Assembly: GCA_017518185.1 (NCBI GenBank)
Contig: JAFWWB010000072.1
Coordinates: 1 to 64,000 of the forward strand
Length of the DNA stretch: 64,000 bases
From: Lachnospiraceae bacterium
GTDB lineage: Bacteria > Bacillota > Clostridia > Lachnospirales > Lachnospiraceae
Reading direction: 5' to 3'
Part shown: piece by piece, positions 1 to 64,000 of the stretch
How positions within the stretch are numbered: position 1 is the stretch's first letter
How the letters are laid out: the number at the start of each line of letters is the position of its first letter
Position numbers and translations under genes: made by a program
Notes under the pieces: model-generated
What the model was told of the DNA's origin: nothing
What the model saw: only the letters and a program-made list of their open reading frames with translations
Databases searched by the model: none

Positions 1-227
1 CTTGAGCTTATTCCTGCTACAAGAAACAGGATTGGCATAAACCATGGATAAACAAGATATAAAAAACTATCAAACCATTGGAAGTCCATATTTGATATCT
101 GCTTGTAGCCGCCACCTATTCCTTCTGCGTTATAAATATAGATGACATGGTAGATGACCACTATAGTCACGGTGATCCAACGGATGTTATCAATATAATG
201 TCTTCTTTCATTTGTATCAGATTTCAT
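1..227 (-). CDS. Acyltransferase family membrane protein, 3' end beyond window
   Basis: Reading leftward from the ATG at 227-225 gives 75 residues that run off the window edge without a stop. The start MKSDTNERRHYIDNIRW is the typical N-terminus of acyltransferase-3 (OafA/OpgC-like) membrane enzymes. It is followed by a hydrophobic helix holding the usual helix-1 histidine (IVVIYHVIYIYN) and a second helix (LYLVYPWFMPILFLVAG). The family transfers acyl groups to sugars or cell-surface glycans at the membrane. An AGGTG ribosome site lies about 9 bases upstream. Only the first two membrane helices are visible, so the substrate cannot be inferred. The family call rests on the N-terminal pattern alone. 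Confidence 0.75.
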   Translation of the reverse strand, partial: MKSDTNERRHYIDNIRWITVTIVVIYHVIYIYNAEGIGGGYKQISNMDFQWFDSFLYLVYPWFMPILFLVAGISS

Positions 228-500
228 TATTTTCACACCTTCCATAATAATACGACATTTCATACAATTGCAACTATTTTTTACATTTATTATATATTGA
301 AAATCCGGAAAGTCTATCAACCGTATTTTACATTTTTATCTGATTTTTGTTAATTTTAGTTGCAATTAACCAAATAAGATTTAAATTTTTTTCCGTTATG
401 AAAACCATTTATGCGTTTAAAAAGGAGGGGGCACGGATACTTCTGCCGAAAAATATCTGGCGAAATGCTGAGGAAATGCGCGCCGATAAGCCGAAAAAAC
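228..500. other. AT-rich intergenic region with a possible leftward promoter
   Basis: No convincing gene was seen. On the minus strand a TTGATA (320-315) and a TATAAT (294-289) lie 20 bases apart, which is too wide for a good sigma-70 promoter but could serve the acyltransferase gene. An AAAGGAGGGGG ribosome-site-like run at 420-430 is followed only by short frames that soon stop. Confidence 0.3.
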
Positions 501-530
501 TTGACAAAACAATGTAAAAATGACTATCCT
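501..530 (+). promoter_or_regulatory. Sigma-70 promoter candidate
   Basis: TTGACA (501-506), an 18-base spacer and TATCCT (525-530) form a good -35 and a fair -10. The promoter points at the remnant reading frame at 543-803 and the zinc-ribbon gene behind it. It may be the original promoter of the truncated upstream gene or one captured by the deletion. Confidence 0.45.
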
Positions 531-542
531 GTTGGCTTATAA

Positions 543-803
543 CATCCTGGCCGTTTTTGTTTTGCGGGAGGGGAAATCCTCTCCAGCACTACAGCACGCC
601 TTGTATGGCATACTGCATATATCGTTCTGTTCCATTCTCCTGACAGGATCCCCGGGGAAGACGAATACAAAGAGTATGCCCTTATCAGGCTTGATGGCGA
701 AAACTGGGAGGCCGGTAATCTGGTCAGCAATAAAACTATCGTCAATATGAGTGATGATTTTATGGGCTGGGATGCATGGAAGGAAGGAGGCGCATATGTT
801 TGA
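543..803 (+). pseudogene. 3' remnant of an unrecognised gene upstream of the zinc-ribbon protein
   Basis: This frame is open from the TAA at 540-542 to a TGA at 801-803, with no plausible start codon in its first two thirds. From about 654 it reads like a genuine protein tail (EDEYKEYALIRLDGENWEAG, then NLVSNKTIVNMSDDFMGWDA). Its stop overlaps the ATG of the next gene, the arrangement of two translationally coupled genes. I infer that it is the C-terminus of a gene whose 5' part was deleted. The first 30 codons are less protein-like and may come from other DNA. I do not recognise the family. Confidence 0.45.
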
Positions 804-1704
804 GGTAAAATTCGGGACACCGAAGCCGGTGCTGTTCAGGGAATACCGTAAATTCGGCGATCAGGTCATGGATGTTGACCTTGAGGCGCGTTTTGCGGGT
901 AAATGTGAGGTCTCGGGATACGATAAAAGCCGTTATGCGGATGAGGGGGAAGTCAGCGAATATATTAAAAGCAACTGTTCCGCAATCCTGGAAAAGTGCC
1001 TGAAAAGCCGGCCGGAAGGTGAGTCGGTCATGAAGTCCTTCTTCGCCGGCCTGGACGGGGCTTTTAGTGCCGAACTTGAAAACAGCGGGATAAGCGCAAA
1101 AACAGAGATCTTCACAAAGAATCTTACCGAGGATTCGGAACAGGTGTATAAAGATCTTCTGAAGGTGCTTACCGCAACGCGGACGGACTTCGGCTGGGAT
1201 CATGTGAATTTTGATACGGTCATTAAAAAGCCCGAGGGTACATTTATGGTCTCGCCCGCGTCCATGAGCTTAAAGTATAAAGATAACCGTGTATTTTATA
1301 AGCCCGGCGAACATGTGGAGGCGATCTATTGGGCAGTCGCTTCCGATACTAGCTACCAGGTGACAGTGGATGCGCCGGATCTTAAAGTGGAGTATGGAAG
1401 CGTTATCACTATATCCTTTACCATGCCCGAACATGATGTATATATATCCGTCGGAGCGCAGTCATATATGACATGCATGCCGCCCAATGCGGGAATGATG
1501 AATTTTCCGGGAATGATGATGAATATGGGCAATATGGGGAATCCCACTGAAGCTCCCAAGCCGGATCCCGGGGAAAAGCCTGCAGTCAGCGGTGTTTCCG
1601 AATGGACCTGTCCTTTATGCGGGACCGTGAACAAAGGAAAATTCTGCTATGAGTGCGGAGGCGCAAGACCGGCTGATACAGTGGCCGGGTGTGGCAACAT
1701 GTAA
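796..1704 (+). CDS. Hypothetical protein with C-terminal zinc ribbon
   Basis: This 302-residue protein starts at the ATG at 796, five bases after AGGAGG (785-790). An upstream in-frame ATG at 751 lacks a ribosome site. The N-terminal 140 residues (MFEVKFGTPKPVLFREYRKF) look soluble and mixed alpha/beta. Residues about 150-230 form a beta-rich segment ending in FTMPEHDVYISVGAQS. A Met/Gly/Asn-rich linker (GMMNFPGMMMNMGNMGN) leads to a C-terminal zinc ribbon, CPLCG-x9-CYECG. Similar ribbons end SPFH or virion-core-type proteins, but no SPFH domain is evident here. The gene is coupled to the truncated frame before it. Function is unknown; a scaffold or binding role is a guess. Confidence 0.75.
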   Translation: MFEVKFGTPKPVLFREYRKFGDQVMDVDLEARFAGKCEVSGYDKSRYADEGEVSEYIKSNCSAILEKCLKSRPEGESVMKSFFAGLDGAFSAELENSGISAKTEIFTKNLTEDSEQVYKDLLKVLTATRTDFGWDHVNFDTVIKKPEGTFMVSPASMSLKYKDNRVFYKPGEHVEAIYWAVASDTSYQVTVDAPDLKVEYGSVITISFTMPEHDVYISVGAQSYMTCMPPNAGMMNFPGMMMNMGNMGNPTEAPKPDPGEKPAVSGVSEWTCPLCGTVNKGKFCYECGGARPADTVAGCGNM

Positions 1705-1782
1705 TTAGTTTCTTATACCGAGACGATACAAGAGGCGTAGACATGGGATTTCAGATCAAATCCCCAGTAGCGGGAAACTAAT
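1704..1782. repeat. Nested inverted repeats behind the zinc-ribbon gene
   Basis: A perfect 9-base inverted repeat, ATTAGTTTC (1704-1712) and GAAACTAAT (1774-1782), encloses a second perfect hairpin, GGGATTT-CAGATC-AAATCCC (1745-1764). There is no U-tract after either stem, so it is not a classical terminator. It could be a structured RNA, a protein site or the edge of a lost element. Confidence 0.45.
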
Positions 1783-1832
1783 CATGTGTTGCTATCTGGA
1801 AATTATAAACACGTCATAAATATACTTTGAAA

Positions 1833-1854
1833 GTAGACTTTGAGTAGACTTTGA
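1833..1854. repeat. Tandem 11-base direct repeat
   Basis: GTAGACTTTGA occurs twice head to tail (1833-1843 and 1844-1854). A third partial copy, ACTTTGA, lies at 1824-1830. The set sits about 65 bases before the small coupled ORF at 1918 and might be a regulator site or replication slippage. Confidence 0.5.
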
Positions 1855-1917
1855 AATGTCACGACATTATGAGGGAAAACGACAGGGATGCCTATCAATA
1901 GTAAAGGTGGGATATAT

Positions 1918-2007
1918 ATGTTGAAACAGGCGGGGATTGATACCGACAGTATGCAGTATAAGGCTACAATGAATATGATGAATTCATCGCCCGGGGAGAA
2001 GAAATGA
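1918..2007 (+). CDS. Small ORF coupled to the metallophosphoesterase gene
   Basis: ATG at 1918 has an AAAGGTGG ribosome site seven bases upstream and encodes 29 residues (MLKQAGIDTDSMQYKATMNM ending in SSPGEKK). Its TGA at 2005-2007 overlaps the ATG of the metallophosphoesterase at 2004, so ribosomes can pass directly from one to the other. It may be a leader peptide or the tail of a lost gene kept for coupling. The metallophosphoesterase start has its own GGGGAGAAG, which argues that coupling is not essential. Confidence 0.4.
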   Translation: MLKQAGIDTDSMQYKATMNMMNSSPGEKK

Positions 2008-2759
2008 TATATATTACGGGTGACTGTCACCAGAATTATGAAAGATTCAACGTAAAGATCTTTCCCGAGCAGAAGGAAATGACCAAAGAGGATCATGTCA
2101 TCATCTGCGGGGATTTCGGAGGCGTATGGAATAAGGATGAGGAAAGCAGGGAAGAGACCGCGCTTATGGACCGGCTTGACAGCAGATCCTTTACGACCCT
2201 GTTTGTTGACGGCAATCATGAAAACTTCGACAGGCTGTATTCGTATCCGGTAGAGGAATGGAAGGGCGGCAAGGTGCATAAGATCCGGCCTTCTGTCATC
2301 CATCTGATGCGCGGCCAGATATATGAAATAGAGGGACGGAGCTTTTTTACCTTTGGCGGAGCCACAAGCCACGATATCGACGGCGGTATACTGGAGCCGG
2401 ACGATCCCGACTTCAGAAGAAAACGAAAGGAACTGAACCGGGGGTTCCTTCCATACCGGATCGATCATATCAGCTGGTGGAAGCAGGAGCTACCGACAGA
2501 GGAGGAGATGGAGGAAGGCCGCAGAAATCTCGCCGGACATGGCAATGAGGTCGATTTTATCGTGACGCACTGCTGCGCCTCAAGTACACAGGCACTTCTG
2601 GGCGGCGGTTTCTATAAACCCGATCCGCTGACACAGTATCTGGAAGAGATCCGGCAGACAACGAAGTTCAAGAAGTGGTTCTTCGGCCATTACCACGACA
2701 ACAGGAACATCAACGCCGAAGAGCTCCTGTTGTACGAACAGATCATCAGGATAGCGTAG
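2004..2759 (+). CDS. Metallophosphoesterase (calcineurin-like)
   Basis: The 251-residue protein carries the full metal-binding set of the calcineurin-like phosphoesterase fold. It has GDCHQ near residue 6 (Asp and His), CGDFGGVW near 35, GNHENFD near 70, a VTHCC segment near 187 and FGHYHDN near 225. Two divalent metals are expected in a cytoplasmic enzyme cleaving phosphomono- or diesters. The substrate cannot be read from the sequence; single-domain relatives act on nucleotides or phosphoproteins. There is no signal peptide. The gene is followed within 20 bases by a strong terminator, so it ends its transcript. A GGGGAGAAG ribosome site sits just before the ATG. Confidence 0.88.
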   Translation: MIYITGDCHQNYERFNVKIFPEQKEMTKEDHVIICGDFGGVWNKDEESREETALMDRLDSRSFTTLFVDGNHENFDRLYSYPVEEWKGGKVHKIRPSVIHLMRGQIYEIEGRSFFTFGGATSHDIDGGILEPDDPDFRRKRKELNRGFLPYRIDHISWWKQELPTEEEMEEGRRNLAGHGNEVDFIVTHCCASSTQALLGGGFYKPDPLTQYLEEIRQTTKFKKWFFGHYHDNRNINAEELLLYEQIIRIA

Positions 2760-2778
2760 GGAAGCATACCGTGGATAG

Positions 2779-2817
2779 CTGCTGACAGGGAATGAGGTTC
2801 TCTGGCAGCAGTTTTTT
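2779..2817 (+). terminator. Intrinsic terminator of the metallophosphoesterase gene
   Basis: CTGCTGACAG (2779-2788) pairs with CTGGCAGCAG (2802-2811) with one mismatch, followed directly by six T residues (2812-2817). It lies 19 bases after the metallophosphoesterase stop. Confidence 0.9.
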
Positions 2818-2868
2818 GATTGGGGAGCGGTACTGAGTGTGAGGAAAGGGTAGAGACTAGCTGGGCAG

Positions 2869-2884
2869 ACTAATCATGATTAGT
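2869..2884. repeat. Perfect 16-base palindrome
   Basis: ACTAATCATGATTAGT is a perfect uninterrupted palindrome. Its left ten bases recur at 1777-1786, at the end of the nested inverted repeat. It lies between a terminator and a small ORF and may be a dimeric regulator site or a recombination site. Confidence 0.55.
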
Positions 2885-2917
2885 ATGGAGTCTACAGGAT
2901 TGGTGGGGGAAGAATAG

Positions 2918-3034
2918 ATGCTGATGTATGAATTTGCAGTTGATATCAATGATTGGATAAGAGGAACGTTTGTTTTGGTGAAAAATGCCAAGACGAGACT
3001 TGGAGATTTGTACAGTTATTATGGACACTCTTAA
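2918..3034 (+). CDS. Small ORF, 38 residues, possibly a gene remnant
   Basis: ATG at 2918 follows a GTGGGGGAAG ribosome-site-like stretch and encodes MLMYEFAVDINDWIRGTF followed by VLVKNAKTRLGDLYSYYGHS. The composition is protein-like and different from the shadow frames around it. It stops just before the operator-like palindrome at 3038. It could be a genuine small protein or the end of a degraded gene. I do not recognise it. Confidence 0.35.
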   Translation: MLMYEFAVDINDWIRGTFVLVKNAKTRLGDLYSYYGHS

Positions 3035-3037
3035 AAT

Positions 3038-3052
3038 ACCCCAATTAGGGGT
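3038..3052. promoter_or_regulatory. Operator candidate upstream of the XRE regulator
   Basis: ACCCC-AATTA-GGGGT is a perfect inverted repeat about 20 bases upstream of the -10 of the XRE gene, covering its -35 region. This is where an autoregulating XRE repressor usually binds. The link to this particular protein is inferred from position. Confidence 0.45.
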
Positions 3053-3071
3053 GAAGCTTTACTCTTCAATA

Positions 3072-3080
3072 TGGTATAAT
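3072..3080 (+). promoter_or_regulatory. Extended -10 promoter of the XRE regulator gene
   Basis: TGGTATAAT is an extended -10 element (TGn plus consensus TATAAT) about 43 bases before the XRE start codon. No good -35 is present, which extended -10 promoters tolerate. Confidence 0.6.
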
Positions 3081-3122
3081 ATATTTGCCGTTTTGCTAGA
3101 ATCTTTTCAGAAAGGTATAACT

Positions 3123-3410
3123 ATGATAGGGATTGGAGAACGATTAAAGCGGTTACGGGTAGAAAAAGGATATACACAAAGAAAACTGGGCAATCTCCTT
3201 GGTGTAAGAAACAGTATTATATCATTCTATGAGGTGAGAGAACGGCAACCATCTCTTGGTATGGTTGTGAAAACAGCTAGAACATTTGGAGTCTCTTCTG
3301 ATTATATTCTTGGAATAACTGGAGATAGAAGCATTATAGACACTAGAGGCTTGAGTGAAGCGGAAATAATCGCTTTGTGTAGATTGGCTGATAGGATGCG
3401 TGCTAAATAG
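3123..3410 (+). CDS. XRE-family HTH transcriptional regulator
   Basis: This 95-residue protein is an N-terminal helix-turn-helix of the Cro/C1 type: ERLKRLRVEKGYTQRKLGNL then GVRNSIISFYEVRERQPSL. A short tail follows (VSSDYILGITGDRS). The layout matches small clostridial repressors with one HTH_3 domain. The start is placed at the ATG at 3123 because AAAGG lies seven bases before it and a TATAAT lies 43 bases upstream. The longer in-frame extension to 2985 would run through that promoter. It probably regulates itself through the palindrome at 3038-3052. Its target outside this locus is unknown. Confidence 0.85.
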   Translation: MIGIGERLKRLRVEKGYTQRKLGNLLGVRNSIISFYEVRERQPSLGMVVKTARTFGVSSDYILGITGDRSIIDTRGLSEAEIIALCRLADRMRAK

Positions 3411-3430
3411 TAGGAATGAGGAGATAATTA

Positions 3431-3496
3431 ATGTCCATAATACTGCTGGAAGTTCTGCATTCTGAGATGAGAAGGATTTACGACAGAAAAAGATGA
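3431..3496 (+). CDS. Very small ORF before the macro-domain gene
   Basis: ATG at 3431, preceded by GAGGAGATAATTA, opens a 21-codon frame (MSIILLEVLHSEMRRIYDRK plus Arg). It ends at 3496, right at the ribosome site of the macro-domain gene. It may be a translated leader or simply chance. There is no family match. Confidence 0.25.
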   Translation: MSIILLEVLHSEMRRIYDRKR

Positions 3497-3509
3497 GGAG
3501 GAGGAACCG

Positions 3510-4034
3510 GTGAAAGAAGAGAGTTTAATTTCCATACTAAAGGCAAGTATTACGGATCTTGATACGGATGTGGTCGTTAATGCGGCGAATGAAGGATTAT
3601 GGGCCGGCAGCGGTGTCTGCGGAGCCATCTTCAGGGCTGCGGGACATGATAAGCTGCAGGCGGCATGCGATGCGATAGGGCATTGTGATACCGGATCAGC
3701 GGTCATAACGCCGGGATTTGATCTGAAGGCAAAGTATATCGTTCATGCAGTAGGCCCTGTCTGGAATGGCGGAGGGAATGGCGAAGAGGCGCTTCTTAAG
3801 GGTGCATATAAACGGTCTCTGGAACTGGCATATGAGAACGAATGCCATTCCATAGGATTTCCCCTGATATCTGCCGGTATATTCGGATACCCGCTTGAAG
3901 GCGCCTGGAGCGCAGCGATACAGGCCTGCAGGGAGTTCTTTGAAGAGAACCCGGGCTGCGGGATAAAGGTGGTATTTGCTGTTCTTGATGACAGGATCAT
4001 GGCGGCCGGAGAGAAGGTGCTGGGGGAAGAGTAG
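3510..4034 (+). CDS. Macro-domain protein (ADP-ribose binding or hydrolysing)
   Basis: The 174-residue protein is a single macro domain. The ADP-ribose pocket motifs are visible: TDVVVNAANEGLWAGSGVCG near residue 20, the phosphate-loop SAGIFGYPLEGA near 128, and ITPGFDLKAKYIVHAVGP in the core. Macro domains bind ADP-ribose and often remove it from proteins or from O-acetyl-ADP-ribose. The start is GTG at 3510 after GGAGGAGGAA. The second macro-domain gene at 8494 is clearly paralogous (shared TPGF-x-L-x-AKYI-x-HAV). Both lie in the accessory region, so a role in stress, toxin reversal or phage defence is possible but not shown. Confidence 0.88.
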   Translation: MKEESLISILKASITDLDTDVVVNAANEGLWAGSGVCGAIFRAAGHDKLQAACDAIGHCDTGSAVITPGFDLKAKYIVHAVGPVWNGGGNGEEALLKGAYKRSLELAYENECHSIGFPLISAGIFGYPLEGAWSAAIQACREFFEENPGCGIKVVFAVLDDRIMAAGEKVLGEE

Positions 4035-4066
4035 GCGGTACCGGCGGAGGAAGAGGGAGGAAAATA

Positions 4067-4738
4067 GTGGATTCAAAACTGTTTGTTCAGGGGATCGCAA
4101 AATTTCTGTCAGGTTTATTGCTCATAGGGGGACTGATCTTCATTCCGGCCGGAACTCTCGGGTTTTGGCAAGGGTGGCTGTTGATCGGCATCCTGTTTAT
4201 CCCTATGTTCATCGGCGGTCTCATTATGATGAAGAAAAGTCCGGATCTGTTAAGGAAAAGACTTAATGTGAAAGAGGAACAGGATGAACAAAAGACGGTG
4301 ATCATCCTGAGCGGGCTGATGTTTCTGGCAGCGTTTATCCTTGCCGGATTAAATTTTCGTTTCGGATGGATCGTACTGCCGGTGTGGGTGCCATATACCG
4401 CAGCAGCAGTGTTCCTTGCAGGCTATGCTCTTTATGCCGAGGTTCTCCGTGAAAATGCATATCTTTCACGGACGGTTGAGGTGCAGGAGGATCAGAAGGT
4501 GATCGATACGGGGCTGTATGGGATCGTACGGCATCCTATGTATATGACCACATTCCTGCTCTTTCTCTCTATGCCTCTGGTGCTGGGATCAGTGTTCTCT
4601 TTTGTGATCATGCTGTTGTATATTCCGATCATTGCAAAGAGAATACAGAACGAGGAGCAGGTGTTGGAGAACGGACTGGATGGATATACGGAGTACAAGA
4701 AAAGGATAAAGTATAAGGTGATCCCGTTTATCTGGTGA
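4067..4738 (+). CDS. Isoprenylcysteine methyltransferase-like membrane methyltransferase
   Basis: This 223-residue membrane protein has about five hydrophobic helices. Its C-terminal signature, TGLYGIVRHPMY followed by MTTFLLFLSMPL and an acidic pair (NEEQVLEN) before GYTEYKKR, is typical of the ICMT/phospholipid methyltransferase family. That part binds S-adenosylmethionine. The substrate is unknown; bacterial members methylate lipids or other membrane compounds. The start GTG at 4067 follows AGGGAGGAAAA. It lies 32 bases after the macro-domain gene and may share its transcript. Its stop overlaps the start of the orphan frame at 4737-4877. Confidence 0.8.
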   Translation: MDSKLFVQGIAKFLSGLLLIGGLIFIPAGTLGFWQGWLLIGILFIPMFIGGLIMMKKSPDLLRKRLNVKEEQDEQKTVIILSGLMFLAAFILAGLNFRFGWIVLPVWVPYTAAAVFLAGYALYAEVLRENAYLSRTVEVQEDQKVIDTGLYGIVRHPMYMTTFLLFLSMPLVLGSVFSFVIMLLYIPIIAKRIQNEEQVLENGLDGYTEYKKRIKYKVIPFIW

Positions 4739-4877
4739 AAGCCTTGCTCCCGGATGGATTACCGGCAACCTTACCCTTGAGAATGTGACGGTATCATCGG
4801 AAAGCGGCGCTTGGGAGTTCAAGACGAACGGCTTTAAGCTTGAGGCAGGCGGCGCTGAACTGGTAAACGGGAAATAA
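4737..4877 (+). pseudogene. Remnant of a beta-rich (surface-type) protein
   Basis: This is an open frame with no start codon. It reads GWITGNLTLENVTVSSESGA, then WEFKTNGFKLEAGGAELVNG and a stop at 4875-4877. The alternating polar and hydrophobic pattern resembles the end of a cell-surface or repeat-type beta protein. It is fused out of frame to the end of the methyltransferase gene, so it is probably what a deletion left behind. Confidence 0.4.
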
Positions 4878-4929
4878 GGCAGACAGAACTGATAACTGCA
4901 CGGTTTGATCCCGGTTCCAGACAAAGCTG

Positions 4930-4971
4930 AAAAAGGCTCCATCCCATATGGTACATGGGGTGGAGCTTTTT
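4930..4971. terminator. Bidirectional intrinsic terminator
   Basis: An A-run, then GGCTCCATCCC, an 11-base loop, GGGGTGGAGC and a T-run (ending 4971). It lies between the plus-strand genes and the convergent DUF5131 gene and can stop both. Confidence 0.85.
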
Positions 4972-5023
4972 CGGTAAGAGAGTGCAGGATCGGGAACCGG
5001 TTGAATAAGACTGTGATCCGTGC

Positions 5024-5833
5024 TTAAGTGTCCAGGCCTGCGCGGTGCGCCTGCGAATGCTGTATCCGCCTTGGGATATTGTAGAGTTTTCCGTCTTTTA
5101 AGAGTTTAGCTCCGGTCTGGTGGTAATAAAAGCTTATGCCGTTTTCGATGCACTGCGCGTGGACATTCTCTACCCAGGAATAGTCACATATCCTGGCATC
5201 TGCTCCGGATTCGCCGCCTACGGATACATGTCTGATGACGGGAGAACCGTCCGGTAAGCGGTAGTTTTCAATATACGGTCCCAGGTCTACGGCACTAAGC
5301 ATAGGCTCTATCATTACGGAATGATGAAAGAGCGGCAGTGACAGATATACGGGAAGCCTCTTGTCGGCCATATCCTGGTTTTCGCAGGTGACTGCTATGG
5401 TGATATGTTCCCAGTCTTTGCCCCAGCTGCCGGGAAGATGATCCGCGATGCGTTCCGGCCTTTTCGTGATCATGAAGAAGCTGCAGTCTGAACGCTCGTG
5501 CATCATATCCCAGGCATCTGCGCGCCATTCATCCGCATCGCTATGAAAAAAATCGGAGGAAAAACAGGTCCATATATGTGAGCCGGAAGGGATCTTATAC
5601 ATGCCTTTGTTCTTTCCGGACTTCAGGATCCGTACGGGAAGATCGAAGCTGTCAGTCTTCTGTACGACGGAAGGATCCCTGCCCACGGACTCGTCCCGCC
5701 GGTACATATAGCAGTGCAGGCATCCTGCGCTCGCCCTGGTGCATCCGTGCCACAGGTTCCAGTTGACCGACAGCGGCGGACGTGTGTCGATATTCTCTTC
5801 AGGGAGGAATGACAGCTGTTTCATCAGTACCAT
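5024..5833 (-). CDS. Gp37/Gp68-like protein, DUF5131 family
   Basis: The 269-residue protein has the features of the phage Gp37/Gp68 (DUF5131) family. An N-terminal NWNLWHGCTRASAGC segment is followed by LHCY, giving Cys31, Cys38 and Cys41 (C-x6-C-x2-C), a probable iron-sulfur or zinc site. It also has DFFHSDADEWRADAW, FFMITKRPERI, MIEPMLSAVDLG and SVGGESGADARICDYSW. The family resembles radical-SAM enzymes in fold, and its biochemical role is unresolved. It is found in phages and in bacterial accessory regions, which fits this neighbourhood. The start at 5833 follows GGGG on the minus strand; an ATG four codons in (5824) is an alternative. Confidence 0.8.
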   Translation of the reverse strand: MVLMKQLSFLPEENIDTRPPLSVNWNLWHGCTRASAGCLHCYMYRRDESVGRDPSVVQKTDSFDLPVRILKSGKNKGMYKIPSGSHIWTCFSSDFFHSDADEWRADAWDMMHERSDCSFFMITKRPERIADHLPGSWGKDWEHITIAVTCENQDMADKRLPVYLSLPLFHHSVMIEPMLSAVDLGPYIENYRLPDGSPVIRHVSVGGESGADARICDYSWVENVHAQCIENGISFYYHQTGAKLLKDGKLYNIPRRIQHSQAHRAGLDT

Positions 5834-5909
5834 ATAGTATCCCCAAAAGTTTTTTTTGTCCAGTGGATGTATTTCCCGCTCTGATCAGGTACAATTGGTA
5901 AAAAGAGAC

Positions 5910-8387
5910 ATGATAAATATGGGAATTATCAAAAATCTGATAAATAGAATAGAGCATGATAAGACAGAAGCGGAGGATCTATGCGATACCATAGATTCGT
6001 ATTGTACTTCTGTTGAACAGCTTTTTATTTCAATGACTGAATTTATAGATCCGTCTTTTGATGATGAAGTAAGATCACGCTGTTCGGATTTTGATAAAAA
6101 GATAAAGGCGGTAGGCGTCGGGAAAGTTTTCTGCTCTTCGCAGTTAAATACAAGAAAGAAACTTTTACAGGCTCTGAGAGATGGGCTTCCCTTTCGTATT
6201 TCGCAGCATAATGATGAAGTGGCAGCTGTATTTGAAGAAAATGTGCGCAAGCTTATTGGCAGGGTTGAAGGCCGGCAGCTGGACGATCAGCAGATCAGAT
6301 GCATTATTAAGGATTCATCAAATCATCTGATCATTGCCGGGGCAGGGACAGGGAAAACAACTACCATTGTAGGAAAAGTAAAGTATCTGTTAAAAAGCGG
6401 AGCATGTGAGGCAAAAGACATTCTTGTTCTTTCGTTTACAAATGCTTCGGCTTCTGAAATGCGTGAAAGGATCGTTAAAGAAGCTGGTGAAGAAATTGAG
6501 GCTTCCACATTTCATAAGCTTGGAATGAATATAATAAATTCTGTTGAAGGCATAACACCAAAGATAACGAAGATCCAATTGCCGCGCTTTGTTCGTGAAC
6601 AACTATCTGAGTGTATAAACAAGCCGGAGTATCTTGGGCTTCTTTGCCGTTATTTATTATTCAACTACAAATATGCAAAATCTGAGTTTGATTTCAGAAG
6701 CGGGGCAGAATATGATGATTATCTGCGGATGAATCCACCGGTGACTCTTAAAGGCGATAAAGTCAAGAGTTACGGAGAGATGGACATAGCAAATTTCCTG
6801 TTTAGCAACGGTATCTCTTATGAGTATGAAAGGGAATATCAGACGGAAACCAGGACTGGTGACAGAGCTCAGTATTACCCGGACTTTTATCTGCCGGAAT
6901 ATGGATACTATATTGAATTCTTTGGCATAAATGAAAAGGGTGAGGTTCCGGCTTATTTCAGATCGCGTGATGGAAAAACTCCTGCGGAAGAATACCAGGA
7001 AGGGATGCGATGGAAAAGAGAACTGCATAAGGCTAATAATACTGTACTGATAGAATGCTATTCATATGAGAGATCTAAAGGCGTACTTCTATCATCCTTG
7101 GAGGAAAAATTAAGGAAGCTTAATGTAGTGTTTAAGCCTCTTTCAGCAAAAGAAATATGGGCAAAAGTATCTAAGAATAATTCAAAGGATCTGCTGACTG
7201 GTATAGCTGAATTGATAGCTACAGTAATTTCTCTGATGAAAAGCAATGAGCTCGATATCAAAGAGCTTAAAAATTTCTGCCTTAAAGATCATAGGATGGG
7301 GGGCTCATCCCTTGTGGATCTTATAGCACCTGTATATTATGCATATGTATCATTACTTGACCATAATGGTGAGATCGATTTTAATGATATGATCAATAAG
7401 GCTACACATATTATCAATGAAGGAAAATATGTTAATCCCTATAAGTATGTGATAGTGGACGAATATCAGGATATCTCGAAATCGCGGTTTTGTCTGTTGA
7501 AAGCATTACGTCAGTCATCGGATTATAAACTATTCTGTGTTGGTGATGACTGGCAGAGTATATATCGCTTTGCCGGAAGTGATATGGACTATATCATTAA
7601 TTTTGCTAAGTATTGGGGGGCTACAGAATACAGTAAAATAGAAACTACATACAGATTTACGGATAGTTTGATCCGGATAAGCGGTGGCTTTATCATGCGG
7701 AATCCCTCCCAGATCAGGAAAGAAATCAAGGGGATCAAGAGTAGTACCGGCTTTGCAATGGGTGAAGTTAAGGGTTATACAGAAGAACTGGCTGTCAGGT
7801 TTATGCTTAACAGACTTAGAGAGTTTCCTAAGAACAGCACTGTTTTCTTTGTTGGAAGATATACTTTTGACAGCAGATTATTGAGTGACTGCCCTGAACT
7901 GGAATGCAGATATGATACTGTCACCCAGGCGGCAAGGGTTATCCTGAATGACAGAAAAGATCTTAAGATGGAATTTTTAACTGCTCACAGATCGAAGGGA
8001 TTGCAGGCGGATTATGTCTTTATTATCAACAATAAGGACAGGGGGATGGGATTCCCCAGCAAGATACAGAATGATCCCCTGGTTGACCGTCTTCTGGAAT
8101 GCAGGGAGGATTATCCGTATGCGGAGGAAAGGCGTTTGTTCTATGTTGCACTTACGCGTGCAAGGATCAGATCATACCTGGTGGTTGTAAATGGAAATGA
8201 ATCGGAATTTGTATCTGAAATGGAAAAGCAGTATGCTCCTGAAATGAAGAAGGAAGCTTTTACCTGCCCGTTGTGTGGCGGTTCGCTTGAAAAGAAAAAC
8301 GGACCATACGGAGAGTTCTACGGATGTTCAAATTATAAGCATACGGGATGCACATTTACCAGAAAAATACGGAAGAAAGACCAATGA
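5910..8387 (+). CDS. UvrD/Rep-like SF1 helicase, helicase IV type, with C-terminal zinc finger
   Basis: About 825 residues with a complete SF1A motor: Walker A (AGAGTGKTTT), motif Ia (LSFTNASASEM), motif II (VDEYQDISKS), motif III (GDDWQSIYRFAGSD), motif IV (TYRFTDSL), motif V (TAHRSKGLQADYV) and motif VI (RRLFYVALTRAR). Between motifs Ia and II lies a nuclease-like insert (QYYPDFYLPEYGYYIEFFG, later EGMRWKRELHKAN) of the kind present in E. coli helicase IV. The C-terminus has a topoisomerase-type C4 zinc finger (CPLCGG...GCSNYKHTGC). A role in DNA repair or restart is likely; a defence role is possible. ATG 5919, ten bases after AAGAGA, is an alternative start. The longer TTG frame from 5856 lacks a ribosome site. 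Confidence 0.85.
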   Translation: MINMGIIKNLINRIEHDKTEAEDLCDTIDSYCTSVEQLFISMTEFIDPSFDDEVRSRCSDFDKKIKAVGVGKVFCSSQLNTRKKLLQALRDGLPFRISQHNDEVAAVFEENVRKLIGRVEGRQLDDQQIRCIIKDSSNHLIIAGAGTGKTTTIVGKVKYLLKSGACEAKDILVLSFTNASASEMRERIVKEAGEEIEASTFHKLGMNIINSVEGITPKITKIQLPRFVREQLSECINKPEYLGLLCRYLLFNYKYAKSEFDFRSGAEYDDYLRMNPPVTLKGDKVKSYGEMDIANFLFSNGISYEYEREYQTETRTGDRAQYYPDFYLPEYGYYIEFFGINEKGEVPAYFRSRDGKTPAEEYQEGMRWKRELHKANNTVLIECYSYERSKGVLLSSLEEKLRKLNVVFKPLSAKEIWAKVSKNNSKDLLTGIAELIATVISLMKSNELDIKELKNFCLKDHRMGGSSLVDLIAPVYYAYVSLLDHNGEIDFNDMINKATHIINEGKYVNPYKYVIVDEYQDISKSRFCLLKALRQSSDYKLFCVGDDWQSIYRFAGSDMDYIINFAKYWGATEYSKIETTYRFTDSLIRISGGFIMRNPSQIRKEIKGIKSSTGFAMGEVKGYTEELAVRFMLNRLREFPKNSTVFFVGRYTFDSRLLSDCPELECRYDTVTQAARVILNDRKDLKMEFLTAHRSKGLQADYVFIINNKDRGMGFPSKIQNDPLVDRLLECREDYPYAEERRLFYVALTRARIRSYLVVVNGNESEFVSEMEKQYAPEMKKEAFTCPLCGGSLEKKNGPYGEFYGCSNYKHTGCTFTRKIRKKDQ

Positions 8388-8399
8388 TAATAATGTGGT

Positions 8400-8446
8400 A
8401 ACTTCTCGTCAGAACGTGTTATTTATGACACATTTGGGGAGAAGTT
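8400..8446. repeat. Nested inverted repeats between helicase and macro-domain gene
   Basis: AACTTCTC (8400-8407) pairs with GAGAAGTT (8439-8446). Inside, GTGT and ACAC form a smaller stem around TATTTATG. No U-tract follows. The architecture resembles the nested repeat at 1704-1782, although the sequence differs. Confidence 0.4.
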
Positions 8447-8493
8447 GATTGACGCGTGATAATAAGATGTACAGAACAAGGGAGGCAGGTGCT

Positions 8494-9189
8494 GTGGCGT
8501 TTAAGATCGTTAGGAATGATATAACAAAAATGCATACGGAAGCCATTGTGAATACGGCGAATGAGCGGCCTGAGGCAGGGAGCGGATGCGACATTGCCGT
8601 TTATACAGCGGCTGGCTACGATGAGCTTCTGGCTTACAGGAGGGAAAAGATCGGTGCAGTTCCGGAGGGGGAGGTTTTCATCACTCCGGGCTTCGGACTG
8701 CAGGCAAAGTATATCATCCATGCGGTGAGCCCTTTATACATGGGCGGCAGCGAGGGGGAAGAGGAGAAGCTGCGATCCTGTTACAGGAAGAGCCTGCAGC
8801 TTGCAAAGGAGAAAGGGATCAGCTCCGTGGCCTTTCCGCTGATAGCTACCGGCGGGTTTGGATATCCGAAGGAAGAGGGTATGCGTATCGCCGTGGATGA
8901 GATCAATGCGTTCCTTCTGGATAATGAGATGGAGATCTTCCTTGTGGTCTTTGATGATAAGGCGAAGTCCCTGGGACAGAGGATCTTTCCGGGATTGGAA
9001 GAGTATATCGACCGGAATTACGTTGAAGACAGACGACGGGAGGAATACGGCGAAAGGTTTTTCGGAGCTGCGAAACAGAGTAACCAAGGGAAGAGGACAG
9101 GCCGGAGAAGACCCTGTTCATCATCACTACGGACGGTATGGAGAATTCCAGCCATATCTATGACTATAAAATGGTCAAAAAGATGGTAG
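8494..9189 (+). CDS. Macro-domain protein, C-terminus replaced by out-of-frame VWA sequence
   Basis: GTG at 8494 is chosen because AAGGGAGG lies eight bases upstream and MAFKIVRNDITKMHTEAIVN is the usual start of this macro group; the frame is open further back to 8449. The macro core includes ANERPEAGSGCD, FGLQAKYIIHAVSPLYMGG and IATGGFGYPKEEG. The expected GGGVCGAIF loop is altered to SGCDIAVYTAAG. After YGERFFGAAKQSNQ the frame turns into a basic, low-quality tail (RTGRRRPCSSSLRTVWR) that is VWA-gene DNA read in the wrong frame. The domain may still work, but its original C-terminus is gone. Confidence 0.75.
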   Translation: MAFKIVRNDITKMHTEAIVNTANERPEAGSGCDIAVYTAAGYDELLAYRREKIGAVPEGEVFITPGFGLQAKYIIHAVSPLYMGGSEGEEEKLRSCYRKSLQLAKEKGISSVAFPLIATGGFGYPKEEGMRIAVDEINAFLLDNEMEIFLVVFDDKAKSLGQRIFPGLEEYIDRNYVEDRRREEYGERFFGAAKQSNQGKRTGRRRPCSSSLRTVWRIPAISMTIKWSKRW

Positions 9190-9458
9190 AGAAGGAAAAG
9201 GAGAAGTACGGCTGGGAGTTCCTGTTCCTTGGAGCCAATATCGATGCGATAGAGGTGGCAGGCAGGTTCGGAATAAGCGCGGACAGGGCGCTCGATTATG
9301 AATGCGACAGCGCGGGCACGCTCCTGCACTATCAGGCGCTTTCCGAGACGGTATCGGCCTTCAGGAGATCCCGCAGCAGGGAGGAAAGGGCGATGATGAT
9401 GGAGGCTTCCTTCGCCCCGATACGGGAGGATTATAAGAAGAGGCATAAGAAGAGGTAA
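9084..9458 (+). pseudogene. 3' fragment of a VWA-domain protein gene
   Basis: From just after a TAA at 9081-9083 the frame reads EDRPEKTLFIITTDGMENSS, then MVEKEKEKYGWEFLFLGANI and GRFGISADRA. This is the C-terminal half of a von Willebrand factor A domain protein common in Clostridia. Its N-terminal half, with the DxSxS metal site, is missing. The preceding macro-domain frame overlaps it by about 100 bases. I infer a deletion that joined the two genes near 9080-9090. An internal ATG at 9138 could start a 106-residue product, but it would lack most of the fold. Confidence 0.75.
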
Positions 9459-9606
9459 ATTACTGCCCCGCCAGGCAAGGCCTTCATGCCCTTGTGCCGG
9501 GATAAAAAATCCCCTCGAATTTCCGCAGATATGATATAATGGCAAAGCGCGGCGCGGACTGCCTGGTGAAATGATAAGCGGAAATGGGCATACGGGGAAA
9601 AAAGGC

Positions 9607-9635
9607 TTGACGGGTTAGCTTAAACTAACTATAAT
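9607..9635 (+). promoter_or_regulatory. Strong sigma-70 promoter of the ABC transporter operon
   Basis: TTGACG (9607-9612), an exact 17-base spacer and consensus TATAAT (9630-9635). The start codon of the ATPase lies 43 bases further on. The spacer is itself an operator-like inverted repeat. Confidence 0.85.
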
Positions 9636-9660
9636 ATGCAGCGGTTAGCGTAAGCTAATC
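9614..9660. promoter_or_regulatory. Two tandem operators on the ABC transporter promoter
   Basis: GTTAG-N6-CTAAC (9614-9629) fills the promoter spacer. A second copy, GTTAG-N6-CTAAT with perfect TTAGC-GTAA-GCTAA (9644-9660), starts exactly 30 bases later. Three helical turns put both on the same face of the DNA. A dimeric repressor of the MarR or TetR kind would fit. No such regulator gene lies nearby, so the partner must be elsewhere. Confidence 0.7.
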
Positions 9661-9677
9661 AGGAAGGCGGAGAAAAC

Positions 9678-10385
9678 ATGAGCGATACATTACTTGAGAT
9701 CAACAACTTAAAAAAGAGCTTCGGGACCGGAGAAGCGAAGCAGGATGTCCTGAGGGGCATGAGCTTCACTGTGGCAAAGGGAGAGTTCTGCGTGCTGCTG
9801 GGACCTTCCGGTTCGGGCAAGTCCACGCTGCTGAATATCATAGGCGGCATCGACACGCCTGATTCCGGCTACGTCAGCATAGGCGGCGACAGGCTGGAGG
9901 ACATGAGCGAGAAACAGCTGACACTGTACCGGCGCAAGCATCTGGGCTACGTTTTCCAGATGTACAACCTGATCCCCAATCTGAATGTTAAGGAGAACAT
10001 CGAGGTGGGCGCCTATCTGGCGGACAACCCGCTTGATGTGGAAGAGGTTATAAACACACTGGGCCTGCAGGAGCACAAGTACAAATATCCCAACCAGCTT
10101 TCCGGCGGCCAGCAGCAGAGAGTCTCCATCGGCAGGGCCGTGGTAAAGAATCCGGATATACTGATGTGCGACGAGCCCACAGGCGCCCTGGATTACAAGA
10201 CCTCCAAGGAGATACTCGCCCTTATCGAGGACTGCAACAGAAAGTACGGGAACACCATAATAATGGTCACCCACAATGAGGCGATACGTTTCATGGCGGA
10301 TCATGTAATAAGGCTCAGGGACGGAGTTGTCCGTCACAACGACCTGAATGAAACAAAGACACCGGCTTCGGAGCTGGAGTGGTAG
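9678..10385 (+). CDS. ABC transporter ATP-binding protein (MacB/LolD type)
   Basis: The 235-residue ATPase has Walker A (GPSGSGKST), a Q-loop ([19 protein letters not shown]), the signature [14 protein letters not shown], Walker B ([12 protein letters not shown]) and a switch His (VTHNEAI). The YNLIPNLNV and GALDYKTS stretches are typical of the LolD/MacB/FtsE subfamily that pairs with FtsX-like permeases. It works in the cytoplasm with the permease that starts nine bases downstream. Members of this group export peptides or drugs, or act as mechanotransducing sensors. The operon is tightly regulated, judging by the two operators on its promoter. Confidence 0.93.
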
Positions 10386-10394
10386 GAGGCTGAC

Positions 10395-13085
10395 ATGAAG
10401 AACCCGCTGATAAGACGCCTCCCGAGAGAATTGGCTGCGGACTGGCATAAATATCTGGTGATCATTGTTTTTATGATAGTAATGATCGGAGTGATCTCCG
10501 GCATGTATGTAGGGCATGACAGCATGCTGGCTGCGGTTTACGCAAACCGCGATGAGCTGGATCTTGAAGACGGCTGCTTTGAGCTTTCCGAAGAAGCGGA
10601 GCCGGAACTCCTTGAGGATATCGCTTCAGGAAAAATGGCGTATGTACGCCAGTATTTCATTGACAAAGGAACGGAAGAGGCCGATAAGGAAGTGGCTGAG
10701 GCTGTGGAAGAGGAGCTTGAGAAGCAGGTGACCGCCGCCATAGAGGATGCCGTGCGTCAGCAGTGCGCGGCCTATGGCATAACTGATGAAGAAATGATAC
10801 AGGAGCAGATCGACACTGCCCTGGAAGAAGGCTTTGATGAAGCCCTGGATGAGGCGAAGAACTCCGCTGAATTCAAAGAAGCTGAGGCGGAGGCCTATGA
10901 AGAGGCACACAAGGCCGTTACCGAGGCTGTGGATGAAGAGTGGGATGAGATCGCGGACCGGTACAGCCTTGAGGACGAGGGCTTTACTCCCGTCCCTGTA
11001 AGGATATATGAAAACTTCTACAGGGAAGAAGCGGAAGACGATGATAACGACGGTAAAAGCGATGCCAACGTAAGGATATACTTAAGCGGCGCCGGGATTG
11101 ACAGGGCGTCCTTCCTGGAAGGCCGCGGGCCCGGAAACGAAAACGAGATCGCCATTGACCGTCTGCATGCAGAGAATCTCGGAGTAAAGCCCGGCGACAG
11201 CATAAGCATAGGGGGAAAAAGCTTTGAAGTGTCCGGCCTGCTCTCCTATGTGAATTATCTGACCCTTCATGAGAAAAATACGGATCTGATGTTTGATTCC
11301 TTCGGCTTTGATGTTGCCATGGTAACGCCGGAGGGCTTTGACCGTCTTTCTTCACGTATCCATTACAATTACTCGTATATTTACGAAAAAGAAACATCCG
11401 ACAAGACTGAGCTGGCGGATATGTCCGAAAACTTTCTGAAGGTACTCATCACCCAGAGCCTGGTATATGATAACGAGATCAAGGATTATCTTCCGGAGTA
11501 TCTGCGGCAGGCCAGCAACTTCGCACCGGGGGATATCGAGAGCGATACCGCTGCCACAGGCATACTCTGCTATATACTGATAGGCGTCATAGCCTTTATT
11601 TTCGCCATCACCATCAGCAACACCATAGACAAGGAGGCTTCAGTCATCGGGACACTCAGGGCTTCGGGTTATAAGAAGTCGGAGCTGGTGGTGCATTATA
11701 TGTCCATGCCTCTTATCGTGACGCTGGCAGGCGCGGTGCTGGGAAATATCTTCGGTTACACCTTCTTCAGGGATGTGGCGGTGAACCTGTATTACCAGAG
11801 CTACAGTATGCCGGCCTGCGGTACGGTATGGAGTAAAACCGCGCTTGTGAAGACCACGCTGATACCGCTGTTCCTTATGTTCTTTGTTAATCTCATCGTC
11901 ATCGTAAATAAGCTTCAGTTGAGTCCTCTCCGTTTCCTGAGGCACGACCTCGGAAGAAAGAAAAGGTCAAAGGCGGTGAGGCTTCCGGCATGGTCTTTTA
12001 TGAGACGATTCAGGCTGAGAATACTGTTGCAGAATCTGCCGAATTATGCAATACTGATATTCGGTGTCATATTCATCGAGCTGATGATGAGCTTTGCCTT
12101 CGGTCTGCCGGATTCGCTTAACAATTACTCTGATTCGGCGGGGGGCATGCTGTTCGCGGACTATCAGTATATGCTGATGGACAGTAAGGACAGCGACGGA
12201 AATATCATTGAGACTTCGGAAGAGAGCGCGGAGCGCTTCAGCTCTAAGAATCTCATGTACCCTAAGGACGTGGATGTCATGTTCGAAGGCATGGGCAGCG
12301 GCGGCGATGAGGGAGTCACGGTGTATGGCATCGCGAAGGACAGCAGCTATATCTCCCTGGGTGATCACGGCGAGGGAGAGGTGTATCTTTCAAGCGCCTT
12401 TGCCAAGAAGTTCGGGCTGAAGGAAGGGGACAGGATCACCCTTAAAGAAGAATACGAGAACAGATCCTATACTTTCAGCGTAAAGGGGACGGTGGACTAT
12501 GACGGCGGCATCGCCGTGTTCATGGGGAATGACCGGTTTAATGCCCTTTTTGACAGGGATCCGGAGGAGTTCTCGGGTTACTTCTCCCGCAAGGAGATAA
12601 ACGACATAGATGAGCAGGATATCGCGGTGGTGATCACGGCAGAGGATATCACGAAGGTGACCACACAGCTCTTCCATTCCGTAGGAGGGGCCATTGATGT
12701 GTTCAAGTACGCTCTTATCGTACTGGCGGCGGCATTGATATATCTGCTGGCAAAGATCATAATCGAAAGAAATGAGCATGCCATATCGATGGTCAAGATA
12801 CTTGGCTTTGAGAACGGGGAGATAGCTTCACTGTATATACTGCCCACGGCGATGCTGGTGGTGCTGTTTGCGGCAGTAAGCGTCTTTATCGGATATGCGC
12901 TGATGGGATGGGTGTTTAAGCTGTTCATAATGCAGATGGACGGATACTTTGAGTTCTACATGAAGAATTCATCAATGGTGCTGTCGGTAGTGTATCTGCT
13001 GGCAGGATATGCGCTTGTGTCCGTTATCGACCTTTTCAGGATAAAGAAGATACCGCTGGATGTGGCACTGAAAAATGTGGAGTAA
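10395..13085 (+). CDS. FtsX-like/MacB-type ABC transporter permease
   Basis: This 896-residue permease belongs with the ATPase before it. It has one N-terminal membrane helix (about 20-40), a large extracytoplasmic region, an FtsX core with three helices at about 390-510, a fourth helix near 550, a second extracytoplasmic domain and a second FtsX core at about 780-890. Residues about 55-200 form a very acidic, helical insert rich in Glu and Ala (EEADKEVAEAVEEELEKQ), probably a coiled coil outside the cell. Clostridial permeases of this size export antimicrobial peptides or handle surface polypeptides. The substrate is not known. Confidence 0.9.
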   Translation: MKNPLIRRLPRELAADWHKYLVIIVFMIVMIGVISGMYVGHDSMLAAVYANRDELDLEDGCFELSEEAEPELLEDIASGKMAYVRQYFIDKGTEEADKEVAEAVEEELEKQVTAAIEDAVRQQCAAYGITDEEMIQEQIDTALEEGFDEALDEAKNSAEFKEAEAEAYEEAHKAVTEAVDEEWDEIADRYSLEDEGFTPVPVRIYENFYREEAEDDDNDGKSDANVRIYLSGAGIDRASFLEGRGPGNENEIAIDRLHAENLGVKPGDSISIGGKSFEVSGLLSYVNYLTLHEKNTDLMFDSFGFDVAMVTPEGFDRLSSRIHYNYSYIYEKETSDKTELADMSENFLKVLITQSLVYDNEIKDYLPEYLRQASNFAPGDIESDTAATGILCYILIGVIAFIFAITISNTIDKEASVIGTLRASGYKKSELVVHYMSMPLIVTLAGAVLGNIFGYTFFRDVAVNLYYQSYSMPACGTVWSKTALVKTTLIPLFLMFFVNLIVIVNKLQLSPLRFLRHDLGRKKRSKAVRLPAWSFMRRFRLRILLQNLPNYAILIFGVIFIELMMSFAFGLPDSLNNYSDSAGGMLFADYQYMLMDSKDSDGNIIETSEESAERFSSKNLMYPKDVDVMFEGMGSGGDEGVTVYGIAKDSSYISLGDHGEGEVYLSSAFAKKFGLKEGDRITLKEEYENRSYTFSVKGTVDYDGGIAVFMGNDRFNALFDRDPEEFSGYFSRKEINDIDEQDIAVVITAEDITKVTTQLFHSVGGAIDVFKYALIVLAAALIYLLAKIIIERNEHAISMVKILGFENGEIASLYILPTAMLVVLFAAVSVFIGYALMGWVFKLFIMQMDGYFEFYMKNSSMVLSVVYLLAGYALVSVIDLFRIKKIPLDVALKNVE

Positions 13086-13101
13086 GGAAGGATCTTAGTA
13101 T

Positions 13102-13932
13102 ATGGAGCTTCTGAACGGGGAGCAGGAGGATAAGCTTGAAAGGCTGAGAACGTACCTCAGGGAACTGGGTTCCCTTGCGGTCGGCTTTTCGGGCGGCGTT
13201 GATTCCTCATTCCTGCTGGTCGTCGCCCATGAGGTGCTGGGTGACAGGGTGATCGCCGTCACCGGGGCGGATGCTTCGATGCCCGAACGTGAGATGGAGG
13301 AGGCAAAGGCATTCTGCAGTGAGCGGGGCATAAGGCATATCTTCTGCAAAACGGATCCTTTTAAGGAAGAAGCGTACAGGAACAACAGACCGGACAGATG
13401 CTATTTCTGCAAGCGCGGCATCTATAAAGAGATAAAAAGGATAGCTGATGAGAACGGCATCGCCTGGACCGCCGAGGGGTCAAATGTGGACGATACCGGA
13501 GATTACAGGCCGGGACTTAAGGCTGTGGAGGAGCTTTCGGTGAAGAGTCCCCTGCGGGAGGCCGGACTGACAAAAAAGGATATACGCATGATATCCAAAG
13601 CCATGGGACTGCCGACCTGGAATAAACCGGCTTATGCCTGTCTTGCATCGCGCTTTGTCTACGGCGAGGAGATCACGGAAGAGAAGCTTAAGATGATAGA
13701 CCGGGCGGAGCAGTTTCTGATAGAGCACGGCTTTTTGGAAGAAAGGGTACGCATGCACGGGAACATCGCCAGGATAGAAGTGCCCGCAGAAGATATACCG
13801 CTTCTTGCGGAAGCGGGGATACGTGAGAAAGTGTATTCACGCTTCAAAGAGCTGGGGTTCATGTATGTAACGCTGGATATGCGCGGATACCGGATGGGAA
13901 GCATGAATGAAGTCCTGGATCCCGGCAAATGA
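13102..13932 (+). CDS. larE: ATP-dependent sulfur transferase LarE
   Basis: The 276-residue protein is a PP-loop ATP pyrophosphatase: FSGGVDSSF at residues 29-37, then DRCYFCKRGIY and PTWNKPAYACLASR. LarE adds sulfur to pyridinium carboxylate mononucleotide to make the nickel-pincer cofactor of lactate racemase-type enzymes. Cys100, Cys103 and Cys180 are all present. The three-cysteine LarE type is thought to hold a [4Fe-4S] cluster that delivers sulfur catalytically, unlike the one-cysteine type that sacrifices its own sulfur. No larA, larB or larC lies in the window, so its partners are elsewhere or the protein serves another thiolation. It lies 16 bases after the permease gene. Confidence 0.88.
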   Translation: MELLNGEQEDKLERLRTYLRELGSLAVGFSGGVDSSFLLVVAHEVLGDRVIAVTGADASMPEREMEEAKAFCSERGIRHIFCKTDPFKEEAYRNNRPDRCYFCKRGIYKEIKRIADENGIAWTAEGSNVDDTGDYRPGLKAVEELSVKSPLREAGLTKKDIRMISKAMGLPTWNKPAYACLASRFVYGEEITEEKLKMIDRAEQFLIEHGFLEERVRMHGNIARIEVPAEDIPLLAEAGIREKVYSRFKELGFMYVTLDMRGYRMGSMNEVLDPGK

Positions 13933-13996
13933 CGGAAGCTGTGACAGGGCGTAACAGGAAACAGCGGAAAAGAACAGAGAAAGGAAGTTGACGGAA

Positions 13997-14965
13997 ATGA
14001 CTGATAGAAGGATAACCCCTGTAAATATGGAAGCGCAGGAGTGCGTCGGAAGTGTTTTGAAATACCTGGCAGAGATCGCCGGTGACCGTATCGTTACGGG
14101 ACAGCATACACAGACTATCCCTATGGAGGAACTGCAGAAGATCAGGGAAGTGACGGGAAAAGAGCCGGCGCTGCTGGGCTTTGAGCTGCTTTCCTACTCG
14201 CCGAACATCAACGAAGAAGATACGGATGAGCCCTGCATGACAGAGGTCATAGAGAACCGCGATACCCTGAAATGCGCCTGGGACTGGGCTGAAAAGAAGG
14301 GACTGATAACCTTCACCTGGCACTGGTTTTCGCCTCTCGGCGGCCGTTCGAAGGCTTTTTATACGGAGAATACGGATTATGATGCCGAAAAGGCGGTAAC
14401 GCCCGGCACCCCCGAGTACGAGGCCCTCGTCTCGGATATGGATCATATGGCGGAGCTGCTCCGTCCCTTCTGCGAAAAGAGCATCCCCATACTGTGGAGG
14501 CCTTTTCACGAGATGGACGGTACCTGGTTCTGGTGGGGCGCAAAGGGCGCGGAACCGGCAAAGAAGCTCTGGCATATAATGTTTGAGCGTTTTACAGCCG
14601 TTCATCACCTTACGAACCTGATTTGGGTGTGGAATGCGGGAAAGCCGGAATTCTATCCCGGGGATGCGGAAGTGGACATCGTTTCCGTAGACATCTATCC
14701 GCCTGCCCATGAGCATACCGCAAGGAAGGAAGAGTACCTCAACATGGAGAAGATCGCGGGAGAACCAAAGATCATCCTGCTGGGAGAGATAGGCGTGCTG
14801 CCCGATCCGGATGAGCTCCACAGGGAAAAGGTGGGCTGGGCTACCTATATGACCTGGTCGAAGGAATTCTGCCTGACAGAGGAATACAATACCTTTGAGG
14901 CGATGAAAAAGGTTTACGACAGTCCCTATGCGGTGAAGAAGGAAGATCTGCCGGTACTGTACTGA
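13997..14965 (+). CDS. Glycoside hydrolase family 26, beta-mannanase-like
   Basis: The 322-residue enzyme shows the GH26 signature ILWRPFHEMDGTWFWWG, with the acid/base Glu at about residue 172. The nucleophile Glu lies at about 264 in IILLGEIG. The substrate-side TWHWFSPLGG also fits. There is no signal peptide, so the enzyme acts in the cytoplasm, probably on imported mannooligosaccharides. ATG 13997 is preferred over the TTG at 13988 because AAGGAAG then has proper spacing. The GH2 mannosidase and GH36 galactosidase at 39.9-44.6 kb could finish the job. Confidence 0.88.
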   Translation: MTDRRITPVNMEAQECVGSVLKYLAEIAGDRIVTGQHTQTIPMEELQKIREVTGKEPALLGFELLSYSPNINEEDTDEPCMTEVIENRDTLKCAWDWAEKKGLITFTWHWFSPLGGRSKAFYTENTDYDAEKAVTPGTPEYEALVSDMDHMAELLRPFCEKSIPILWRPFHEMDGTWFWWGAKGAEPAKKLWHIMFERFTAVHHLTNLIWVWNAGKPEFYPGDAEVDIVSVDIYPPAHEHTARKEEYLNMEKIAGEPKIILLGEIGVLPDPDELHREKVGWATYMTWSKEFCLTEEYNTFEAMKKVYDSPYAVKKEDLPVLY

Positions 14966-14979
14966 GCAGGAGAATATAA

Positions 14980-15453
14980 ATGAAGAAAGAAGAAAAGACA
15001 AATGTGATGAGGGTTCTCGACGGGAAGAAGATCTCCTACGAGAGCCATACTTACGAGGCGGACCCGGCGCTCAGCGGAAAGGACATCGCGGGCATCCTGG
15101 GAGAGGATACGCAGAAGGTGTTCAAGACGCTGGTGACTCAGGGGAAGACAGGCGCGTATTATGTGTTTGTGGTTCCCGTGGAGGCTGAGCTGGATCTGAA
15201 GAAAGCTGCGAAGGCAGCCGGAGAGAAAGCTGTAAGCATGATAAAGCAGAAAGAACTGTTGCCCCTGACGGGATATGTCCACGGGGGCTGCTCGCCCATA
15301 GGCATGAAGAAGCCGTTCCCGACCTATATCCATGAGACTGCCGCAGGCTTCGAAAAGGTCTTTGTCAGCGCGGGAAGGGTGGGAGCCCAGATAGAGCTGG
15401 CGCCCGGGGATCTGATAGCCGTGGCAGGATGTAAACTTGCTGATATAATATAG
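14980..15453 (+). CDS. ybaK: Cys-tRNA(Pro)/Cys-tRNA(Cys) deacylase, YbaK/EbsC family
   Basis: This 157-residue single-domain protein matches the YbaK editing family. VFKTLVTQGKTGAYYVFVVP carries the conserved lysine near residue 49, and GYVHGGCSPIGMKKPFPTYI is the strongly conserved loop near 100-119. It clears cysteine mischarged onto tRNA(Pro). It starts 14 bases after the mannanase gene behind AGGAGAATATAA. It is the last gene before the cobalamin locus; a separate promoter begins 36 bases after its stop. Confidence 0.92.
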   Translation: MKKEEKTNVMRVLDGKKISYESHTYEADPALSGKDIAGILGEDTQKVFKTLVTQGKTGAYYVFVVPVEAELDLKKAAKAAGEKAVSMIKQKELLPLTGYVHGGCSPIGMKKPFPTYIHETAAGFEKVFVSAGRVGAQIELAPGDLIAVAGCKLADII

Positions 15454-15488
15454 TGCAGGGCAGTAAGAAAAGACTGATGCCGGACTGA

Positions 15489-15517
15489 TTGACAAGGCCG
15501 GAGCAGTGTGATAGATT
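15489..15517 (+). promoter_or_regulatory. Promoter of the cobalamin operon leader
   Basis: TTGACA (15489-15494), a 17-base spacer and TAGATT (15512-15517), with TG one base before the -10 (extended -10). The riboswitch begins about 30 bases downstream. Confidence 0.6.
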
Positions 15518-15544
15518 GTTGAAAGTTTCATATCGATAGTAAAA

Positions 15545-15730
15545 CGGTGCCTGCGTATCGCCATTTGGATACAAGGGTTAAAAGGGAAACAGGTGAAAGA
15601 CCTGTGCGAACTCGTCACTGTGAGTGCGGAGTGCAGCTGTAGTTCCGTTACGGAGTCACTGGGTAAAACCGGGAAGGCTTACGGCTGCGTGTTGATGTAC
15701 AAGCCAGGAGACCTGCCTTTTACTGGTACA
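15545..15730 (+). ncRNA. Cobalamin (B12) riboswitch
   Basis: The conserved parts are in order: a 5' GGTGCCTGCG, the AAAGGGAAACAGGTGAAA block near 15580-15597 with its closing GACCTGTGCGA, and the B12 box AAGCCAGGAGACCTGCC (15701-15717). The size of about 185 bases is normal. It senses adenosyl- or methylcobalamin and shuts the operon when the coenzyme is plentiful. The terminator at 15811-15857 is its probable expression platform. It heads a 20-kb gene run of uptake and synthesis genes. Confidence 0.95.
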
Positions 15731-15810
15731 GGGAGAGATCCCGGGCCACGAGTAATTGGTCGTACTGCATAGGCGGGATTTACAATCCTGTCCTTTTGTC
15801 GGGCATGATC

Positions 15811-15857
15811 AACTCACTCTTTAAGGATCCGAAGGGATACCGCAGGGTGGGTTTTTT
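15811..15857 (+). terminator. Riboswitch-controlled intrinsic terminator
   Basis: AACTCACTC (15811-15819) pairs with GGGTGGGTT (15845-15853) including two G-U pairs. Inside, GGATCC and GGATACC form a second stem around GAAG. The run T15852-15857 follows. A weaker pairing, GGGATT with AATCCT at about 15775-15790, could be a competing structure. Termination would occur about 80 bases before the first gene. Confidence 0.7.
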
Positions 15858-15937
15858 GTTTATGGTCTGTCTTCCTGTATGAGCGGTGCACCTGGGCTGT
15901 CGTTACGGAAAAAAATACATACAGGGAGATGAAAAAG

Positions 15938-17596
15938 ATGAAGAAAAAGTTTTTGGCAGTGTTGATGGCAGCAACGGTCGCGGCGGGAACGCTGGCCGGC
16001 TGCGGTGAGAGCGCCCCTGCGCAGGAGACCATGGATATGCCCACCACGGAGGCAGCGCCCACTGAGGCGCCGACGGAGGAAGCAGAGCCCACGGAGAGCG
16101 AGGCGGAGGTGGTCGAAGAGACAGAGGAGCTTTCGGATGAGGAGAAGGCGGCAGCAGTGGCAGAACTGATAGATGCCATCTATGTACAGCAGAGGACCGA
16201 CGAGACCGATGAGCAGTGCGCAGCTGCAAAGGCAGCCTGGGATGCGCTCACGGATGCCCAGAAGGAGCTGGTGGAAGGTGAAAATGCAGACCCCGATTAT
16301 TTCGGCAGGGATACGGGAGACGCTTCACTGGACGATCCCCTTAATGAAGACGGCATAGGAGAGAATGAGATACTGGTGGTAAGCTTCGGGACATCCTTTA
16401 ATGACAGCCGCGTAAAAGATATCAGCAGTGTTGAGAAGGCGATACAGGAAGCCAATCCCGGCTGGTCAGTCAGAAGGGCATTCACGGCACAGATCATCAT
16501 AAACCATGTGCAGGCCAGGGACGGGGAGAAGATCGACAATGTTGACCAGGCCCTTCAGCGCGCCGTTGACAACGGGGTTCAGAACCTGGTGATACAGCCC
16601 ACCCATCTCATGCACGGCGCAGAGTATGACGAGCTGATGGAGGCTGTGAGCGAATATGAGGGGAAGATAGAGAATATAGCCGTTGCAGAGCCTCTGCTGG
16701 GGGAGGTGGGCTCGGATGCCACTATGATAAATGAAGACAAGAAGACTGTTGCCGAGGCCATAACCGCAGAGGCGGTAAGCGAAGCAGGATACGGCTCCAT
16801 TGAAGAGGCCTCTGAGGACGGCACCGCATTTGTCTTCATGGGACACGGCACCGCCCATACCGCAAAGGTGAGCTACAGCCAGATGGCTACACAGATGCAG
16901 GAGCTGGGCTATGAGAACGTCTTCGTGGGCACCGTAGAGGGCTAGCCCGAAGAGACTGCATGCGAGAACGTGATAGAGGCCGTTAAGGAAGCGGGCTACA
17001 GCAAGGTGGTGCTCCGTCCCCTGATGGTAGTGGCCGGTGACCACGCCAACAACGATATGGCCGGTGATGATGAGGATTCCTGGAAGAGCATGTTTGAGGC
17101 TGATGGCTCCTTTGAGAGCATCGACTGCCAGATAGCTGGTCTCGGAAGGATAGATGCTGTAAAGGAGCTTTACAAGGCCCATACCGCAGCCTGCATCGCG
17201 GAGAGTGGGATGACTGTCGCGGAAGCTGCCCTGCCGGCAGACGGAGTCTATGAAGTAAAGTTTACCACCGACAGCTCCATGTTCAAGGTCAACGAGGCAA
17301 ATAACGACATGGGTGTGCTGACCGTAGATGACGGAAAGATGTTCATACATGTGAGCCTTGCTTCCAAGAATATAGTCAATCTCTATCCCGGGCTGGCAGA
17401 GGATGCCGCAAAGGATGGGGCTGAACTGCTTCAGCCCACCACTGATACCGTGACCTATGCTGACGGGATGAGCGAGGAAGTGAACGGCTTTGATGTACCC
17501 GTGCCCTATCTGGATGAGGAGTTCGACCTGGCTCTTATCGGGACCAAGGGAGTATGGTATGACCACAAGGTAGTGGTGGCAAGCCCTGCGGTATAA
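15938..17596 (+). pseudogene. cbiK: Exported sirohydrochlorin cobaltochelatase-like lipoprotein (CbiK type), interrupted by in-frame TAG
   Basis: ATG 15938 has AGGGAG nine bases upstream and begins a lipoprotein signal (KKKFLAVLMAATVAAG, then LAGC). An acidic Glu/Thr/Pro linker to about residue 65 anchors the CbiK domain outside the membrane. CbiK motifs are ILVVSFGTSFNDSR, QPTHLMHGAEYDEL, FMGHGTAHTA and, after the stop, LMVVAGDHANNDM; the three His-bearing motifs are the expected metal ligands. A TAG at 16943-16945 falls in FVGTVEG-stop-PEET, where relatives have Tyr. The same frame then runs 216 more codons, ending in a beta-rich domain (GKMFIHVSLASKNI, FDVPVPYLDEEFDLALIG). If real, the stop removes the last metal ligand. 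A sequencing error or suppression is also possible. Confidence 0.88.
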
Positions 17597-17608
17597 GGAA
17601 ATAACTGT

Positions 17609-19177
17609 TTGGAATCATCACGGAATAAAAAGAACGGAATAGTTTTCTGGACGCTTATACTCTGTATAGGCCAGATGATGGTGACCTCCTGCGCGAAGCA
17701 GGAGGTTACTTTTTCGGAGGAGGAGTCCGTTCCGGAGCCGGTACTCACGGAGGAGAGCGGGGATGGGGAATACCTCATAGACATCACGATGGAAGGCGGA
17801 TCCGGGAAGGCATATATCCTGTCGCCGGTGAAGGTAACGAAGGAAGAGGGAAAGTACACTGCCCTTCTTGTATGGAACAGCCCCAACTATGATTATATGA
17901 TAGTTGACGGTGTGAGATACGAAAATGAGAACGAAGGGGGGGCTTCCACCTTTACCGTTCCTCTGAAGGATACGGAGGCACCGCTTAAGATCACGGCGGA
18001 TACCGTGGCGATGAGTAAGCCCCATGAGATAGAATATACCATTTACTGGAACAGCTCACCGCAGGCTGAAAGCAGCGGGTCTTTTGCAGCCGACGTTCAG
18101 GAAGGAGATCCTGACGGAACGGAGTTTTCGGAACTGGTATTTACGGAGGAAACGGAGCTTAAATATGCCGAACAGTTCAGTATTAAAAAATTTGAGGGCG
18201 GAAGTCTTGTAAATATAAAGAAATACGGGGACCTGCTCCTGGTGGACGAGGGCTGCCCCGTGCCACGTAATGTACCGGCGGAGGTATGCATCCTGAAAAA
18301 GCCTCTGGACAGGACCTATCTGGTGTCTACTTCTGCCATGGATTTTATCTGTGCCACGGACAGGCTGGACAGAGTTCGCCTTACGGGGACTAAGGCGGAG
18401 GACTGGTATATAGAGGAGGCCGCAGAAGCCCTTGATGAGGGCAGGATCTTATACGCCGGGAAATACAGTTCGCCTGATTACGAGCTTCTGCTGAACGAGG
18501 GCTGTGACCTTGCGATAGAAAATACCATGATAGAACATAAGCCTGCGGTAAAGGAAAAGCTTGCGGCCCTGGGGATACCTGTGCTGATCGAGACCTCCAG
18601 CTACGAAAGCCACCCCCTGGGGAGACTGGAATGGATAAAGTTTTACGGACTGCTCTTTGATAATGAGGAGAAGGCCTGTGAGCTGTATGAGGAGGAGCTT
18701 TCACGTATAGCGCCTTTGATGGAACAGCCCGGTACGGGACTTAAGGTGGCGTTCTTTCATGTCACTTCAGCCGGGATGATCAATGTGAGGAAAAAGGGCG
18801 ACTATATATCGAGCATGATAGAGCTTGCGGGAGGGGAGTATGTTCCCGGCGGAGGGAATGAGGCAGCCGACAATATGCTCTCGACGATGAACATACAGAT
18901 GGAGGATTTTTATGCCGCGGCTGTGGACGCGGATATACTGATCTACAACAGCACGATAACAGGAGAGCTTTCTTCGGTCGATGAGCTGATAGCGCTGAAC
19001 GCCCTGTTCAAGGATTTCAAGGCGGTAAAGAACGGAAGGGTGTACTGCACGGAGAGGGATCTTTTCCAGCAGGTCAGCGGCATGGCGGATTTCATGGAGG
19101 ATCTGCGGAACATATATGAGGATGAAGACAGCGATACCGTTTATCTCTTCAGGCTGAAAGGGAAGGGCGGATCATGA
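17609..19177 (+). CDS. Cobalamin/heme-type ABC transporter substrate-binding lipoprotein with extra N-terminal domain
   Basis: The TTG start at 17609 follows AAGGAAATAACTG. The signal IVFWTLILCIGQMMVTSC gives a lipidated Cys. Residues about 50-150 form a beta-rich domain (GKAYILSPVKVTKEEGKYTA, NYDYMIVDG, ending HEIEYTIYW) that loosely resembles the C-terminal domain of the preceding chelatase and NEAT-like heme-binding folds. Residues about 175-520 are a BtuF/FecB-type binding protein (LLLVDEGCPVPRNVP, NEGCDLAIENTMI, IPVLIETSSYESHPLGRLEW). It delivers a corrinoid or other tetrapyrrole to the permease that overlaps its stop by four bases. Regulation by the B12 riboswitch favours corrinoids. 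Confidence 0.82.
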   Translation: MESSRNKKNGIVFWTLILCIGQMMVTSCAKQEVTFSEEESVPEPVLTEESGDGEYLIDITMEGGSGKAYILSPVKVTKEEGKYTALLVWNSPNYDYMIVDGVRYENENEGGASTFTVPLKDTEAPLKITADTVAMSKPHEIEYTIYWNSSPQAESSGSFAADVQEGDPDGTEFSELVFTEETELKYAEQFSIKKFEGGSLVNIKKYGDLLLVDEGCPVPRNVPAEVCILKKPLDRTYLVSTSAMDFICATDRLDRVRLTGTKAEDWYIEEAAEALDEGRILYAGKYSSPDYELLLNEGCDLAIENTMIEHKPAVKEKLAALGIPVLIETSSYESHPLGRLEWIKFYGLLFDNEEKACELYEEELSRIAPLMEQPGTGLKVAFFHVTSAGMINVRKKGDYISSMIELAGGEYVPGGGNEAADNMLSTMNIQMEDFYAAAVDADILIYNSTITGELSSVDELIALNALFKDFKAVKNGRVYCTERDLFQQVSGMADFMEDLRNIYEDEDSDTVYLFRLKGKGGS

Positions 19178-20181
19178 AGCATAAAAGAGCGATAGCGGCC
19201 TTCGGCCTTATGATAACTGCGCTCGTCATACTCTGCATGGCGGATCTTATGCTGGGCACGGTATCCGTTCCCGTTAAGGAGCTCATGGATATACTCGGGG
19301 GAAGGATCACGGAGGGCATGAACCACAGCATAATCATGGGCATACGCCTTCCGAGGATGCTGGGGGCTGTGATCACCGGCGGAGCCCTGGCACTTTCCGG
19401 ATATCTGCTCCAGACCTTTTTCGCAAACCCGGTGGTGGGGCCTTTTGTGCTGGGCATCTCTTCGGGAGCCAAGCTGGCGGTGGCCCTTTCCATGATATTC
19501 ATACTTTCAAGAGGGCTTCAGACCGGATCGGCGATGCTGATCACGGCTGCTTTTGCCGGAGCCATGACCGTCATGGGCTTTGTGCTTCTTGTATCGCTTA
19601 AGGTAAAGAGCAGGAGCGCGCTGGTGGTCTGCGGTATCATGGCGGGTTACATCTGCTCGGCGGTCACGGATCTGGTGGTGACCTTTGCGGACGACGCCAA
19701 TATTGTCAATCTGCATAACTGGTCCCTGGGAAGTCTTTCGGGACTGGATATGCCGGATGTCACGACCATGGCTGTCATAGTACTGCTGTGTTCCGTGCTG
19801 ATATTCTTCATGTCCAAGCCCATAGGCGCCTACAGGCTCGGGGAGAACTACGCGGCTAACATGGGCGTGAACGTAACGGCCCTCAGGGTCATACTGATAC
19901 TTGTATCCAGCATGCTGGCGGCATGTGTGACGGCCTTTGTGGGCCCGGTGTCCTTTGTGGGGATAGCGATACCGCATCTGACGAAGAGCGCGTTTAAGAC
20001 TACTTCACCGCGGGTTATGATACCTGCCTGTTTTCTGCTGGGAGCCTGTGTGACCGTGCTCTGCGACGGTATAGCCAGGACGGTATTCGCGCCAACGGAG
20101 GTGAGCATAAGCTCCGTGACGGCTGTACTGCTGGTGCCGGTGGTCATACGGATGTTAATATCGAGGAAGGCGCGGTCATGA
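19174..20181 (+). CDS. btuC: FecCD-family permease (BtuC-like)
   Basis: The 335-residue protein has about nine or ten hydrophobic helices and the family landmarks IIMGIRLPRMLGAVITGGAL, LQTFFANPVVGPFVLGISSG, SLGSLSGLD and VGPVSFVGIAIPHLTK. It is the membrane channel of a type II importer for vitamin B12, heme or siderophores. Its start overlaps the binding-protein stop (ATGA) and its stop overlaps the next start, so all three import genes are coupled. A B12-type cargo is inferred from the riboswitch and operon. Confidence 0.9.
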   Translation: MKHKRAIAAFGLMITALVILCMADLMLGTVSVPVKELMDILGGRITEGMNHSIIMGIRLPRMLGAVITGGALALSGYLLQTFFANPVVGPFVLGISSGAKLAVALSMIFILSRGLQTGSAMLITAAFAGAMTVMGFVLLVSLKVKSRSALVVCGIMAGYICSAVTDLVVTFADDANIVNLHNWSLGSLSGLDMPDVTTMAVIVLLCSVLIFFMSKPIGAYRLGENYAANMGVNVTALRVILILVSSMLAACVTAFVGPVSFVGIAIPHLTKSAFKTTSPRVMIPACFLLGACVTVLCDGIARTVFAPTEVSISSVTAVLLVPVVIRMLISRKARS

Positions 20182-22472
20182 CGGGCGATAAGGGGATAAA
20201 GACCGATAAACTGGTCATAGGTTACGACAGGGACCTGATAAGGGATATCTGTCTGGAGGTAAAGCCGGGAAGGGTCATGACTCTGATAGGGCCCAACGGC
20301 TGCGGGAAATCCACGCTCTTAAAGACCATAACCGGACAGCTGAAAAAACGCGGGGGTGTGGTCTTTGTCGACGGCAGCGACAGGGAAGGCATGAACAGGC
20401 TCGAACTGGCACGGAGCGTCTCGATGGTCACTACGGAAAGAGTGAATCCCGAGCTTATGAGCTGCAGAGAAGTGGTGGCTATGGGAAGGTATCCCTACAC
20501 CGGAAGGCTGGGGATACTTTCAGAAAAAGACAGGGCCGTGACGGAGGAGGCTATGGCTTCCACGGGAACGCTGGACATAGCGGAACGGCTGTTCACGAAC
20601 ATAAGCGACGGACAGAGGCAGAGGGTGATGCTGGCCAGGGCAGTGTGCCAGGAGCCGGAGATACTGGTGCTGGATGAACCCACTTCTTATCTGGATATCA
20701 GGTACAGGGTGGATATACTTACGCAGATAAAGAGCCTGGCCCGCGAAAAGGGTATAGCGGTGATAATGTCGCTGCATGAGCTGGAGACGGCGATGCGGAT
20801 CTCGGATACGGTAGTGGCAATGAACGGAGAGGGCGTGCAGAGGCTGGGTACGCCGGAGGAAGTGTTTGAGGAAGGCTTCATACGCAGGCTGTACGGCATA
20901 GAGGGCAAAGACATATCGCTGGTCGGGGATGCGCCATGGTTTAAGACTTCAATACATGAAAAACTGCCTGTGCCTTCAGGGAAGGCAGGGGGAAAGACTA
21001 AGGTCATAATGGTGCAGGGCACGATGTCGGGCGTAGGAAAGAGCATGATAGCGGCTGCGCTCTGCAGGATATTTACACAGGACGGCTACAGGGTGGCGCC
21101 CTTTAAATCCCAGAACATGGCCCTCAATTCCTGTGTTACCAGGGAAGGGCTGGAGATGGGAAGAGCGCAGGTGATGCAGGCAGAGTGCTGCGGGATCGAA
21201 CCCAGGGTCTGCATGAATCCCATACTGCTGAAGCCCACGGGAGAGAACGGTTCCCAGGTCATCATTAACGGCATACCCAGGGGGGATATGAACGCCAGGG
21301 AGTATTTCAGCAGGAAGAAGGAACTGGTACCGGTGATAAAGAAGGCCTATGAGGAGCTCTGCGAAACAGTCGACATCGTGGTCGTTGAGGGTGCGGGCTC
21401 TCCGGCAGAGCTGAACCTGAAAGAGGATGATATAGTTAATATGGGACTGGCCCGTATCCTGGATGCGCCCGTGATACTGGCGGGGGATATAGACAGGGGC
21501 GGCGTTTTCGCACAGCTCATAGGGACAGTAGAGCTGCTGGAAGAGGAGGAGAGAAGGCGCATAGGCGGGCTCATCGTAAACAAACTCAGGGGAGACCGCT
21601 CCCTCTTTGACAGGGGAGTAAGGATACTGGAGGAAAAGACGGGGATAAAGGTGCTGGGTACCCTGCCCTATATAAAGCTGGACCTGGATGATGAGGATTC
21701 CCAGTCCGGCCGCTTTGAGGTCCATGAGCGGAAGGAACTGGACCTGGCAGTGATACATCTGCCCCATATATCCAATTTCACGGACTTTTCGGTATTTGAC
21801 CAGCTTGAGGAGGTATCGGTAAACTATACCGAAAGCGTAAAGGATCTGGAGGGCAGCGACATGATCATACTGCCCGGCACGAAGAATACCATCGCGGATC
21901 TCAGGTGGCTTAAGGAAAAAGGACTGGCGGAGGAGATAATAAGGCTGGCGGGCATGGGGAAGCCGGTATTCGGAATATGCGGAGGCTACCAGATGCTGGG
22001 ACGCTCGGTCAGCGACCCCGAAAAGGTCGAGGACGGTGGAAGCGAAGAGGGACTGGGGCTGCTTGAAGCCGAGACGGTGCTTACCGGGGAAAAGGTACGT
22101 TCCCTCTATGAAGGAAGGGTAGAGAACAGCGGCGGCCTGTTTAAGTGCCTGGAGGGCCGCAGGGTCAGGGGATATGAGATACATATGGGGCAGACGGAGA
22201 TCTCTCCGGGGGTTAAGCCTTTTACTTCAGGAGGCAGCGGCTGTCACAGTGAAAATGTCTACGGCACCTATGTTCATGGCTTTTTCGACCTGAAGGAGAT
22301 CGCGGAGGGAGTGCTGGAGGCTGTGGCAGCCTTAAGCGGCAGGAGCTTAGACCTTTCGGGGCTTATCGATCAGGACGCATATAAGGAGAGCCGCTACGAT
22401 CTGCTGGCGGATACGGTGAGGAAATATCTGGATATGGACAGCATATACAGGATCATGGGGATAGAGAGATGA
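20178..22472 (+). CDS. Fusion of BtuD-type ABC ATPase and cobyric acid synthase CobQ/CbiP
   Basis: One 764-residue frame holds two enzymes. Residues 1 to about 260 are an importer ATPase: Walker A GPNGCGKST, signature ISDGQRQRVMLARA, Walker B ILVLDEPTSYLD and switch MSLHELE. Residues about 275-764 are cobyric acid synthase: VQGTMSGVGKSMIAAALCRI, FKSQNMALNSCVT, EGAGSPAELNL, LPGTKNTIADLRWLKEKG, the amidase Cys in FGICGGYQMLG, and the His in TYVHGFFD. CobQ/CbiP amidates four side chains of the corrin ring. No stop, start or ribosome site is seen at the junction (about 20,960-21,000), so the fusion looks genuine and both halves look intact. It joins import and synthesis in one chain. Confidence 0.92.
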   Translation: MTGDKGIKTDKLVIGYDRDLIRDICLEVKPGRVMTLIGPNGCGKSTLLKTITGQLKKRGGVVFVDGSDREGMNRLELARSVSMVTTERVNPELMSCREVVAMGRYPYTGRLGILSEKDRAVTEEAMASTGTLDIAERLFTNISDGQRQRVMLARAVCQEPEILVLDEPTSYLDIRYRVDILTQIKSLAREKGIAVIMSLHELETAMRISDTVVAMNGEGVQRLGTPEEVFEEGFIRRLYGIEGKDISLVGDAPWFKTSIHEKLPVPSGKAGGKTKVIMVQGTMSGVGKSMIAAALCRIFTQDGYRVAPFKSQNMALNSCVTREGLEMGRAQVMQAECCGIEPRVCMNPILLKPTGENGSQVIINGIPRGDMNAREYFSRKKELVPVIKKAYEELCETVDIVVVEGAGSPAELNLKEDDIVNMGLARILDAPVILAGDIDRGGVFAQLIGTVELLEEEERRRIGGLIVNKLRGDRSLFDRGVRILEEKTGIKVLGTLPYIKLDLDDEDSQSGRFEVHERKELDLAVIHLPHISNFTDFSVFDQLEEVSVNYTESVKDLEGSDMIILPGTKNTIADLRWLKEKGLAEEIIRLAGMGKPVFGICGGYQMLGRSVSDPEKVEDGGSEEGLGLLEAETVLTGEKVRSLYEGRVENSGGLFKCLEGRRVRGYEIHMGQTEISPGVKPFTSGGSGCHSENVYGTYVHGFFDLKEIAEGVLEAVAALSGRSLDLSGLIDQDAYKESRYDLLADTVRKYLDMDSIYRIMGIER

Positions 22473-23542
22473 CGAGGGAGGAACTGCTCTCCCTTAAGGC
22501 ATCCTGTCCCGACAGGGAGATATACGTGCGGACGAAGGCGGCCTGGGACAGCCTGGCAAAGCCTGTGGACGGGCTGGGATATTTTGAGGAGCTGCACTGC
22601 AGGACTGCCGCAATAAAGGAAGATACGCATCCTGACATCTCAAGGAAACGGCTGGTGATAATGTGCGCCGATAACGGAGTGACGGCAGAAGGCGTGACCC
22701 AGACTGACCGGAGCGTTACCGCTTCAGTGGCGGCGCTGATGGGAAAGCGCCGGAGCAGTGCGGGCATCATGACAAAGGGGATGCCCCTTGATATACTTAC
22801 TGTGGACATAGGCATCGACATCCCTCATACGCCGGAGGGAGTGCTGGATAAAAAGGTGGCGGCCGGTACCGCAGACCTGCTGAGAGAGCGGGCTATGACA
22901 GAGGAGCAGTGTCTTAAGGCGCTGTCCGCAGGCATAGCCATTGCGGAAGAAAGCCGGGAGAAAGGCTATGGCATAATTGCCACCGGAGAGATGGGGATAG
23001 GCAATACAACCACGAGCACGGCGCTGTTATGCGCCCTTACGGGACTTGCACCTGCAGAGGTCACGGGCCGGGGAGCCGGGCTTTCCGATGAAGGGCTGAA
23101 AAGCAAGATAAAGGTCATAGAGGAGGCTCTGGCTTTCCACGGTCTTTCGCAGGGCAGTGATCCCGCATACGCCTTTGAAGCCCTCTGCTGTGTGGGCGGA
23201 CTTGATATCGCGGGGATCGCGGGAATGTTCATCGGCGGTATGCTCTTTAAGCTTCCGGTGGTCATCGACGGGCTTATCAGCGCCGCGGCGGCCCTCTGCG
23301 CTGAGCGGATGGTACCGGGCTGCAGGGAGTACATGCTGCCATCACACAGCGGCAAAGAGAAGGGAACGGCCCGCATACTGGAACTGCTGGGGCTTAAGAG
23401 CGTGATCGATGCAGATATGGCGCTGGGGGAAGGCACGGGCGCAGTGATGCTCTTTCCGCTGCTGGACATGGTCTTTTCACTTTATGAAAACGGCACGGCT
23501 TTTGCCGATACGGATATAACGAAGTATGAGAGGTTTCATTGA
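22469..23542 (+). CDS. cobT: Nicotinate-nucleotide-dimethylbenzimidazole phosphoribosyltransferase
   Basis: The 357-residue enzyme has the CobT hallmarks: MCADNGVTAEGVTQTDRSVT near residue 63, GEMGIGNTTTSTAL near 170, GRGAGLSDEGL, and a catalytic Glu region near the C-terminus (ADMALGEGTGAV). It activates the lower-ligand base by moving phosphoribose from nicotinate mononucleotide. It overlaps the previous gene by four bases. With cobU, cobS and cobC it forms the nucleotide-loop assembly block, which also lets the cell finish salvaged cobinamide. Confidence 0.95.
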   Translation: MTREELLSLKASCPDREIYVRTKAAWDSLAKPVDGLGYFEELHCRTAAIKEDTHPDISRKRLVIMCADNGVTAEGVTQTDRSVTASVAALMGKRRSSAGIMTKGMPLDILTVDIGIDIPHTPEGVLDKKVAAGTADLLRERAMTEEQCLKALSAGIAIAEESREKGYGIIATGEMGIGNTTTSTALLCALTGLAPAEVTGRGAGLSDEGLKSKIKVIEEALAFHGLSQGSDPAYAFEALCCVGGLDIAGIAGMFIGGMLFKLPVVIDGLISAAAALCAERMVPGCREYMLPSHSGKEKGTARILELLGLKSVIDADMALGEGTGAVMLFPLLDMVFSLYENGTAFADTDITKYERFH

Positions 23543-24081
23543 TGGTGGTGTTCGTATGCGGAAAACCGGATTCCGGCAAATCCCTTTACGCCGAGAAAAG
23601 GGCCGCGGAGCTCGCATGCGGAAGGCTTTACTACATCGCCACCATGAAGGTCTATGACGAGGCCGGAAGGGCGCGCATAGAAAAGCATGTAAAGCAGAGG
23701 GAAGGGAAGGGCTTTATCACCATCGAGCGCTATACCGGGATAGACACCGTGACGGAGGAGATGGAAGCTCCCGGGGATAGTACGGCGCTGCTGGAATGTA
23801 TATCAAACCTTGTGGGAAACGAGATGTATGAAGTACCGGGGAGGAGCGTTCCGGGAGAGGCGGAGATCGAGGCCTTTGCGGAAAGGCTTCTTGAGGATAT
23901 AAAAAAACTTGCGGCAGGGGTGGCGAACCTGGTCATTGTGAGCACCGTCTATGACGAGACGGACAGCAGCTATGATGAGGATACCCGCTGCTATATCAGG
24001 ACCATACATACCCTTAACAGGCGGCTTTCGGAGCTGGCGGAGGAAAGGGTATGCATGGAGGAACGGACAGGTGGAATATGA
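23542..24081 (+). CDS. cobU: Adenosylcobinamide kinase/guanylyltransferase
   Basis: The ATG at 23542 overlaps the cobT stop by one base (TGATG), giving 179 residues. GKPDSGKSLYAEKRA is the Walker A loop. RIEKHVKQREGKGFITIER carries the His that takes GMP. LLECISNLVGNEMY and the late VIVSTVYDET match the family. CobU phosphorylates adenosylcobinamide and then forms GDP-cobinamide. The protein is more divergent than its neighbours: the usual strand after the P-loop is shortened and the C-terminus is atypical (ERVCMEERTGGI). Confidence 0.87.
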   Translation: MVVFVCGKPDSGKSLYAEKRAAELACGRLYYIATMKVYDEAGRARIEKHVKQREGKGFITIERYTGIDTVTEEMEAPGDSTALLECISNLVGNEMYEVPGRSVPGEAEIEAFAERLLEDIKKLAAGVANLVIVSTVYDETDSSYDEDTRCYIRTIHTLNRRLSELAEERVCMEERTGGI

Positions 24082-24848
24082 AGATCCTGCGCTGGATGGC
24101 AGTATCATTTTCCTTATATTCGCGCATACCGGTGCCCCGTTTTAAGTGGACGGAGGAGGACATGGCCCATAGCCTTATCTTTTTTCCCTGGGTTGGGGCT
24201 GTCATCGGCCTGCTCTTTTACGGCGCGGTTAAGCTTGCGGAGCTTATGGGAGCGGATGCAGTGGTGCAGGCTGTAGTCCTTCTGCTCATACCGGTGCTCG
24301 TGACCGGGGGATTTCATCTGGACGGGTTCATGGATACACGTGACGCGCTCTCTTCTTACGCCCCGCGTGAGAAGAAGCTGGAGATACTGAAGGATCCCCA
24401 TACCGGGGCTTTCGCTGTGACAGGCATGATAAGCAGCTTCCTTGTCATGTTCCTGGCCATGTATCTGACGGTTTCGCAGGGCGGAAAAGCCTGTGTGTTG
24501 GGAGCCGTGTTCGTGATAAGCCGCTCTTTGAGCGCGCTGACCTCGGTATGCACGGAAAAAGCCAGAAAAGACGGGATGCTCAAAGAGGAGACAAAGGGAA
24601 GCCGCGGTGGTATCGTCTTCGCCTCGCTGCTCTGGATGATCCCGGCAGCCGGGCTTATGATATATGCCGATATGCTGCATGCTCCTTTTATCGCGGCAGT
24701 CTTTGCGGTATACACCCCCTTATACAGAAGAAAGATGCTCAGGGAATTCGGAGGTGTCAGCGGCGATACCGCGGGATATTTTGTGACCCGTTCCGAGATG
24801 TGGGCCTGTCTGGCCTATGGCCTCAGCCTTCTCATATTGAAACAATGA
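24078..24848 (+). CDS. cobS: Cobalamin synthase (adenosylcobinamide-GDP ribazoletransferase)
   Basis: The start is set at ATG 24078, which overlaps the cobU stop in ATGA and follows AGGTGG. An upstream ATG at 24051 lies inside cobU. The 256-residue membrane protein shows FSLYSRIPVPRFKW at the N-terminus, HLDGFMDTRDALSSYAPREK with the metal-binding Asp residues near 80-95, and DPHTGAFAVTGM. It joins GDP-cobinamide with alpha-ribazole or its phosphate at the membrane, with several helices predicted. Confidence 0.94.
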   Translation: MKILRWMAVSFSLYSRIPVPRFKWTEEDMAHSLIFFPWVGAVIGLLFYGAVKLAELMGADAVVQAVVLLLIPVLVTGGFHLDGFMDTRDALSSYAPREKKLEILKDPHTGAFAVTGMISSFLVMFLAMYLTVSQGGKACVLGAVFVISRSLSALTSVCTEKARKDGMLKEETKGSRGGIVFASLLWMIPAAGLMIYADMLHAPFIAAVFAVYTPLYRRKMLREFGGVSGDTAGYFVTRSEMWACLAYGLSLLILKQ

Positions 24849-24859
24849 GGAGCGGATTT

Positions 24860-25465
24860 ATGGAAAGAGTATGCATACTCCTTCGGCACGGGATGACGAA
24901 GGGAAATCTGGAAAAGCGCTATGTGGGCGCGGGAACGGACGAGGAGATTTTGTATGAGGAACGAGAGCGGGCCGTCCGTATGAGGGAGCCGCTTGCAGGG
25001 ATGCTGGCGGAAGGATATACGGTATTTGCGGGACCGTTAAAGCGTACCGTTCAGACTGCAGAGCTTATCGCGGGTGAGAAGAAGATAAACCTGATCGAAA
25101 AACTTAAGGAAACGGATTTCGGAGGCTTTGAGAATAAGACTTACGCGGAGCTTTGCCATGACGGGCTTTTCCGGAGTTGGATAGAAAGCCGCGGAATGGA
25201 ATGCCCCGAGGGCACGGAAGACAGGAGGAGCCTTGAAGAGCGCAGTCTCGCAGGTTTCCGGGAGGCGCTTGCGAAGGCAGAGGGAGACGCGCTGGTCGTA
25301 TGCCACGGCGGAAATATAATGGCCGTGATGAGCGGGATCTTCGGCGGGGACTTTTACGACTATTCCGTTCCCTGTCTGGACGGATACATCATAAGATTTC
25401 GGAAGGATGATGAAGGTATATCTTACGGCACATTTGACCGCATTACTGAGCGGGTATCTGCTTGA
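24860..25465 (+). CDS. cobC: Histidine phosphatase, probable alpha-ribazole phosphatase
   Basis: ATG 24860 sits 11 bases after cobS with GAGGAGCGG before it; the longer frame from 24548 overlaps cobS and is not real. The 201-residue protein has the phosphoglycerate mutase-type LLRHGMTKGN, a second Arg in GPLKRTVQTAELI, an acid/base Glu in LKETDFGGFENKTY and VVCHGGNIMAVM. In this position it should remove the phosphate from alpha-ribazole phosphate or adenosylcobalamin phosphate. Its last 59 bases overlap cbiB in another frame. Confidence 0.86.
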   Translation: MERVCILLRHGMTKGNLEKRYVGAGTDEEILYEERERAVRMREPLAGMLAEGYTVFAGPLKRTVQTAELIAGEKKINLIEKLKETDFGGFENKTYAELCHDGLFRSWIESRGMECPEGTEDRRSLEERSLAGFREALAKAEGDALVVCHGGNIMAVMSGIFGGDFYDYSVPCLDGYIIRFRKDDEGISYGTFDRITERVSA

Positions 25466-26411
25466 TCTCCTGATAGGAGACCCGCAGGGCTGGCCCCATC
25501 CCGTGAGGCTTATCGGTTCGTTCATAGCCTTTCTGGAGAAGAAGCTGAACCGGGGGCCTTCTGCAGGAAAGGGCGGACAGGTCTTCAGGGGGCTTATCAT
25601 GAGCATCCTCGTGACGGGCACTGCAGTGCTGCTTACAGGGGCTGTGCTCTTCGGGGCATACAGGCTGAACCTATTTCTGGGGATCGCCGCAGAGGCGGTG
25701 CTGACCTGTTATGTCCTGGCGGCAAAATGCCTGTATAAGGAGAGCATGGAGGTCTATAACGCCCTGGCTGCGGAGGACATGGCGGCGGCGGCTTATAAGC
25801 TTTCGATGATAGTGGGCAGGGACACTGCGGTGCTTGACAGGGAAGGCATCATAAGGGCTGCGGTGGAGACAGTAGCGGAGAATACCTCCGACGGCGTCAT
25901 AGCTCCACTCATCTATACCGCTATAGGGGGACCGGTGGCCGGGATGCTGTATAAAGCCGTGAATACCATGGATTCCATGGTGGGCTATCATAATGAGAGA
26001 TACGAATACTTCGGCAAGGCTGCTGCAAGACTGGATGACCTTTTCAATCTGATCCCTTCAAGGCTGAGCGCGCTGCTCATGATAGCTTCGGCGGCACTGG
26101 CATCTCTTGTGAACAGGGGATTCAGCGGGAGCGGGGCGCTGAAGATATGGCTCCGGGACCGGTATAAGCATAAAAGTCCCAACAGCGCCCAGACAGAGAG
26201 CGCCTGCGCCGGGGCGCTGGGGATAAGGCTCGGAGGAGATTCGTATTACGGAGGTGTGCTGGTGCATAAGAGCGTCATGGGAGATGCGCGGAGGGAGATA
26301 AAGACGGAGGATATCCGCAACGCCAACACGCTGATGTTTTTAAGCGGGCTGCTGGCGGTCCTGATCTTTGCGGCGGCGGGAACTGCCGTTATCATAGGAG
26401 GTATAGGATGA
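25407..26411 (+). CDS. cbiB: Adenosylcobinamide-phosphate synthase
   Basis: The 334-residue membrane protein carries LLIGDPQGWPHPVRLIGSFI, NTSDGVIAPLIYTAIGGPVA, YKAVNTMDSMVGYHNERYEY and PNSAQTESACAGALGIRLGG, all strongly conserved in CbiB/CobD(Pseudomonas). It attaches aminopropanol phosphate to adenosylcobyric acid. It starts inside the end of cobC (59-base overlap) and ends in a four-base overlap with cobD. The ATG at 25410 is an equal alternative start. Confidence 0.95.
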   Translation: MMKVYLTAHLTALLSGYLLDLLIGDPQGWPHPVRLIGSFIAFLEKKLNRGPSAGKGGQVFRGLIMSILVTGTAVLLTGAVLFGAYRLNLFLGIAAEAVLTCYVLAAKCLYKESMEVYNALAAEDMAAAAYKLSMIVGRDTAVLDREGIIRAAVETVAENTSDGVIAPLIYTAIGGPVAGMLYKAVNTMDSMVGYHNERYEYFGKAAARLDDLFNLIPSRLSALLMIASAALASLVNRGFSGSGALKIWLRDRYKHKSPNSAQTESACAGALGIRLGGDSYYGGVLVHKSVMGDARREIKTEDIRNANTLMFLSGLLAVLIFAAAGTAVIIGGIG

Positions 26412-27433
26412 ACCACGGCGGAGATATCTACGGCGCAGCTGTGGAGCTGGATCTTTCTGTAAGCTTAAATCCTTATCCCGTACCGGAGGTGATCGGCAAG
26501 GCACTGGAAGAGAGCCTTAAGCATCTTCGGGAATATCCGGATACGGAGCAGAGGACGCTCAGGAAAGCACTGGCAGAGGCTGAAGGGGTTGACGTTTCGG
26601 AGATCTTTGCGGGGAACGGCGCCTCCGAGCTTATATCTGCGGCTGTGGGAGTAGCTGCTCCCGAAAGGGTGGTGCTTGCGGAGCCGGGCTTTTACGGATA
26701 CAGGCATGCTCTGGGGCAGCTTAAGGACTGCCATACAGGGACGGTAAGCTGCGAAGGACCGGAAGCTCTTGCAGAGGCGCTAAAGGCTGCAGTGGAAGAG
26801 AGCGGACTTTTATGCATCTCGGATCCCTGGAATCCCTGGGGAGAAAACCTGCCGGAGGAGCTGCTGGCTGAGATCCTTGAAAAGGCCGCGGGAATGGGCA
26901 GGTACGTGCTGCTGGATGAGAGCTTTTATCTTCTTTCCGGGAAGGCGGAGATGAAAAGGGATACCGCAGGCCTTATACGGAGATACCCGGGACTCTTTAT
27001 AATACGCTCCCTTACAAAGCTCTTTGCCATGCCGGGTATACGCATGGGATACGTTATCTCTTCGGCAGACAGCATCAGAAATATCAGGAGGCGGCTGCCG
27101 GAATGGAACCTTTCCGTGCCGGCCATGTATGTGATGGAGGCGGCAGCAGGAGTGATGAAGGAAGGCAGCTTTGTACGCAAGTCCCTGGAATATATAGGAA
27201 ACGAAAGGGAATTCCTTACGGAGGAGCTTAAGAAGAGAGGCTTTGCCGTTAATGACAGCGACACGGTGTACCTTAGCTTCAGGGGGCCCGGATCCCTGTA
27301 CGGCGATATGCTCGGAAGGAAGGTTCTGATAAGGCAGATAGAGGGCGTAGACGGTGATGCGTACTACCGCATAGGAGTGAAGAAGCATGATGAAAACCTG
27401 CGTTTTCTGGGGATCCTGGATGAGGTGATCTAG
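26408..27433 (+). CDS. cobD: Threonine-phosphate decarboxylase
   Basis: The 341-residue PLP enzyme shows NHGGDIYGAA at the N-terminus, LSVSLNPYPVPEVI, AGNGASELIS, ISDPWNPWG, LLDESFYLL and the PLP-lysine motif RSLTKLFAMPGIRMGYVIS. It turns L-threonine phosphate into aminopropanol phosphate, the linker that cbiB uses. The two genes are adjacent and overlapping. The usual NPxNPTG motif is changed to DPWNPWG, which is common in this clostridial group. Confidence 0.92.
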   Translation: MNHGGDIYGAAVELDLSVSLNPYPVPEVIGKALEESLKHLREYPDTEQRTLRKALAEAEGVDVSEIFAGNGASELISAAVGVAAPERVVLAEPGFYGYRHALGQLKDCHTGTVSCEGPEALAEALKAAVEESGLLCISDPWNPWGENLPEELLAEILEKAAGMGRYVLLDESFYLLSGKAEMKRDTAGLIRRYPGLFIIRSLTKLFAMPGIRMGYVISSADSIRNIRRRLPEWNLSVPAMYVMEAAAGVMKEGSFVRKSLEYIGNEREFLTEELKKRGFAVNDSDTVYLSFRGPGSLYGDMLGRKVLIRQIEGVDGDAYYRIGVKKHDENLRFLGILDEVI

Positions 27434-27436
27434 CAT

Positions 27437-28069
27437 ATGGAATATATGAGACCGGCTGAGATAGAAAAGCGCAGCTTCGAGATAATAGACGGTGAGCTGG
27501 CTGAAAAGGGGATAAGGCTTACGGGAGAGACAGCTCCCGTTATCAGGCGCTGCATCCATACCACCGCGGATCTTGAATATGCGGAGAGCATGGTGTTTTC
27601 GGAAGATGCCATAGGGAAACTGAAGGAGCTCATACGCGGAGGCGCCGATATCGTGACGGATACCAACATGGCGCTGAGCGGGATAAATAAAAAAGAATTC
27701 TCAAGATACGGCGGGAGCATAAGCTGCCATATGGCGGATGAGGACGTGGCCCGGGAAGCACAGGAAAGAGGCGTGACCAGAGCCTCGGTCAGCATGGAAA
27801 AGGCAATGAGTAGCGGGCGCAGGACCGTCTTTGTGTCGGGGAATGCGCCTACCGCGCTCATCACGCTGTGGGAGCATCATGAGAGCGGAAGTTACAGCCC
27901 GGCCTTTGTGATAGGCGTGCCGGTGGGATTCGTGAACGTTGTGGAGGCCAAGGAGCTCATCATAAAGAGCGGGATCCCGCACATCGTCAACCGCGGGAGA
28001 AAGGGCGGGAGCAACGTGGCTGCAGCTATAGTCAATGCCGTATTGTATATGATGCGGGATGAAGTATGA
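27437..28069 (+). CDS. cbiC: Precorrin-8X / cobalt-precorrin-8 methylmutase
   Basis: The 210-residue enzyme carries the catalytic His in IRRCIHTTADLEYAESMVF and the family segments GADIVTDTNMALSG, FVSGNAPTALITL and VIGVPVGFVNVVEAKELI. It moves a methyl group from C11 to C12 to form cobyrinic acid. It starts three bases after cobD and its stop overlaps the cbiD start. Confidence 0.96.
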   Translation: MEYMRPAEIEKRSFEIIDGELAEKGIRLTGETAPVIRRCIHTTADLEYAESMVFSEDAIGKLKELIRGGADIVTDTNMALSGINKKEFSRYGGSISCHMADEDVAREAQERGVTRASVSMEKAMSSGRRTVFVSGNAPTALITLWEHHESGSYSPAFVIGVPVGFVNVVEAKELIIKSGIPHIVNRGRKGGSNVAAAIVNAVLYMMRDEV

Positions 28070-29204
28070 GTGAGATGAAGCACGGTTTTACAACGGGAAG
28101 CTGCGCTGCGGCAGCGGCCAAGGCGGCGGCCTGCATGCTTTTCGGCGGAGGAAGGCGCAAGAGCATCTCCATAATGACTCCGGCAGGGATAGAATACAGG
28201 GCGGAGCTAGAGGATATTAGCGTTTCAGAAGACCATGTGAGCTGCGCCGTGAGAAAGTATTCCGGAGACGATCCCGATGTGACAGCTGGAACCCTCATAT
28301 ATGCGGCAGTATATGCCTGCGGCGGCAGCGGGAATGCCGTGGAGATAGAGGCGGGAGAAGGCGTTGGAACGGTGACGAGACCGGGGCTGGACCAGCCTCC
28401 GGGAAGTCCCGCCATCAACTCAGTTCCCCGGAGGATGATAGAGGAAAACGTAAGGGAAGCGGCGGAGGTCTTCGGTTACTGCGGTGATATCAGGGTGGTG
28501 GTATCCGTGCCGGGCGGCGGGAGCTGGCGCTGAAGACCTTTAATCCGAGGCTGGGAATAGAGGGCGGTATCTCGATAATAGGGACCAGCGGGATCATAGA
28601 GCCGATGAGCACACGCGCCATACTTGAGACGATACGGACGGAGCTCAGACAGCTTAAGGAAGAAGGGCACAGGACCGCGGTGGTGTCTCCGGGAAATTAC
28701 GGCCTGGAGTTTATGAAGAGCAGCTACGGCTACGATCCTGACCGGGCGGTGAAGTGCTCCAATTTTATAGGCGAGACCATAGACATGGTCTGCGGGCTGG
28801 GCTATGAAAGGCTGCTCTTATGCGGTCATGTGGGGAAGCTGATAAAGCTTTCCTGCGGGATAATGAACACCCATTCCGCGGAGGCAGACTGCAGGGCCGA
28901 GCTTATGGCGGCAGCAGCCGCACGAAACGGAGCGGACAGCGCCCTCATCAACAGGATACTTGACTGTGTGAATACCGAAGAGGCCTGTGAGCTCATGAAG
29001 GGAGCGGGGATGCTTAAGGCCTGCTTCGAAACAGTGACGGAAAAGGCAGCATATCATCTCAGGAAAAGGGCCGGAGACCGTACCGCAGCGGAGCTTATGA
29101 TCTACTCCTCCGTATACGGTCTGCTGGGGGCCACCTCCGGAGCTGAAGGCTTCCTGAAAGATGCGATGGCGGAGCCGCTTATGCCGGATAAGGGAGAAGG
29201 ATAA
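28066..29204 (+). pseudogene. cbiD: Cobalt-precorrin-5B C1-methyltransferase, frameshifted
   Basis: The first part (28066 to about 28520) reads KHGFTTGSCAAAAAKAA, PGLDQPPGSPAINSVPRRMI and DIRVVVSVPGG. At about 28519-28520 the frame breaks, and the remainder (from 28521 to 29204) continues in the next frame with ELALKTFNPRLGIEGGISII, GTSGIIEPMSTRAI and LLCGHVGKLIKLSCGIMNTH. Family members have PGGEE-L-A at the break, so one base is missing in the G-rich GGCGGCGGGAG. Both halves are otherwise intact and highly conserved, so the lesion is very recent or a sequencing error. CbiD methylates C1 of the corrin ring and is essential for the anaerobic route. Confidence 0.92.
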
Positions 29205-29975
29205 ATGATAGATTTTGTTGGAGCCGGCCCCGGGGCTGAGGACCTGATAACACTGAGGGGCATGAGACTGCTGGAAAAGGCGGATGTGGTCATATACGCG
29301 GGAAGCCTGGTGAACCCGGGGCTGCTTTCCTATGCACCGGAGGGAGCGGAGATCCATAACAGCGCGGAGCTTACCCTGGAGGAAGTGACGGAGATCATGA
29401 CGGAGGCGGACCGCAAAGGGCTGCGGGTGGTGAGACTTCATACCGGGGACCAGAGCCTTTACGGGGCTGTGCGGGAGCAGATGGATATACTTGATGAAAG
29501 AGGCATAGCCTACAGCTCCTGTCCGGGAGTGAGCGCCGCTTTCGGAGCGGCGGCTGCCCTTGATATGGAATACACGCTGCCCGGAGTGAGCCAGACCCTC
29601 ATCATCACCAGGATGGAGGGCAGGACGGCTGTGCCGGAAAAGGAGAGCATAGAGCTGCTGGCAGCCCACGGTTCCTCCATGGCCGTGTACCTGAGCGCCG
29701 GGATGCTTAAGGGCCTATCAGAGCGTCTCATGGAGGGGGGCTACAGTGCGGATACGCCGGCGGCTATTGTCTATAAGGCCACCTGGCCGGAGGAGAAGAA
29801 GCTGCTCTGCACCGTGGGGACACTTTATGAGACGGGAGAGGAGCATGGCATAAGCAGGACCGCGGTGGTGCTGATTGGGGAGGCTGTGACCCACAGCTCT
29901 TATGAAAGATCGAAGCTCTACGATCCGGGCTTTACCACGGGATACAGAAAAGGAAAAGACGGGATAAAAGGATGA
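29205..29975 (+). CDS. cbiF: Cobalt-precorrin-4 C11-methyltransferase
   Basis: The 256-residue SAM-dependent tetrapyrrole methylase has FVGAGPGAEDLITLRG, ADVVIYAGSLVNPGLL, VRLHTGDQSLYGAVREQMD and SCPGVSAAFGAAAAL, which are diagnostic of CbiF/CobM rather than CbiL or CbiH. It starts directly after the cbiD stop (no gap) behind GGGAGAAGG. Confidence 0.95.
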   Translation: MIDFVGAGPGAEDLITLRGMRLLEKADVVIYAGSLVNPGLLSYAPEGAEIHNSAELTLEEVTEIMTEADRKGLRVVRLHTGDQSLYGAVREQMDILDERGIAYSSCPGVSAAFGAAAALDMEYTLPGVSQTLIITRMEGRTAVPEKESIELLAAHGSSMAVYLSAGMLKGLSERLMEGGYSADTPAAIVYKATWPEEKKLLCTVGTLYETGEEHGISRTAVVLIGEAVTHSSYERSKLYDPGFTTGYRKGKDGIKG

Positions 29976-30958
29976 GAAAGATGGCGGTCTGCTTCAGCAG
30001 GCCAGGCATGGAACTGATAAAGAGACTGAACGCAGAAGCAGTAAAGCACGGGATAGAGCCGGCGGAGGCCTACGTCTGTACGGGAGCGGCGGGGGAAGGC
30101 TTCATAAGCTTCGGAGGCAGCGTTTCGGAATGGGCGGAGCTTGCGGACAGCAGGGGAGCCTGCGCGATCTTCGTATCCGCGGCAGGGATCGCCGTAAGGG
30201 CAGTGGCCGGCATCTGCAGGGACAAGCTGACGGATATACCGGTGATAGTGATAGATGATAACGGCCGCTTTGTGATACCTATAATGTCGGGGCATGCCGG
30301 CGGGGGCAACAAGATCGCCGTGATACTGGCGGAGCTTCTGGGAGCGGTGCCGGTTATCACCACTTCCACGGATGTGAACGGAGCTTTTTCCGCGGATGTC
30401 TATGCAAAGGAGCAGGGACTGCGCATAGAGAACCGGAGCGGGATCAGGAAGGTATCCGCAAAAGCGATAGAGGGGAAACCGGTCACACTTTCCTTTAAGC
30501 ACTATCCCCCGCAGGAGCCTGTGGATATCATAGTCGCGGATGAGACGGACCGGGAATATGACCTGCTGCTGAAGCCGAAAAGATATGTGCTGGGGATCGG
30601 GGCACGTAAGGGTAAGGATCCGGCAGAGGCGGAAGCATTCATACTGAACGTGCTCAGGGAAAACGGCGTGGAGACCGGTGACGTATATGCGGTGTGCACC
30701 ATAGATATAAAGAAGGATGAAGAGGCAATAAAAGCATTCTGCGCAAAGTACAGGATACCGCTCCTTTGTTTTGATGCGGAGCTGCTGTCTGATGCGGAGG
30801 GGGAGTTTGAAGTCTCGGAGTTTGTAAAGGAAAAGACCGGGGTTGACAATGTATGCCAGAGGGCGGCCGCTCTGGGGGCAGGCCCCGGAGGCAGGGATAT
30901 CACGGGCAAGATAAAGGGTGCCGGCATAACGGCTGCGCTCTTTATGAGGAAGGTGTAA
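29972..30958 (+). CDS. cbiG: Cobalt-precorrin-5A hydrolase
   Basis: The 328-residue protein has the three CbiG parts. The N-terminal domain has ICRDKLTDIPVIVIDDNGRF and MSGHAGGGNKIAVILAELLG, which is the strongest signature. The middle domain has KRYVLGIGARKGKDPAEAE. The C-terminal domain has NVCQRAAALGAGPGG. It opens the delta-lactone ring and releases acetaldehyde. It overlaps cbiF by four bases and abuts cbiH. Confidence 0.95.
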   Translation: MRKMAVCFSRPGMELIKRLNAEAVKHGIEPAEAYVCTGAAGEGFISFGGSVSEWAELADSRGACAIFVSAAGIAVRAVAGICRDKLTDIPVIVIDDNGRFVIPIMSGHAGGGNKIAVILAELLGAVPVITTSTDVNGAFSADVYAKEQGLRIENRSGIRKVSAKAIEGKPVTLSFKHYPPQEPVDIIVADETDREYDLLLKPKRYVLGIGARKGKDPAEAEAFILNVLRENGVETGDVYAVCTIDIKKDEEAIKAFCAKYRIPLLCFDAELLSDAEGEFEVSEFVKEKTGVDNVCQRAAALGAGPGGRDITGKIKGAGITAALFMRKV

Positions 30959-31723
30959 ATGGCAAAGATATATGTAGTGGGCATAGGTCCTGGTGAGGAA
31001 AAGTATCTTACGGGACAGGCCGCTGATGCGCTGGAAAGAAGCAGTGTCATAGCGGGTTATAAGACCTACATCGAGCTGGTGCGGGACAGGTATCCGGATA
31101 AAGAGTTCTTCTCCAACGGAATGAAACAGGAGCGGGAGAGATGCAGGCAGTGCGTTGCATACGCGCTGGAGGGAAAGACCGTCTCCCTTATCTGCAGCGG
31201 TGACGCGGGTGTATACGGTATGGCTTCCCTGATGCTGGAGACGGCGGAGGAGATGCGTCAGGAGACCGGAGGGCTTCCTGATGCGGAGGATATAGAGATC
31301 GTTCCCGGCGTGACGGCGGCTCTTTCCGGAGCGGCGCTTTTAGGCGCGCCCATAGGCCACGACTTCTGCGTCATCAGCTTAAGCGACCTGCTCACCCCGT
31401 TGGAGCTTATAGAAAAGAGGCTTAAGGCTGCGGCAGAGGCGGATCTCTGCATAGTCCTGTACAATCCCGGCAGCAGGAACAGGGCAGGGTATCTTAAGCA
31501 TGCCTGCGGGATACTGATGGAGAAGACAGGAGCAGAGCGGGTCTGCGGTTATGTGAGGAACATCGGCAGGCAGGGAACGGAGCAGCGCATCTGTACCCTG
31601 AAGGAACTGGCAGAGACGGAGGCGGATATGTTCACCACTGTCTTCATCGGTAATTCCAGAACAAGGGAATGCGGGGGCAGGATGGTCACGCCCAGAGGAT
31701 ATGATAAAGATGGAAACAGCTGA
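30959..31723 (+). CDS. cbiH: Cobalt-factor III / precorrin-3B C17-methyltransferase
   Basis: The 254-residue methylase shows KIYVVGIGPGEEKYLTGQA, VIAGYKTYIELV, CSGDAGVYGMASLMLE, EIVPGVTAALSGAALLGAP and the typical SLSDLLTPLELIEKRLKAAA. It methylates C17 with ring contraction. It begins directly after the cbiG stop. Its end overlaps the next gene by 23 bases. Confidence 0.95.
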   Translation: MAKIYVVGIGPGEEKYLTGQAADALERSSVIAGYKTYIELVRDRYPDKEFFSNGMKQERERCRQCVAYALEGKTVSLICSGDAGVYGMASLMLETAEEMRQETGGLPDAEDIEIVPGVTAALSGAALLGAPIGHDFCVISLSDLLTPLELIEKRLKAAAEADLCIVLYNPGSRNRAGYLKHACGILMEKTGAERVCGYVRNIGRQGTEQRICTLKELAETEADMFTTVFIGNSRTRECGGRMVTPRGYDKDGNS

Positions 31724-33707
31724 ACGACTGATCATTTTTTCCGGTACCACGGAGGGCAGGCTGCTTTCGGACAGATTATGCGCCGAAGGCCTGCATCACA
31801 TAGTTTCCGTGGCATCGGGATACGGAAGCGATATGATGAGGGAGGATCCCAGCAGGGAGGTCCATGAGGGACGCATGGATGCGGAAGAGATGTGCGCGTT
31901 TCTTAAGGCCCGGGGCTTTACGGCAGAGGCGAAACTCATCGATGCAACCCACCCTTACGCGGTGGAGGTGAGCCGCAATATCCGCGCGGCAGCGGAGAAG
32001 ACCGGGGCGGAATATATACGGGTGCTGAGAAAAAGCATTGAGGCCGGGGAGGAGGGCGTGATACTTTACGACAGTTTCCGGGACTGGGCGGCGGCCGCAG
32101 ATACTTTTGAGGGGAACATACTGCTGACTACCGGGAGCAAGGAGCTGCGGGAATACAGTGAGATCGTATCGGAGGAGACGCTGAAGCGCAGCTATGTAAG
32201 GGTGCTGCCCTCTGCGGAGAGCCTTTCTATATGCTCGGAATGCGGCGTGGATGCATCGCATATCATCGCCATGAACGGGCCCTTCGGAACGGAGCTTAAC
32301 CTTGCAATACTTAAGCAGTATGATATCGCGCATCTGGTGACAAAGGAGAGCGGCATTCAGGGAGGCTTTGAGGAAAAGAAGGAGGCGGCGGCGCTTTACG
32401 GAGCGAAGCTGCACGTCATAAGCAGACCTGTCAGGGAAGAGGGGAAAGAGCTGGAGGAAGTGTTTACGCTGCTCACCGGAAAACGCCCGGAGGAGAAAAA
32501 GCTTAAGCAGATCATACTGGCCGGCATGGGCATGGGAAGCGAAGCTTCGATGACCTGTGAAGTGCGTGAGGCCGTGGCGGGAGCGGACATCGTTTTCGGC
32601 GCAAAGAGGCTGATAAACGGGATAAGGGCGAAGGAGAAGCATCCCCTGTACCTGGCGGCGGATATCATACCCCTTCTTAAGGAACGGCATGATATAGAAA
32701 AAGCGGTGGTCCTCTTTTCGGGGGACAGCGGCTTTTACAGCGGCGCCGCAGCCCTGGGACGGGCGCTGAAGGAATGGGAGGAGGCACCGGAGATAAAGCT
32801 CCTTCCGGGAGTATCTTCCGTCTCGTATCTGGCAGCGGCCCTCGGAGTGAATTATGAGGATGCATGGATCTGCAGCCTTCACGGAAGGAACAGTGAAGAT
32901 GATATACTGGCTGCGGCAGCAGGGATAAGGACAAGAGAAAAGAGCTTTGTGCTGCTCTCCGGAAGGGAAGATGCGTATAGACTTAAGGAGCAGCTCCTGA
33001 AAGAGGGGACCGGGGCGGAGATCTTTGCGGGGCTATGTCTGTCCTATGAAGAAGAGTTCGTGGGCAGGCTTGAGGATATGCCGGAAGCGGACGGTCCCGT
33101 TACCATACTGGTGCTGAACAGGAAGCCGGAACGGAGGCTTATCATAAATGCGCTGCCGGATGAAAGCTTTATACGGGGGAGCGTTCCCATGACAAAGGAA
33201 TGCATACGGCACGAGAGCATAAGAAGGCTGGGACTAAGGGAAGGTGACCTGCTATGGGATATAGGCGGCGGGACCGGCTCGGTATCCATTGAGGCAGCCC
33301 TGCTGCATCCCTCCATCCGGGTATGCACCGTTGAGAGGGACAGCGAAGCCTGCGGCCTTATCAGGGAAAATATCAAAAAGCACGGTGTCCGGAACGTGAA
33401 GCTTATCGAAGGGGATGCATCCCTTCTGTTGAAGGAGTCCGATAAACCGGACTGTGTTTTTATCGGAGGCAGCGGAGGAAAGCTCAGTGAGATCCTTGAG
33501 GGCATAAGCGAAAAGGGCAGCGGCATCAGAGTGGTGATCAACGCCATAAGCCTTGAGACCCTGGGAGAGATAACGGACTTTATCATGGAAAAGCATATAA
33601 AGGATGAGGAGATAGTGCAGCTGGCGGTGAGCGATATCCGCAGGGTGGGAGCGCATCATATACCACGCAGCGGAAATCCCGTTACCATCGCGGCGTTTAC
33701 GTTATGA
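31701..33707 (+). CDS. Triple fusion CbiJ-CbiE-CbiT
   Basis: One 668-residue chain holds three enzymes. Residues about 8-258 are cobalt-precorrin-6A reductase CbiJ (IIFSGTTEGRLLSDRL, LIDATHPYAVEVSRNI, ILLTTGSKEL). Residues about 270-470 are the C5-methyltransferase CbiE (ILAGMGMGSEASMTCEVREA, LFSGDSGFYSGAAAL, LLPGVSSVSYLAAALG). Residues about 490-668 are the C15-methylating decarboxylase CbiT (VPMTKECIRHESIRRL, LWDIGGGTGSVSIEAAL, IGGSGGKLSEIL). CbiE-CbiT fusions (CobL-like) are common; adding CbiJ at the front is rarer. All three active regions look intact. ATG 31710 is an alternative start. The stop overlaps the cbiA start. Confidence 0.94.
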   Translation: MIKMETAERLIIFSGTTEGRLLSDRLCAEGLHHIVSVASGYGSDMMREDPSREVHEGRMDAEEMCAFLKARGFTAEAKLIDATHPYAVEVSRNIRAAAEKTGAEYIRVLRKSIEAGEEGVILYDSFRDWAAAADTFEGNILLTTGSKELREYSEIVSEETLKRSYVRVLPSAESLSICSECGVDASHIIAMNGPFGTELNLAILKQYDIAHLVTKESGIQGGFEEKKEAAALYGAKLHVISRPVREEGKELEEVFTLLTGKRPEEKKLKQIILAGMGMGSEASMTCEVREAVAGADIVFGAKRLINGIRAKEKHPLYLAADIIPLLKERHDIEKAVVLFSGDSGFYSGAAALGRALKEWEEAPEIKLLPGVSSVSYLAAALGVNYEDAWICSLHGRNSEDDILAAAAGIRTREKSFVLLSGREDAYRLKEQLLKEGTGAEIFAGLCLSYEEEFVGRLEDMPEADGPVTILVLNRKPERRLIINALPDESFIRGSVPMTKECIRHESIRRLGLREGDLLWDIGGGTGSVSIEAALLHPSIRVCTVERDSEACGLIRENIKKHGVRNVKLIEGDASLLLKESDKPDCVFIGGSGGKLSEILEGISEKGSGIRVVINAISLETLGEITDFIMEKHIKDEEIVQLAVSDIRRVGAHHIPRSGNPVTIAAFTL

Positions 33708-35101
33708 AGAAGGAAACTTTGAAAAAACCGAGACTGATGCTGGCTGCGGCGAAAAGCGGCAGCGGGAAGACCATGATCTGCTGCGGACTGCTGCAGTATC
33801 TGAAAAGGAGCGGGGCGGCGCCCGCCGCATTTAAGTGCGGGCCGGATTATATCGATCCAATGTTCCACAAGAAGGTGCTGGGGATAGACAGCGATAATCT
33901 GGATACCTTTTTCTCGGGCAGAGATGAGGTAAGGGAAATGGTGGCAGCCGCGGAAGGCGGCTGTGTCTGTATCGAGGGAGTTATGGGCTTATACGACGGC
34001 GCGTCTCCTTCCCGGACCGAGGGCTCCTGCTATGAGCTGGCGGAGTTTACGGATACTCCCATAGTGCTCGTGGTGGATGCCCGGGGCGCGGGAAGGACGC
34101 TCATCTCCGTGATAAAGGGCATACTTTCGGATGACAGTAACGGGCTTGTTAAAGGGATAATACTGAACCGGATGACGGGAAACTTTTATGAGCGTTTCCG
34201 CCCCTGCCTGGAGGAGGAACTGGAGCGTTCCGGTTTTGATGCGCGTGTCATCGGCTTCCTTCCGGTGCTTAAGGAGGCGGAGTTTGACAGCAGGCATCTG
34301 GGGCTTAAGCTGCCTTCGGAAACGGAGGATGTACTGCGGCGTATCGACTGCGTGGCCGATGCGCTGGCAGAGAATTGTGATATGGAGCTCCTTCGTGATA
34401 TAATGGAAGGAGCTGCGGAGCTTGAAGCCGCGGACAGGAGAGTGAGCCGTGCGCTTCCCCTGTCTGAAGAGCGGCCGGTGCTGGCCCTGGCTTATGACGA
34501 GGCCTTCTGCTTTTATTACAGGGAGAACCTGCGCCTGCTGGAACAGGCGGGGCTCAGGATAGAGAGATTTTCCCCCCTTCGGGACAGGGCTCTGCCGGAA
34601 GGGACGGCAGGCATACTTCTGGGAGGAGGATATCCGGAGCTGCACGGGGCAGAGCTCAGCGCCAATACCGCCATAAGGAACACCATACTTGAGGCAGTGG
34701 AATGCGGGATGCCCGTCATCGCGGAATGCGGGGGGTTCATGTATCTGCACGAACGCCTTGAGGATGCAGAGGGAAAAGAATATGATATGGTGGGTGCCGT
34801 AAAGGGGAAATGCTATCCTGTGGGGCATCCCGTGAGATTCGGCTATTTTGAACTTGAGGAATGCAGGGATCCCTTCTGGTCCGGAACGGAAGGGGTAAAA
34901 GGTCATGAGTTCCACTATTATGAGAGTGAGTCCTGCGGGGAACGCTGCGTGGCAGTTAAGAGGGCCACAGGGCAGCGCCGGAGCTGCATGGGAGGCAGCG
35001 GTGCCTGTTTCTGGGGATTCCCGCATTTTTACTACGCATCAAAACCGGTTATGGCGGAAAAGATAGCCGGGGCAGTGAAGGCATTTGCGGACAGAAGATA
35101 A
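33704..35101 (+). CDS. cbiA: Cobyrinate a,c-diamide synthase
   Basis: The 465-residue glutamine amidotransferase has the P-loop AAKSGSGKTMICCGLLQYL, FKCGPDYIDPMFHKKVLG, EGVMGLYDGASPSRTEGSCY, LLGGGYPELHGAELSANTAI and the amidase Cys in VIAECGGFMYLHE. It amidates the a and c side chains using glutamine and ATP. It overlaps the fusion gene by four bases. Confidence 0.96.
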   Translation: MKKETLKKPRLMLAAAKSGSGKTMICCGLLQYLKRSGAAPAAFKCGPDYIDPMFHKKVLGIDSDNLDTFFSGRDEVREMVAAAEGGCVCIEGVMGLYDGASPSRTEGSCYELAEFTDTPIVLVVDARGAGRTLISVIKGILSDDSNGLVKGIILNRMTGNFYERFRPCLEEELERSGFDARVIGFLPVLKEAEFDSRHLGLKLPSETEDVLRRIDCVADALAENCDMELLRDIMEGAAELEAADRRVSRALPLSEERPVLALAYDEAFCFYYRENLRLLEQAGLRIERFSPLRDRALPEGTAGILLGGGYPELHGAELSANTAIRNTILEAVECGMPVIAECGGFMYLHERLEDAEGKEYDMVGAVKGKCYPVGHPVRFGYFELEECRDPFWSGTEGVKGHEFHYYESESCGERCVAVKRATGQRRSCMGGSGACFWGFPHFYYASKPVMAEKIAGAVKAFADRR

Positions 35102-35112
35102 GGAGACGGGCT

Positions 35113-35364
35113 ATGGAGAATTCATCACGTTTTTTTGCCAACAGGGAATGCGAATACTATCCCTGTCATAAATGCTCCGAGGACATAAACTGCCTTTTCT
35201 GCTACTGCCCGCTTTATGATAAGGACTGTCCGGGAAATTACAGGATGATAGAGAAGAACGGCAGGATGATCAAGAGCTGCATGGACTGCGTCTTTCCCCA
35301 TGTGGCTCGTAATTACGATAAGGTGATGGAACTGCTGATAAATGACAGCGGGGGTAAGGGATAA
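35113..35364 (+). CDS. Small cysteine-rich protein of cobalamin loci
   Basis: This 83-residue protein has nine cysteines, in YYPCHKCSEDINCLFCYCPL, DKDCPGN and KSCMDCVFPH. The pattern matches the cysteine-rich small domain family often found next to cobalamin genes in Clostridia, sometimes fused to other cob enzymes. It likely binds metal (zinc or an Fe-S cluster); its role is not established. It follows cbiA by 11 bases behind GGAGACGGGCT and is the last gene of the cluster. Confidence 0.8.
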   Translation: MENSSRFFANRECEYYPCHKCSEDINCLFCYCPLYDKDCPGNYRMIEKNGRMIKSCMDCVFPHVARNYDKVMELLINDSGGKG

Positions 35365-35408
35365 GAGCAGAGAGATACGGATCGGCACAGATCCTAAAGG
35401 GGGTTACG

Positions 35409-36482
35409 ATGATAAGGGAAGGTGAATGGAAAGGCAGAGAGGCATACAGCGGGGATCTTGGCGTATATACTGAAGAGGTCCTCGAAAACTACGGCGTTGC
35501 TTCGCAGTCCGCGGAAAGGGAGATAATACGTCTGGCTGACATGGGAAACTGCGTCGCCCTGAAGCTGTATGCCGATATGATCTTTTACGGGAAGATCATA
35601 AGAAAGGATCCTTATGTCACGGCTTTTGAACTGTATCTTCGGGCCGCCGGCATAGTGATACCCGAAGATGCCGGGGAGTGGATGATAGGGGAGAAGGCTT
35701 ATCCGCCGGCATTATGGGCGACGGCTTATTATCTTCTGGACTACAGGCGGGGATCCGTACTGCAGCACTGCGGGGAAATTTCCTGCATAGAGGCCATGAG
35801 CAGGGAAACGAGGCTTAAGCATGCTTTCCTGCTGGCCGTAAGCTGTATAAGAGATACGCCTCTGGCCGGGGCGCTCAATCTGCTGGGACGGGTATTGCAG
35901 GAATGCGCGGAGGATGAGGCGCTTTTTAAGGCGCTTCGGCCGGAGCTGGAAAGACAGTTGTCAGGCGGAAGAGTACCGGGTCTTGCTATAGAGTTTAAGA
36001 GTATAGAGACGCAGGGTGAATGCGGTGTTATCGCGGAAGAGTTTTTCCGCGCTGCGGCGTCTGAAGGATATGTTTATGCCTGCAATAACCTTGCTGCGAG
36101 GGAAGCTGCGAGGATCGTGAAGCTGTACGCCGCCGGGAAAGATGCAAAGGCGCATATAGAAGAATATATTTCCGCGCTGGCTGCCGCAGCCGGTAGATAC
36201 GAACCCTATGCGGCAAACCGGCTCGGATTGTTTTATATCACCGGAGAGATAAAAAGCGAAACAGGGAAGGCGGTTTTCCCTTCATATGTCGATCATTCCC
36301 GGGCGAAGGAATGCTTCCGGAAGGCCTGTGTCTGCCCTGATAAGCATTCGGCCTGGGCCTACTACAATCTTCTGAAATATTACCCCCGTGATTACGAGAA
36401 GGACATAGACCTCATGAACGAACACATGGACCAGATAAAGCTGCTGGATCCGGAGGTGTACGATCTGGCGATGGAGCTGTAG
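35409..36482 (+). CDS. Hypothetical protein with Sel1-like helical repeats
   Basis: The 357-residue protein is mostly helical. Several stretches resemble Sel1/TPR repeats (AEREIIRLADMGNCVALKLY, AFELYLRAAGI, EEFFRAAASEGYVYACNNLA, ANRLGLFYITGEIK, AKECFRKACVC, AWAYYNLLKYYPRDY). There is no signal peptide or membrane helix. Such proteins act as protein-interaction scaffolds, and no specific role can be assigned. AAAGGGGG precedes the ATG at 35409. It lies 44 bases after the cobalamin cluster and may be on the same transcript. Confidence 0.65.
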   Translation: MIREGEWKGREAYSGDLGVYTEEVLENYGVASQSAEREIIRLADMGNCVALKLYADMIFYGKIIRKDPYVTAFELYLRAAGIVIPEDAGEWMIGEKAYPPALWATAYYLLDYRRGSVLQHCGEISCIEAMSRETRLKHAFLLAVSCIRDTPLAGALNLLGRVLQECAEDEALFKALRPELERQLSGGRVPGLAIEFKSIETQGECGVIAEEFFRAAASEGYVYACNNLAAREAARIVKLYAAGKDAKAHIEEYISALAAAAGRYEPYAANRLGLFYITGEIKSETGKAVFPSYVDHSRAKECFRKACVCPDKHSAWAYYNLLKYYPRDYEKDIDLMNEHMDQIKLLDPEVYDLAMEL

Positions 36483-36526
36483 GGGGGATATAGCTACACA
36501 GCAAAGCATTTTTAGGAAATAAAAAG

Positions 36527-38071
36527 TTGAAGGAAAAAGATCTGCAGTCACTGACTGAAAAAAACATAGAGAGCGGCACTTTCGGCAGGGCGGATATCGT
36601 CGCAGCGGTGGTGATATTTGCGGCGGCCTTTTTGGTGTCGATTATCGGGATATATAACGGACATGAGTGGGGCGGGGATTTCAGCCAGTATATCGCCCAG
36701 GCAAGGGCTCTGGATACGGGAGATATCAGCGGCTGGCTTGAGAAGAATACCTTTATAGTTGAAAACTCCCACGAGGCGCTCGCGGCCACGGTGTATCCCT
36801 GGCTCATGCCGCTGATGCTGATGCCGGTATACCACTTTTTCGGATTGGATTACATTCCCTATCAGATATTCCAGTCAGTTATATTCGCGGCATCGGTCAT
36901 GCTGCTCTGGGTCTTCATGAGAAGAAGGCAGACCGGCAGAACCAAGGCTGCAGCCATCATCGCGGCGGTCATTGCAAACCGAGAATATCTGATGCTCACA
37001 AAGAATATCATCTCGGATCTGCTCTGCTTTTTCTTTGTGGTGCTGGCCTGGGTGGCCATTGATCTTTATCTTGAAGAAAGAAAGCCAGGACAGGCGCTGT
37101 ATGCGGGCATCTGCTGCTCACTGGCCTGTCTTACCAGGACCATGGCGCTGGCTCTCTTTGCGGCTCTTTTTGCGACGGACTTCTTTTATATCGCCGGCAG
37201 GATCAGGAACAGAGAGAAGATGCATCTTAAGGAGCTGCTGACCTGCGGCATCCCATATGTTTCCTTTCTGCTGATCAACAGCTTTATGGGAATGGTGCTT
37301 CCAAAGAGCGGAGGCACCTATTCCACCTTCTTTTCACTTGAGCCTGCAGGCCGGCTGAGCAATGTTTTCTACTACGTAAACCAGTTCAAGCTCTTTATCT
37401 TCCAGGGAAGACAGGGGATGTACGGCCGGACCGTGTATGTAATGCTTCTCGTGTTCGTGCCTTTGCTGATACTGGCTCTTGCCGGAGCGGCAGAAAGGCT
37501 CATGAAGGCGGACTGGCTCGTGTTCTACGGCGGGGCCACCATGGGGATGCTCATCATATACAAATATCAGGCGGGCACGAGATTCCTTCTCTCAATATTC
37601 CCCGTGATACTCATGATGGTGTTTTACGGGCTGGAGCTTTTGTGTAAAAAGGCGGGGGAGAAGCGTCCGAAGCTGAAGCTGCTTTACATCCTGCCGGCAT
37701 TCATATGCCTGCTGTGCATTGTCAACGGCACTCTTTACCTGACGGATCTCATAAGGGAACCTCTGACGGATGAGGTGAGCTCACCGGAGGCTATGGAGCT
37801 GTACGGATATATAAATAAGGAGCTTTCGGAGGAGGATGTGGTCTTCACCTGGAAGCCCAGAGTGCTCTATCTCTACACGGGAGTATATGCCTATGCCGAG
37901 TTCGTTGGGGATTCGGAGGAGATCTTTGACCGGGCGGATTACGTGCTCCAGTGCAATACCTCCCTGCCGGGCTGGAGGGATAAGCTGGGAGCATTGATGA
38001 ATAAGGACCCGGAACGCTACGAGCAGGTTTTTTCCAATAAGGATTTTGAACTATACAGGATACGGCGTTGA
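36527..38071 (+). CDS. Membrane glycosyltransferase, PMT/ArnT-like (GT-C fold)
   Basis: The 514-residue protein starts with a TTG after AGGAAATAAAAAG. It has about eleven hydrophobic helices. The first extracytoplasmic loop carries GHEWGGDFSQYIAQARALDT with the Asp expected in GT-C enzymes, and a later segment resembles PMT_2 proteins (LTRTMALALFAALFATDFFY, RFLLSIFPVILMMVFYGLEL). Such enzymes use lipid-linked sugars outside the membrane to glycosylate proteins or envelope polymers. Donor and acceptor are unknown. The end is soluble. A strong promoter for the next gene overlaps its stop. Confidence 0.72.
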   Translation: MKEKDLQSLTEKNIESGTFGRADIVAAVVIFAAAFLVSIIGIYNGHEWGGDFSQYIAQARALDTGDISGWLEKNTFIVENSHEALAATVYPWLMPLMLMPVYHFFGLDYIPYQIFQSVIFAASVMLLWVFMRRRQTGRTKAAAIIAAVIANREYLMLTKNIISDLLCFFFVVLAWVAIDLYLEERKPGQALYAGICCSLACLTRTMALALFAALFATDFFYIAGRIRNREKMHLKELLTCGIPYVSFLLINSFMGMVLPKSGGTYSTFFSLEPAGRLSNVFYYVNQFKLFIFQGRQGMYGRTVYVMLLVFVPLLILALAGAAERLMKADWLVFYGGATMGMLIIYKYQAGTRFLLSIFPVILMMVFYGLELLCKKAGEKRPKLKLLYILPAFICLLCIVNGTLYLTDLIREPLTDEVSSPEAMELYGYINKELSEEDVVFTWKPRVLYLYTGVYAYAEFVGDSEEIFDRADYVLQCNTSLPGWRDKLGALMNKDPERYEQVFSNKDFELYRIRR

Positions 38072-38096
38072 AATCGTCGGTGGCAGGTGCTATAAT
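38068..38096 (+). promoter_or_regulatory. Promoter of the HD-domain gene
   Basis: TTGAAA (38068-38073), an exact 17-base spacer and consensus TATAAT (38091-38096) with the TGC of an extended -10. The -35 overlaps the stop codon of the preceding gene. Confidence 0.85.
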
Positions 38097-38130
38097 ATCC
38101 CCAAAGGCATTTTTGTAAAGGGGTTACGTG

Positions 38131-39267
38131 ATGATATTTGTTTCAAGTGAAAAACTCAAGTCCGGCATGAGGCTGGCGAAGCCCATATTCAACAAGCAGG
38201 GGGTCATGCTCTATGAGCGTGATTCAAAACTTACGTCCCAGGGCATCAATTCCATAAAAAATTTCGGCCTGATAGGCATTTATGTGCTGGAGCCCGCTGA
38301 GCCCCTTCCTCCCATGACGGAGGAGGACAGGGAGTTCGAGCGTTTCCAGACCATGTCCGTGTTCACACTGCAGGAGATCATGGACGATATAAGGGCAGGT
38401 ACCCATCCCCATAAGCTGGAGACGCTTACGGCGGAGATACTCAGGCGTTTCGGCCGCAGGGACGGCAAGTTCAGCTTTACCCAGAATCTCCGGAGCGCGG
38501 AGGATAATGTGTTCAAGCATTCGCTGAACACGGCCATACTCAGCGCCGGCATTGCCGCGGAGCTTAACCTGGGAGCCGAAAAGCAGCGCTACACCGTTAT
38601 AGCGGCCATGCTCCATGACATCGGATCCCTTGATATACCGGAGCCCATCATGCGAAAGAAGAGTGATGAGCTCAGCGATGAGGATAATGAACTCATACAG
38701 CGCTGCCGTGAGGAGGGCTACAGGCTGCTCCGCGACAACTGTGATCTGGACAGCGAGATAATGAAGAATATCTCCAGCCTGCTCAGGGAGCTCAGGGGTG
38801 AAAGCCAGAACGGACCGAAGCCCAAGACGCCGGACCTCCAGGTGGAGACCCTGAAGGTGGCATATGTGTTTGACATGATGACGGCCATGAAGTACGGGGA
38901 AGAGCCCCAGTCGGATATAGCCGCCTATAAATACCTGCATCATCCCAGGAACCGGATGAACCAGCAGGTGGTGCGGGCGCTGACCAGGGCCATTCATATC
39001 GTTCCCATGGGCTGCACCATACAGCTTACCGACGGCAGCAAGGGCATAGTCCTCACGGAGAACGAGGACGATATCTTAAGGCCCTTCATCCTTTCCTTTA
39101 ATGATAACCGCATCTACAACCTGACAGACGGCAGGGTCTATGAGAAGATGCAGATAAAGGATGTGCTTAAGACCATGGATAACCGTTATATAATGACGGA
39201 TAAGTTCGCAGAGTATCAGGAGGCTTTGAGGAAAGGCGAGGCGAAGGTCGTCCACCTGCCCGGGTGA
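38131..39267 (+). CDS. HD-GYP-like phosphodiesterase-family protein, degenerate GYP motif
   Basis: The start is ATG 38131, seven bases after AAAGGGG. The 378-residue protein has an N-terminal region typical of clostridial HD-GYP proteins (SGMRLAKPIFNKQGVMLYER). An HD domain follows with its first His in EDNVFKHSLNTAILSAGIA and the HD pair in AAMLHDIGSLDIPEPIMRK. The HHERxDGxGYP region that defines c-di-GMP hydrolases is not recognisable where expected (SSLLRELRGESQNGPKPKTP). It may bind a cyclic dinucleotide without cleaving it, or hydrolyse another phosphoester. The C-terminal beta-rich segment (MGCTIQLTDGSKGIVLTENE) is typical of the group. Confidence 0.78.
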   Translation: MIFVSSEKLKSGMRLAKPIFNKQGVMLYERDSKLTSQGINSIKNFGLIGIYVLEPAEPLPPMTEEDREFERFQTMSVFTLQEIMDDIRAGTHPHKLETLTAEILRRFGRRDGKFSFTQNLRSAEDNVFKHSLNTAILSAGIAAELNLGAEKQRYTVIAAMLHDIGSLDIPEPIMRKKSDELSDEDNELIQRCREEGYRLLRDNCDLDSEIMKNISSLLRELRGESQNGPKPKTPDLQVETLKVAYVFDMMTAMKYGEEPQSDIAAYKYLHHPRNRMNQQVVRALTRAIHIVPMGCTIQLTDGSKGIVLTENEDDILRPFILSFNDNRIYNLTDGRVYEKMQIKDVLKTMDNRYIMTDKFAEYQEALRKGEAKVVHLPG

Positions 39268-39272
39268 ATCCG

Positions 39273-39890
39273 ATGAAAAAATATACGGGTATAGAGACTA
39301 TTCATGAAAACCCGCATCTGAATTTCTACCATATGGATGCCCTGACGGATTCCGGCAGGGTATTCGATTATTATTTTGTTTCCAGAAATAAAAGAGACAG
39401 GCTGAAAGCTGAGACCGGCGAACTGAGAGCTGAGGGGGTGGAGATCTTCCCGCTGCTTAAGGAAGACCCGGACAGGATAGTACTTATCAGGCAGTACCGT
39501 TATCCCGTGGGCGGCTATATCTATGAACTGCCGGCGGGGCTTATCGACGGAGACGAGACTCCGGAGGAAGCCGCGGTACGGGAGATGAAGGAAGAGACCG
39601 GATATGACTTTGTTCCGGTTGAGGGTGACAGCGCCTTCCGGAGGCCTTTTTACATGGGACAGGGCTATACCGACGAGGCCTGCTGCGCCGTATTCGGCTA
39701 TGCATCGGGAAAGACGGAGAGAAAGCCGGAGGATACGGAATCGATAGAGGTGCTTACGGCGGACCGTAAGGAGCTCCGCAGGATACTGAGGGAGAAAAGG
39801 GCGTCCCTGAGGATGGCATATCTTTCTATGGCGTACCTGTCTTCCGATCCCGGGGATCCGTTTAATTTCTTAAAAGGAGAGCGGACATGA
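39273..39890 (+). CDS. NUDIX hydrolase, probable ADP-ribose pyrophosphatase
   Basis: ATG 39273 has GGGTG seven bases upstream, giving 205 residues. The NUDIX box is complete: GLIDGDETPEEAAVREMKEE followed by TGYD. Upstream, IVLIRQYRYPVGGYIYELPA and downstream YMGQGYTDEACCAVFGYA match ADP-ribose or ADP-sugar pyrophosphatases. It would cleave ADP-ribose to AMP and ribose 5-phosphate. It is packed between the HD gene and a mannosidase, overlapping the latter by four bases. Confidence 0.9.
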   Translation: MKKYTGIETIHENPHLNFYHMDALTDSGRVFDYYFVSRNKRDRLKAETGELRAEGVEIFPLLKEDPDRIVLIRQYRYPVGGYIYELPAGLIDGDETPEEAAVREMKEETGYDFVPVEGDSAFRRPFYMGQGYTDEACCAVFGYASGKTERKPEDTESIEVLTADRKELRRILREKRASLRMAYLSMAYLSSDPGDPFNFLKGERT

Positions 39891-42391
39891 CATCGTACAG
39901 TTTACTTGGTGAAGGCTGGAAGCTTAACGAAGCAGGGAGCAGTGTGACATACGACGCAGCTGCCCCCTGTTCGGTATTATCGGTGCTGCTTGAGGAAGGC
40001 GTGATACCGGATCCCTATGACAGGGAAAATGAAAAGGCGGCGCTCAGATATCTGGAAAAGGATTATGAGTTCAGCCGCAGCTTTACCCTCGGCGGCGAGC
40101 AGCTGCTTGAGGATGCCTGCGAGCTGGTATTTGAGGGACTGGATACCGTGACGGATATCTTCCTGAACGGTGAGAAGCTCTCAACCACAAAAAACATGCA
40201 CCGGACCTACCGCTTTCCCGTAAAGGACAGGCTTAAGATGGGAGCAAATGAGATCAGGATATTCTTCCATTCCCCTCTTAAGTTCATCAGCGAACATACG
40301 CCGGTCCATAAGATAAACTACTGCGCTGCAGGAGCACTTCCGGGAGGCCAGTATATGCGGAAGGCCCATTCCTCCTTTGGCTGGGACTGGGGCCCGCAGC
40401 TGCCGGATATGGGCATACTCAGGGACATACGCATCGAGAGCTTTTCCAAGGTGCGGCTGAAGGAGGTGCATTTCTACCAGGAACACGAGAACGGGGGCGT
40501 CACCCTGTTCATCGATCCCATTCTTGAATACACGGATCCCATCCCCGTGGAGATAAGCATAGATATGACCGGGCAGGAGTCACTTACCATGATGACCAGG
40601 ATGCTGCCCGACGGCGTAAGCGTCACGCAGCGCGGAGAGAATGAAGTAGGCATAAAGGTCAAGAACCCGAAGCTCTGGTGGCCCAACGGCTGCGGGGAGG
40701 ACAGGCAGCCGCTGTACGAGGTTAAACTGACGGTTAAGAAGGCGGACAAGATCTACGACAGCAGGACATACAGGGTAGGCCTGCGCACCATAGAGCTGGT
40801 GCGGGAGAAGGACGAATACGGTGAGAGCTTCTGCTTTGCGGTGAACGGTCTTAAGATATTCGCAAAGGGAGCGGACTATATCCCGGAGGATGCCCTGTAT
40901 CCCAGGATAAATGCAAAAAGGCAGGCCGAGCTGCTGGATGCCGCAAAGGATGCGGGATTTAACTGCCTGCGCATCTGGGGTGGCGGCTATTATCCCACGG
41001 ATGAGTTTTACGATATGTGCGACAGCAGGGGGATACTTCTCTGGCAGGACCTTATGTTTGCCTGCAATGTGTACGAGCTTACACCGGGCTTTGAGAAGAG
41101 CATACTTGCGGAGGTCAGGGACAATGTGAAGCGGCTTAAGCATCACGCCTGCCTCGCCCTCTGGTGCGGCAACAACGAGATAGAATCGGCCTGGTATCAC
41201 TGGCCGGGCTTTAAGGATGAGGCTCCTGCCCTGAAGGCGGACTATATCAAGATGTTTGAATACCTGCTTCCGGCGGTAGTGGCGGATGAAGATGAGCAGA
41301 CGCCCTGGTGGCCTTCATCTCCTTCTTCGGGAGGCTGTTTTGATGCGCCCGACGATGAAAACAGGGGCGATGCCCATTACTGGGATGTTTGGCACGGGGA
41401 GAAGCCCTTCACCGAATACAGGCAGCATCATTTCCGCTTCCTTTCCGAGTTCGGCTTCCAGTCCTTCCCCAGCATCAAGACCGTGAAGAGTTTTACGGAG
41501 CCGGAGGACAGGAACATATTCTCACCTGTCATGGAAAGCCATCAGAAGAATGAAGCCGCCAACGGAAAGATGCTCAGATATATCTCCGGGTATTTCCGCT
41601 ATCCGAAGGATCTCGAGCAGCTGATCTATACAAGCCAGATACTGCAGGGGCTGGCCATAGAATACGGCGTAGACCATTTCCGCAGGGAGAGGGGGCGCTG
41701 CATGGGAACCCTGTTCTGGCAGCTTAATGACAACTGGCCCGTGGCCTCCTGGAGCGCCATCGACTGGTACGGCCGCAGGAAGCCCCTTATGTATATGGCG
41801 AAGCGCTTCTTTGCAAAGCAGAGGCTGAGCGGCACGCTGGACGGGATGAATGTCACGCCCTATGTGGTAAATGACGGAAATACGGATGAGACGCTGCGGG
41901 TGAAGATAAGCCTTATGACGCTGGATGGCAGCGAGCTGGCGCGTTTCTCGGAGGAGGGAAGATGCCCGGCGGGATCGGTATGGAAGGGGATAAGCCGTTC
42001 TCTCGAGAAGCCCATTGAGGGCAGGGATCCCAGGGAGCTTTATATCAATATAGAAGGTGATACGAGAGAGGGAAAACTGGACAGCTGCCAGCTCTTCCTT
42101 GTGCCCTTCAAGTATCTGGACCTGAAACGTCCGGGCATTGAGACCGAGGTGCTGGAAGAGAAGGATCACTATGTGATAAAGCTGAAGAGCGATATACCCG
42201 CGCCATTTGTGGTGCTGGATCTGAAGGACGCCGATGCGGTCTTTTCGGATAATGTTTTATTCCTGCAGAAGGACAGGGAGGTCAGCGTGAAGCTGGATAA
42301 GAAGAGTATCAGCGGCATGGCGGAGATAGCGGACGCTAAAACCCTTAGGGAGCAGCTGGTGGTATATGATCTGAGAGGAGCATACGAATGA
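39887..42391 (+). CDS. Beta-mannosidase, glycoside hydrolase family 2
   Basis: The 834-residue enzyme has the GH2 order: sugar-binding jelly roll (about 1-180), Ig-like domain and TIM barrel. The acid/base Glu lies in LWCGNNEIESAWYHWPG at about residue 432 and the nucleophile Glu in RFLSEFGFQSFPS at about 520. SFGWDWGPQLPDMG and TLFWQLNDNWPVASWSAIDW are specific to beta-mannosidases. No signal peptide is present, so it works inside the cell, removing mannose from imported oligosaccharides. It overlaps the alpha-galactosidase gene by four bases. Confidence 0.93.
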   Translation: MTSYSLLGEGWKLNEAGSSVTYDAAAPCSVLSVLLEEGVIPDPYDRENEKAALRYLEKDYEFSRSFTLGGEQLLEDACELVFEGLDTVTDIFLNGEKLSTTKNMHRTYRFPVKDRLKMGANEIRIFFHSPLKFISEHTPVHKINYCAAGALPGGQYMRKAHSSFGWDWGPQLPDMGILRDIRIESFSKVRLKEVHFYQEHENGGVTLFIDPILEYTDPIPVEISIDMTGQESLTMMTRMLPDGVSVTQRGENEVGIKVKNPKLWWPNGCGEDRQPLYEVKLTVKKADKIYDSRTYRVGLRTIELVREKDEYGESFCFAVNGLKIFAKGADYIPEDALYPRINAKRQAELLDAAKDAGFNCLRIWGGGYYPTDEFYDMCDSRGILLWQDLMFACNVYELTPGFEKSILAEVRDNVKRLKHHACLALWCGNNEIESAWYHWPGFKDEAPALKADYIKMFEYLLPAVVADEDEQTPWWPSSPSSGGCFDAPDDENRGDAHYWDVWHGEKPFTEYRQHHFRFLSEFGFQSFPSIKTVKSFTEPEDRNIFSPVMESHQKNEAANGKMLRYISGYFRYPKDLEQLIYTSQILQGLAIEYGVDHFRRERGRCMGTLFWQLNDNWPVASWSAIDWYGRRKPLMYMAKRFFAKQRLSGTLDGMNVTPYVVNDGNTDETLRVKISLMTLDGSELARFSEEGRCPAGSVWKGISRSLEKPIEGRDPRELYINIEGDTREGKLDSCQLFLVPFKYLDLKRPGIETEVLEEKDHYVIKLKSDIPAPFVVLDLKDADAVFSDNVLFLQKDREVSVKLDKKSISGMAEIADAKTLREQLVVYDLRGAYE

Positions 42392-44604
42392 TGGATATAA
42401 GGTTTTTTGAAGAGGAGCGGGTATTCAAGATAGATACGGAGAATACCTCCTATATCATGGCTCTGACCGACGAGCCGGGATATCTGGGACATGCCTATTA
42501 CGGGCCGAAGGTCAGCGATGCTTATGCAAGACTGCTCAGGACCGGGGATTATCCCTTTACGCCTGATGTGAACCCCAGGGATAAGCTGGGCTTTCTGGAC
42601 AGCTTTCCCATGGAGTACAGCTTCCACGGCACCGGGGATTTCAGGGAAACGGCCTTTAAGATAAGGACGGAAGGCGGGAACGTGGCCTGTGAGCTGAAGT
42701 ATTTCTCACACGTGATAGAGAAGGGAAAGCCGGGGATCCCGGGACTGCCGGCCTGTTTCGGTGACAACGCCCTGACTTTGATCATAACACTTAAAGATGC
42801 TCCCACAGGAATGGCTGTAAGGCTTTATTACAGTGTCTTTGAGGATAACGATACCATACTGCGCAGCGCCGTGGCGGTCAATGAAGGAAGCGGGACGGTC
42901 TTTCTGGAGCGTATGCTGTCGGCTTCCTTTGATATGGATGATGAGGATTTCGAGCTTATAACCCTGCACGGGTCCTGGGCAAGGGAGAGGCATATCGACA
43001 GACGGCCTCTTGCTCACGGCTTCCAGGGAGTTTCCTCTCTGAGAGGGGAGAGTTCACACCAGCATCAGCCCTTTATCGCAATCGCGGAAAAGAATGCGGA
43101 TCAGGACAGCGGCTCTGTCTACGGCATGCAGTTCGTATATTCGGGCAATTTCCTGGCCATGGTCTATAAAGGACAGTACGATAATATCAGGATGATGATG
43201 GGCATAAATCCCGAGGACTTCTGCTGGAAGCTGGAGCCGGGCGCAGAGTTTCATGCCCCGGAGGTGATGCTGGTATATTCCGCGGAAGGCCTGGGGGGCA
43301 TGAGCCGCAGCTGGCACGACCTGATAAGGGAGCACCTGATACGCTCGCGCTATAAGTATATTGAACGGCCCATACTGATCAATAACTGGGAAGCCACCTA
43401 CTTTGATTTTGACAGTGACAAGCTGCTGGCTATCGCGAAGACCGCGGCGGAGCACGGCATAGAGATGCTTGTTATGGATGACGGCTGGTTCGGGAACCGC
43501 TATGACGACAACCGCGCGCTGGGAGACTGGAAGGTCAATGAAGAGAAGCTTAAGGGCGGTCTGGGAAAGCTTGTTGAGGACGTAAAGGCACTGGGACTTA
43601 AGTTCGGCATATGGTTCGAGCCGGAGATGGTTTCGCCGGATTCTGATCTGTACCGGGCGCATCCGGACTGGGCCATCGCAGTACCGGGACGCGTGGCGGG
43701 ACTGGCCAGGAACCAGTATGTGCTGGACCTGTCACGTGAGGAAGTTAAGGAATACGTATTCAAATGCCTGACGGATATACTGGACAGCGCGGACATAGCT
43801 TATGTGAAATGGGACATGAACAGGCAGCTGGCGGATCTGGGCAGCGCGCAGCTTCCCGCAGACCGGCAGGGTGAGCTCTTCCACCGGTACGTGCTGGCGG
43901 TATACGAGCTGCAGGAAAGGTTAACGTCCCGCTATCCTGATCTGCTCCTTGAAAACTGTTCCGGAGGCGGCGCACGCTTCGACGCAGGCATGCTGTACTA
44001 CAGTCCACAGATATGGTGCTCGGATGATGCGGATGCCATCGAGAGGCTTATGATACAGGAAGGTACCGCGCTTCTGTATCCTCTTTCCACCATGGGAGCC
44101 CACGTGAGCGACTGCCCGAATCATGTTGTGGGACGTGTGACGCCTTTCGAGACCAGGGGCTATGTGGCGCTGGCCGGCACCTTCGGCTATGAGCTTGATA
44201 TAACGAAGATATCCGGAGAGGACAGGGCCATGATACCGAAGCAGGCAGCCATGTACAAAAAGTATCACGGACTGGTGGCCGGCGGGGACTATTACAGGAT
44301 AGCTTCCTATAGTGAAAACGGATACCATGATTCCTGGCTCTGCGTGTCGAAGGATAAGAGTGAGGGACTGCTTACCTTTATACAGGTGCTGAACAGGCCT
44401 TCACGACATACCGTAAAGCTGAAGCTCAGGGGACTTTCACCGGAAAAGAGCTACAGGATCTTCCGTTTTGATATGGAGAGCGGGGAGGAGGAGAGCTTTA
44501 TTCCAGAGGCGCTCCACGGGGATACGCTGATGAACGCCGGGATACTTATCCCGAGGATGAACGGAGACTTCAAAGGCATACTTTTGCATATAAAAACCAC
44601 TTGA
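42388..44604 (+). CDS. Alpha-galactosidase, glycoside hydrolase family 36
   Basis: The 738-residue cytoplasmic enzyme has the GH36 layout: an N-terminal beta domain (about 1-320), a TIM barrel and a C-terminal beta domain. It carries ILINNWEATYFDFDSDKLL, LVMDDGWFGNRYDD, KFGIWFEPEMVSPDSDLY, the nucleophile Asp in AYVKWDMNRQL at about 475 and the acid/base Asp in WCSDDADAIERL at about 545. It would strip galactose from galactomannan or raffinose-type sugars before the mannosidase acts. Translational coupling to that gene supports joint use. Confidence 0.95.
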   Translation: MMDIRFFEEERVFKIDTENTSYIMALTDEPGYLGHAYYGPKVSDAYARLLRTGDYPFTPDVNPRDKLGFLDSFPMEYSFHGTGDFRETAFKIRTEGGNVACELKYFSHVIEKGKPGIPGLPACFGDNALTLIITLKDAPTGMAVRLYYSVFEDNDTILRSAVAVNEGSGTVFLERMLSASFDMDDEDFELITLHGSWARERHIDRRPLAHGFQGVSSLRGESSHQHQPFIAIAEKNADQDSGSVYGMQFVYSGNFLAMVYKGQYDNIRMMMGINPEDFCWKLEPGAEFHAPEVMLVYSAEGLGGMSRSWHDLIREHLIRSRYKYIERPILINNWEATYFDFDSDKLLAIAKTAAEHGIEMLVMDDGWFGNRYDDNRALGDWKVNEEKLKGGLGKLVEDVKALGLKFGIWFEPEMVSPDSDLYRAHPDWAIAVPGRVAGLARNQYVLDLSREEVKEYVFKCLTDILDSADIAYVKWDMNRQLADLGSAQLPADRQGELFHRYVLAVYELQERLTSRYPDLLLENCSGGGARFDAGMLYYSPQIWCSDDADAIERLMIQEGTALLYPLSTMGAHVSDCPNHVVGRVTPFETRGYVALAGTFGYELDITKISGEDRAMIPKQAAMYKKYHGLVAGGDYYRIASYSENGYHDSWLCVSKDKSEGLLTFIQVLNRPSRHTVKLKLRGLSPEKSYRIFRFDMESGEEESFIPEALHGDTLMNAGILIPRMNGDFKGILLHIKTT

Positions 44605-44630
44605 CATAGTTTTCAATACTATGTTATATT
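44601..44630 (+). promoter_or_regulatory. Promoter of degV
   Basis: TTGACA (44601-44606), an 18-base spacer and TATATT (44625-44630). The -35 overlaps the stop codon of the alpha-galactosidase gene. Confidence 0.8.
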
Positions 44631-44657
44631 GTACGCACAAACGGGAGGTGCGTACAA
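44604..44657. promoter_or_regulatory. Two palindromic operators across the degV promoter
   Basis: ACATAGT-TTTCAAT-ACTATGT (44604-44624) is a perfect 7-base inverted repeat filling the promoter spacer. TTGTACGCAC-N9-GTGCGTACAA (44629-44638 and 44648-44657) is a perfect 10-base inverted repeat reaching from the -10 to the first base of the start codon, with the GGGAGG partly in its loop. Transcription should start near 44637, inside the left arm, so the second repeat is more likely a DNA site than an RNA hairpin. Confidence 0.7.
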
Positions 44658-45604
44658 TGGGAAAGATATTAAAGTTTGAAGTACGTGAAGCCAGCTATGA
44701 GATAATGACGGATTCTTCCAGTAATCTTACGGAGGATCTGCTGAAAAGATACAATATAAAGATGATCAGCTACATCAGCAGCATCGACGGCAGGGAGTTC
44801 AGCTGCTTTGATCCCAAAAGGGATGACGAGGCTGCGGGGCGTAAGTTCTATAACGCCATGCGTTCCGGCGCTGATGTGAGCACCACTCTTATAAACATGG
44901 ACCGCTTTACATCCTTCTTTGAGCCTGTGCTGAAAGAGGGAAAGGACATTATCTTCGTGTGCATGTCCGGCGGACTAACCGGCACCGTACAGGCTGCACG
45001 CATCGCAGCAGAGGACCTTTGCGAGGAGTATCCGGACAGGCGGATAGTGTGCATTGATTCCCTTTCTGCTTCGCTGGGAGAGGGGCTCATGGTACTCAAG
45101 CTTTCCAGGCTCCGTTCCGCGGGAGCCACACTTGACGAGGCAGTTTCCTGGTATGAGCGCAACAAGCTCAGGATGAACCACATTTTCACGGTAGGCGACT
45201 TAAGGTATCTGAAGAAGGGCGGACGTATCTCCGCCGCGGAAGCAGTGATAGGCAATATCCTTTCGATCAAGCCCATACTGAAGGCGGATGACGAAGGAAA
45301 GATAATAGTCCACGACAAGGTCAGGAGCCGCAAGAAGGCGCTGGACCGTCTGGTCGAGATGACAAAGGAGAGGATAACGGATCCTTCCCGGCAGATGATA
45401 GGCATAGCCCACTGCGATGCCCCTCTGGAGGCGGATTATATCGCGCGGCGTTTCAGCAGCGAGATCCCCTGCGAGGACGTGATCGTAAGGTATTATGACC
45501 TCTGCACCGGTTCCCATGTGGGCCCCGGCACCATCGCCATCTTTTTCCTCGGAGAGAACCGCTGCGGCGCGGCCCCCCTGAGGATAGAAAAAGCCATAAG
45601 CTGA
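44657..45604 (+). CDS. DegV family fatty-acid-binding protein
   Basis: ATG 44657 follows GGGAGGTGCGTACA and is preferred to a TTG 36 bases upstream that lies within the promoter. The 315-residue protein shows the DegV pattern: EIMTDSSSNLTEDLLKRYNI, ADVSTTLINMDRFTSFFEP, CMSGGLTGTVQAARIAA, IDSLSASLGEGLMV, DLRYLKKGGRISAAEAVIGN and SHVGPGTIAIFF. DegV (FakB) proteins bind fatty acids and hand them to a FakA kinase for phosphorylation. No fakA is visible in the window. Expression appears tightly controlled by palindromes on the promoter. Confidence 0.92.
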   Translation: MGKILKFEVREASYEIMTDSSSNLTEDLLKRYNIKMISYISSIDGREFSCFDPKRDDEAAGRKFYNAMRSGADVSTTLINMDRFTSFFEPVLKEGKDIIFVCMSGGLTGTVQAARIAAEDLCEEYPDRRIVCIDSLSASLGEGLMVLKLSRLRSAGATLDEAVSWYERNKLRMNHIFTVGDLRYLKKGGRISAAEAVIGNILSIKPILKADDEGKIIVHDKVRSRKKALDRLVEMTKERITDPSRQMIGIAHCDAPLEADYIARRFSSEIPCEDVIVRYYDLCTGSHVGPGTIAIFFLGENRCGAAPLRIEKAIS

Positions 45605-45615
45605 GCACCAGATAC

Positions 45616-45644
45616 TTGACGTTTGCCTGTAAAATCAATATACT
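45616..45644 (+). promoter_or_regulatory. Promoter of mecA, probably giving a leaderless transcript
   Basis: TTGACG (45616-45621), a 17-base spacer and TATACT (45639-45644). The mecA ATG begins at 45652, eight bases after the -10, where transcription itself should start. No ribosome site fits in that space. Confidence 0.75.
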
Positions 45645-45650
45645 TACAGG
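45626..45650. promoter_or_regulatory. Operator candidate on the mecA promoter
   Basis: CCTGTAA (45626-45632) and TTACAGG (45644-45650) form a perfect 7-base inverted repeat with an 11-base gap that encloses the -10 element. A dimeric repressor bound here would block RNA polymerase. Confidence 0.6.
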
Positions 45651-45651
45651 T

Positions 45652-46449
45652 ATGAGGATAGAAAAGGTTAACGACAACCAGATACGCTGTTTCCTCACCA
45701 GAGAGGATATGGAAGAGCGTAAGATCAAGTTCAGCGAGCTGACCTTCGGAAGTGAGAAGGCCAACAGGCTTTTTATGGATATGATGCAGCAGGCGAACTA
45801 TGAGTACGGCTTCGAGCCGGATGATACGCCGCTGATGATAGAGGCTGTTCCCATGCAGTCAGGAGTCATAGTCTTTGTGATCACAAAGGTCTCCGCCCCC
45901 GACGAATTCGAATCAAGGCTTTCAAATATCGCCACGGCTCTCAGAGGAGCGGTGGATGTTGGCAGTGAGGAAGCCAATCCCTTTGAGGAAGAGAACAGCA
46001 GTAATAAGAACAATAAGAACGTTACCGCTTCCATACGGATCACGGGTCCGGAGGAGGTGAACATCGGTGACGTTGGCCAGGTCATAAAGAACATCTTCCA
46101 GGAGATGCTGGGAGGCCCGGCAAGGGCAAAACAGGAAAAGAGCCCGGCACCCGTTCAGGAGGACCGCATATTCGTATTCGAGAGTATATCGGATGTGATG
46201 GATGCGGCAGCAGTGCTGAAGGGGCTTGATGCGGGTGAGAACAGCCTGTACCGGGATCCTGCGGACGGAAGATACCATCTGGCGCTTTCGGCGGCCCATG
46301 TTTCGCCGGATGTGTACCAGCGCATCTGCACCGCAATGGCTGACCTCTGTGTGGAGACCAGAAATACCAGGAACCGGGGAGCTTACATGGAAGAACACTA
46401 TGAGAAGGTCATCGCGGAGGGAGCGATACAGAAGCTGAGTGAAGTATAA
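45652..46449 (+). CDS. mecA: Adaptor protein MecA
   Basis: Starting at ATG 45652 (MRIEKVNDNQIRCFLTREDM), the 265-residue protein has the MecA N-terminal domain (IKFSELTFGSEKANRLFMDM, PLMIEAVPMQSGVIVFVITK), an acidic, Asn-rich linker (EEENSSNKNNKN) and a C-terminal domain (FVFESISDVMDAAAVLKGL, YHLALSA). MecA brings substrates to the ClpC ATPase for unfolding and degradation. A longer frame from 45616 would start inside the promoter. Its own promoter and operator separate it from degV, and a terminator follows. Confidence 0.9.
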   Translation: MRIEKVNDNQIRCFLTREDMEERKIKFSELTFGSEKANRLFMDMMQQANYEYGFEPDDTPLMIEAVPMQSGVIVFVITKVSAPDEFESRLSNIATALRGAVDVGSEEANPFEEENSSNKNNKNVTASIRITGPEEVNIGDVGQVIKNIFQEMLGGPARAKQEKSPAPVQEDRIFVFESISDVMDAAAVLKGLDAGENSLYRDPADGRYHLALSAAHVSPDVYQRICTAMADLCVETRNTRNRGAYMEEHYEKVIAEGAIQKLSEV

Positions 46450-46470
46450 AAAGAAGATTTTGAAGATCAA

Positions 46471-46500
46471 AAAACCGGGCCGTTAAAGCCCGGTTTTCTT
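46471..46500. terminator. Bidirectional terminator between mecA and proS
   Basis: AAAACCGGGC, loop CGTTAAA, GCCCGGTTTTCTT. The perfect stem has an A-run before and a T-run after, so it can stop mecA and the convergent proS. Confidence 0.92.
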
Positions 46501-46525
46501 AGTTTTTATGCTGCCCTGTCAGGTA

Positions 46526-47965
46526 TCAATATGCCTTGCCCCAGTAGACCATCTTTGTGGCGGGCTTGCCGCAGCAGATGCAGGTATCTGTGATCTGCTC
46601 CTGCTCGAAAGGCATGCAGCGGCTGGTGGCCGTGGTATCTTCCTTTATCTTATCCTCGCAGGCCTGATCGCCGCACCACATAGCCTTTACAAAGCCGGAC
46701 TTATTGTTTATCAGGTCGCAGAACTCTTCGTAGGTCTTAGCAACGCGGGTATTCTCCGCAAGGTGCTTTCTGGCAGCCTCAAGCATATCGTTCTGGATCT
46801 GTTCAAGGAGTTCCGATACCTTTTTCTCAACGCCGTCAAGGGGAGTCTCGATCTTTTCTCCCGTATCCCTTCTGACCAGCACGCAGCGGCCGGCTTCCAT
46901 ATCCTTGGGACCGATCTCCAGACGCAGGGGGATGCCGCGCATCTCCTGATCTGCGAACTTGAAGCCGGGGCTCTTGTCGGTATCGTCCAGCTTAACCCTG
47001 ATGCCCGCTGCCTTAAGTACGGCGGTGAGCTCGGAAGCTTTCTCCATGACCCCTTCTTTCTTCTGCTGGATGGGGATGACACGGAGCTGTACCGGAGCGA
47101 TGCGGGGAGGAAGCTTAAGTCCCGAATCGTCGCCGTGCACCATGATGATGCCGCCGATGAGACGGGTGCTGAGACCCCAGGAGGTCTGGTGCACGTACTG
47201 CAGCTTATTCTCCTTATCGGCATACTGGATGCCGAAGGCCTTCGCAAAGCCGTTCCCGAAGTTGTGGCTGGTACCGCTCTGAAGGGCCTTACCGTCGTGC
47301 ATGAGAGCCTCGATCGTATAGGTGGCCTCGGCGCCGGCGAATTTTTCCTTATCGGTCTTGCGGCCCTTTACCACGGGGATGGCCAGTACCTCTTCGCAGA
47401 AAGCAGCGTAGAGGTTGAGCATCTGTATGGTGCGCTCCTGGGCGTCCTCAGCGGTGGCGTGTGCAGTATGACCTTCCTGCCACAGGAACTCGCGGCTGCG
47501 AAGGAAAGGCCTTGTGGTCTTCTCCCAGCGGACGACGGAGCACCACTGGTTATAGAGCTTGGGCAGGTCACGCCAGGAATGGATCTCATCCTTATAAAAA
47601 TCGCAGAAAAGGGTCTCGGAGGTGGGACGCACGCAGAGCCTTTCCTGAAGGGGTTCAAGACCGCCGTGGGTTACCCATGCGACCTCGGGGGCAAAGCCTT
47701 CCACGTGATCCTTTTCCTTCTGGAGCAGGCTCTCGGGGATGAACATGGGCATGTAAACGTTCTCCACGCCCGTTTCCTTAAAGCGTCTGTCAAGCTCCTT
47801 CTGGATGTTCTCCCACAGGGCATAGCCGGCGGGCTTGATGACCATGCAGCCCTTTACGCTGGCATAATCGATGAGCTCGGCCTTCTTTACGATGTCCGTA
47901 TACCACTGTGCGAAATCCTCCGACATGGAGGTTATCTCTTCTACAAGTTTCTTCTGTTCAGCCAT
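46526..47965 (-). CDS. proS: Prolyl-tRNA synthetase (short ProS type)
   Basis: The 479-residue class II enzyme is of the short type that lacks the INS editing domain. Motif 1 region is [20 protein letters not shown], motif 2 [20 protein letters not shown] with HTAHAT, and motif 3 [21 protein letters not shown]-terminal zinc-binding-like domain ends the protein ([35 protein letters not shown]). It charges tRNA(Pro). The absence of an editing domain makes the nearby YbaK-type deacylase useful for clearing Cys-tRNA(Pro). AAGGACAG precedes the ATG. The leader is too short for a T-box. Confidence 0.96.
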
Positions 47966-48001
47966 GATATCTGTCCTTTCTTAATTAAATGACTGTGGGA
48001 T

Positions 48002-48030
48002 ATTGTATATCATATTTTATCATTATTCAA
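48002..48030 (-). promoter_or_regulatory. Promoter of proS
   Basis: On the minus strand, TTGAAT (48030-48025), a 17-base spacer and TACAAT (48007-48002). It overlaps the 3' end of the regulator gene upstream and leaves a leader of about 30 bases before the proS ATG. Confidence 0.7.
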
Positions 48031-48870
48031 GTCCGTACGGGCGCGGAGGCGGTTCTTTGTCATGAGCATGAGCTTAAGAGTCATGGCATCGTCAAAGCGG
48101 CGTATGTCGAGGCCCGTCTTTTTCTCTATCTTTTCCAGATGGTAGACCAGGGTGTTGCGGTGGAGGAAAAGACAGCGGGCGGTCTCCGAAAGCTTAAGGT
48201 CATTCTCCAGGAAGCGGCTTACCGTGCCAAGCTCCTCCTCACTGAGTTCGACATCCTCCATGCTCTTTTCTTTCAGGAAACGCAGGCAGGCTTCCTCGCT
48301 CACATCCGCCAGCAGCCCTCCTGTCCCAAGGGAAGAGTGATCCGCGATGAGACGCTCTTCATAGAATATGCCGTAGATCCTGAGGGCCTCCTCTGCCTGG
48401 AGGAAGGAACGCCGAAGTCCCGTTATGCCGGCGGCAGCTTCTCCGAAGCCTACCCTGGAAGCGGTCATGAGCTCGGTGTTCAGGGTGCTTATGAGCATGT
48501 TCGCGGTATCCTCCGGAGGAGTTTTAAGGTCTTCGGATATCAGGGCGAGGCGGCAGCCGTCAAGGCTTAAGAGCACGCTTCCGGAATCCTCGTCAAAGAG
48601 CTCGGCCAGAAGCTCGGCGGCGCCGCTCTCCGGGGAACGCAGCTCTATGAGGAATACCCGTCTTGAGGCGTCCGGATCGGTGCCCAGGGCTTCGCATCTC
48701 TGTCTTGCTGAAGTGTCCTCCGTTCCGCGGAGGATGATATCGGAAAAGAGAGCCCCGGGTGTATCCTTTCCCAGAGCCTGCCGCAGGGCGGCAGCATCTA
48801 TCTTCATAAGCTCCCGGCCGTTCTCGTCGTTGATGGTAAGAGTGCCGTGATCGGGCAGCCCTGAAAGCAT
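48010..48870 (-). CDS. PucR/CdaR-type transcriptional regulator
   Basis: ATG 48870 lies eight bases after GGGAGG and is preferred to a TTG two codons upstream. The 286-residue protein has no clear N-terminal sensor. Its middle is a GGDEF-like degenerate domain typical of CdaR/PucR proteins (VFLIELRSPESGAAELLAEL, GFGEAAAGITGLRRSFLQAE). The C-terminus is the PucR helix-turn-helix (FLENDLKLSETARCLFLHRN, TLVYHLEKIEKKTGLDIR). Such regulators respond to metabolites such as sugar diacids or purines. It is transcribed away from the lipoprotein gene at 48981, and the promoters are back to back, so it may regulate that gene. Confidence 0.88.
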   Translation of the reverse strand: MLSGLPDHGTLTINDENGRELMKIDAAALRQALGKDTPGALFSDIILRGTEDTSARQRCEALGTDPDASRRVFLIELRSPESGAAELLAELFDEDSGSVLLSLDGCRLALISEDLKTPPEDTANMLISTLNTELMTASRVGFGEAAAGITGLRRSFLQAEEALRIYGIFYEERLIADHSSLGTGGLLADVSEEACLRFLKEKSMEDVELSEEELGTVSRFLENDLKLSETARCLFLHRNTLVYHLEKIEKKTGLDIRRFDDAMTLKLMLMTKNRLRARTDLNNDKI

Positions 48871-48904
48871 AAGCAAAACCTCCCTAAATAAATATCAATT
48901 GTTA

Positions 48905-48974
48905 ATAGTACCATCTACTCATATTACGGTCAAGTGTCCGGCATCTGGACAAATCCCGCTTTTTGTACGATAAT
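48905..48974. promoter_or_regulatory. Back-to-back promoters of the PucR-type regulator and the lipoprotein gene
   Basis: Minus strand: TTGACC (48933-48928), 17 bases, TACTAT (48910-48905). Plus strand: TGGACA (48946-48951), 17 bases, GATAAT (48969-48974). The two -35 boxes are only 12 bases apart. On the plus strand the ATG at 48981 is seven bases after the -10, which predicts a leaderless transcript. Confidence 0.65.
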
Positions 48975-48980
48975 GTCATC

Positions 48981-49583
48981 ATGAAGAAAATGTTGACAGT
49001 CTGCGCCGCAGCCCTTTTGCTGCTTACGGCCTGCGGGGAGAAGGAAGAAGAAGAGAGCGTAAGCTCGGGCGGTCTTACGGTCGCCGAGGAGATAGCGTCC
49101 GGGGTTTCCGAAGACGTGATCCCTGCCGAGGCTCTGGAATATTACAGTCTTGAATATGAGGTGCCGGAGGGCTTCGAAGAGGAACCGGGCGGGAACATGG
49201 ACAGCCGGCTCTATGTGGCAACCGAAGGGGATTATTCCTATATGACCTATTTAAGGAAGGATAATCCCGGCAAGGATTACAGGGCTCTCCAGAGCGATGA
49301 CTACCAGAATTCCCTGGAACAGTCACTGGGGACCATGGTGGAGATCACGGCTCTTGATATGAGCGAGGAAGAGGATCACTACCATGTGGTCATCGATGCG
49401 GCATATGTGGAAGAGGACGGGGAATGGCATATGAGGGAGCACATCTTTGTTACGGAAAAGTATGTGTTCCAGATGGTCTATTCCGCCGATCCCCATCATG
49501 ACTGGCAGGAACGCTTCGGAAGTGTGGAAGCGGCTCTGCATCTTAAGAATGTTGCCGGTGCGTCTGCACCGTCTGCACAATAA
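48981..49583 (+). CDS. Hypothetical lipoprotein
   Basis: ATG 48981 gives 200 residues with a lipoprotein signal (MKKMLTVCAAALLLLTAC) and the lipidated Cys at residue 18. The mature part starts acidic (GEKEEEES) and then forms a compact alpha/beta domain (VPEGFEEEPGGNMDSRLYVA, YSYMTYLRKDNPG, DDYQNSLEQSLG, VFQMVYSADPHHDWQERFGS). The pattern resembles small lipoproteins of the PsbP-like or LpqN-like fold, but no family can be named. No ribosome site precedes the ATG and the promoter suggests a leaderless transcript. Confidence 0.72.
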   Translation: MKKMLTVCAAALLLLTACGEKEEEESVSSGGLTVAEEIASGVSEDVIPAEALEYYSLEYEVPEGFEEEPGGNMDSRLYVATEGDYSYMTYLRKDNPGKDYRALQSDDYQNSLEQSLGTMVEITALDMSEEEDHYHVVIDAAYVEEDGEWHMREHIFVTEKYVFQMVYSADPHHDWQERFGSVEAALHLKNVAGASAPSAQ

Positions 49584-49601
49584 AACAAGGAGGTATTTTA
49601 A

Positions 49602-50531
49602 ATGAGCACTAAACCTACACTGGTATTACTGGCAGCAGGAATGGGGAGCAGATATGGGGGACTGAAGCAGATCGATCCCATTGATGATGCGGGACATAAG
49701 ATCATCGACTTTTCCATATATGATGCCTTGAGGGCAGGCTTCGGAAAGGTAGTCTTTATCATCAAGAAGGAGCATGAGAAGGATTTCCGTGAGGTCATCG
49801 GCGATGCGGTGGCAAAGCGCACGGAAGTTGAATATGTATATCAGGATATGGAGAAGATCCCTGCAGGGGTGACCATACCCGAAGGAAGGGTAAAGCCCTG
49901 GGGAACCGCCCACGCTATACTCTGCTGTAAGGATAAGGTGAAGGAACCCTTCGCCGTGATCAATTCCGACGACTATTACGGAGTCAGCGCGTACAAGACC
50001 CTCTATGATTTCCTGCAGGCGCCTGTTGCAGCGGCAGAGGGACTGAAGCCTTACTGCATGGTGGGCTATCAGCTCAAGAACACCCTTACGGAGAACGGAA
50101 GCGTGGCAAGAGGCTGCTGCCGCATGAACGAGGCGGGCTACCTTACACATATCGAGGAGCTTACAAAGATCGAGAAGACCGCAGAGGGCGCGCGTTACAC
50201 CCAGGATGACGGGGCAAGCTGGACTGACATTTCGGTCGATACCCTGGTATCCATGAACATGTGGGGCTTTACGCCTGACCTCTTTGATGAGCTTGAGAAT
50301 TCCGTGGAGCGTTTCTTTGCGGAAGAAATGATGAAGAATCCCCTTAAGAGCGAGTGCTTCATCCCTATAGAAGTGGGACGCATGGTGAATGAGAACAAGG
50401 TCTCCGTGAAGGTCTTATCCTCTGCCGATAAGTGGTTCGGCGTGACCTATAAGGAGGATAAGCCTTTCGTTATGGAGTCCATTGCAAAGCTGAAGGAACA
50501 GGGAGTTTATCCTGAAAAGCTCTGGGATTAA
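49602..50531 (+). CDS. Sugar-phosphate nucleotidyltransferase family protein
   Basis: The 309-residue protein has the nucleotidyltransferase start LVLLAAGMGSRYGGLKQIDP and continues with VFIIKKEHEKDFREVIGD, KPWGTAHAILCCKDKVKEPF, INSDDYYGVSAYKTLYDFL and SMNMWGFTPDLFDELENSVE. It should make an NDP-sugar from a sugar phosphate; the sugar is not clear. This clostridial group differs from RmlA and GalU. AAGGAGGTATTTTAA precedes the ATG. It converges with queT: their ends overlap by four bases with no terminator seen between. Confidence 0.85.
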   Translation: MSTKPTLVLLAAGMGSRYGGLKQIDPIDDAGHKIIDFSIYDALRAGFGKVVFIIKKEHEKDFREVIGDAVAKRTEVEYVYQDMEKIPAGVTIPEGRVKPWGTAHAILCCKDKVKEPFAVINSDDYYGVSAYKTLYDFLQAPVAAAEGLKPYCMVGYQLKNTLTENGSVARGCCRMNEAGYLTHIEELTKIEKTAEGARYTQDDGASWTDISVDTLVSMNMWGFTPDLFDELENSVERFFAEEMMKNPLKSECFIPIEVGRMVNENKVSVKVLSSADKWFGVTYKEDKPFVMESIAKLKEQGVYPEKLWD

Positions 50532-51040
50532 TCTTCTCCGAACAGGAGCTGTCTTTTGGGATTAAGCGCGAAGAGCAGCATCATTCCGAGGATCCCGCAG
50601 GAGATAAGTTCTCCGGCGCCTACGGTGAGCATAAGGAAGGGAACGGCATCTTCGGCCTCATAAACGATCTTTATGACCCAGGGGACTATAAGAGTATTGG
50701 CTATAATGGGCGGCAGAGGTGCCGTCCATTTTTTTGCGGTCTCGGGAAGCCCGGTCTTCGTGATGGCCCGGGTTCCAAGGGCACCGAGAAGGGTGGCTAT
50801 GCTTCCGAATACCACGTCCCAGGGGGCGCAGCCCGTAAGAAGGTTGGCGAGCACGCAGCCCACGAACAGTCCGGGTATGGCAGCGGGGGTAAAATAGGGA
50901 AGTATGGTCAGGGCTTCGGAAAGCCGGACCTGGACGGCACCGCTTGCGAGGCCGAAGAGAGAGGCCACGAAGGTCAGTACCACGTACAAGGCGGCAATAG
51001 CTGCCGCCTGTACAAGAGCGAGTAGATTTTTATTCATCAT
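50528..51040 (-). CDS. queT: QueT-type ECF transporter S component
   Basis: The 170-residue membrane protein has about five helices and the QueT signature ASGAVQVRLSEALTILPYFT plus GLFVGCVLANLLTGCAPWDV and FGSIATLLGALGT. It binds a queuosine precursor, preQ1 or preQ0, and works with a shared ECF energizing module encoded elsewhere. A preQ1-I riboswitch directly upstream supports this substrate. ATG 51037 is an alternative start with better spacing from the AAGGAG. Confidence 0.93.
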   Translation of the reverse strand: MMNKNLLALVQAAAIAALYVVLTFVASLFGLASGAVQVRLSEALTILPYFTPAAIPGLFVGCVLANLLTGCAPWDVVFGSIATLLGALGTRAITKTGLPETAKKWTAPLPPIIANTLIVPWVIKIVYEAEDAVPFLMLTVGAGELISCGILGMMLLFALNPKRQLLFGED

Positions 51041-51044
51041 TATT

Positions 51045-51086
51045 CTCCTTAGTTTTGTTTAATGTGAGGATGGTTTCGAACTCACA
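51045..51086 (-). ncRNA. PreQ1-I riboswitch controlling queT translation
   Basis: In the RNA sense, TGTGAG pairs with CTCACA around a TTCGAAACCATC loop, followed by the A-rich tail TTAAACAAAACTAAGGAG. This is the compact preQ1-I layout. The tail contains the queT ribosome site AAGGAG, which would be locked in the pseudoknot when preQ1 binds. The element fills almost all of the 60-base gap between prs and queT. Confidence 0.87.
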
Positions 51087-51100
51087 GGGAAGCTTTTTTA

Positions 51101-52297
51101 TCAGGTGTTCCCGGCCTGTTCCTTCTTGTATTCCGTGATCAGCGTCTGGATACGCTCGCTGGGATCCAGGAGGTCGCTGATGGAGGTATCGTGGTTCAGC
51201 GTGTCGATGATGTAGGCGATGTACTTGCTCATATCGCAGCTGATGTACCATTCGCGCTCAAGGAGCTCCGGTGACTGGTAGATCAGGTTGGTGGTGAGCA
51301 CCTTGGTGATGAGCCCGTCATCATATGCCTTGTCGAAACGCTCAAGGCCGCCGGAGAAGAGACCGAAGGTGGTGAAGCAGAATATGCGCCTTGCCTTGCG
51401 CTTCTTAAGCTCTGCGGCAACCTCCAGCATGCTCTCGCCCGAAGCTATCATATCGTCAACGATGATCATGTCCTTGCCTTCCACATCCGTGCCCAGGAAT
51501 TCGTGGGCAACGATGGGGTTGCGGCCGTTCACGATCTTTGTGTAATCGCGGCGCTTGTAGAACATACCTACGTCGAGGCCGAGGACGTTGGCCATGTATA
51601 TTGCCCTTCCCATGGCGCCCTCGTCGGGGCTTATGACCATCATGTGGCCTGCATCTATCTCAAGATCCTTTATATTCTTGCAGAGGGACTTGATGAACTG
51701 GTATGCTGGCTGTACGGTCTCGAAGCCGTTTAAGGGGATGGCGTTCTGCACTCTGGGATCATGGGCATCGAAGGTGATTATGTTCTCCACGCCCATGCCC
51801 ACCAGCTCCTGAAGGGCCAGCGCGCAGTCAAGGGATTCGCGGGCCGTCCTCTTGTGCTGGCGGCTCTCGTAAAGGAAGGGCATGATGACGGTGATACGTC
51901 TTGCCTTTCCGCCCAGTGCGGCGATTATACGCTTGAGATCCTGATAGTGGTCATCCGGCGACATGTGGGTTATGGTGCCGAAATGCGAATAGGTCAGGCT
52001 GTAGTTGCAGACATCCACCATAAGGTAGAGGTCGTGGCCGCGGACCGATTCCATGATTATGCCCTTTGCTTCACCTGTCCCGAAACGGGGGACCTGGGCA
52101 TTCAGTATATAGCTGTCACGTTTGTAGCCGGAGAAAGCCAGGGTATCGGCGTGCTCGTTCTCACGTTCCTGACGCCATCTCACCAGGTAGCTGTCCACTT
52201 TTTTTCCCAGCTCCCGGCAGCCCTCCAGAGGTATTATACCCAGGGAACCCACAGGTATGGTATCGAGGTTGCGCAGATCGTCTTTTTGCGTTGACAT
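51101..52297 (-). CDS. prs: Ribose-phosphate pyrophosphokinase
   Basis: The 398-residue protein has the PRPP synthase catalytic flexible loop and metal region (MPFLYESRQHKRTARESLDC, FDAHDPRVQNAIP), the pyrophosphate region (ISPDEGAMGRAIYMANVLG, FYKRRDYTKI) and the PRPP-binding motif MIIVDDMIASGESMLEVAAE. It makes PRPP from ribose 5-phosphate and ATP for nucleotide, NAD and amino acid synthesis. At 398 residues it is longer than the usual 310-330, with extra sequence at the N-terminus and between motifs, which is a known clostridial variant. AGAGAGGA precedes the ATG. Confidence 0.93.
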   Translation of the reverse strand: MSTQKDDLRNLDTIPVGSLGIIPLEGCRELGKKVDSYLVRWRQERENEHADTLAFSGYKRDSYILNAQVPRFGTGEAKGIIMESVRGHDLYLMVDVCNYSLTYSHFGTITHMSPDDHYQDLKRIIAALGGKARRITVIMPFLYESRQHKRTARESLDCALALQELVGMGVENIITFDAHDPRVQNAIPLNGFETVQPAYQFIKSLCKNIKDLEIDAGHMMVISPDEGAMGRAIYMANVLGLDVGMFYKRRDYTKIVNGRNPIVAHEFLGTDVEGKDMIIVDDMIASGESMLEVAAELKKRKARRIFCFTTFGLFSGGLERFDKAYDDGLITKVLTTNLIYQSPELLEREWYISCDMSKYIAYIIDTLNHDTSISDLLDPSERIQTLITEYKKEQAGNT

Positions 52298-52333
52298 AAA
52301 AATTCCTCTCTTTCTTTGGTAGAAAAACGCTTA

Positions 52334-53317
52334 TCAGCTGCCATAGCTTGCCTCTATCTTTTTCTGGAGGCGTATATCTTTGCCCGTCAGGTGCAGGATA
52401 TCACAGTTATCGGCAAGACGGGAGAAGAGCCTGTCGGTATAGGTCTGCCGCAGCTCCTCAAGATTAAAATTGGTAGAGGTGAGTACCGAGCGGTGCCGCC
52501 GCGCTCTTTCGTTCAGCACGGTAAAGAGCTGGCTCCTTGTAAACTCGTTCACCTGCTCCGTACCCAGATCGTCTATGATCAGCAGGTCGGAGGAAAACAA
52601 TCTTTCGTAAAGGCTGTTCAGCTCGTCCTTTTCCTTACCATAATATACGGAAGAAACGGAAAGGAACAGCTGCTGCGCACTAAAATATAGTATGGAAAAG
52701 CCTCTGTCAAGAAGTTCTTTTGCAACACAGCCGGAAAGAAAGGATTTTCCTATCCCGACAGGGCCGAAGAGCATGAGATTTCTTCCCGAAGGAAAAGCCT
52801 CTATAAAGGAACGGCACTGCCTGACCGCCTCTTCGAAGGCCCTCAGTTCTTCGCCTTTGTAGAATCTTGTGGACATGCGGGAGAAGTTGTTCTCCTCGAG
52901 TATGTGCTCAAGCTGTGAGGCATCGTACAGGGATTCTACTTCCAGTTTTTTGAAACAGCTGCATTTTTCGCCGTTCACAAAGCCGGTGTCACGGCAGGCG
53001 CTACAGTGGAAGGAGGGATCCAGATAATCCTCCGTATAGCCGTGCTCCGAAAGGAGAGCGCGCTTTTTACCGCTTATGGCATCTATCTTTTTCCGGAGCT
53101 CGTCGAGGGCTTCCGCGCGTCGGGCCGGATCTTCTTCGGAGACCATCACCCGGGCGTTCTTCATGGAAAGGGAGATCATCTCCTCATCCAGGTTTTTTAT
53201 TCCGGGGATCTTCTCTGCGATCTCATCCTTACGGCGGCGGAGGGCATAGTCATTCTCAAGCCGCCGCTGTTCGTAGACACGCTTTATCTTTTCGAATTGT
53301 TCGTTGGTAAGCGACAT
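52334..53317 (-). CDS. dnaC: DnaC/DnaI-type helicase loader
   Basis: The 327-residue protein has an N-terminal helical region, a zinc-binding cluster (CSACRDTGFVNGEKCSCF) and an AAA+ ATPase domain: Walker A MLFGPVGIGKSFLSGCVAKE, Walker B LLIIDDLGTEQ, sensor VLTSTNFNLEELR and an Arg finger region DRLFSRL. It loads the replicative helicase at origins. It is encoded two bases after dnaD, and the two proteins act together in primosome assembly. Confidence 0.93.
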   Translation of the reverse strand: MSLTNEQFEKIKRVYEQRRLENDYALRRRKDEIAEKIPGIKNLDEEMISLSMKNARVMVSEEDPARRAEALDELRKKIDAISGKKRALLSEHGYTEDYLDPSFHCSACRDTGFVNGEKCSCFKKLEVESLYDASQLEHILEENNFSRMSTRFYKGEELRAFEEAVRQCRSFIEAFPSGRNLMLFGPVGIGKSFLSGCVAKELLDRGFSILYFSAQQLFLSVSSVYYGKEKDELNSLYERLFSSDLLIIDDLGTEQVNEFTRSQLFTVLNERARRHRSVLTSTNFNLEELRQTYTDRLFSRLADNCDILHLTGKDIRLQKKIEASYGS

Positions 53318-53318
53318 A

Positions 53319-54368
53319 TCAGTTATTCACCAGTTTTTCAGTCAGTTCTGCGAAATCATAATCCTGCTTCTCTATACGGGAATAGCTCCCGTTTTTTGCG
53401 GAGTGCCCGGACTCGCGGCGGGGGGAGCTTAAGCTCCTGAAGGCGCTGTCGGCAGCAGCCACACCTTCCATTGTATGAACACCCTTGTCGTGCCACATCT
53501 TAAGTATGGTCTCCGCATAGGCAAAGCGGTTGGCGTCCACTGCCAGCACTGTCCGTCCGCAGGCTTCCTCTATGAGTTCCATGGAGAAACCGTAGCTGTC
53601 CAGCCAACGGCTGATGAGCTTCTGTTCCATGGGAGCGGGTTCGCCGCTGCGGCCGAGAAGCTTCATGATGCGTCTGGTGCGCTCATCGGTGCCTTTGGCG
53701 GTCTCGGCCTTAGCCTCCTCAACAGTGGAGATGCCCTTCTCGGCCCAGGCTTCCGCCGTGGCCTTAATATACTGAAAGCTGTTCTTTCCGCTGCCTATGC
53801 AGTGCTGGAGCAGGTAATCGATGAGTTCGGTGGAAAAGCCCAGCTTTTTATGGATGTACATGAGGCTTCGCACCTGGGCTTCGCTCAGGGGGCGGCCGCT
53901 GTACTGTTCCGCAGCCATGATGAGGCAGGCGGTATCGTTGTCGGATCTGAAGCTTTCCATATCGTCCTTTTCCGCAGCCTTTACGGCTGCTGCGGGCTCA
54001 TCCTCCGCGGCGGAGGGTGAGGCTGTGATCTCTTCGCAAAGCTCGATGATGCCGCTTCTGCTGCCGGAGGGAGCGCTGAGCTTCGAAAGACGGATCCCGG
54101 CGATCTCGCCGGCGCTGCCGAAGGTCATGGAAAGGATGCCCTTTCTTTCCCAGTAACGCAGTGCGCGCATGATATCCTTCTCGGAATAGTTCAGGAAGTC
54201 AGCCAGTGTGTTAAGGTCGGCCGGTATGCCTGCCGATATGCTGCGCCTCAGATAAAGATAGAGCTTGATCTGGGCATCATTGGCATCCTTCATAAAGTGA
54301 TCGATAAAAACGTTGGGCAGGAGCGTAACACCGCTTCCCGCGTCAGCAGAAAGATTAACAGGTAACAT
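53319..54368 (-). CDS. dnaD: DnaD-domain replication initiation protein
   Basis: The 349-residue protein begins with a winged-helix region (FIDHFMKDANDAQIKLYLYL, LADFLNYSEKDIMRALRYWE, RKGILSM). Two DnaD-type C-terminal domains follow (LSEAQVRSLMYIHKKLGFST, IKATAEAWAEKGISTVEEAK, and again LISRWLDSYGFSMELIEEAC, AETILKMWHDKGVHTMEGV). Clostridial proteins with this layout combine DnaD- and DnaB-like functions in helicase loading. GGAAGG precedes the ATG. The promoter and DnaA boxes upstream suggest that DnaA controls it. Confidence 0.92.
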   Translation of the reverse strand: MLPVNLSADAGSGVTLLPNVFIDHFMKDANDAQIKLYLYLRRSISAGIPADLNTLADFLNYSEKDIMRALRYWERKGILSMTFGSAGEIAGIRLSKLSAPSGSRSGIIELCEEITASPSAAEDEPAAAVKAAEKDDMESFRSDNDTACLIMAAEQYSGRPLSEAQVRSLMYIHKKLGFSTELIDYLLQHCIGSGKNSFQYIKATAEAWAEKGISTVEEAKAETAKGTDERTRRIMKLLGRSGEPAPMEQKLISRWLDSYGFSMELIEEACGRTVLAVDANRFAYAETILKMWHDKGVHTMEGVAAADSAFRSLSSPRRESGHSAKNGSYSRIEKQDYDFAELTEKLVNN

Positions 54369-54413
54369 TTTATTGACCTTCCGTTATTTTTTTCTTCAGG
54401 GATTGCATGGGAA

Positions 54414-54441
54414 AGTATAGCACCTGAAGCCGGAAAATCAA
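54414..54441 (-). promoter_or_regulatory. Promoter of the dnaD-dnaC operon
   Basis: On the minus strand, TTGATT (54441-54436), a 16-base spacer ending in TGC (extended -10) and TATACT (54419-54414). The leader is about 40 bases. Confidence 0.7.
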
Positions 54442-54448
54442 TGTCCGG

Positions 54449-54504
54449 AAATCCACAACTCCATATACATTGGGGCTTTCAGCCATTGTGGATTATGTGG
54501 ATAA
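54449..54504. promoter_or_regulatory. DnaA box cluster upstream of dnaD
   Basis: TGTGGATAA (54496-54504, a perfect TTATCCACA on the minus strand) directly abuts TGTGGATTA (54487-54495, one mismatch). AAATCCACA (54449-54457) in the opposite orientation lies eight bases beyond the dnaD -35. Three boxes in 56 bases are unlikely by chance. Confidence 0.75.
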
Positions 54505-54586
54505 GAGGTTGCGTTTTGTATTATGCCCGCTGAACAGGCGGGATTTTGCTCAACAGAAAGATGTCTAAAAATTTTTTTCCGGGAGC

Positions 54587-55972
54587 CTATCTTCCCAGCA
54601 GCATATCACCGACCCTGTAGATGTCGCCGGCGCCCATTGTCAGCACCAGATCACCGGGCTGCGCGTTCAGCAGAATGAAGTCCACGATGTCCCCGAAATA
54701 GCGGAAATAATGGGCTTCACAGCCCTTTGCGGCCACGAGCTTCTGAAGATCTCCCGAGGATATCCCCAGGCTGTCAGTCTCCCTTGCCGCATATATGTCG
54801 GCAAGTATGACACAGTCCGCAGAGGAAAGGGCTTCCGCAAATTCGTTCATGAACGCCTTTGTGCGGGTGTAGGTGTGGGGCTGGAAGATGAGATACAGCT
54901 TTTTATGCGGGTAATGCGCCGCTGCGCTTAAGGTCGCCTTTATCTCCGTGGGATGGTGGGCGTAGTCGTCTATTATGGTTATGGGATCCCCGGTGCCGAG
55001 CTTCCCCTTCAGCTCGAAACGGCGCTCCGTGCCGCCGAAGGAGGAGAGTCCGCTGAGTATATGCTCACGGGACATGCCGAAAAGCTCACCGGCCGCAAAG
55101 GCAGCAAGGGAATCGTATACGTTGTGCTCACCCACCAGGGAGAGGGAAACGGGTACGGTCTCATCCCCATGATGCAGGATATAGGAGGTCCTGCCTTTTT
55201 CATCATAACCTATGTCGCTGCAGTAATAATCCGCCGTGCTGTCGGGCCCGAAGGTCACGATGCGGCATTTGAGCCCTGCGGTGAAGTTTTCCAGATCGTC
55301 GATGGTTTTGTTTATTATGATGGTGCCGTCCTCCGGGACAAGCTCCGCAAAACGCCGGAAGGAAGCCCTTATGTCGTTTATATCCTTAAAGAAGTCCAGG
55401 TGGTCTTCTTCTATGTTCAGTATGACTTCCGCTTTCGGGAAGAATTCCAGGAAACTGTTGGTATATTCGCAGGCTTCGGTGACGAAGAAGCCCGAATGTC
55501 CTATCCGGAGATTGGAGCCGATGGAAGGGAGTATCCCGCCTATGGAAAGGGTGGGATCCGAGCCGGCGGCCAGCAGGATCTCGGAGATCATGGAAGTGGT
55601 GGTGGTCTTTCCGTGGGTGCCGGCGACTGCCAGAGGCAGCTCATAGGCCTTCATTATCTGTCCGAGAAGGGTGGCCCTCGTGATCATGGGGATGCCTCTT
55701 CTTACGGTCTCGTCGTATTCGGGATTCCCGGGCTTTATGGCGGCGCTGTATACCACCAGTTCTATATCAGCGGTGATGTTTCCGGCACTCTGGCCGATGT
55801 GGATCTCTGCGCCGGCGGAGCTGAGTTCCTCCGTGAGCTCCGAAGGCACTGCATCGGAGCCGGATACCTTAAAGCCCCTGTTCAGAAGTATGCGGGCCAG
55901 GCCGCTCATGCTTATGCCGCCTATGCCGATAAAATGGACCCGTACGGGTTTTGAAAGATCTGTCTCATACAT
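54587..55972 (-). CDS. murC: UDP-N-acetylmuramate-L-alanine ligase
   Basis: The start is ATG 55972, nine bases after GGGAGG; the long upstream extension to 56134 has no ribosome site and passes through a promoter. The 461-residue ligase has VHFIGIGGISMSGLARILLN, the ATP loop VAGTHGKTTTTSMISEILL, TNSFLEFFPKAEVILNIEEDHLD split over two strands, IIDDYAHHPTEIKATLSAA and LIFQPHTYTRTKAF. It adds L-alanine to UDP-MurNAc in peptidoglycan synthesis. An extended -10 promoter sits just upstream. Confidence 0.97.
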   Translation of the reverse strand: MYETDLSKPVRVHFIGIGGISMSGLARILLNRGFKVSGSDAVPSELTEELSSAGAEIHIGQSAGNITADIELVVYSAAIKPGNPEYDETVRRGIPMITRATLLGQIMKAYELPLAVAGTHGKTTTTSMISEILLAAGSDPTLSIGGILPSIGSNLRIGHSGFFVTEACEYTNSFLEFFPKAEVILNIEEDHLDFFKDINDIRASFRRFAELVPEDGTIIINKTIDDLENFTAGLKCRIVTFGPDSTADYYCSDIGYDEKGRTSYILHHGDETVPVSLSLVGEHNVYDSLAAFAAGELFGMSREHILSGLSSFGGTERRFELKGKLGTGDPITIIDDYAHHPTEIKATLSAAAHYPHKKLYLIFQPHTYTRTKAFMNEFAEALSSADCVILADIYAARETDSLGISSGDLQKLVAAKGCEAHYFRYFGDIVDFILLNAQPGDLVLTMGAGDIYRVGDMLLGR

Positions 55973-55994
55973 GATTTTGTGCCTCCCGGAAGAG

Positions 55995-56003
55995 ATTATA
56001 ACA
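55995..56003 (-). promoter_or_regulatory. Extended -10 promoter of murC
   Basis: On the minus strand, TGTTATAAT gives a TGn plus consensus TATAAT about 22 bases before the murC ATG. No good -35 is present. Confidence 0.5.
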
Positions 56004-56134
56004 GAATATGGTGTAAAAGAGAAGAATGAGGGGATAATAAAATCACACAAGAGCGGGGGCCTGCAAAAGATTATATTTGTGCATACTGACGGGAGATGCG
56101 AAAGGCTTTTTGTGAAAAAGTTTGAAAAAAACAT

Positions 56135-56163
56135 TTCACTTTCATAAAAAATTGTGCTATAAT
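56135..56163 (+). promoter_or_regulatory. Promoter of glgC-glgD
   Basis: TTCACT (56135-56140), a 17-base spacer ending in TGC and consensus TATAAT (56158-56163). The leader of about 100 bases before glgC shows no recognised riboswitch. Confidence 0.75.
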
Positions 56164-56266
56164 ACCGATTAGCCTTTCGGAGGGGGACTTTTCCTACCGG
56201 GCGGGGGATAGCGCATTGTAAATTGCGTTGGGTGTTACAAAAATCTTAGAGCTACGAGGTGATCTC

Positions 56267-57535
56267 ATGGTAAAAAAAGAAATGATAGCCATGCTCCTTG
56301 CGGGCGGACAGGGGAGCCGGCTGGGTGTTCTGACCAGAAAAGTGGCCAAGCCCGCGGTCTCTTTCGGCGGTAAATACCGTATCATCGACTTTCCGCTGAG
56401 CAACTGTATCGATTCGGGCGTAGACACCGTCGGTGTGCTTACGCAGTATCAGCCTCTGCGTCTTAATACGCATATAGGCATCGGCATTCCCTGGGATCTT
56501 GACCGGAATGTGGGCGGTGTAACGGTGCTGCCGCCTTACGAGAAGAGCACCAACAGCGAGTGGTATACAGGTACCGCAAATGCCATATACCAGAACCTGG
56601 ATTATATGGAGAGCTTCAATCCCGATTATGTGCTCATCCTTTCCGGTGACCACATATACAAGATGGACTACGAGGTCATGCTGGATTTCCACAAGGCCAA
56701 CGGCGCCGAGGTGACCCTGGCCGTTATGCCCGTGCCCATTGAGGAGGCAAAGCGTTTCGGTATCGTTATAACGGATGAAAACCGCAAGATCGTGGATTTC
56801 GAGGAGAAGCCCGAGAATCCCCGTTCAAATCTTGCGTCCATGGGTATTTACATATTTAACTGGAAGACGCTGAAGGAAGCCCTGATCGCCAAGGCGGACC
56901 AGCCTGCGCTGGACTTCGGAAAGCACGTCATTCCTTACTGCCACCAGAACCAGGCACCCATATATGCATATGAGTACAACGGCTACTGGAAGGATGTAGG
57001 AACCCTTCATTCCTATTGGGAAGCGAACATGGAGCTCATCGACATCGTTCCCGAGTTCAACCTTTATGAGGAGTACTGGAAGATCTACACGAAGTCCGAT
57101 ACACTGACTCCCCAGTATATCTCAGCGGACGGCGTGGTGGAGCGCAGCCTCATAGGCGAGGGCGCGTCCATCTACGGCGAGGTTTATTCCTCCATCATCG
57201 GCTGCAATGTTGAGATAGGCAAGGGCACGGTGGTAAGGGATTCCATCATAATGAATGACACCGTTATAGGTGAGAACTGCGAGATAAACAAGACCATCAT
57301 AGCCGAGAATACCGTGGTGAAGGATGGCGTTAAGACAGGCGTGGGAGAGGAAGTGGACAACGAGACCGATCCCCACATCTATAATCACGGTCTGGTCTGC
57401 ATCGGCGAACATACGGAGGTTCCTTCCGGCGTATCCATAGGAAAGAACACCGTGATCTTCGGTAAGACCGAAGCTTCCGATTATCCGGACAAGGCACTTG
57501 CCGGCGGAAAATCTCTGATAAAGGAGGGCAAGTGA
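56267..57535 (+). CDS. glgC: Glucose-1-phosphate adenylyltransferase, catalytic subunit
   Basis: ATG 56267 follows GAGGTGATCTC, giving 422 residues; the frame extension to 56228 lacks a ribosome site. Motifs are [87 protein letters not shown] and a C-terminal left-handed beta helix ([20 protein letters not shown]). It makes ADP-glucose, the committed step of glycogen synthesis. It is followed within two bases by glgD, the typical Firmicutes pair. Confidence 0.97.
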
Positions 57536-57537
57536 AT

Positions 57538-58662
57538 ATGAGAGCAATGGGAATAATCCTTGCCGGCGGCGGCATGAAGCACAGCAGGATGGGTGAGCTG
57601 GCAGCCCGAAGGGCAGTGGCGGCAATGCCCGTGGCAGGAAGCTACAGGAGCATCGACTTCGCCCTCAGCAACATGACCAACTCCCACATACAGAAGGTGG
57701 CCGTGCTGACCCAGGATAATGCCAGGAGCCTGAACGAGCACTTAAGCTCATCCAAGTGGTGGGACTTCGGCAGAAAGCAGGGCGGCATGTACGTTTTCAC
57801 TCCCACCCGTACGCTGGATAATGCGGAGTGGTACAGGGGAACAGCCGATTCCATAGCGCAGAATCTGGAGTTCATCAAGGACAGCCACGAGCCCTATGTG
57901 GTCATCGCTTCCGGCGATTGTGTCTATAAGATGGATTACAATAAAGTATTAGAATACCATATTGACAAAAAGGCGGATATTACTGTAGTATGTAAGGAAG
58001 TCGGCAGCAGCGTGAATGTAGAGCGTTTCGGCTGTGTAAAGACTGATATGGACGGCAGGATCACGGAATTTGAAGAGAAGCCCGTGAAGGCATCGTCAAG
58101 CACCATATCCTGCGGCATCTATATCATCCGCCGCCGCCAGCTCGTGGAGATGATCGAGAAGGCGGCACAGGAGAACCGCTACGATTTCGTTAATGACATC
58201 CTTATTAGATACAAGGATATCAAACGGATCTATGCGTACAAGATGACGGACTACTGGAAGAACATTTCCACGATCCAGGATTACTATGATACCAACATGG
58301 ATTTCCTGAATCCTGAGATAAGGAATTTCTTCTTCAGGCAGTACCCGGATATCTACTCAAAGATAGATGATCTGCCTCCTGCAAAATACAATGTGGGGGT
58401 TAGCGTGAAGAACAGCCTGGTGGCCAGCGGCAGCATCATCAACGGTACGGTTGAGAACTCAGTCATCTTTAAGAAGGTCTTTGTGGGGAACAACTGTACG
58501 ATCAAGAATTCCATCATCCTTAACGATGTTTATATCGGTGACAACACCTATATAGAGAACTGCATCGTTGAGGCGCGGGGAACAATACGTGCCAATTCCT
58601 CGCACAAAGGTGAGGATGGGATCCGGATCGTCGTTGAAAAGAACGAAAGGTATGTCATCTGA
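57538..58662 (+). CDS. glgD: GlgD, regulatory subunit of ADP-glucose pyrophosphorylase
   Basis: ATG 57538 (MRAMGIILAGGGMKHSRMGE) lies ten bases after GGAGG, giving 374 residues. It resembles GlgC but the catalytic loop is changed (AGGGMKHSRMGELAARRAV instead of [12 protein letters not shown]). The rest is intact: SYRSIDFALSNMTNSHIQKV, EWYRGTADSIAQNLEFIKD, VIASGDCVYKMDYNKVLEYH and a beta-helix end (NCTIKNSIILNDVYIGDNTY). GlgD assembles with GlgC and boosts its activity. Confidence 0.95.
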   Translation: MRAMGIILAGGGMKHSRMGELAARRAVAAMPVAGSYRSIDFALSNMTNSHIQKVAVLTQDNARSLNEHLSSSKWWDFGRKQGGMYVFTPTRTLDNAEWYRGTADSIAQNLEFIKDSHEPYVVIASGDCVYKMDYNKVLEYHIDKKADITVVCKEVGSSVNVERFGCVKTDMDGRITEFEEKPVKASSSTISCGIYIIRRRQLVEMIEKAAQENRYDFVNDILIRYKDIKRIYAYKMTDYWKNISTIQDYYDTNMDFLNPEIRNFFFRQYPDIYSKIDDLPPAKYNVGVSVKNSLVASGSIINGTVENSVIFKKVFVGNNCTIKNSIILNDVYIGDNTYIENCIVEARGTIRANSSHKGEDGIRIVVEKNERYVI

Positions 58663-58826
58663 TACGGATAAGGGTGACTTAAGACATACCCCGGGTACCA
58701 AGCAACTGAATACATAGTATCAGCGACTCTTCGACGAATTGACAACATGACGGTACGGTAGCAGTTGTAAATTCTATTAAGGATTGCGGAGGTTCCGCGT
58801 CCGGAGGAAAGGAGTTGACAGCGAGC

Positions 58827-59084
58827 ATGACCATCACAGACGTCCGAGTCCGTAAGGTGGACAAGGAAGGCAAGCTGAAGGCTGTTGTTTCCGTCACGAT
58901 CGAAGACTGCTTTGTGATACACGACATCAAGGTTATCGAGGGCGATCACGGTCTGTTCATCGCAATGCCCAGCCGTAAGGCACAGGATGGAACTTACAAA
59001 GACATCGCCCATCCCATCAATTCGGCTACACGCGAAGAACTGCAGCAAAGGATACTGAAGGCATACGACGAAATGCCCGAGTGA
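58827..59084 (+). CDS. spoVG: SpoVG, RNA/DNA-binding regulator
   Basis: ATG 58827 ([20 protein letters not shown]) gives 85 residues, close to the usual 85-97. [20 protein letters not shown] and [20 protein letters not shown] are near invariant in SpoVG. It binds nucleic acid and influences septation, sporulation and virulence genes in Firmicutes. The AAAGGAG lies 12 bases upstream, longer than ideal, with a TTG at 58815 directly after it. A small stem GCGGA-GGT-TCCGC (about 58785-58797) lies just before the ribosome site. No clear sigma-H promoter was found. Confidence 0.93.
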
Positions 59085-59110
59085 TCCGGAAAAAAAGAGA
59101 GTTGATCCTG

Positions 59111-59141
59111 CAGGAGACCTGCTGTTACGGCAGGTCTCCTG
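59111..59141 (+). terminator. Strong hairpin between spoVG and pth
   Basis: CAGGAGACCTGC (59111-59122), a 7-base loop and GCAGGTCTCCTG (59130-59141) form a perfect 12-base stem. The T-run after it is weak (GTCACGTTTAG), so it may be an inefficient terminator or an RNA end protected from decay. Confidence 0.6.
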
Positions 59142-59213
59142 TCACGTTTAGAGAAAAAAGGTAAAAAGGCATCAGGGCTCCTTCGGAGACAGCTCATGCC
59201 ACGAGGAAATAAT

Positions 59214-59786
59214 ATGTATATCATAGCGGGCCTGGGAAATCCGGGCACACAGTACAGAGGGACCAGGCATAACTGCGGCTTCTGCGCCCTGGATGCCTTA
59301 GGGCAGCGCCACAACATGGGTTACAATGACGACAAGTTCAAGGCCATGTTCGGCAAGGGCAGGATAGAGGGGCAGAGCGTCGTGCTGGTGAAGCCCCTTA
59401 CCTATATGAATCTGAGCGGCGAGGCCATAAGGGGCTTTGTCGACTATTTCAAGATCGACGTTCCCACGGAACTCATAGTTCTGTATGACGATATATATCT
59501 TCCGCCGGGACAGCTGAGGGTGAGGCCCTCCGGCAGCTCCGGAGGTCATAATGGCATAAAAAACATCACAAAAATGCTTGGAACACAAGATTTTGCACGG
59601 GTGAGGATCGGGGTCGGCGAAAAACCGAAGGATTGGGACCTGGCCGACTACGTGCTGAGCCGCTTTTCCGATGAGGAGGAAGAGAAGATGCAGGCGGCCT
59701 ATGTGAGGGCGGCCGAGGCTGTGGAGTGTATCCTCACGGAGGGTATAGAAACTGCCATGAACAGGTTTAACGTGAAGACGGAATGA
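59214..59786 (+). CDS. pth: Peptidyl-tRNA hydrolase
   Basis: ATG 59214 follows GAGGAAATAAT, giving 190 residues. Motifs are IAGLGNPGTQYRGTRHNCGF with the catalytic His, VLVKPLTYMNLSGEAIRGF, VLYDDIYLPPGQLRVRPSGS, SGGHNGIKNITKMLGTQDFA and RIGVGEKP. It recycles peptidyl-tRNA dropped from ribosomes. It overlaps mfd by four bases, and the pth-mfd pair is conserved across Firmicutes. Confidence 0.97.
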   Translation: MYIIAGLGNPGTQYRGTRHNCGFCALDALGQRHNMGYNDDKFKAMFGKGRIEGQSVVLVKPLTYMNLSGEAIRGFVDYFKIDVPTELIVLYDDIYLPPGQLRVRPSGSSGGHNGIKNITKMLGTQDFARVRIGVGEKPKDWDLADYVLSRFSDEEEEKMQAAYVRAAEAVECILTEGIETAMNRFNVKTE

Positions 59787-62700
59787 AGATACTGAACGAG
59801 CCATTAAAAGATATAGAGTGGTTTGAAGAGGCCGCCGGACGCATAGCCGCCGGTGAACGGATCCGTATTGCCGGAAGCGCCGATTCCCACAGACTCCATC
59901 TCATGGATGCCCTTAAGACTGAGGGGCGTCCTCTTCTGATACTCACCTGGTCCGAGAGACGGAGCAGGGAGATCTGCGAGGAATTCTCCTTTTACGACAG
60001 GGAGGCCTGCGTATATCCTGCAAAGGACCTGATCTTCTACCAGGCGGATATCAACGGAAGGGAAGCTGCCACCGAAAGACTGAAGGCGCTGAAGCTTATG
60101 CGCTCCGACAGTCCCTGCAGCGTCGTTACCACCATTGATACCCTGCTGGGCTGCTGCATGCCTCCGGAGATACTCGAAGCTGCGGCGGTGGACATACATA
60201 AGGGCAGCATCATAGACACGAAGGCCATCGCGATGAAGCTCACCGCGATGGGCTATGAGAACAATTACCAGGCGGAATCGCCGGGGCAGTTTTCCATCCG
60301 GGGAGGGATAATAGATATCTATGACCTTACGGCAGAGAACCCCGTCCGCATCGAGCTCTGGGGAGACGAGGCGGATTCCGTAAGGAGCTTCGACGCCCAG
60401 AGCCAGCGCTCCATCGAGGAGCTGGAAAAGGTGCGGATATATCCTGCTTCGGAGCTGATACTGACCGAAGAGCGGAAGCTTGCCGGCTTCAGGCGCATCG
60501 AAGCCGATATGAAAAAGCAGATGGGGATATTCCGGGAGGCCGGACAGAACGAGGAATACCGCCGTCTCAAGATAAGCCTGGAGGAACTGGAGGCGGCCCT
60601 CATCGACGGCATGGGAGGCATCAATCTCGAGAGCTATCTCAGGTATTTCTACGAGGATACCGTAAGCTTTCTTTCCCTTTTCAGGAACAGGCCCGTCATC
60701 ATGCTGGATGAGCCGGCAAGGCTCCTTGAACATGTCCGCGGGGTGCTCGCGGAATTTACGGAGAGCATGAGCCACAGGCTGGAGAAGGGCTATCTCATCC
60801 CGGGACAGCTTAAGCTGCTCAAGTCCGAGGAGGAGCTCATACACGATCTGTCTTCCTATCCCGGAGTACAGTTCAATGCACTGGAAGGCGCTGCGGGGAT
60901 GTTCGGAGGCGAGAAGGAATACTCCCTCTTCGCCAGGACACTTTCTTCGTTTAACGGCAGCTTCAGCACCCTGGTACGGGATCTGAAGAAGCTGAAGAGC
61001 GAGGGAAACAGGATAGTCATACTTTCGCCATCGAGGACAAGGGCAAAGCGTCTGGCGGAGGATCTCGCAAACGAGGAGATCGTGGCCGCCTATACGGAGA
61101 ACAGCGAAAAGATACTGCAGAGGGGTGAGATCGTCACCTTCTACGGCCGCATACGCAAGGGCTTCAGCTATCCCGGCATTGGCTTTACGGTGATAGCGGA
61201 GACGGATATCTTCGGTTCCGAGAGGAAGCGCGGCAGGAAGAAGCCGAAGTTCAGCGGCGGCGTTAAGATAAAGGACCATGCCCAGCTCCACATTGGGGAC
61301 TATGTCATACACGAGAACTACGGCATAGGCATATACCGCGGTATAGAAAAAGTGGAAGTGGAGCATGTGGCCAAGGACTACATGAAGATAGAATACAGGG
61401 ACGGGGGTAACCTCTATGTGCTGGCCACCTCCCTGGATATGATACAGCTCTATGCCGATAAGGATTCCAAGAAGCCGAAGCTCAACAAGCTGGGGACCCA
61501 GGAGTGGAACAGGACAAAGTCAAAGGTCCGGGAAGCCGTGGGCGGAGTGGCGAAGGAGCTGGTGAGCTTATATGCCGCCAGGAGCAGCAGGGAGGGCTAT
61601 CATTACGGCCCGGATACCGTGTGGCAGAAGGAATTCGAGGAGATGTTCCCCTACGAGGAGACGGAGGACCAGCTTGCCGCCATCAACTCCACCAAGGATG
61701 ACATGGAGAGCGGAAAGATCATGGACCGCCTGATCTGCGGCGATGTGGGCTTCGGAAAGACCGAGGTGGCCATACGCGCGGCCTTCAAGGCGGTGCAGGA
61801 TGGGAAGCAGGTGGCTTACCTGGTGCCCACCACCATACTGGCGGAGCAGCATTACAACACCTTCAGGGAGCGCATGTCGGGCTATCCCGTACGGGTGGAG
61901 ATGCTCTCACGCTTCCGTACTCCGGGGCAGATAAAGCAGACGCTGACCGACCTGAAAAAGGGGCTGGTGGATATAGTCATCGGCACACACAGGCTCCTGT
62001 CGAAGGATGTGGAATACAAGGATCTGGGACTTCTCGTCGTCGATGAGGAGCAGCGCTTCGGCGTGTCCCATAAGGAGAAGATAAAGCAGCTGAAGGAGAC
62101 GGTAGATGTCCTGACCCTTACGGCCACGCCCATACCCAGGACGCTCCATATGAGCCTGGTGGGCATTAGGGATATGAGTCTTCTCGAAGAGCCTCCCAGG
62201 GACAGGCAGCCCATACAGACCTTCGTCTGCGAGTACAACGAGGAGATGGTGCGTGAGGCCATCCGCAGGGAGCTGGGCCGTGGAGGCCAGGTCTACTACG
62301 TTTATAACAGGGTGGAGAGCATACAGGAGATGAGCGCCGAGGTGTCGAAGCTGGTGCCTGAGGCAAGGGTGGCCTTTGCCCATGGCCAGATGAACGAGAG
62401 GGAGCTGGAAGACATCATGCTCTCCTTCATCCACCGGGAGATAGACGTGCTGGTATCTACCACAATAATAGAGACCGGACTTGACATACCCAATGTCAAT
62501 ACCATGATAATACACGATTCCGATAAGATGGGGCTTTCCCAGCTCTACCAGCTGAGGGGCCGTGTGGGCCGCTCCGACAGGCTGAGCTACGCCTTCCTTA
62601 TGTACCGCCGCGACAAGGTGCTGAAGGAGGTGGCTACCAAGAGGCTTACAGCCATCCGGGAGTTCACCGAGCTGGGCAGCGGCTTCAAGATCGCCATGAG

Positions 62701-63310
62701 GGATCTTGAGATAAGAGGCGCCGGCACGCTTCTTGGAAAGCAGCAGCACGGACATATAGAGAGCGTGGGCTACGATCTGTACTGCCGCATGCTGGAGGAC
62801 GCGGTGAGGACCGAAAAGGGCGGGGCTGCCGCGCCGGAGGGTTCGTGCACCGTGGATCTGGATGTGGATGCTTTCATTCCCGAGGAATACATAGTAAACG
62901 AGATACAGAAGCTGGATATATACAAGCGCATTGCCGCTATTCAGAACAGCGAGGATGCGGATGCCATGCGGGATGAGCTGAGGGACCGTTTCGGAGAGCT
63001 TCCGGAAAGAGTATCAAACCTGCTGGCCATAGCCCTTATAAAGGCGGAAGCCACTGCCCTCTTCATCAAGGATATACGGGGACGGGCGGGACGCATACGC
63101 ATTCAGATGGACCGCAATGCCCCTGCGGAGGTAAGGAACATCCCCCTGCTCATAAACGAATATGCGGGCAGCCTTAAGATGACGCCCGGACCTGCACCTG
63201 AATTCAATTACAGCTATGATATAGAAGGGCTTGCGGAGCAGGACGAAAAAATGCTGCTGTCGGAGACAGCAGCACTTGTGGATAAGTTCAATATGCTTTA
63301 TGCGAAATGA
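59783..63310 (+). CDS. mfd: Transcription-repair coupling factor
   Basis: The 1175-residue protein matches Mfd in length and order. The UvrB-homology region covers about 1-350. The RNA polymerase interaction domain lies near 495-570 (IGDYVIHENYGIGIYRGIEK). The RecG-like translocase follows with ICGDVGFGKTEVAIRAAFKA, VVDEEQRFGVSHKEKIKQL, TLTATPIPRTLHMSLVGIRD, STTIIETGLDIPNVNTMIIH and QLRGRVGRSDR. A C-terminal TRCF domain ends it. It removes stalled RNA polymerase and recruits UvrA to lesions. Confidence 0.97.
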   Translation: MKILNEPLKDIEWFEEAAGRIAAGERIRIAGSADSHRLHLMDALKTEGRPLLILTWSERRSREICEEFSFYDREACVYPAKDLIFYQADINGREAATERLKALKLMRSDSPCSVVTTIDTLLGCCMPPEILEAAAVDIHKGSIIDTKAIAMKLTAMGYENNYQAESPGQFSIRGGIIDIYDLTAENPVRIELWGDEADSVRSFDAQSQRSIEELEKVRIYPASELILTEERKLAGFRRIEADMKKQMGIFREAGQNEEYRRLKISLEELEAALIDGMGGINLESYLRYFYEDTVSFLSLFRNRPVIMLDEPARLLEHVRGVLAEFTESMSHRLEKGYLIPGQLKLLKSEEELIHDLSSYPGVQFNALEGAAGMFGGEKEYSLFARTLSSFNGSFSTLVRDLKKLKSEGNRIVILSPSRTRAKRLAEDLANEEIVAAYTENSEKILQRGEIVTFYGRIRKGFSYPGIGFTVIAETDIFGSERKRGRKKPKFSGGVKIKDHAQLHIGDYVIHENYGIGIYRGIEKVEVEHVAKDYMKIEYRDGGNLYVLATSLDMIQLYADKDSKKPKLNKLGTQEWNRTKSKVREAVGGVAKELVSLYAARSSREGYHYGPDTVWQKEFEEMFPYEETEDQLAAINSTKDDMESGKIMDRLICGDVGFGKTEVAIRAAFKAVQDGKQVAYLVPTTILAEQHYNTFRERMSGYPVRVEMLSRFRTPGQIKQTLTDLKKGLVDIVIGTHRLLSKDVEYKDLGLLVVDEEQRFGVSHKEKIKQLKETVDVLTLTATPIPRTLHMSLVGIRDMSLLEEPPRDRQPIQTFVCEYNEEMVREAIRRELGRGGQVYYVYNRVESIQEMSAEVSKLVPEARVAFAHGQMNERELEDIMLSFIHREIDVLVSTTIIETGLDIPNVNTMIIHDSDKMGLSQLYQLRGRVGRSDRLSYAFLMYRRDKVLKEVATKRLTAIREFTELGSGFKIAMRDLEIRGAGTLLGKQQHGHIESVGYDLYCRMLEDAVRTEKGGAAAPEGSCTVDLDVDAFIPEEYIVNEIQKLDIYKRIAAIQNSEDADAMRDELRDRFGELPERVSNLLAIALIKAEATALFIKDIRGRAGRIRIQMDRNAPAEVRNIPLLINEYAGSLKMTPGPAPEFNYSYDIEGLAEQDEKMLLSETAALVDKFNMLYAK

Positions 63311-63320
63311 CGGCGCAGTA

Positions 63321-64000
63321 TCAAAGGTCGTAGTATAAAGCAAACTCCATGGGATGGGGCAGCCTGGCGATCTTTGATGCCGCAGCCTTCTCCCGGCCGA
63401 TGAGCTGCTTCAGCAGTCTTTCGGGGAACACGCCGCCGGCAGTGAGATAATCGTGATCCTTCTCGAGCTCTGCTATTGCTTCGTCCAGCGAAGCGGGAAG
63501 CCCGGTGAGCTTTGCCTTCTCCTCTTCAGAGAGGGTATAGAGATTGAAGTCGTAAGGCCCCCAGCCTTTCTCATGGGGATCTATCTTATTCTTTATCCCG
63601 TCCAGACCGGCCATAAGGATGGCGGCATAAGCGTAGTAGGGATTGCAGGTGGCATCCGGATTCCGCAGCTCGAAGCGCTTGCTCTCGGGAGACTTGGCGT
63701 AAGCGGGGATACGGATGACGGCGCTGCGGTTGCTCATCGCATAGCCTATGGTCACAGGGGCTTCGAAGCCCGGCACCAGTCTCTTGTAGGAGTTGGTGGA
63801 GGGATTGGTTATGGCACAGAGCGATCTTGCGTGGGAGAGCAGGCCGCCCATGAAGTAATGTGCTTCCCGGCTCAGCTGTGCATAGCCGTCTTTATCGTAG
63901 AAGACGGGCTGTCCGTCTTTAAAGAGCAGCATGTGCACATGCATTCCGCTGCCTGCCTCCGAAGCCAGCGGCTTGGGCATGAAGGTGGCAGTGATGCCGT
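63321..64000 (-). CDS. glnA: Glutamine synthetase type I, 3' part (5' end beyond window)
   Basis: The frame is open from the stop at 63321 to the window edge, giving about 226 C-terminal residues. Motifs are ATFMPKPLASEAGSGMHVHM, ITNPSTNSYKRLVPGFEAPV, RSAVIRIPAYAKSPESKRFE, LRNPDATCNPYYAYAAILMA and a C-terminal helix. The adenylylation-site region is not the enteric type, as expected for the short GlnA (GSI-alpha) of Gram-positives. It makes glutamine from glutamate, ammonia and ATP. It converges with mfd, with a gap of only ten bases and no terminator. Confidence 0.95.
   Translation of the reverse strand, partial: GITATFMPKPLASEAGSGMHVHMLLFKDGQPVFYDKDGYAQLSREAHYFMGGLLSHARSLCAITNPSTNSYKRLVPGFEAPVTIGYAMSNRSAVIRIPAYAKSPESKRFELRNPDATCNPYYAYAAILMAGLDGIKNKIDPHEKGWGPYDFNLYTLSEEEKAKLTGLPASLDEAIAELEKDHDYLTAGGVFPERLLKQLIGREKAAASKIARLPHPMEFALYYDL

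Follow-up and report, generated by a model that had tools for sequence, protein, structure and literature searches.

A cobalamin-riboswitch-linked operon combining an exported CbiK, NEAT-fold domains and a BtuFCD-type importer in Lachnospiraceae, a candidate module for tetrapyrrole precursor salvage

The window, that is, the whole stretch of 64,000 nucleotides analysed here from a Lachnospiraceae genome in 92 contigs (G000), contains an operon that opens with a cobalamin riboswitch and encodes a CbiK-type chelatase, a BtuF-type binding lipoprotein, a permease, an ATPase fused to cobyric acid synthase and, further downstream, the enzymes of corrin-ring synthesis (Table 1). The Peripla_BP_2, FecCD and ABC ATPase genes lie together, as in BtuFCD-type ABC importers. 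A first-pass annotation of this DNA had proposed a surface relay under B12 control that links an exported chelatase to the importer. The regulatory part of this proposal holds, as the riboswitch precedes the operon in the window and occupies the same position ahead of CbiK in 10 of 10 relatives sampled. The link to the importer holds as well: BtuFCD-type genes are encoded with CbiK and with two extra domains, which we call A and B. Just upstream of the module lies a LarE-type sulfur transferase gene (13102-13932), and cbiJ, cbiE and cbiT are fused into a single gene (31701-33707). At another locus, L076, the cobalamin riboswitch is preceded at about 2 kb by a c-di-GMP-I riboswitch (L076:142-217).

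Table 1. Positions of the module parts in the window and of exporter-associated A-B or B genes at other loci
Feature	Position	Strand	Evidence
Cobalamin riboswitch, operon front	15528..15734	+	Rfam RF00174, 93.9 bits
Exported CbiK (predicted lipoprotein; lipobox LAGC), frame to in-frame TAG	15938..16945	+	Pfam CbiK, 141.1 bits
CbiK chelatase domain	16370..17191	+	PF06180, 235 bits across TAG
In-frame TAG within chelatase domain, between two catalytic-His motifs	16943..16945	+	
CbiK E/H/H motifs	16613-16633, 16838-16858, 17030-17056	+	Motif positions
Domain A, NEAT-fold, C-terminal to CbiK, downstream of TAG	17228..17593	+	
BtuF-type binding lipoprotein (predicted; lipobox VTSC)	17609..19177	+	Pfam Peripla_BP_2, 95.7 bits, residues 240-483
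Domain B, NEAT-fold, N-terminal to BtuF	17750..18079	+	
BtuC-type permease	19174..20181	+	Pfam FecCD, 245.6 bits
BtuD-type ATPase-CobQ (cobyric acid synthase) fusion	20178..22472	+	Pfam/NCBIfam matches
cbiC, cbiD (two frames), cbiF, cbiG, cbiH, cbiJ-cbiE-cbiT, cbiA (corrin-ring genes)	27437..35101	+	
Apparently membrane-anchored A-B or B near ABC-2 exporter (ATPase and permease)	L184, L190:4014-14540, L191:6978-10576, L195, L196, L199, L200, L201		

Both the chelatase and the binding protein had been annotated as lipoproteins, and we agree: LAGC follows the start at 15938 and VTSC the start at 17609. The start at 15938 has, in our judgement from the sequence context, the better-spaced ribosome site. 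A module search of genome contigs returned at least 561 loci, and the best 80 were analysed; because these were chosen by similarity to A-B, the tandem form is over-represented among them. In these best 80 of at least 561 loci, the looser of two heuristics, whose figures we use, detects a lipobox in 57/59 CbiK, 15/15 CbiK-A-B, 53/56 A-B, 60/64 BtuF and 8/8 A-B-BtuF frames (hyphens denote fusions), and the stricter one in 56/59, 15/15, 38/56, 18/64 and 5/8, respectively. The chelatase carries a predicted export signal in the window and in nearly all of these relatives. Signal-less chelatase relatives had been named as evidence against the proposal, and the CbiK and CbiK-A-B counts speak in its favor, with one contrary case, a short signal-less CbiK (264 aa) beside a membrane-anchored A-B protein in L190. 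This same case is what could be cited for the view that the signal peptides are misread and that CbiK is cytoplasmic as usual. Given a lipobox in 72/74 CbiK and CbiK-A-B frames of the best 80 loci, and given that one of the two remaining frames has a plain Sec-like signal, we consider that view extremely improbable.

Window-type CbiK shares its domain and active-site residues with the class II cobaltochelatase CbiK (PF06180; PDB 1qgo). The two pieces of the window gene, separated by an in-frame TAG, both pass the PF06180 cut-off of 26.2 bits (141.1 and 78.1 bits), and score 110.1 and 65.4 bits against the NCBIfam SiroCoChCbiK equivalog, below its threshold (>400 bits). We mapped the active site onto 1qgo, taking the catalytic residues to be the equivalents of E89, H145 and H207. 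The three are kept in 101/101 CbiK domains labelled window-type or exported, a set that includes two wrongly labelled CbiO-CbiK fusions, recognized by sequence, and probably four more, judged by length. In a CbiK tree, the 80 window-type domains fit together only into a clade of 90 leaves or more (support 0.70 for the one of 90), and no pure window-type clade exceeds 11; since exported CbiK is only loosely grouped, we claim no single origin for it. Between the lipobox and the chelatase domain, window-type CbiK has a conserved module of ~70 residues (window 16139-16340, approximately; IDAIYVQ ... DPDYFGRDTGDAS), for which no Pfam match above cut-off was found.

The window copy of the chelatase had been taken as intact, a point that the in-frame TAG contradicts. 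As sequenced, the product has 338 aa (counted from 15929) and lacks domain A. The TAG, also flagged by the PF06180 family search, follows the H145-type motif and precedes the H207-type motif and domain A, leaving the last catalytic residue beyond it. At this position all 91 relative frames, some genomes being counted twice, have Glu, Asp or Asn, and TAG is the stop of 8 of the 52 called window ORFs >150 aa, some of them spurious; recoding of TAG is therefore unlikely. A selenoprotein reading is ruled out by the codon, which is TAG and not TGA. Compared with the relative G004, CbiK identity on the two sides of the TAG is 72% and 69%, with pN of 0.19 and 0.20 and pS of 0.86 and 0.77 (pS is saturated), a pattern of strong constraint on cbiK substitutions both before and after the stop. 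Such similar conservation indicates either a recent lesion or a fault of the assembly, and the window copy is probably either broken or mis-sequenced. In this operon, cbiD too is distributed over two frames (28066-28533 and 28605-29204), and the two interruptions reflect either a decaying pathway in this strain or assembly errors.

The first-pass annotation had noticed that the C-terminal extra domain of the chelatase and the N-terminal extra domain of the binding protein resemble each other, an observation that is right and more general than thought. In a single profile-profile comparison, A and B align over 78 columns (prob 95.9, E 6.3e-9), and their structure models belong to the same fold family, whereas different predicted folds would have counted against a relationship. 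Three of the shared elements that had been listed are aligned, namely dGK/GKy (DDGK with EEGK), Asn-Ile/Asn-Tyr (SKNIVN with SPNYDY) and F-x-VP (FDVPV with FTVPL), whereas the late W/H strand falls outside the aligned stretch. Structure comparison of the A and B models aligned 1000 and 999 chains, and the first 45 and 44 entries listed, respectively, are NEAT domains or the haem-transfer protein Shp. This likeness is detected by fold and not by PDB sequence search, which returned no significant match for A, for B or for an anchored B (the best NEAT entries, for A, have E 0.4). Because B scores 18.8 bits against Pfam NEAT (PF05031; cut-off 32.8 bits) and A has no match, we term these domains NEAT-fold rather than NEAT members.

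Since the NEAT folds among the structures matched are haem carriers, acquisition of iron from haem or sirohaem comes up as a function of the module: CbiK would remove iron or swap metals in the manner of Porphyromonas FetB, and the NEAT-fold domains would pass haem. FetB of P. gingivalis (PDB 9b86; E 6.4e-34) is, like window-type CbiK, a CbiK relative, and is said to act on external porphyrins; a review, in the passages available to us, has it insert manganese into protoporphyrin (PMC13402209). Control by a B12 riboswitch and the location of the genes within a cobamide operon speak against iron acquisition, as does the failure of either domain to reach the Pfam NEAT cut-off. We know of no NEAT domains or B12 operon for FetB. 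The YxxxY haem-ligand positions, which we presume to lie in the last NEAT strand, fall near K107/Y111 in A and K90/I94 in B, so that the haem Tyr pair looks not kept, as far as the aligned ranges of the fold matches and the presumed Tyr positions allow a judgement. Haem as the likely cargo, an earlier suggestion, thus finds no support here, and the comparisons speak neither for nor against any ligand. Overall, we regard haem iron acquisition as distinctly improbable.

In most close relatives, the two domains form one separate protein. Thirteen of 16 same-genus loci encode CbiK, a separate A-B lipoprotein and then BtuF without B; of the others, L031 (G004) shares the window's arrangement of CbiK-A and B-BtuF, L032 carries CbiK-A with no BtuF within the locus stretch, and L036 has CbiK and A-B, where the stretch ends. 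Among the best 80 of at least 561 loci, 48 have CbiK, A-B and BtuF as three separate genes, 13 have CbiK-A-B followed by BtuF, 8 have CbiK followed by A-B-BtuF, one has an extra A-B ahead of the three-gene arrangement, and 10 have a part missing from the stretch (five with CbiK and A-B, three with CbiK-A-B, and two with A-B and BtuF). In a search of 250 family genomes, CbiK-A (an A match after CbiK in a frame of equal length) occurs in at least 13 genomes, and others have A and B in separate frames; exceptions to the order are G179, G213 and G238, with A before CbiK, and G096, with B before CbiK and A after it. These shifting gene boundaries and fusions suggest that A is the partner of CbiK and B that of BtuF. 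With A and B found now on CbiK, now in a protein of their own and now on BtuF, gene structure lends good support to the surface relay proposed in the first pass, and the relay, running CbiK-A-B-BtuF, is likely to be a physical one. At L183:7175-8998 (G115), B is kept with BtuFCD and a cobamide operon, and the stretch shows neither CbiK nor A.

We then compared the module with the pathway genes around it, scoring absences by profile searches of draft genomes. The close-relative set comprised 24 relatives, 15 same-genus genomes among them. The sole PF06180 match of G000, and of each of the 8 other same-genus genomes that have one, is window-type CbiK, and CbiD occurs in exactly these nine. No separate CbiX was found in the nine, the CbiX-type matches being the CbiK gene itself. 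HemC was absent from 15/15 same-genus genomes in these searches, and only G006 has a strong precorrin-2 dehydrogenase match. Of the early genes, HemC and CobA were searched in G000, which has no HemC and no CobA above cut-off; the single CobA match below it has a score resembling that of the genome's CbiF. Its corrin-ring pathway is incomplete, with no CbiL at E 1e-30 and a frameshifted cbiD. Without HemC and CobA, no precorrin-2 can be made by the known route, yet ring-contraction genes are kept, so that an external methylated tetrapyrrole would be needed.

The family set consisted of 250 genomes from 249 genera (completeness 90 or more) searched for CbiK, HemC, A-B, CbiD, CobA and CbiL. Matches were found for CbiK in 145 genomes, HemC in 113, CbiD in 145, A-B in 133 (many weak), CobA in 117 (above cut-off) and CbiL in 116 (at E 1e-30). 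Strong A-B or A matches, compiled by hand, occur in 80 of the 250 genomes, 79 of them with CbiK. We defined window-type CbiK by a match span of at least 813 bases, and 17 CbiK genomes, for which the match listing was too sparse for this assignment, were left out of the main groups. Of 34 CbiD-containing genomes with window-type CbiK only, 27 lack HemC and 7 have it: 14, including G000, lack HemC, CobA and CbiL, 12 lack HemC and CobA and have CbiL, 6 have all three, and two have other combinations (G046 and G256, both with HemC, have a second CbiK match outside the listing). By comparison, HemC, CobA and CbiL are all present in 15 of 15 CbiD-containing genomes with window-type and short CbiK (0/15 lacking HemC) and in 56 of 57 with short CbiK only and no strong A-B match (1/57 lacking HemC). 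Where short CbiK alone accompanies a strong A-B match and CbiD (n=20), 15 genomes have all three genes, 2 lack CbiL only and 3 lack HemC. HemC is also missing from 6 of 7 genomes with CbiD and no CbiK match, and from 5 of 9 unclassified genomes with a strong A-B match. The frequency of HemC absence in the window-type-only group differs from that in the rest of the CbiD-containing genomes at a Fisher p of 3e-12, uncorrected for shared ancestry. The lack of HemC and CobA in most window-type-only genomes suggests salvage of a precursor at the sirohydrochlorin level. CbiL is absent at E 1e-30 from 15 of the 27 that lack HemC, the window's genome included, and sirohydrochlorin itself would not suffice there. 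The presence of HemC in 7/34 window-type-only and 17/20 short-CbiK/A-B genomes means that the module is not confined to auxotrophs.

These genomes could instead take up intact corrinoids (cobalamin, cobinamide or others), in which case CbiK would have turned into a binding protein on the surface, with the orphan cbi genes in decay. BtuFCD homology and the cobalamin riboswitch fit such uptake, as do the interruptions of both cbiK and cbiD in the window, the CbiL-less genomes and the six genomes with CbiD that have neither HemC nor a CbiK match. However, the three catalytic residues are kept in every CbiK domain labelled window-type or exported, and cbiK shows strong constraint before and after the TAG. 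Moreover, CbiD is kept in 34/34 window-type-only genomes and CbiL in 12 of the 27 without HemC, a retention that makes little sense without a ring precursor. We therefore consider uptake of intact corrinoids unlikely.

With the one CbiK found predicted to lie outside, its catalytic residues kept in relatives, the parts encoded together and a B12 riboswitch in front, surface metallation followed by relay and import is the simplest reading, and we advance precursor salvage with surface metallation as a strong and testable hypothesis. In the substrate, reaction and direction of transfer that we infer, surface CbiK would act on a scavenged, methylated tetrapyrrole of the sirohydrochlorin or factor II-III level, into which it would insert cobalt or whose metal it would exchange; A would take the tetrapyrrole from CbiK, B would hand it to BtuF, and BtuCD would import it. 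Once imported, the precursor would feed the corrin-ring genes of the window, and the operon's own cbi genes would complete the ring. In CbiL-less genomes, a compound of the factor III level may be what is taken up, or a different methylase may substitute. Carriers without HemC and CobA would be precorrin-2-type salvagers. We judge it slightly more probable than its negation that Lachnospiraceae and some neighbours use this B12-riboswitch-controlled module for surface acquisition, with a precursor being metallated, relayed and imported and its corrin ring completed. More tentatively, and with somewhat less than even confidence, we suggest that the cobalt insertion of anaerobic B12 synthesis occurs outside the cytoplasm in these bacteria, through surface CbiK, a NEAT-fold relay, a B12-family importer and a truncated cbi pathway that uses tetrapyrroles from other gut microbes. 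If true, the metal-insertion step of B12 synthesis would take place at the cell surface, and a mid-pathway tetrapyrrole would be a shared good in the gut. In an entire class of gut bacteria, B12 synthesis would then be divided between species, with sirohydrochlorin or factor III as the level of exchange.

Desulfovibrio is known to have an exported CbiK and is, we take it, the source of the chelatase in PDB 2xvx, and two functional CbiK were reportedly described by Lobo and colleagues in 2008. Unlike Desulfovibrio and other class II CbiK, the protein described here is a Gram-positive lipoprotein, is tied to NEAT-fold domains and BtuFCD, and is often the only CbiK of its genome. The Isd/Hbp haem relays of Gram-positive bacteria, in which cargo is handed over at the surface to an ABC importer, have the NEAT fold in common with A and B; in contrast, A and B fall below the Pfam NEAT cut-off, are B12-regulated and are coupled to a chelatase. 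Tetrapyrrole-precursor salvagers were defined by Shelton et al. in 2018, who tested ALA cases, and the precorrin-2 salvagers among them have corrin-ring genes without early tetrapyrrole genes, as here (PMC6461909, in the sections consulted). P. gingivalis likewise lacks the steps to precorrin-2 according to the same sections, which describe no uptake system for precorrin-2 salvagers and leave open whether and how precursor auxotrophs take up precursors (PMC6461909). The precorrin-2 class is put at 0.6% in an excerpt of a review (PMC8123684). The window-type module is a candidate for the uptake system of these salvagers, and a widespread candidate route for predicted B12-precursor auxotrophs. 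The portions at hand of PMC7689651, PMC12654859, PMC6593275 and PMC2667541 describe no such module, and no combination of exported CbiK, NEAT domains and BtuFCD is described in the titles and abstract openings among the matches listed from the open-licence PMC literature.

Carriers with HemC might also run an export-and-return loop, in which sirohydrochlorin made by the cell leaves it, receives its metal outside and is then taken back up. A scan of 31 loci, 30 of them selected because they match A or B, identified eight in which an apparently membrane-anchored A-B or B adjoins, or lies one gene from, an ABC-2 exporter (Table 1), a possible candidate for a tetrapyrrole exporter judging from this gene neighbourhood. 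Six of the eight have CbiL or hem genes; in L190, the order is CbiL, the ABC-2 exporter, the short CbiK, the membrane-anchored A-B and then hem genes. Three further loci (L180, L202 and L203) have an exporter in the same stretch, and nine HemC-containing genomes with a single, short CbiK beside A-B would fit such a loop. However, among 14 HemC-containing genomes whose only CbiK is A-B-linked or window-type, an exporter permease lies near hem or cbiL genes only in G250, and the loop is inapplicable to genomes without HemC, such as that of the window. A general loop of this kind is thus unsupported around hem and cbiL genes, and we rate it as very unlikely. Finally, L180:4695-7415, L181:3445-6216, L182:7826-13264 and L185:6392-10180, all beside BtuF-BtuC-BtuD, encode proteins that are very large (906-1812 aa) and carry arrays of both A and B; they contain a BtuF-like stretch by BLAST, and the one scanned against Pfam gave no match.
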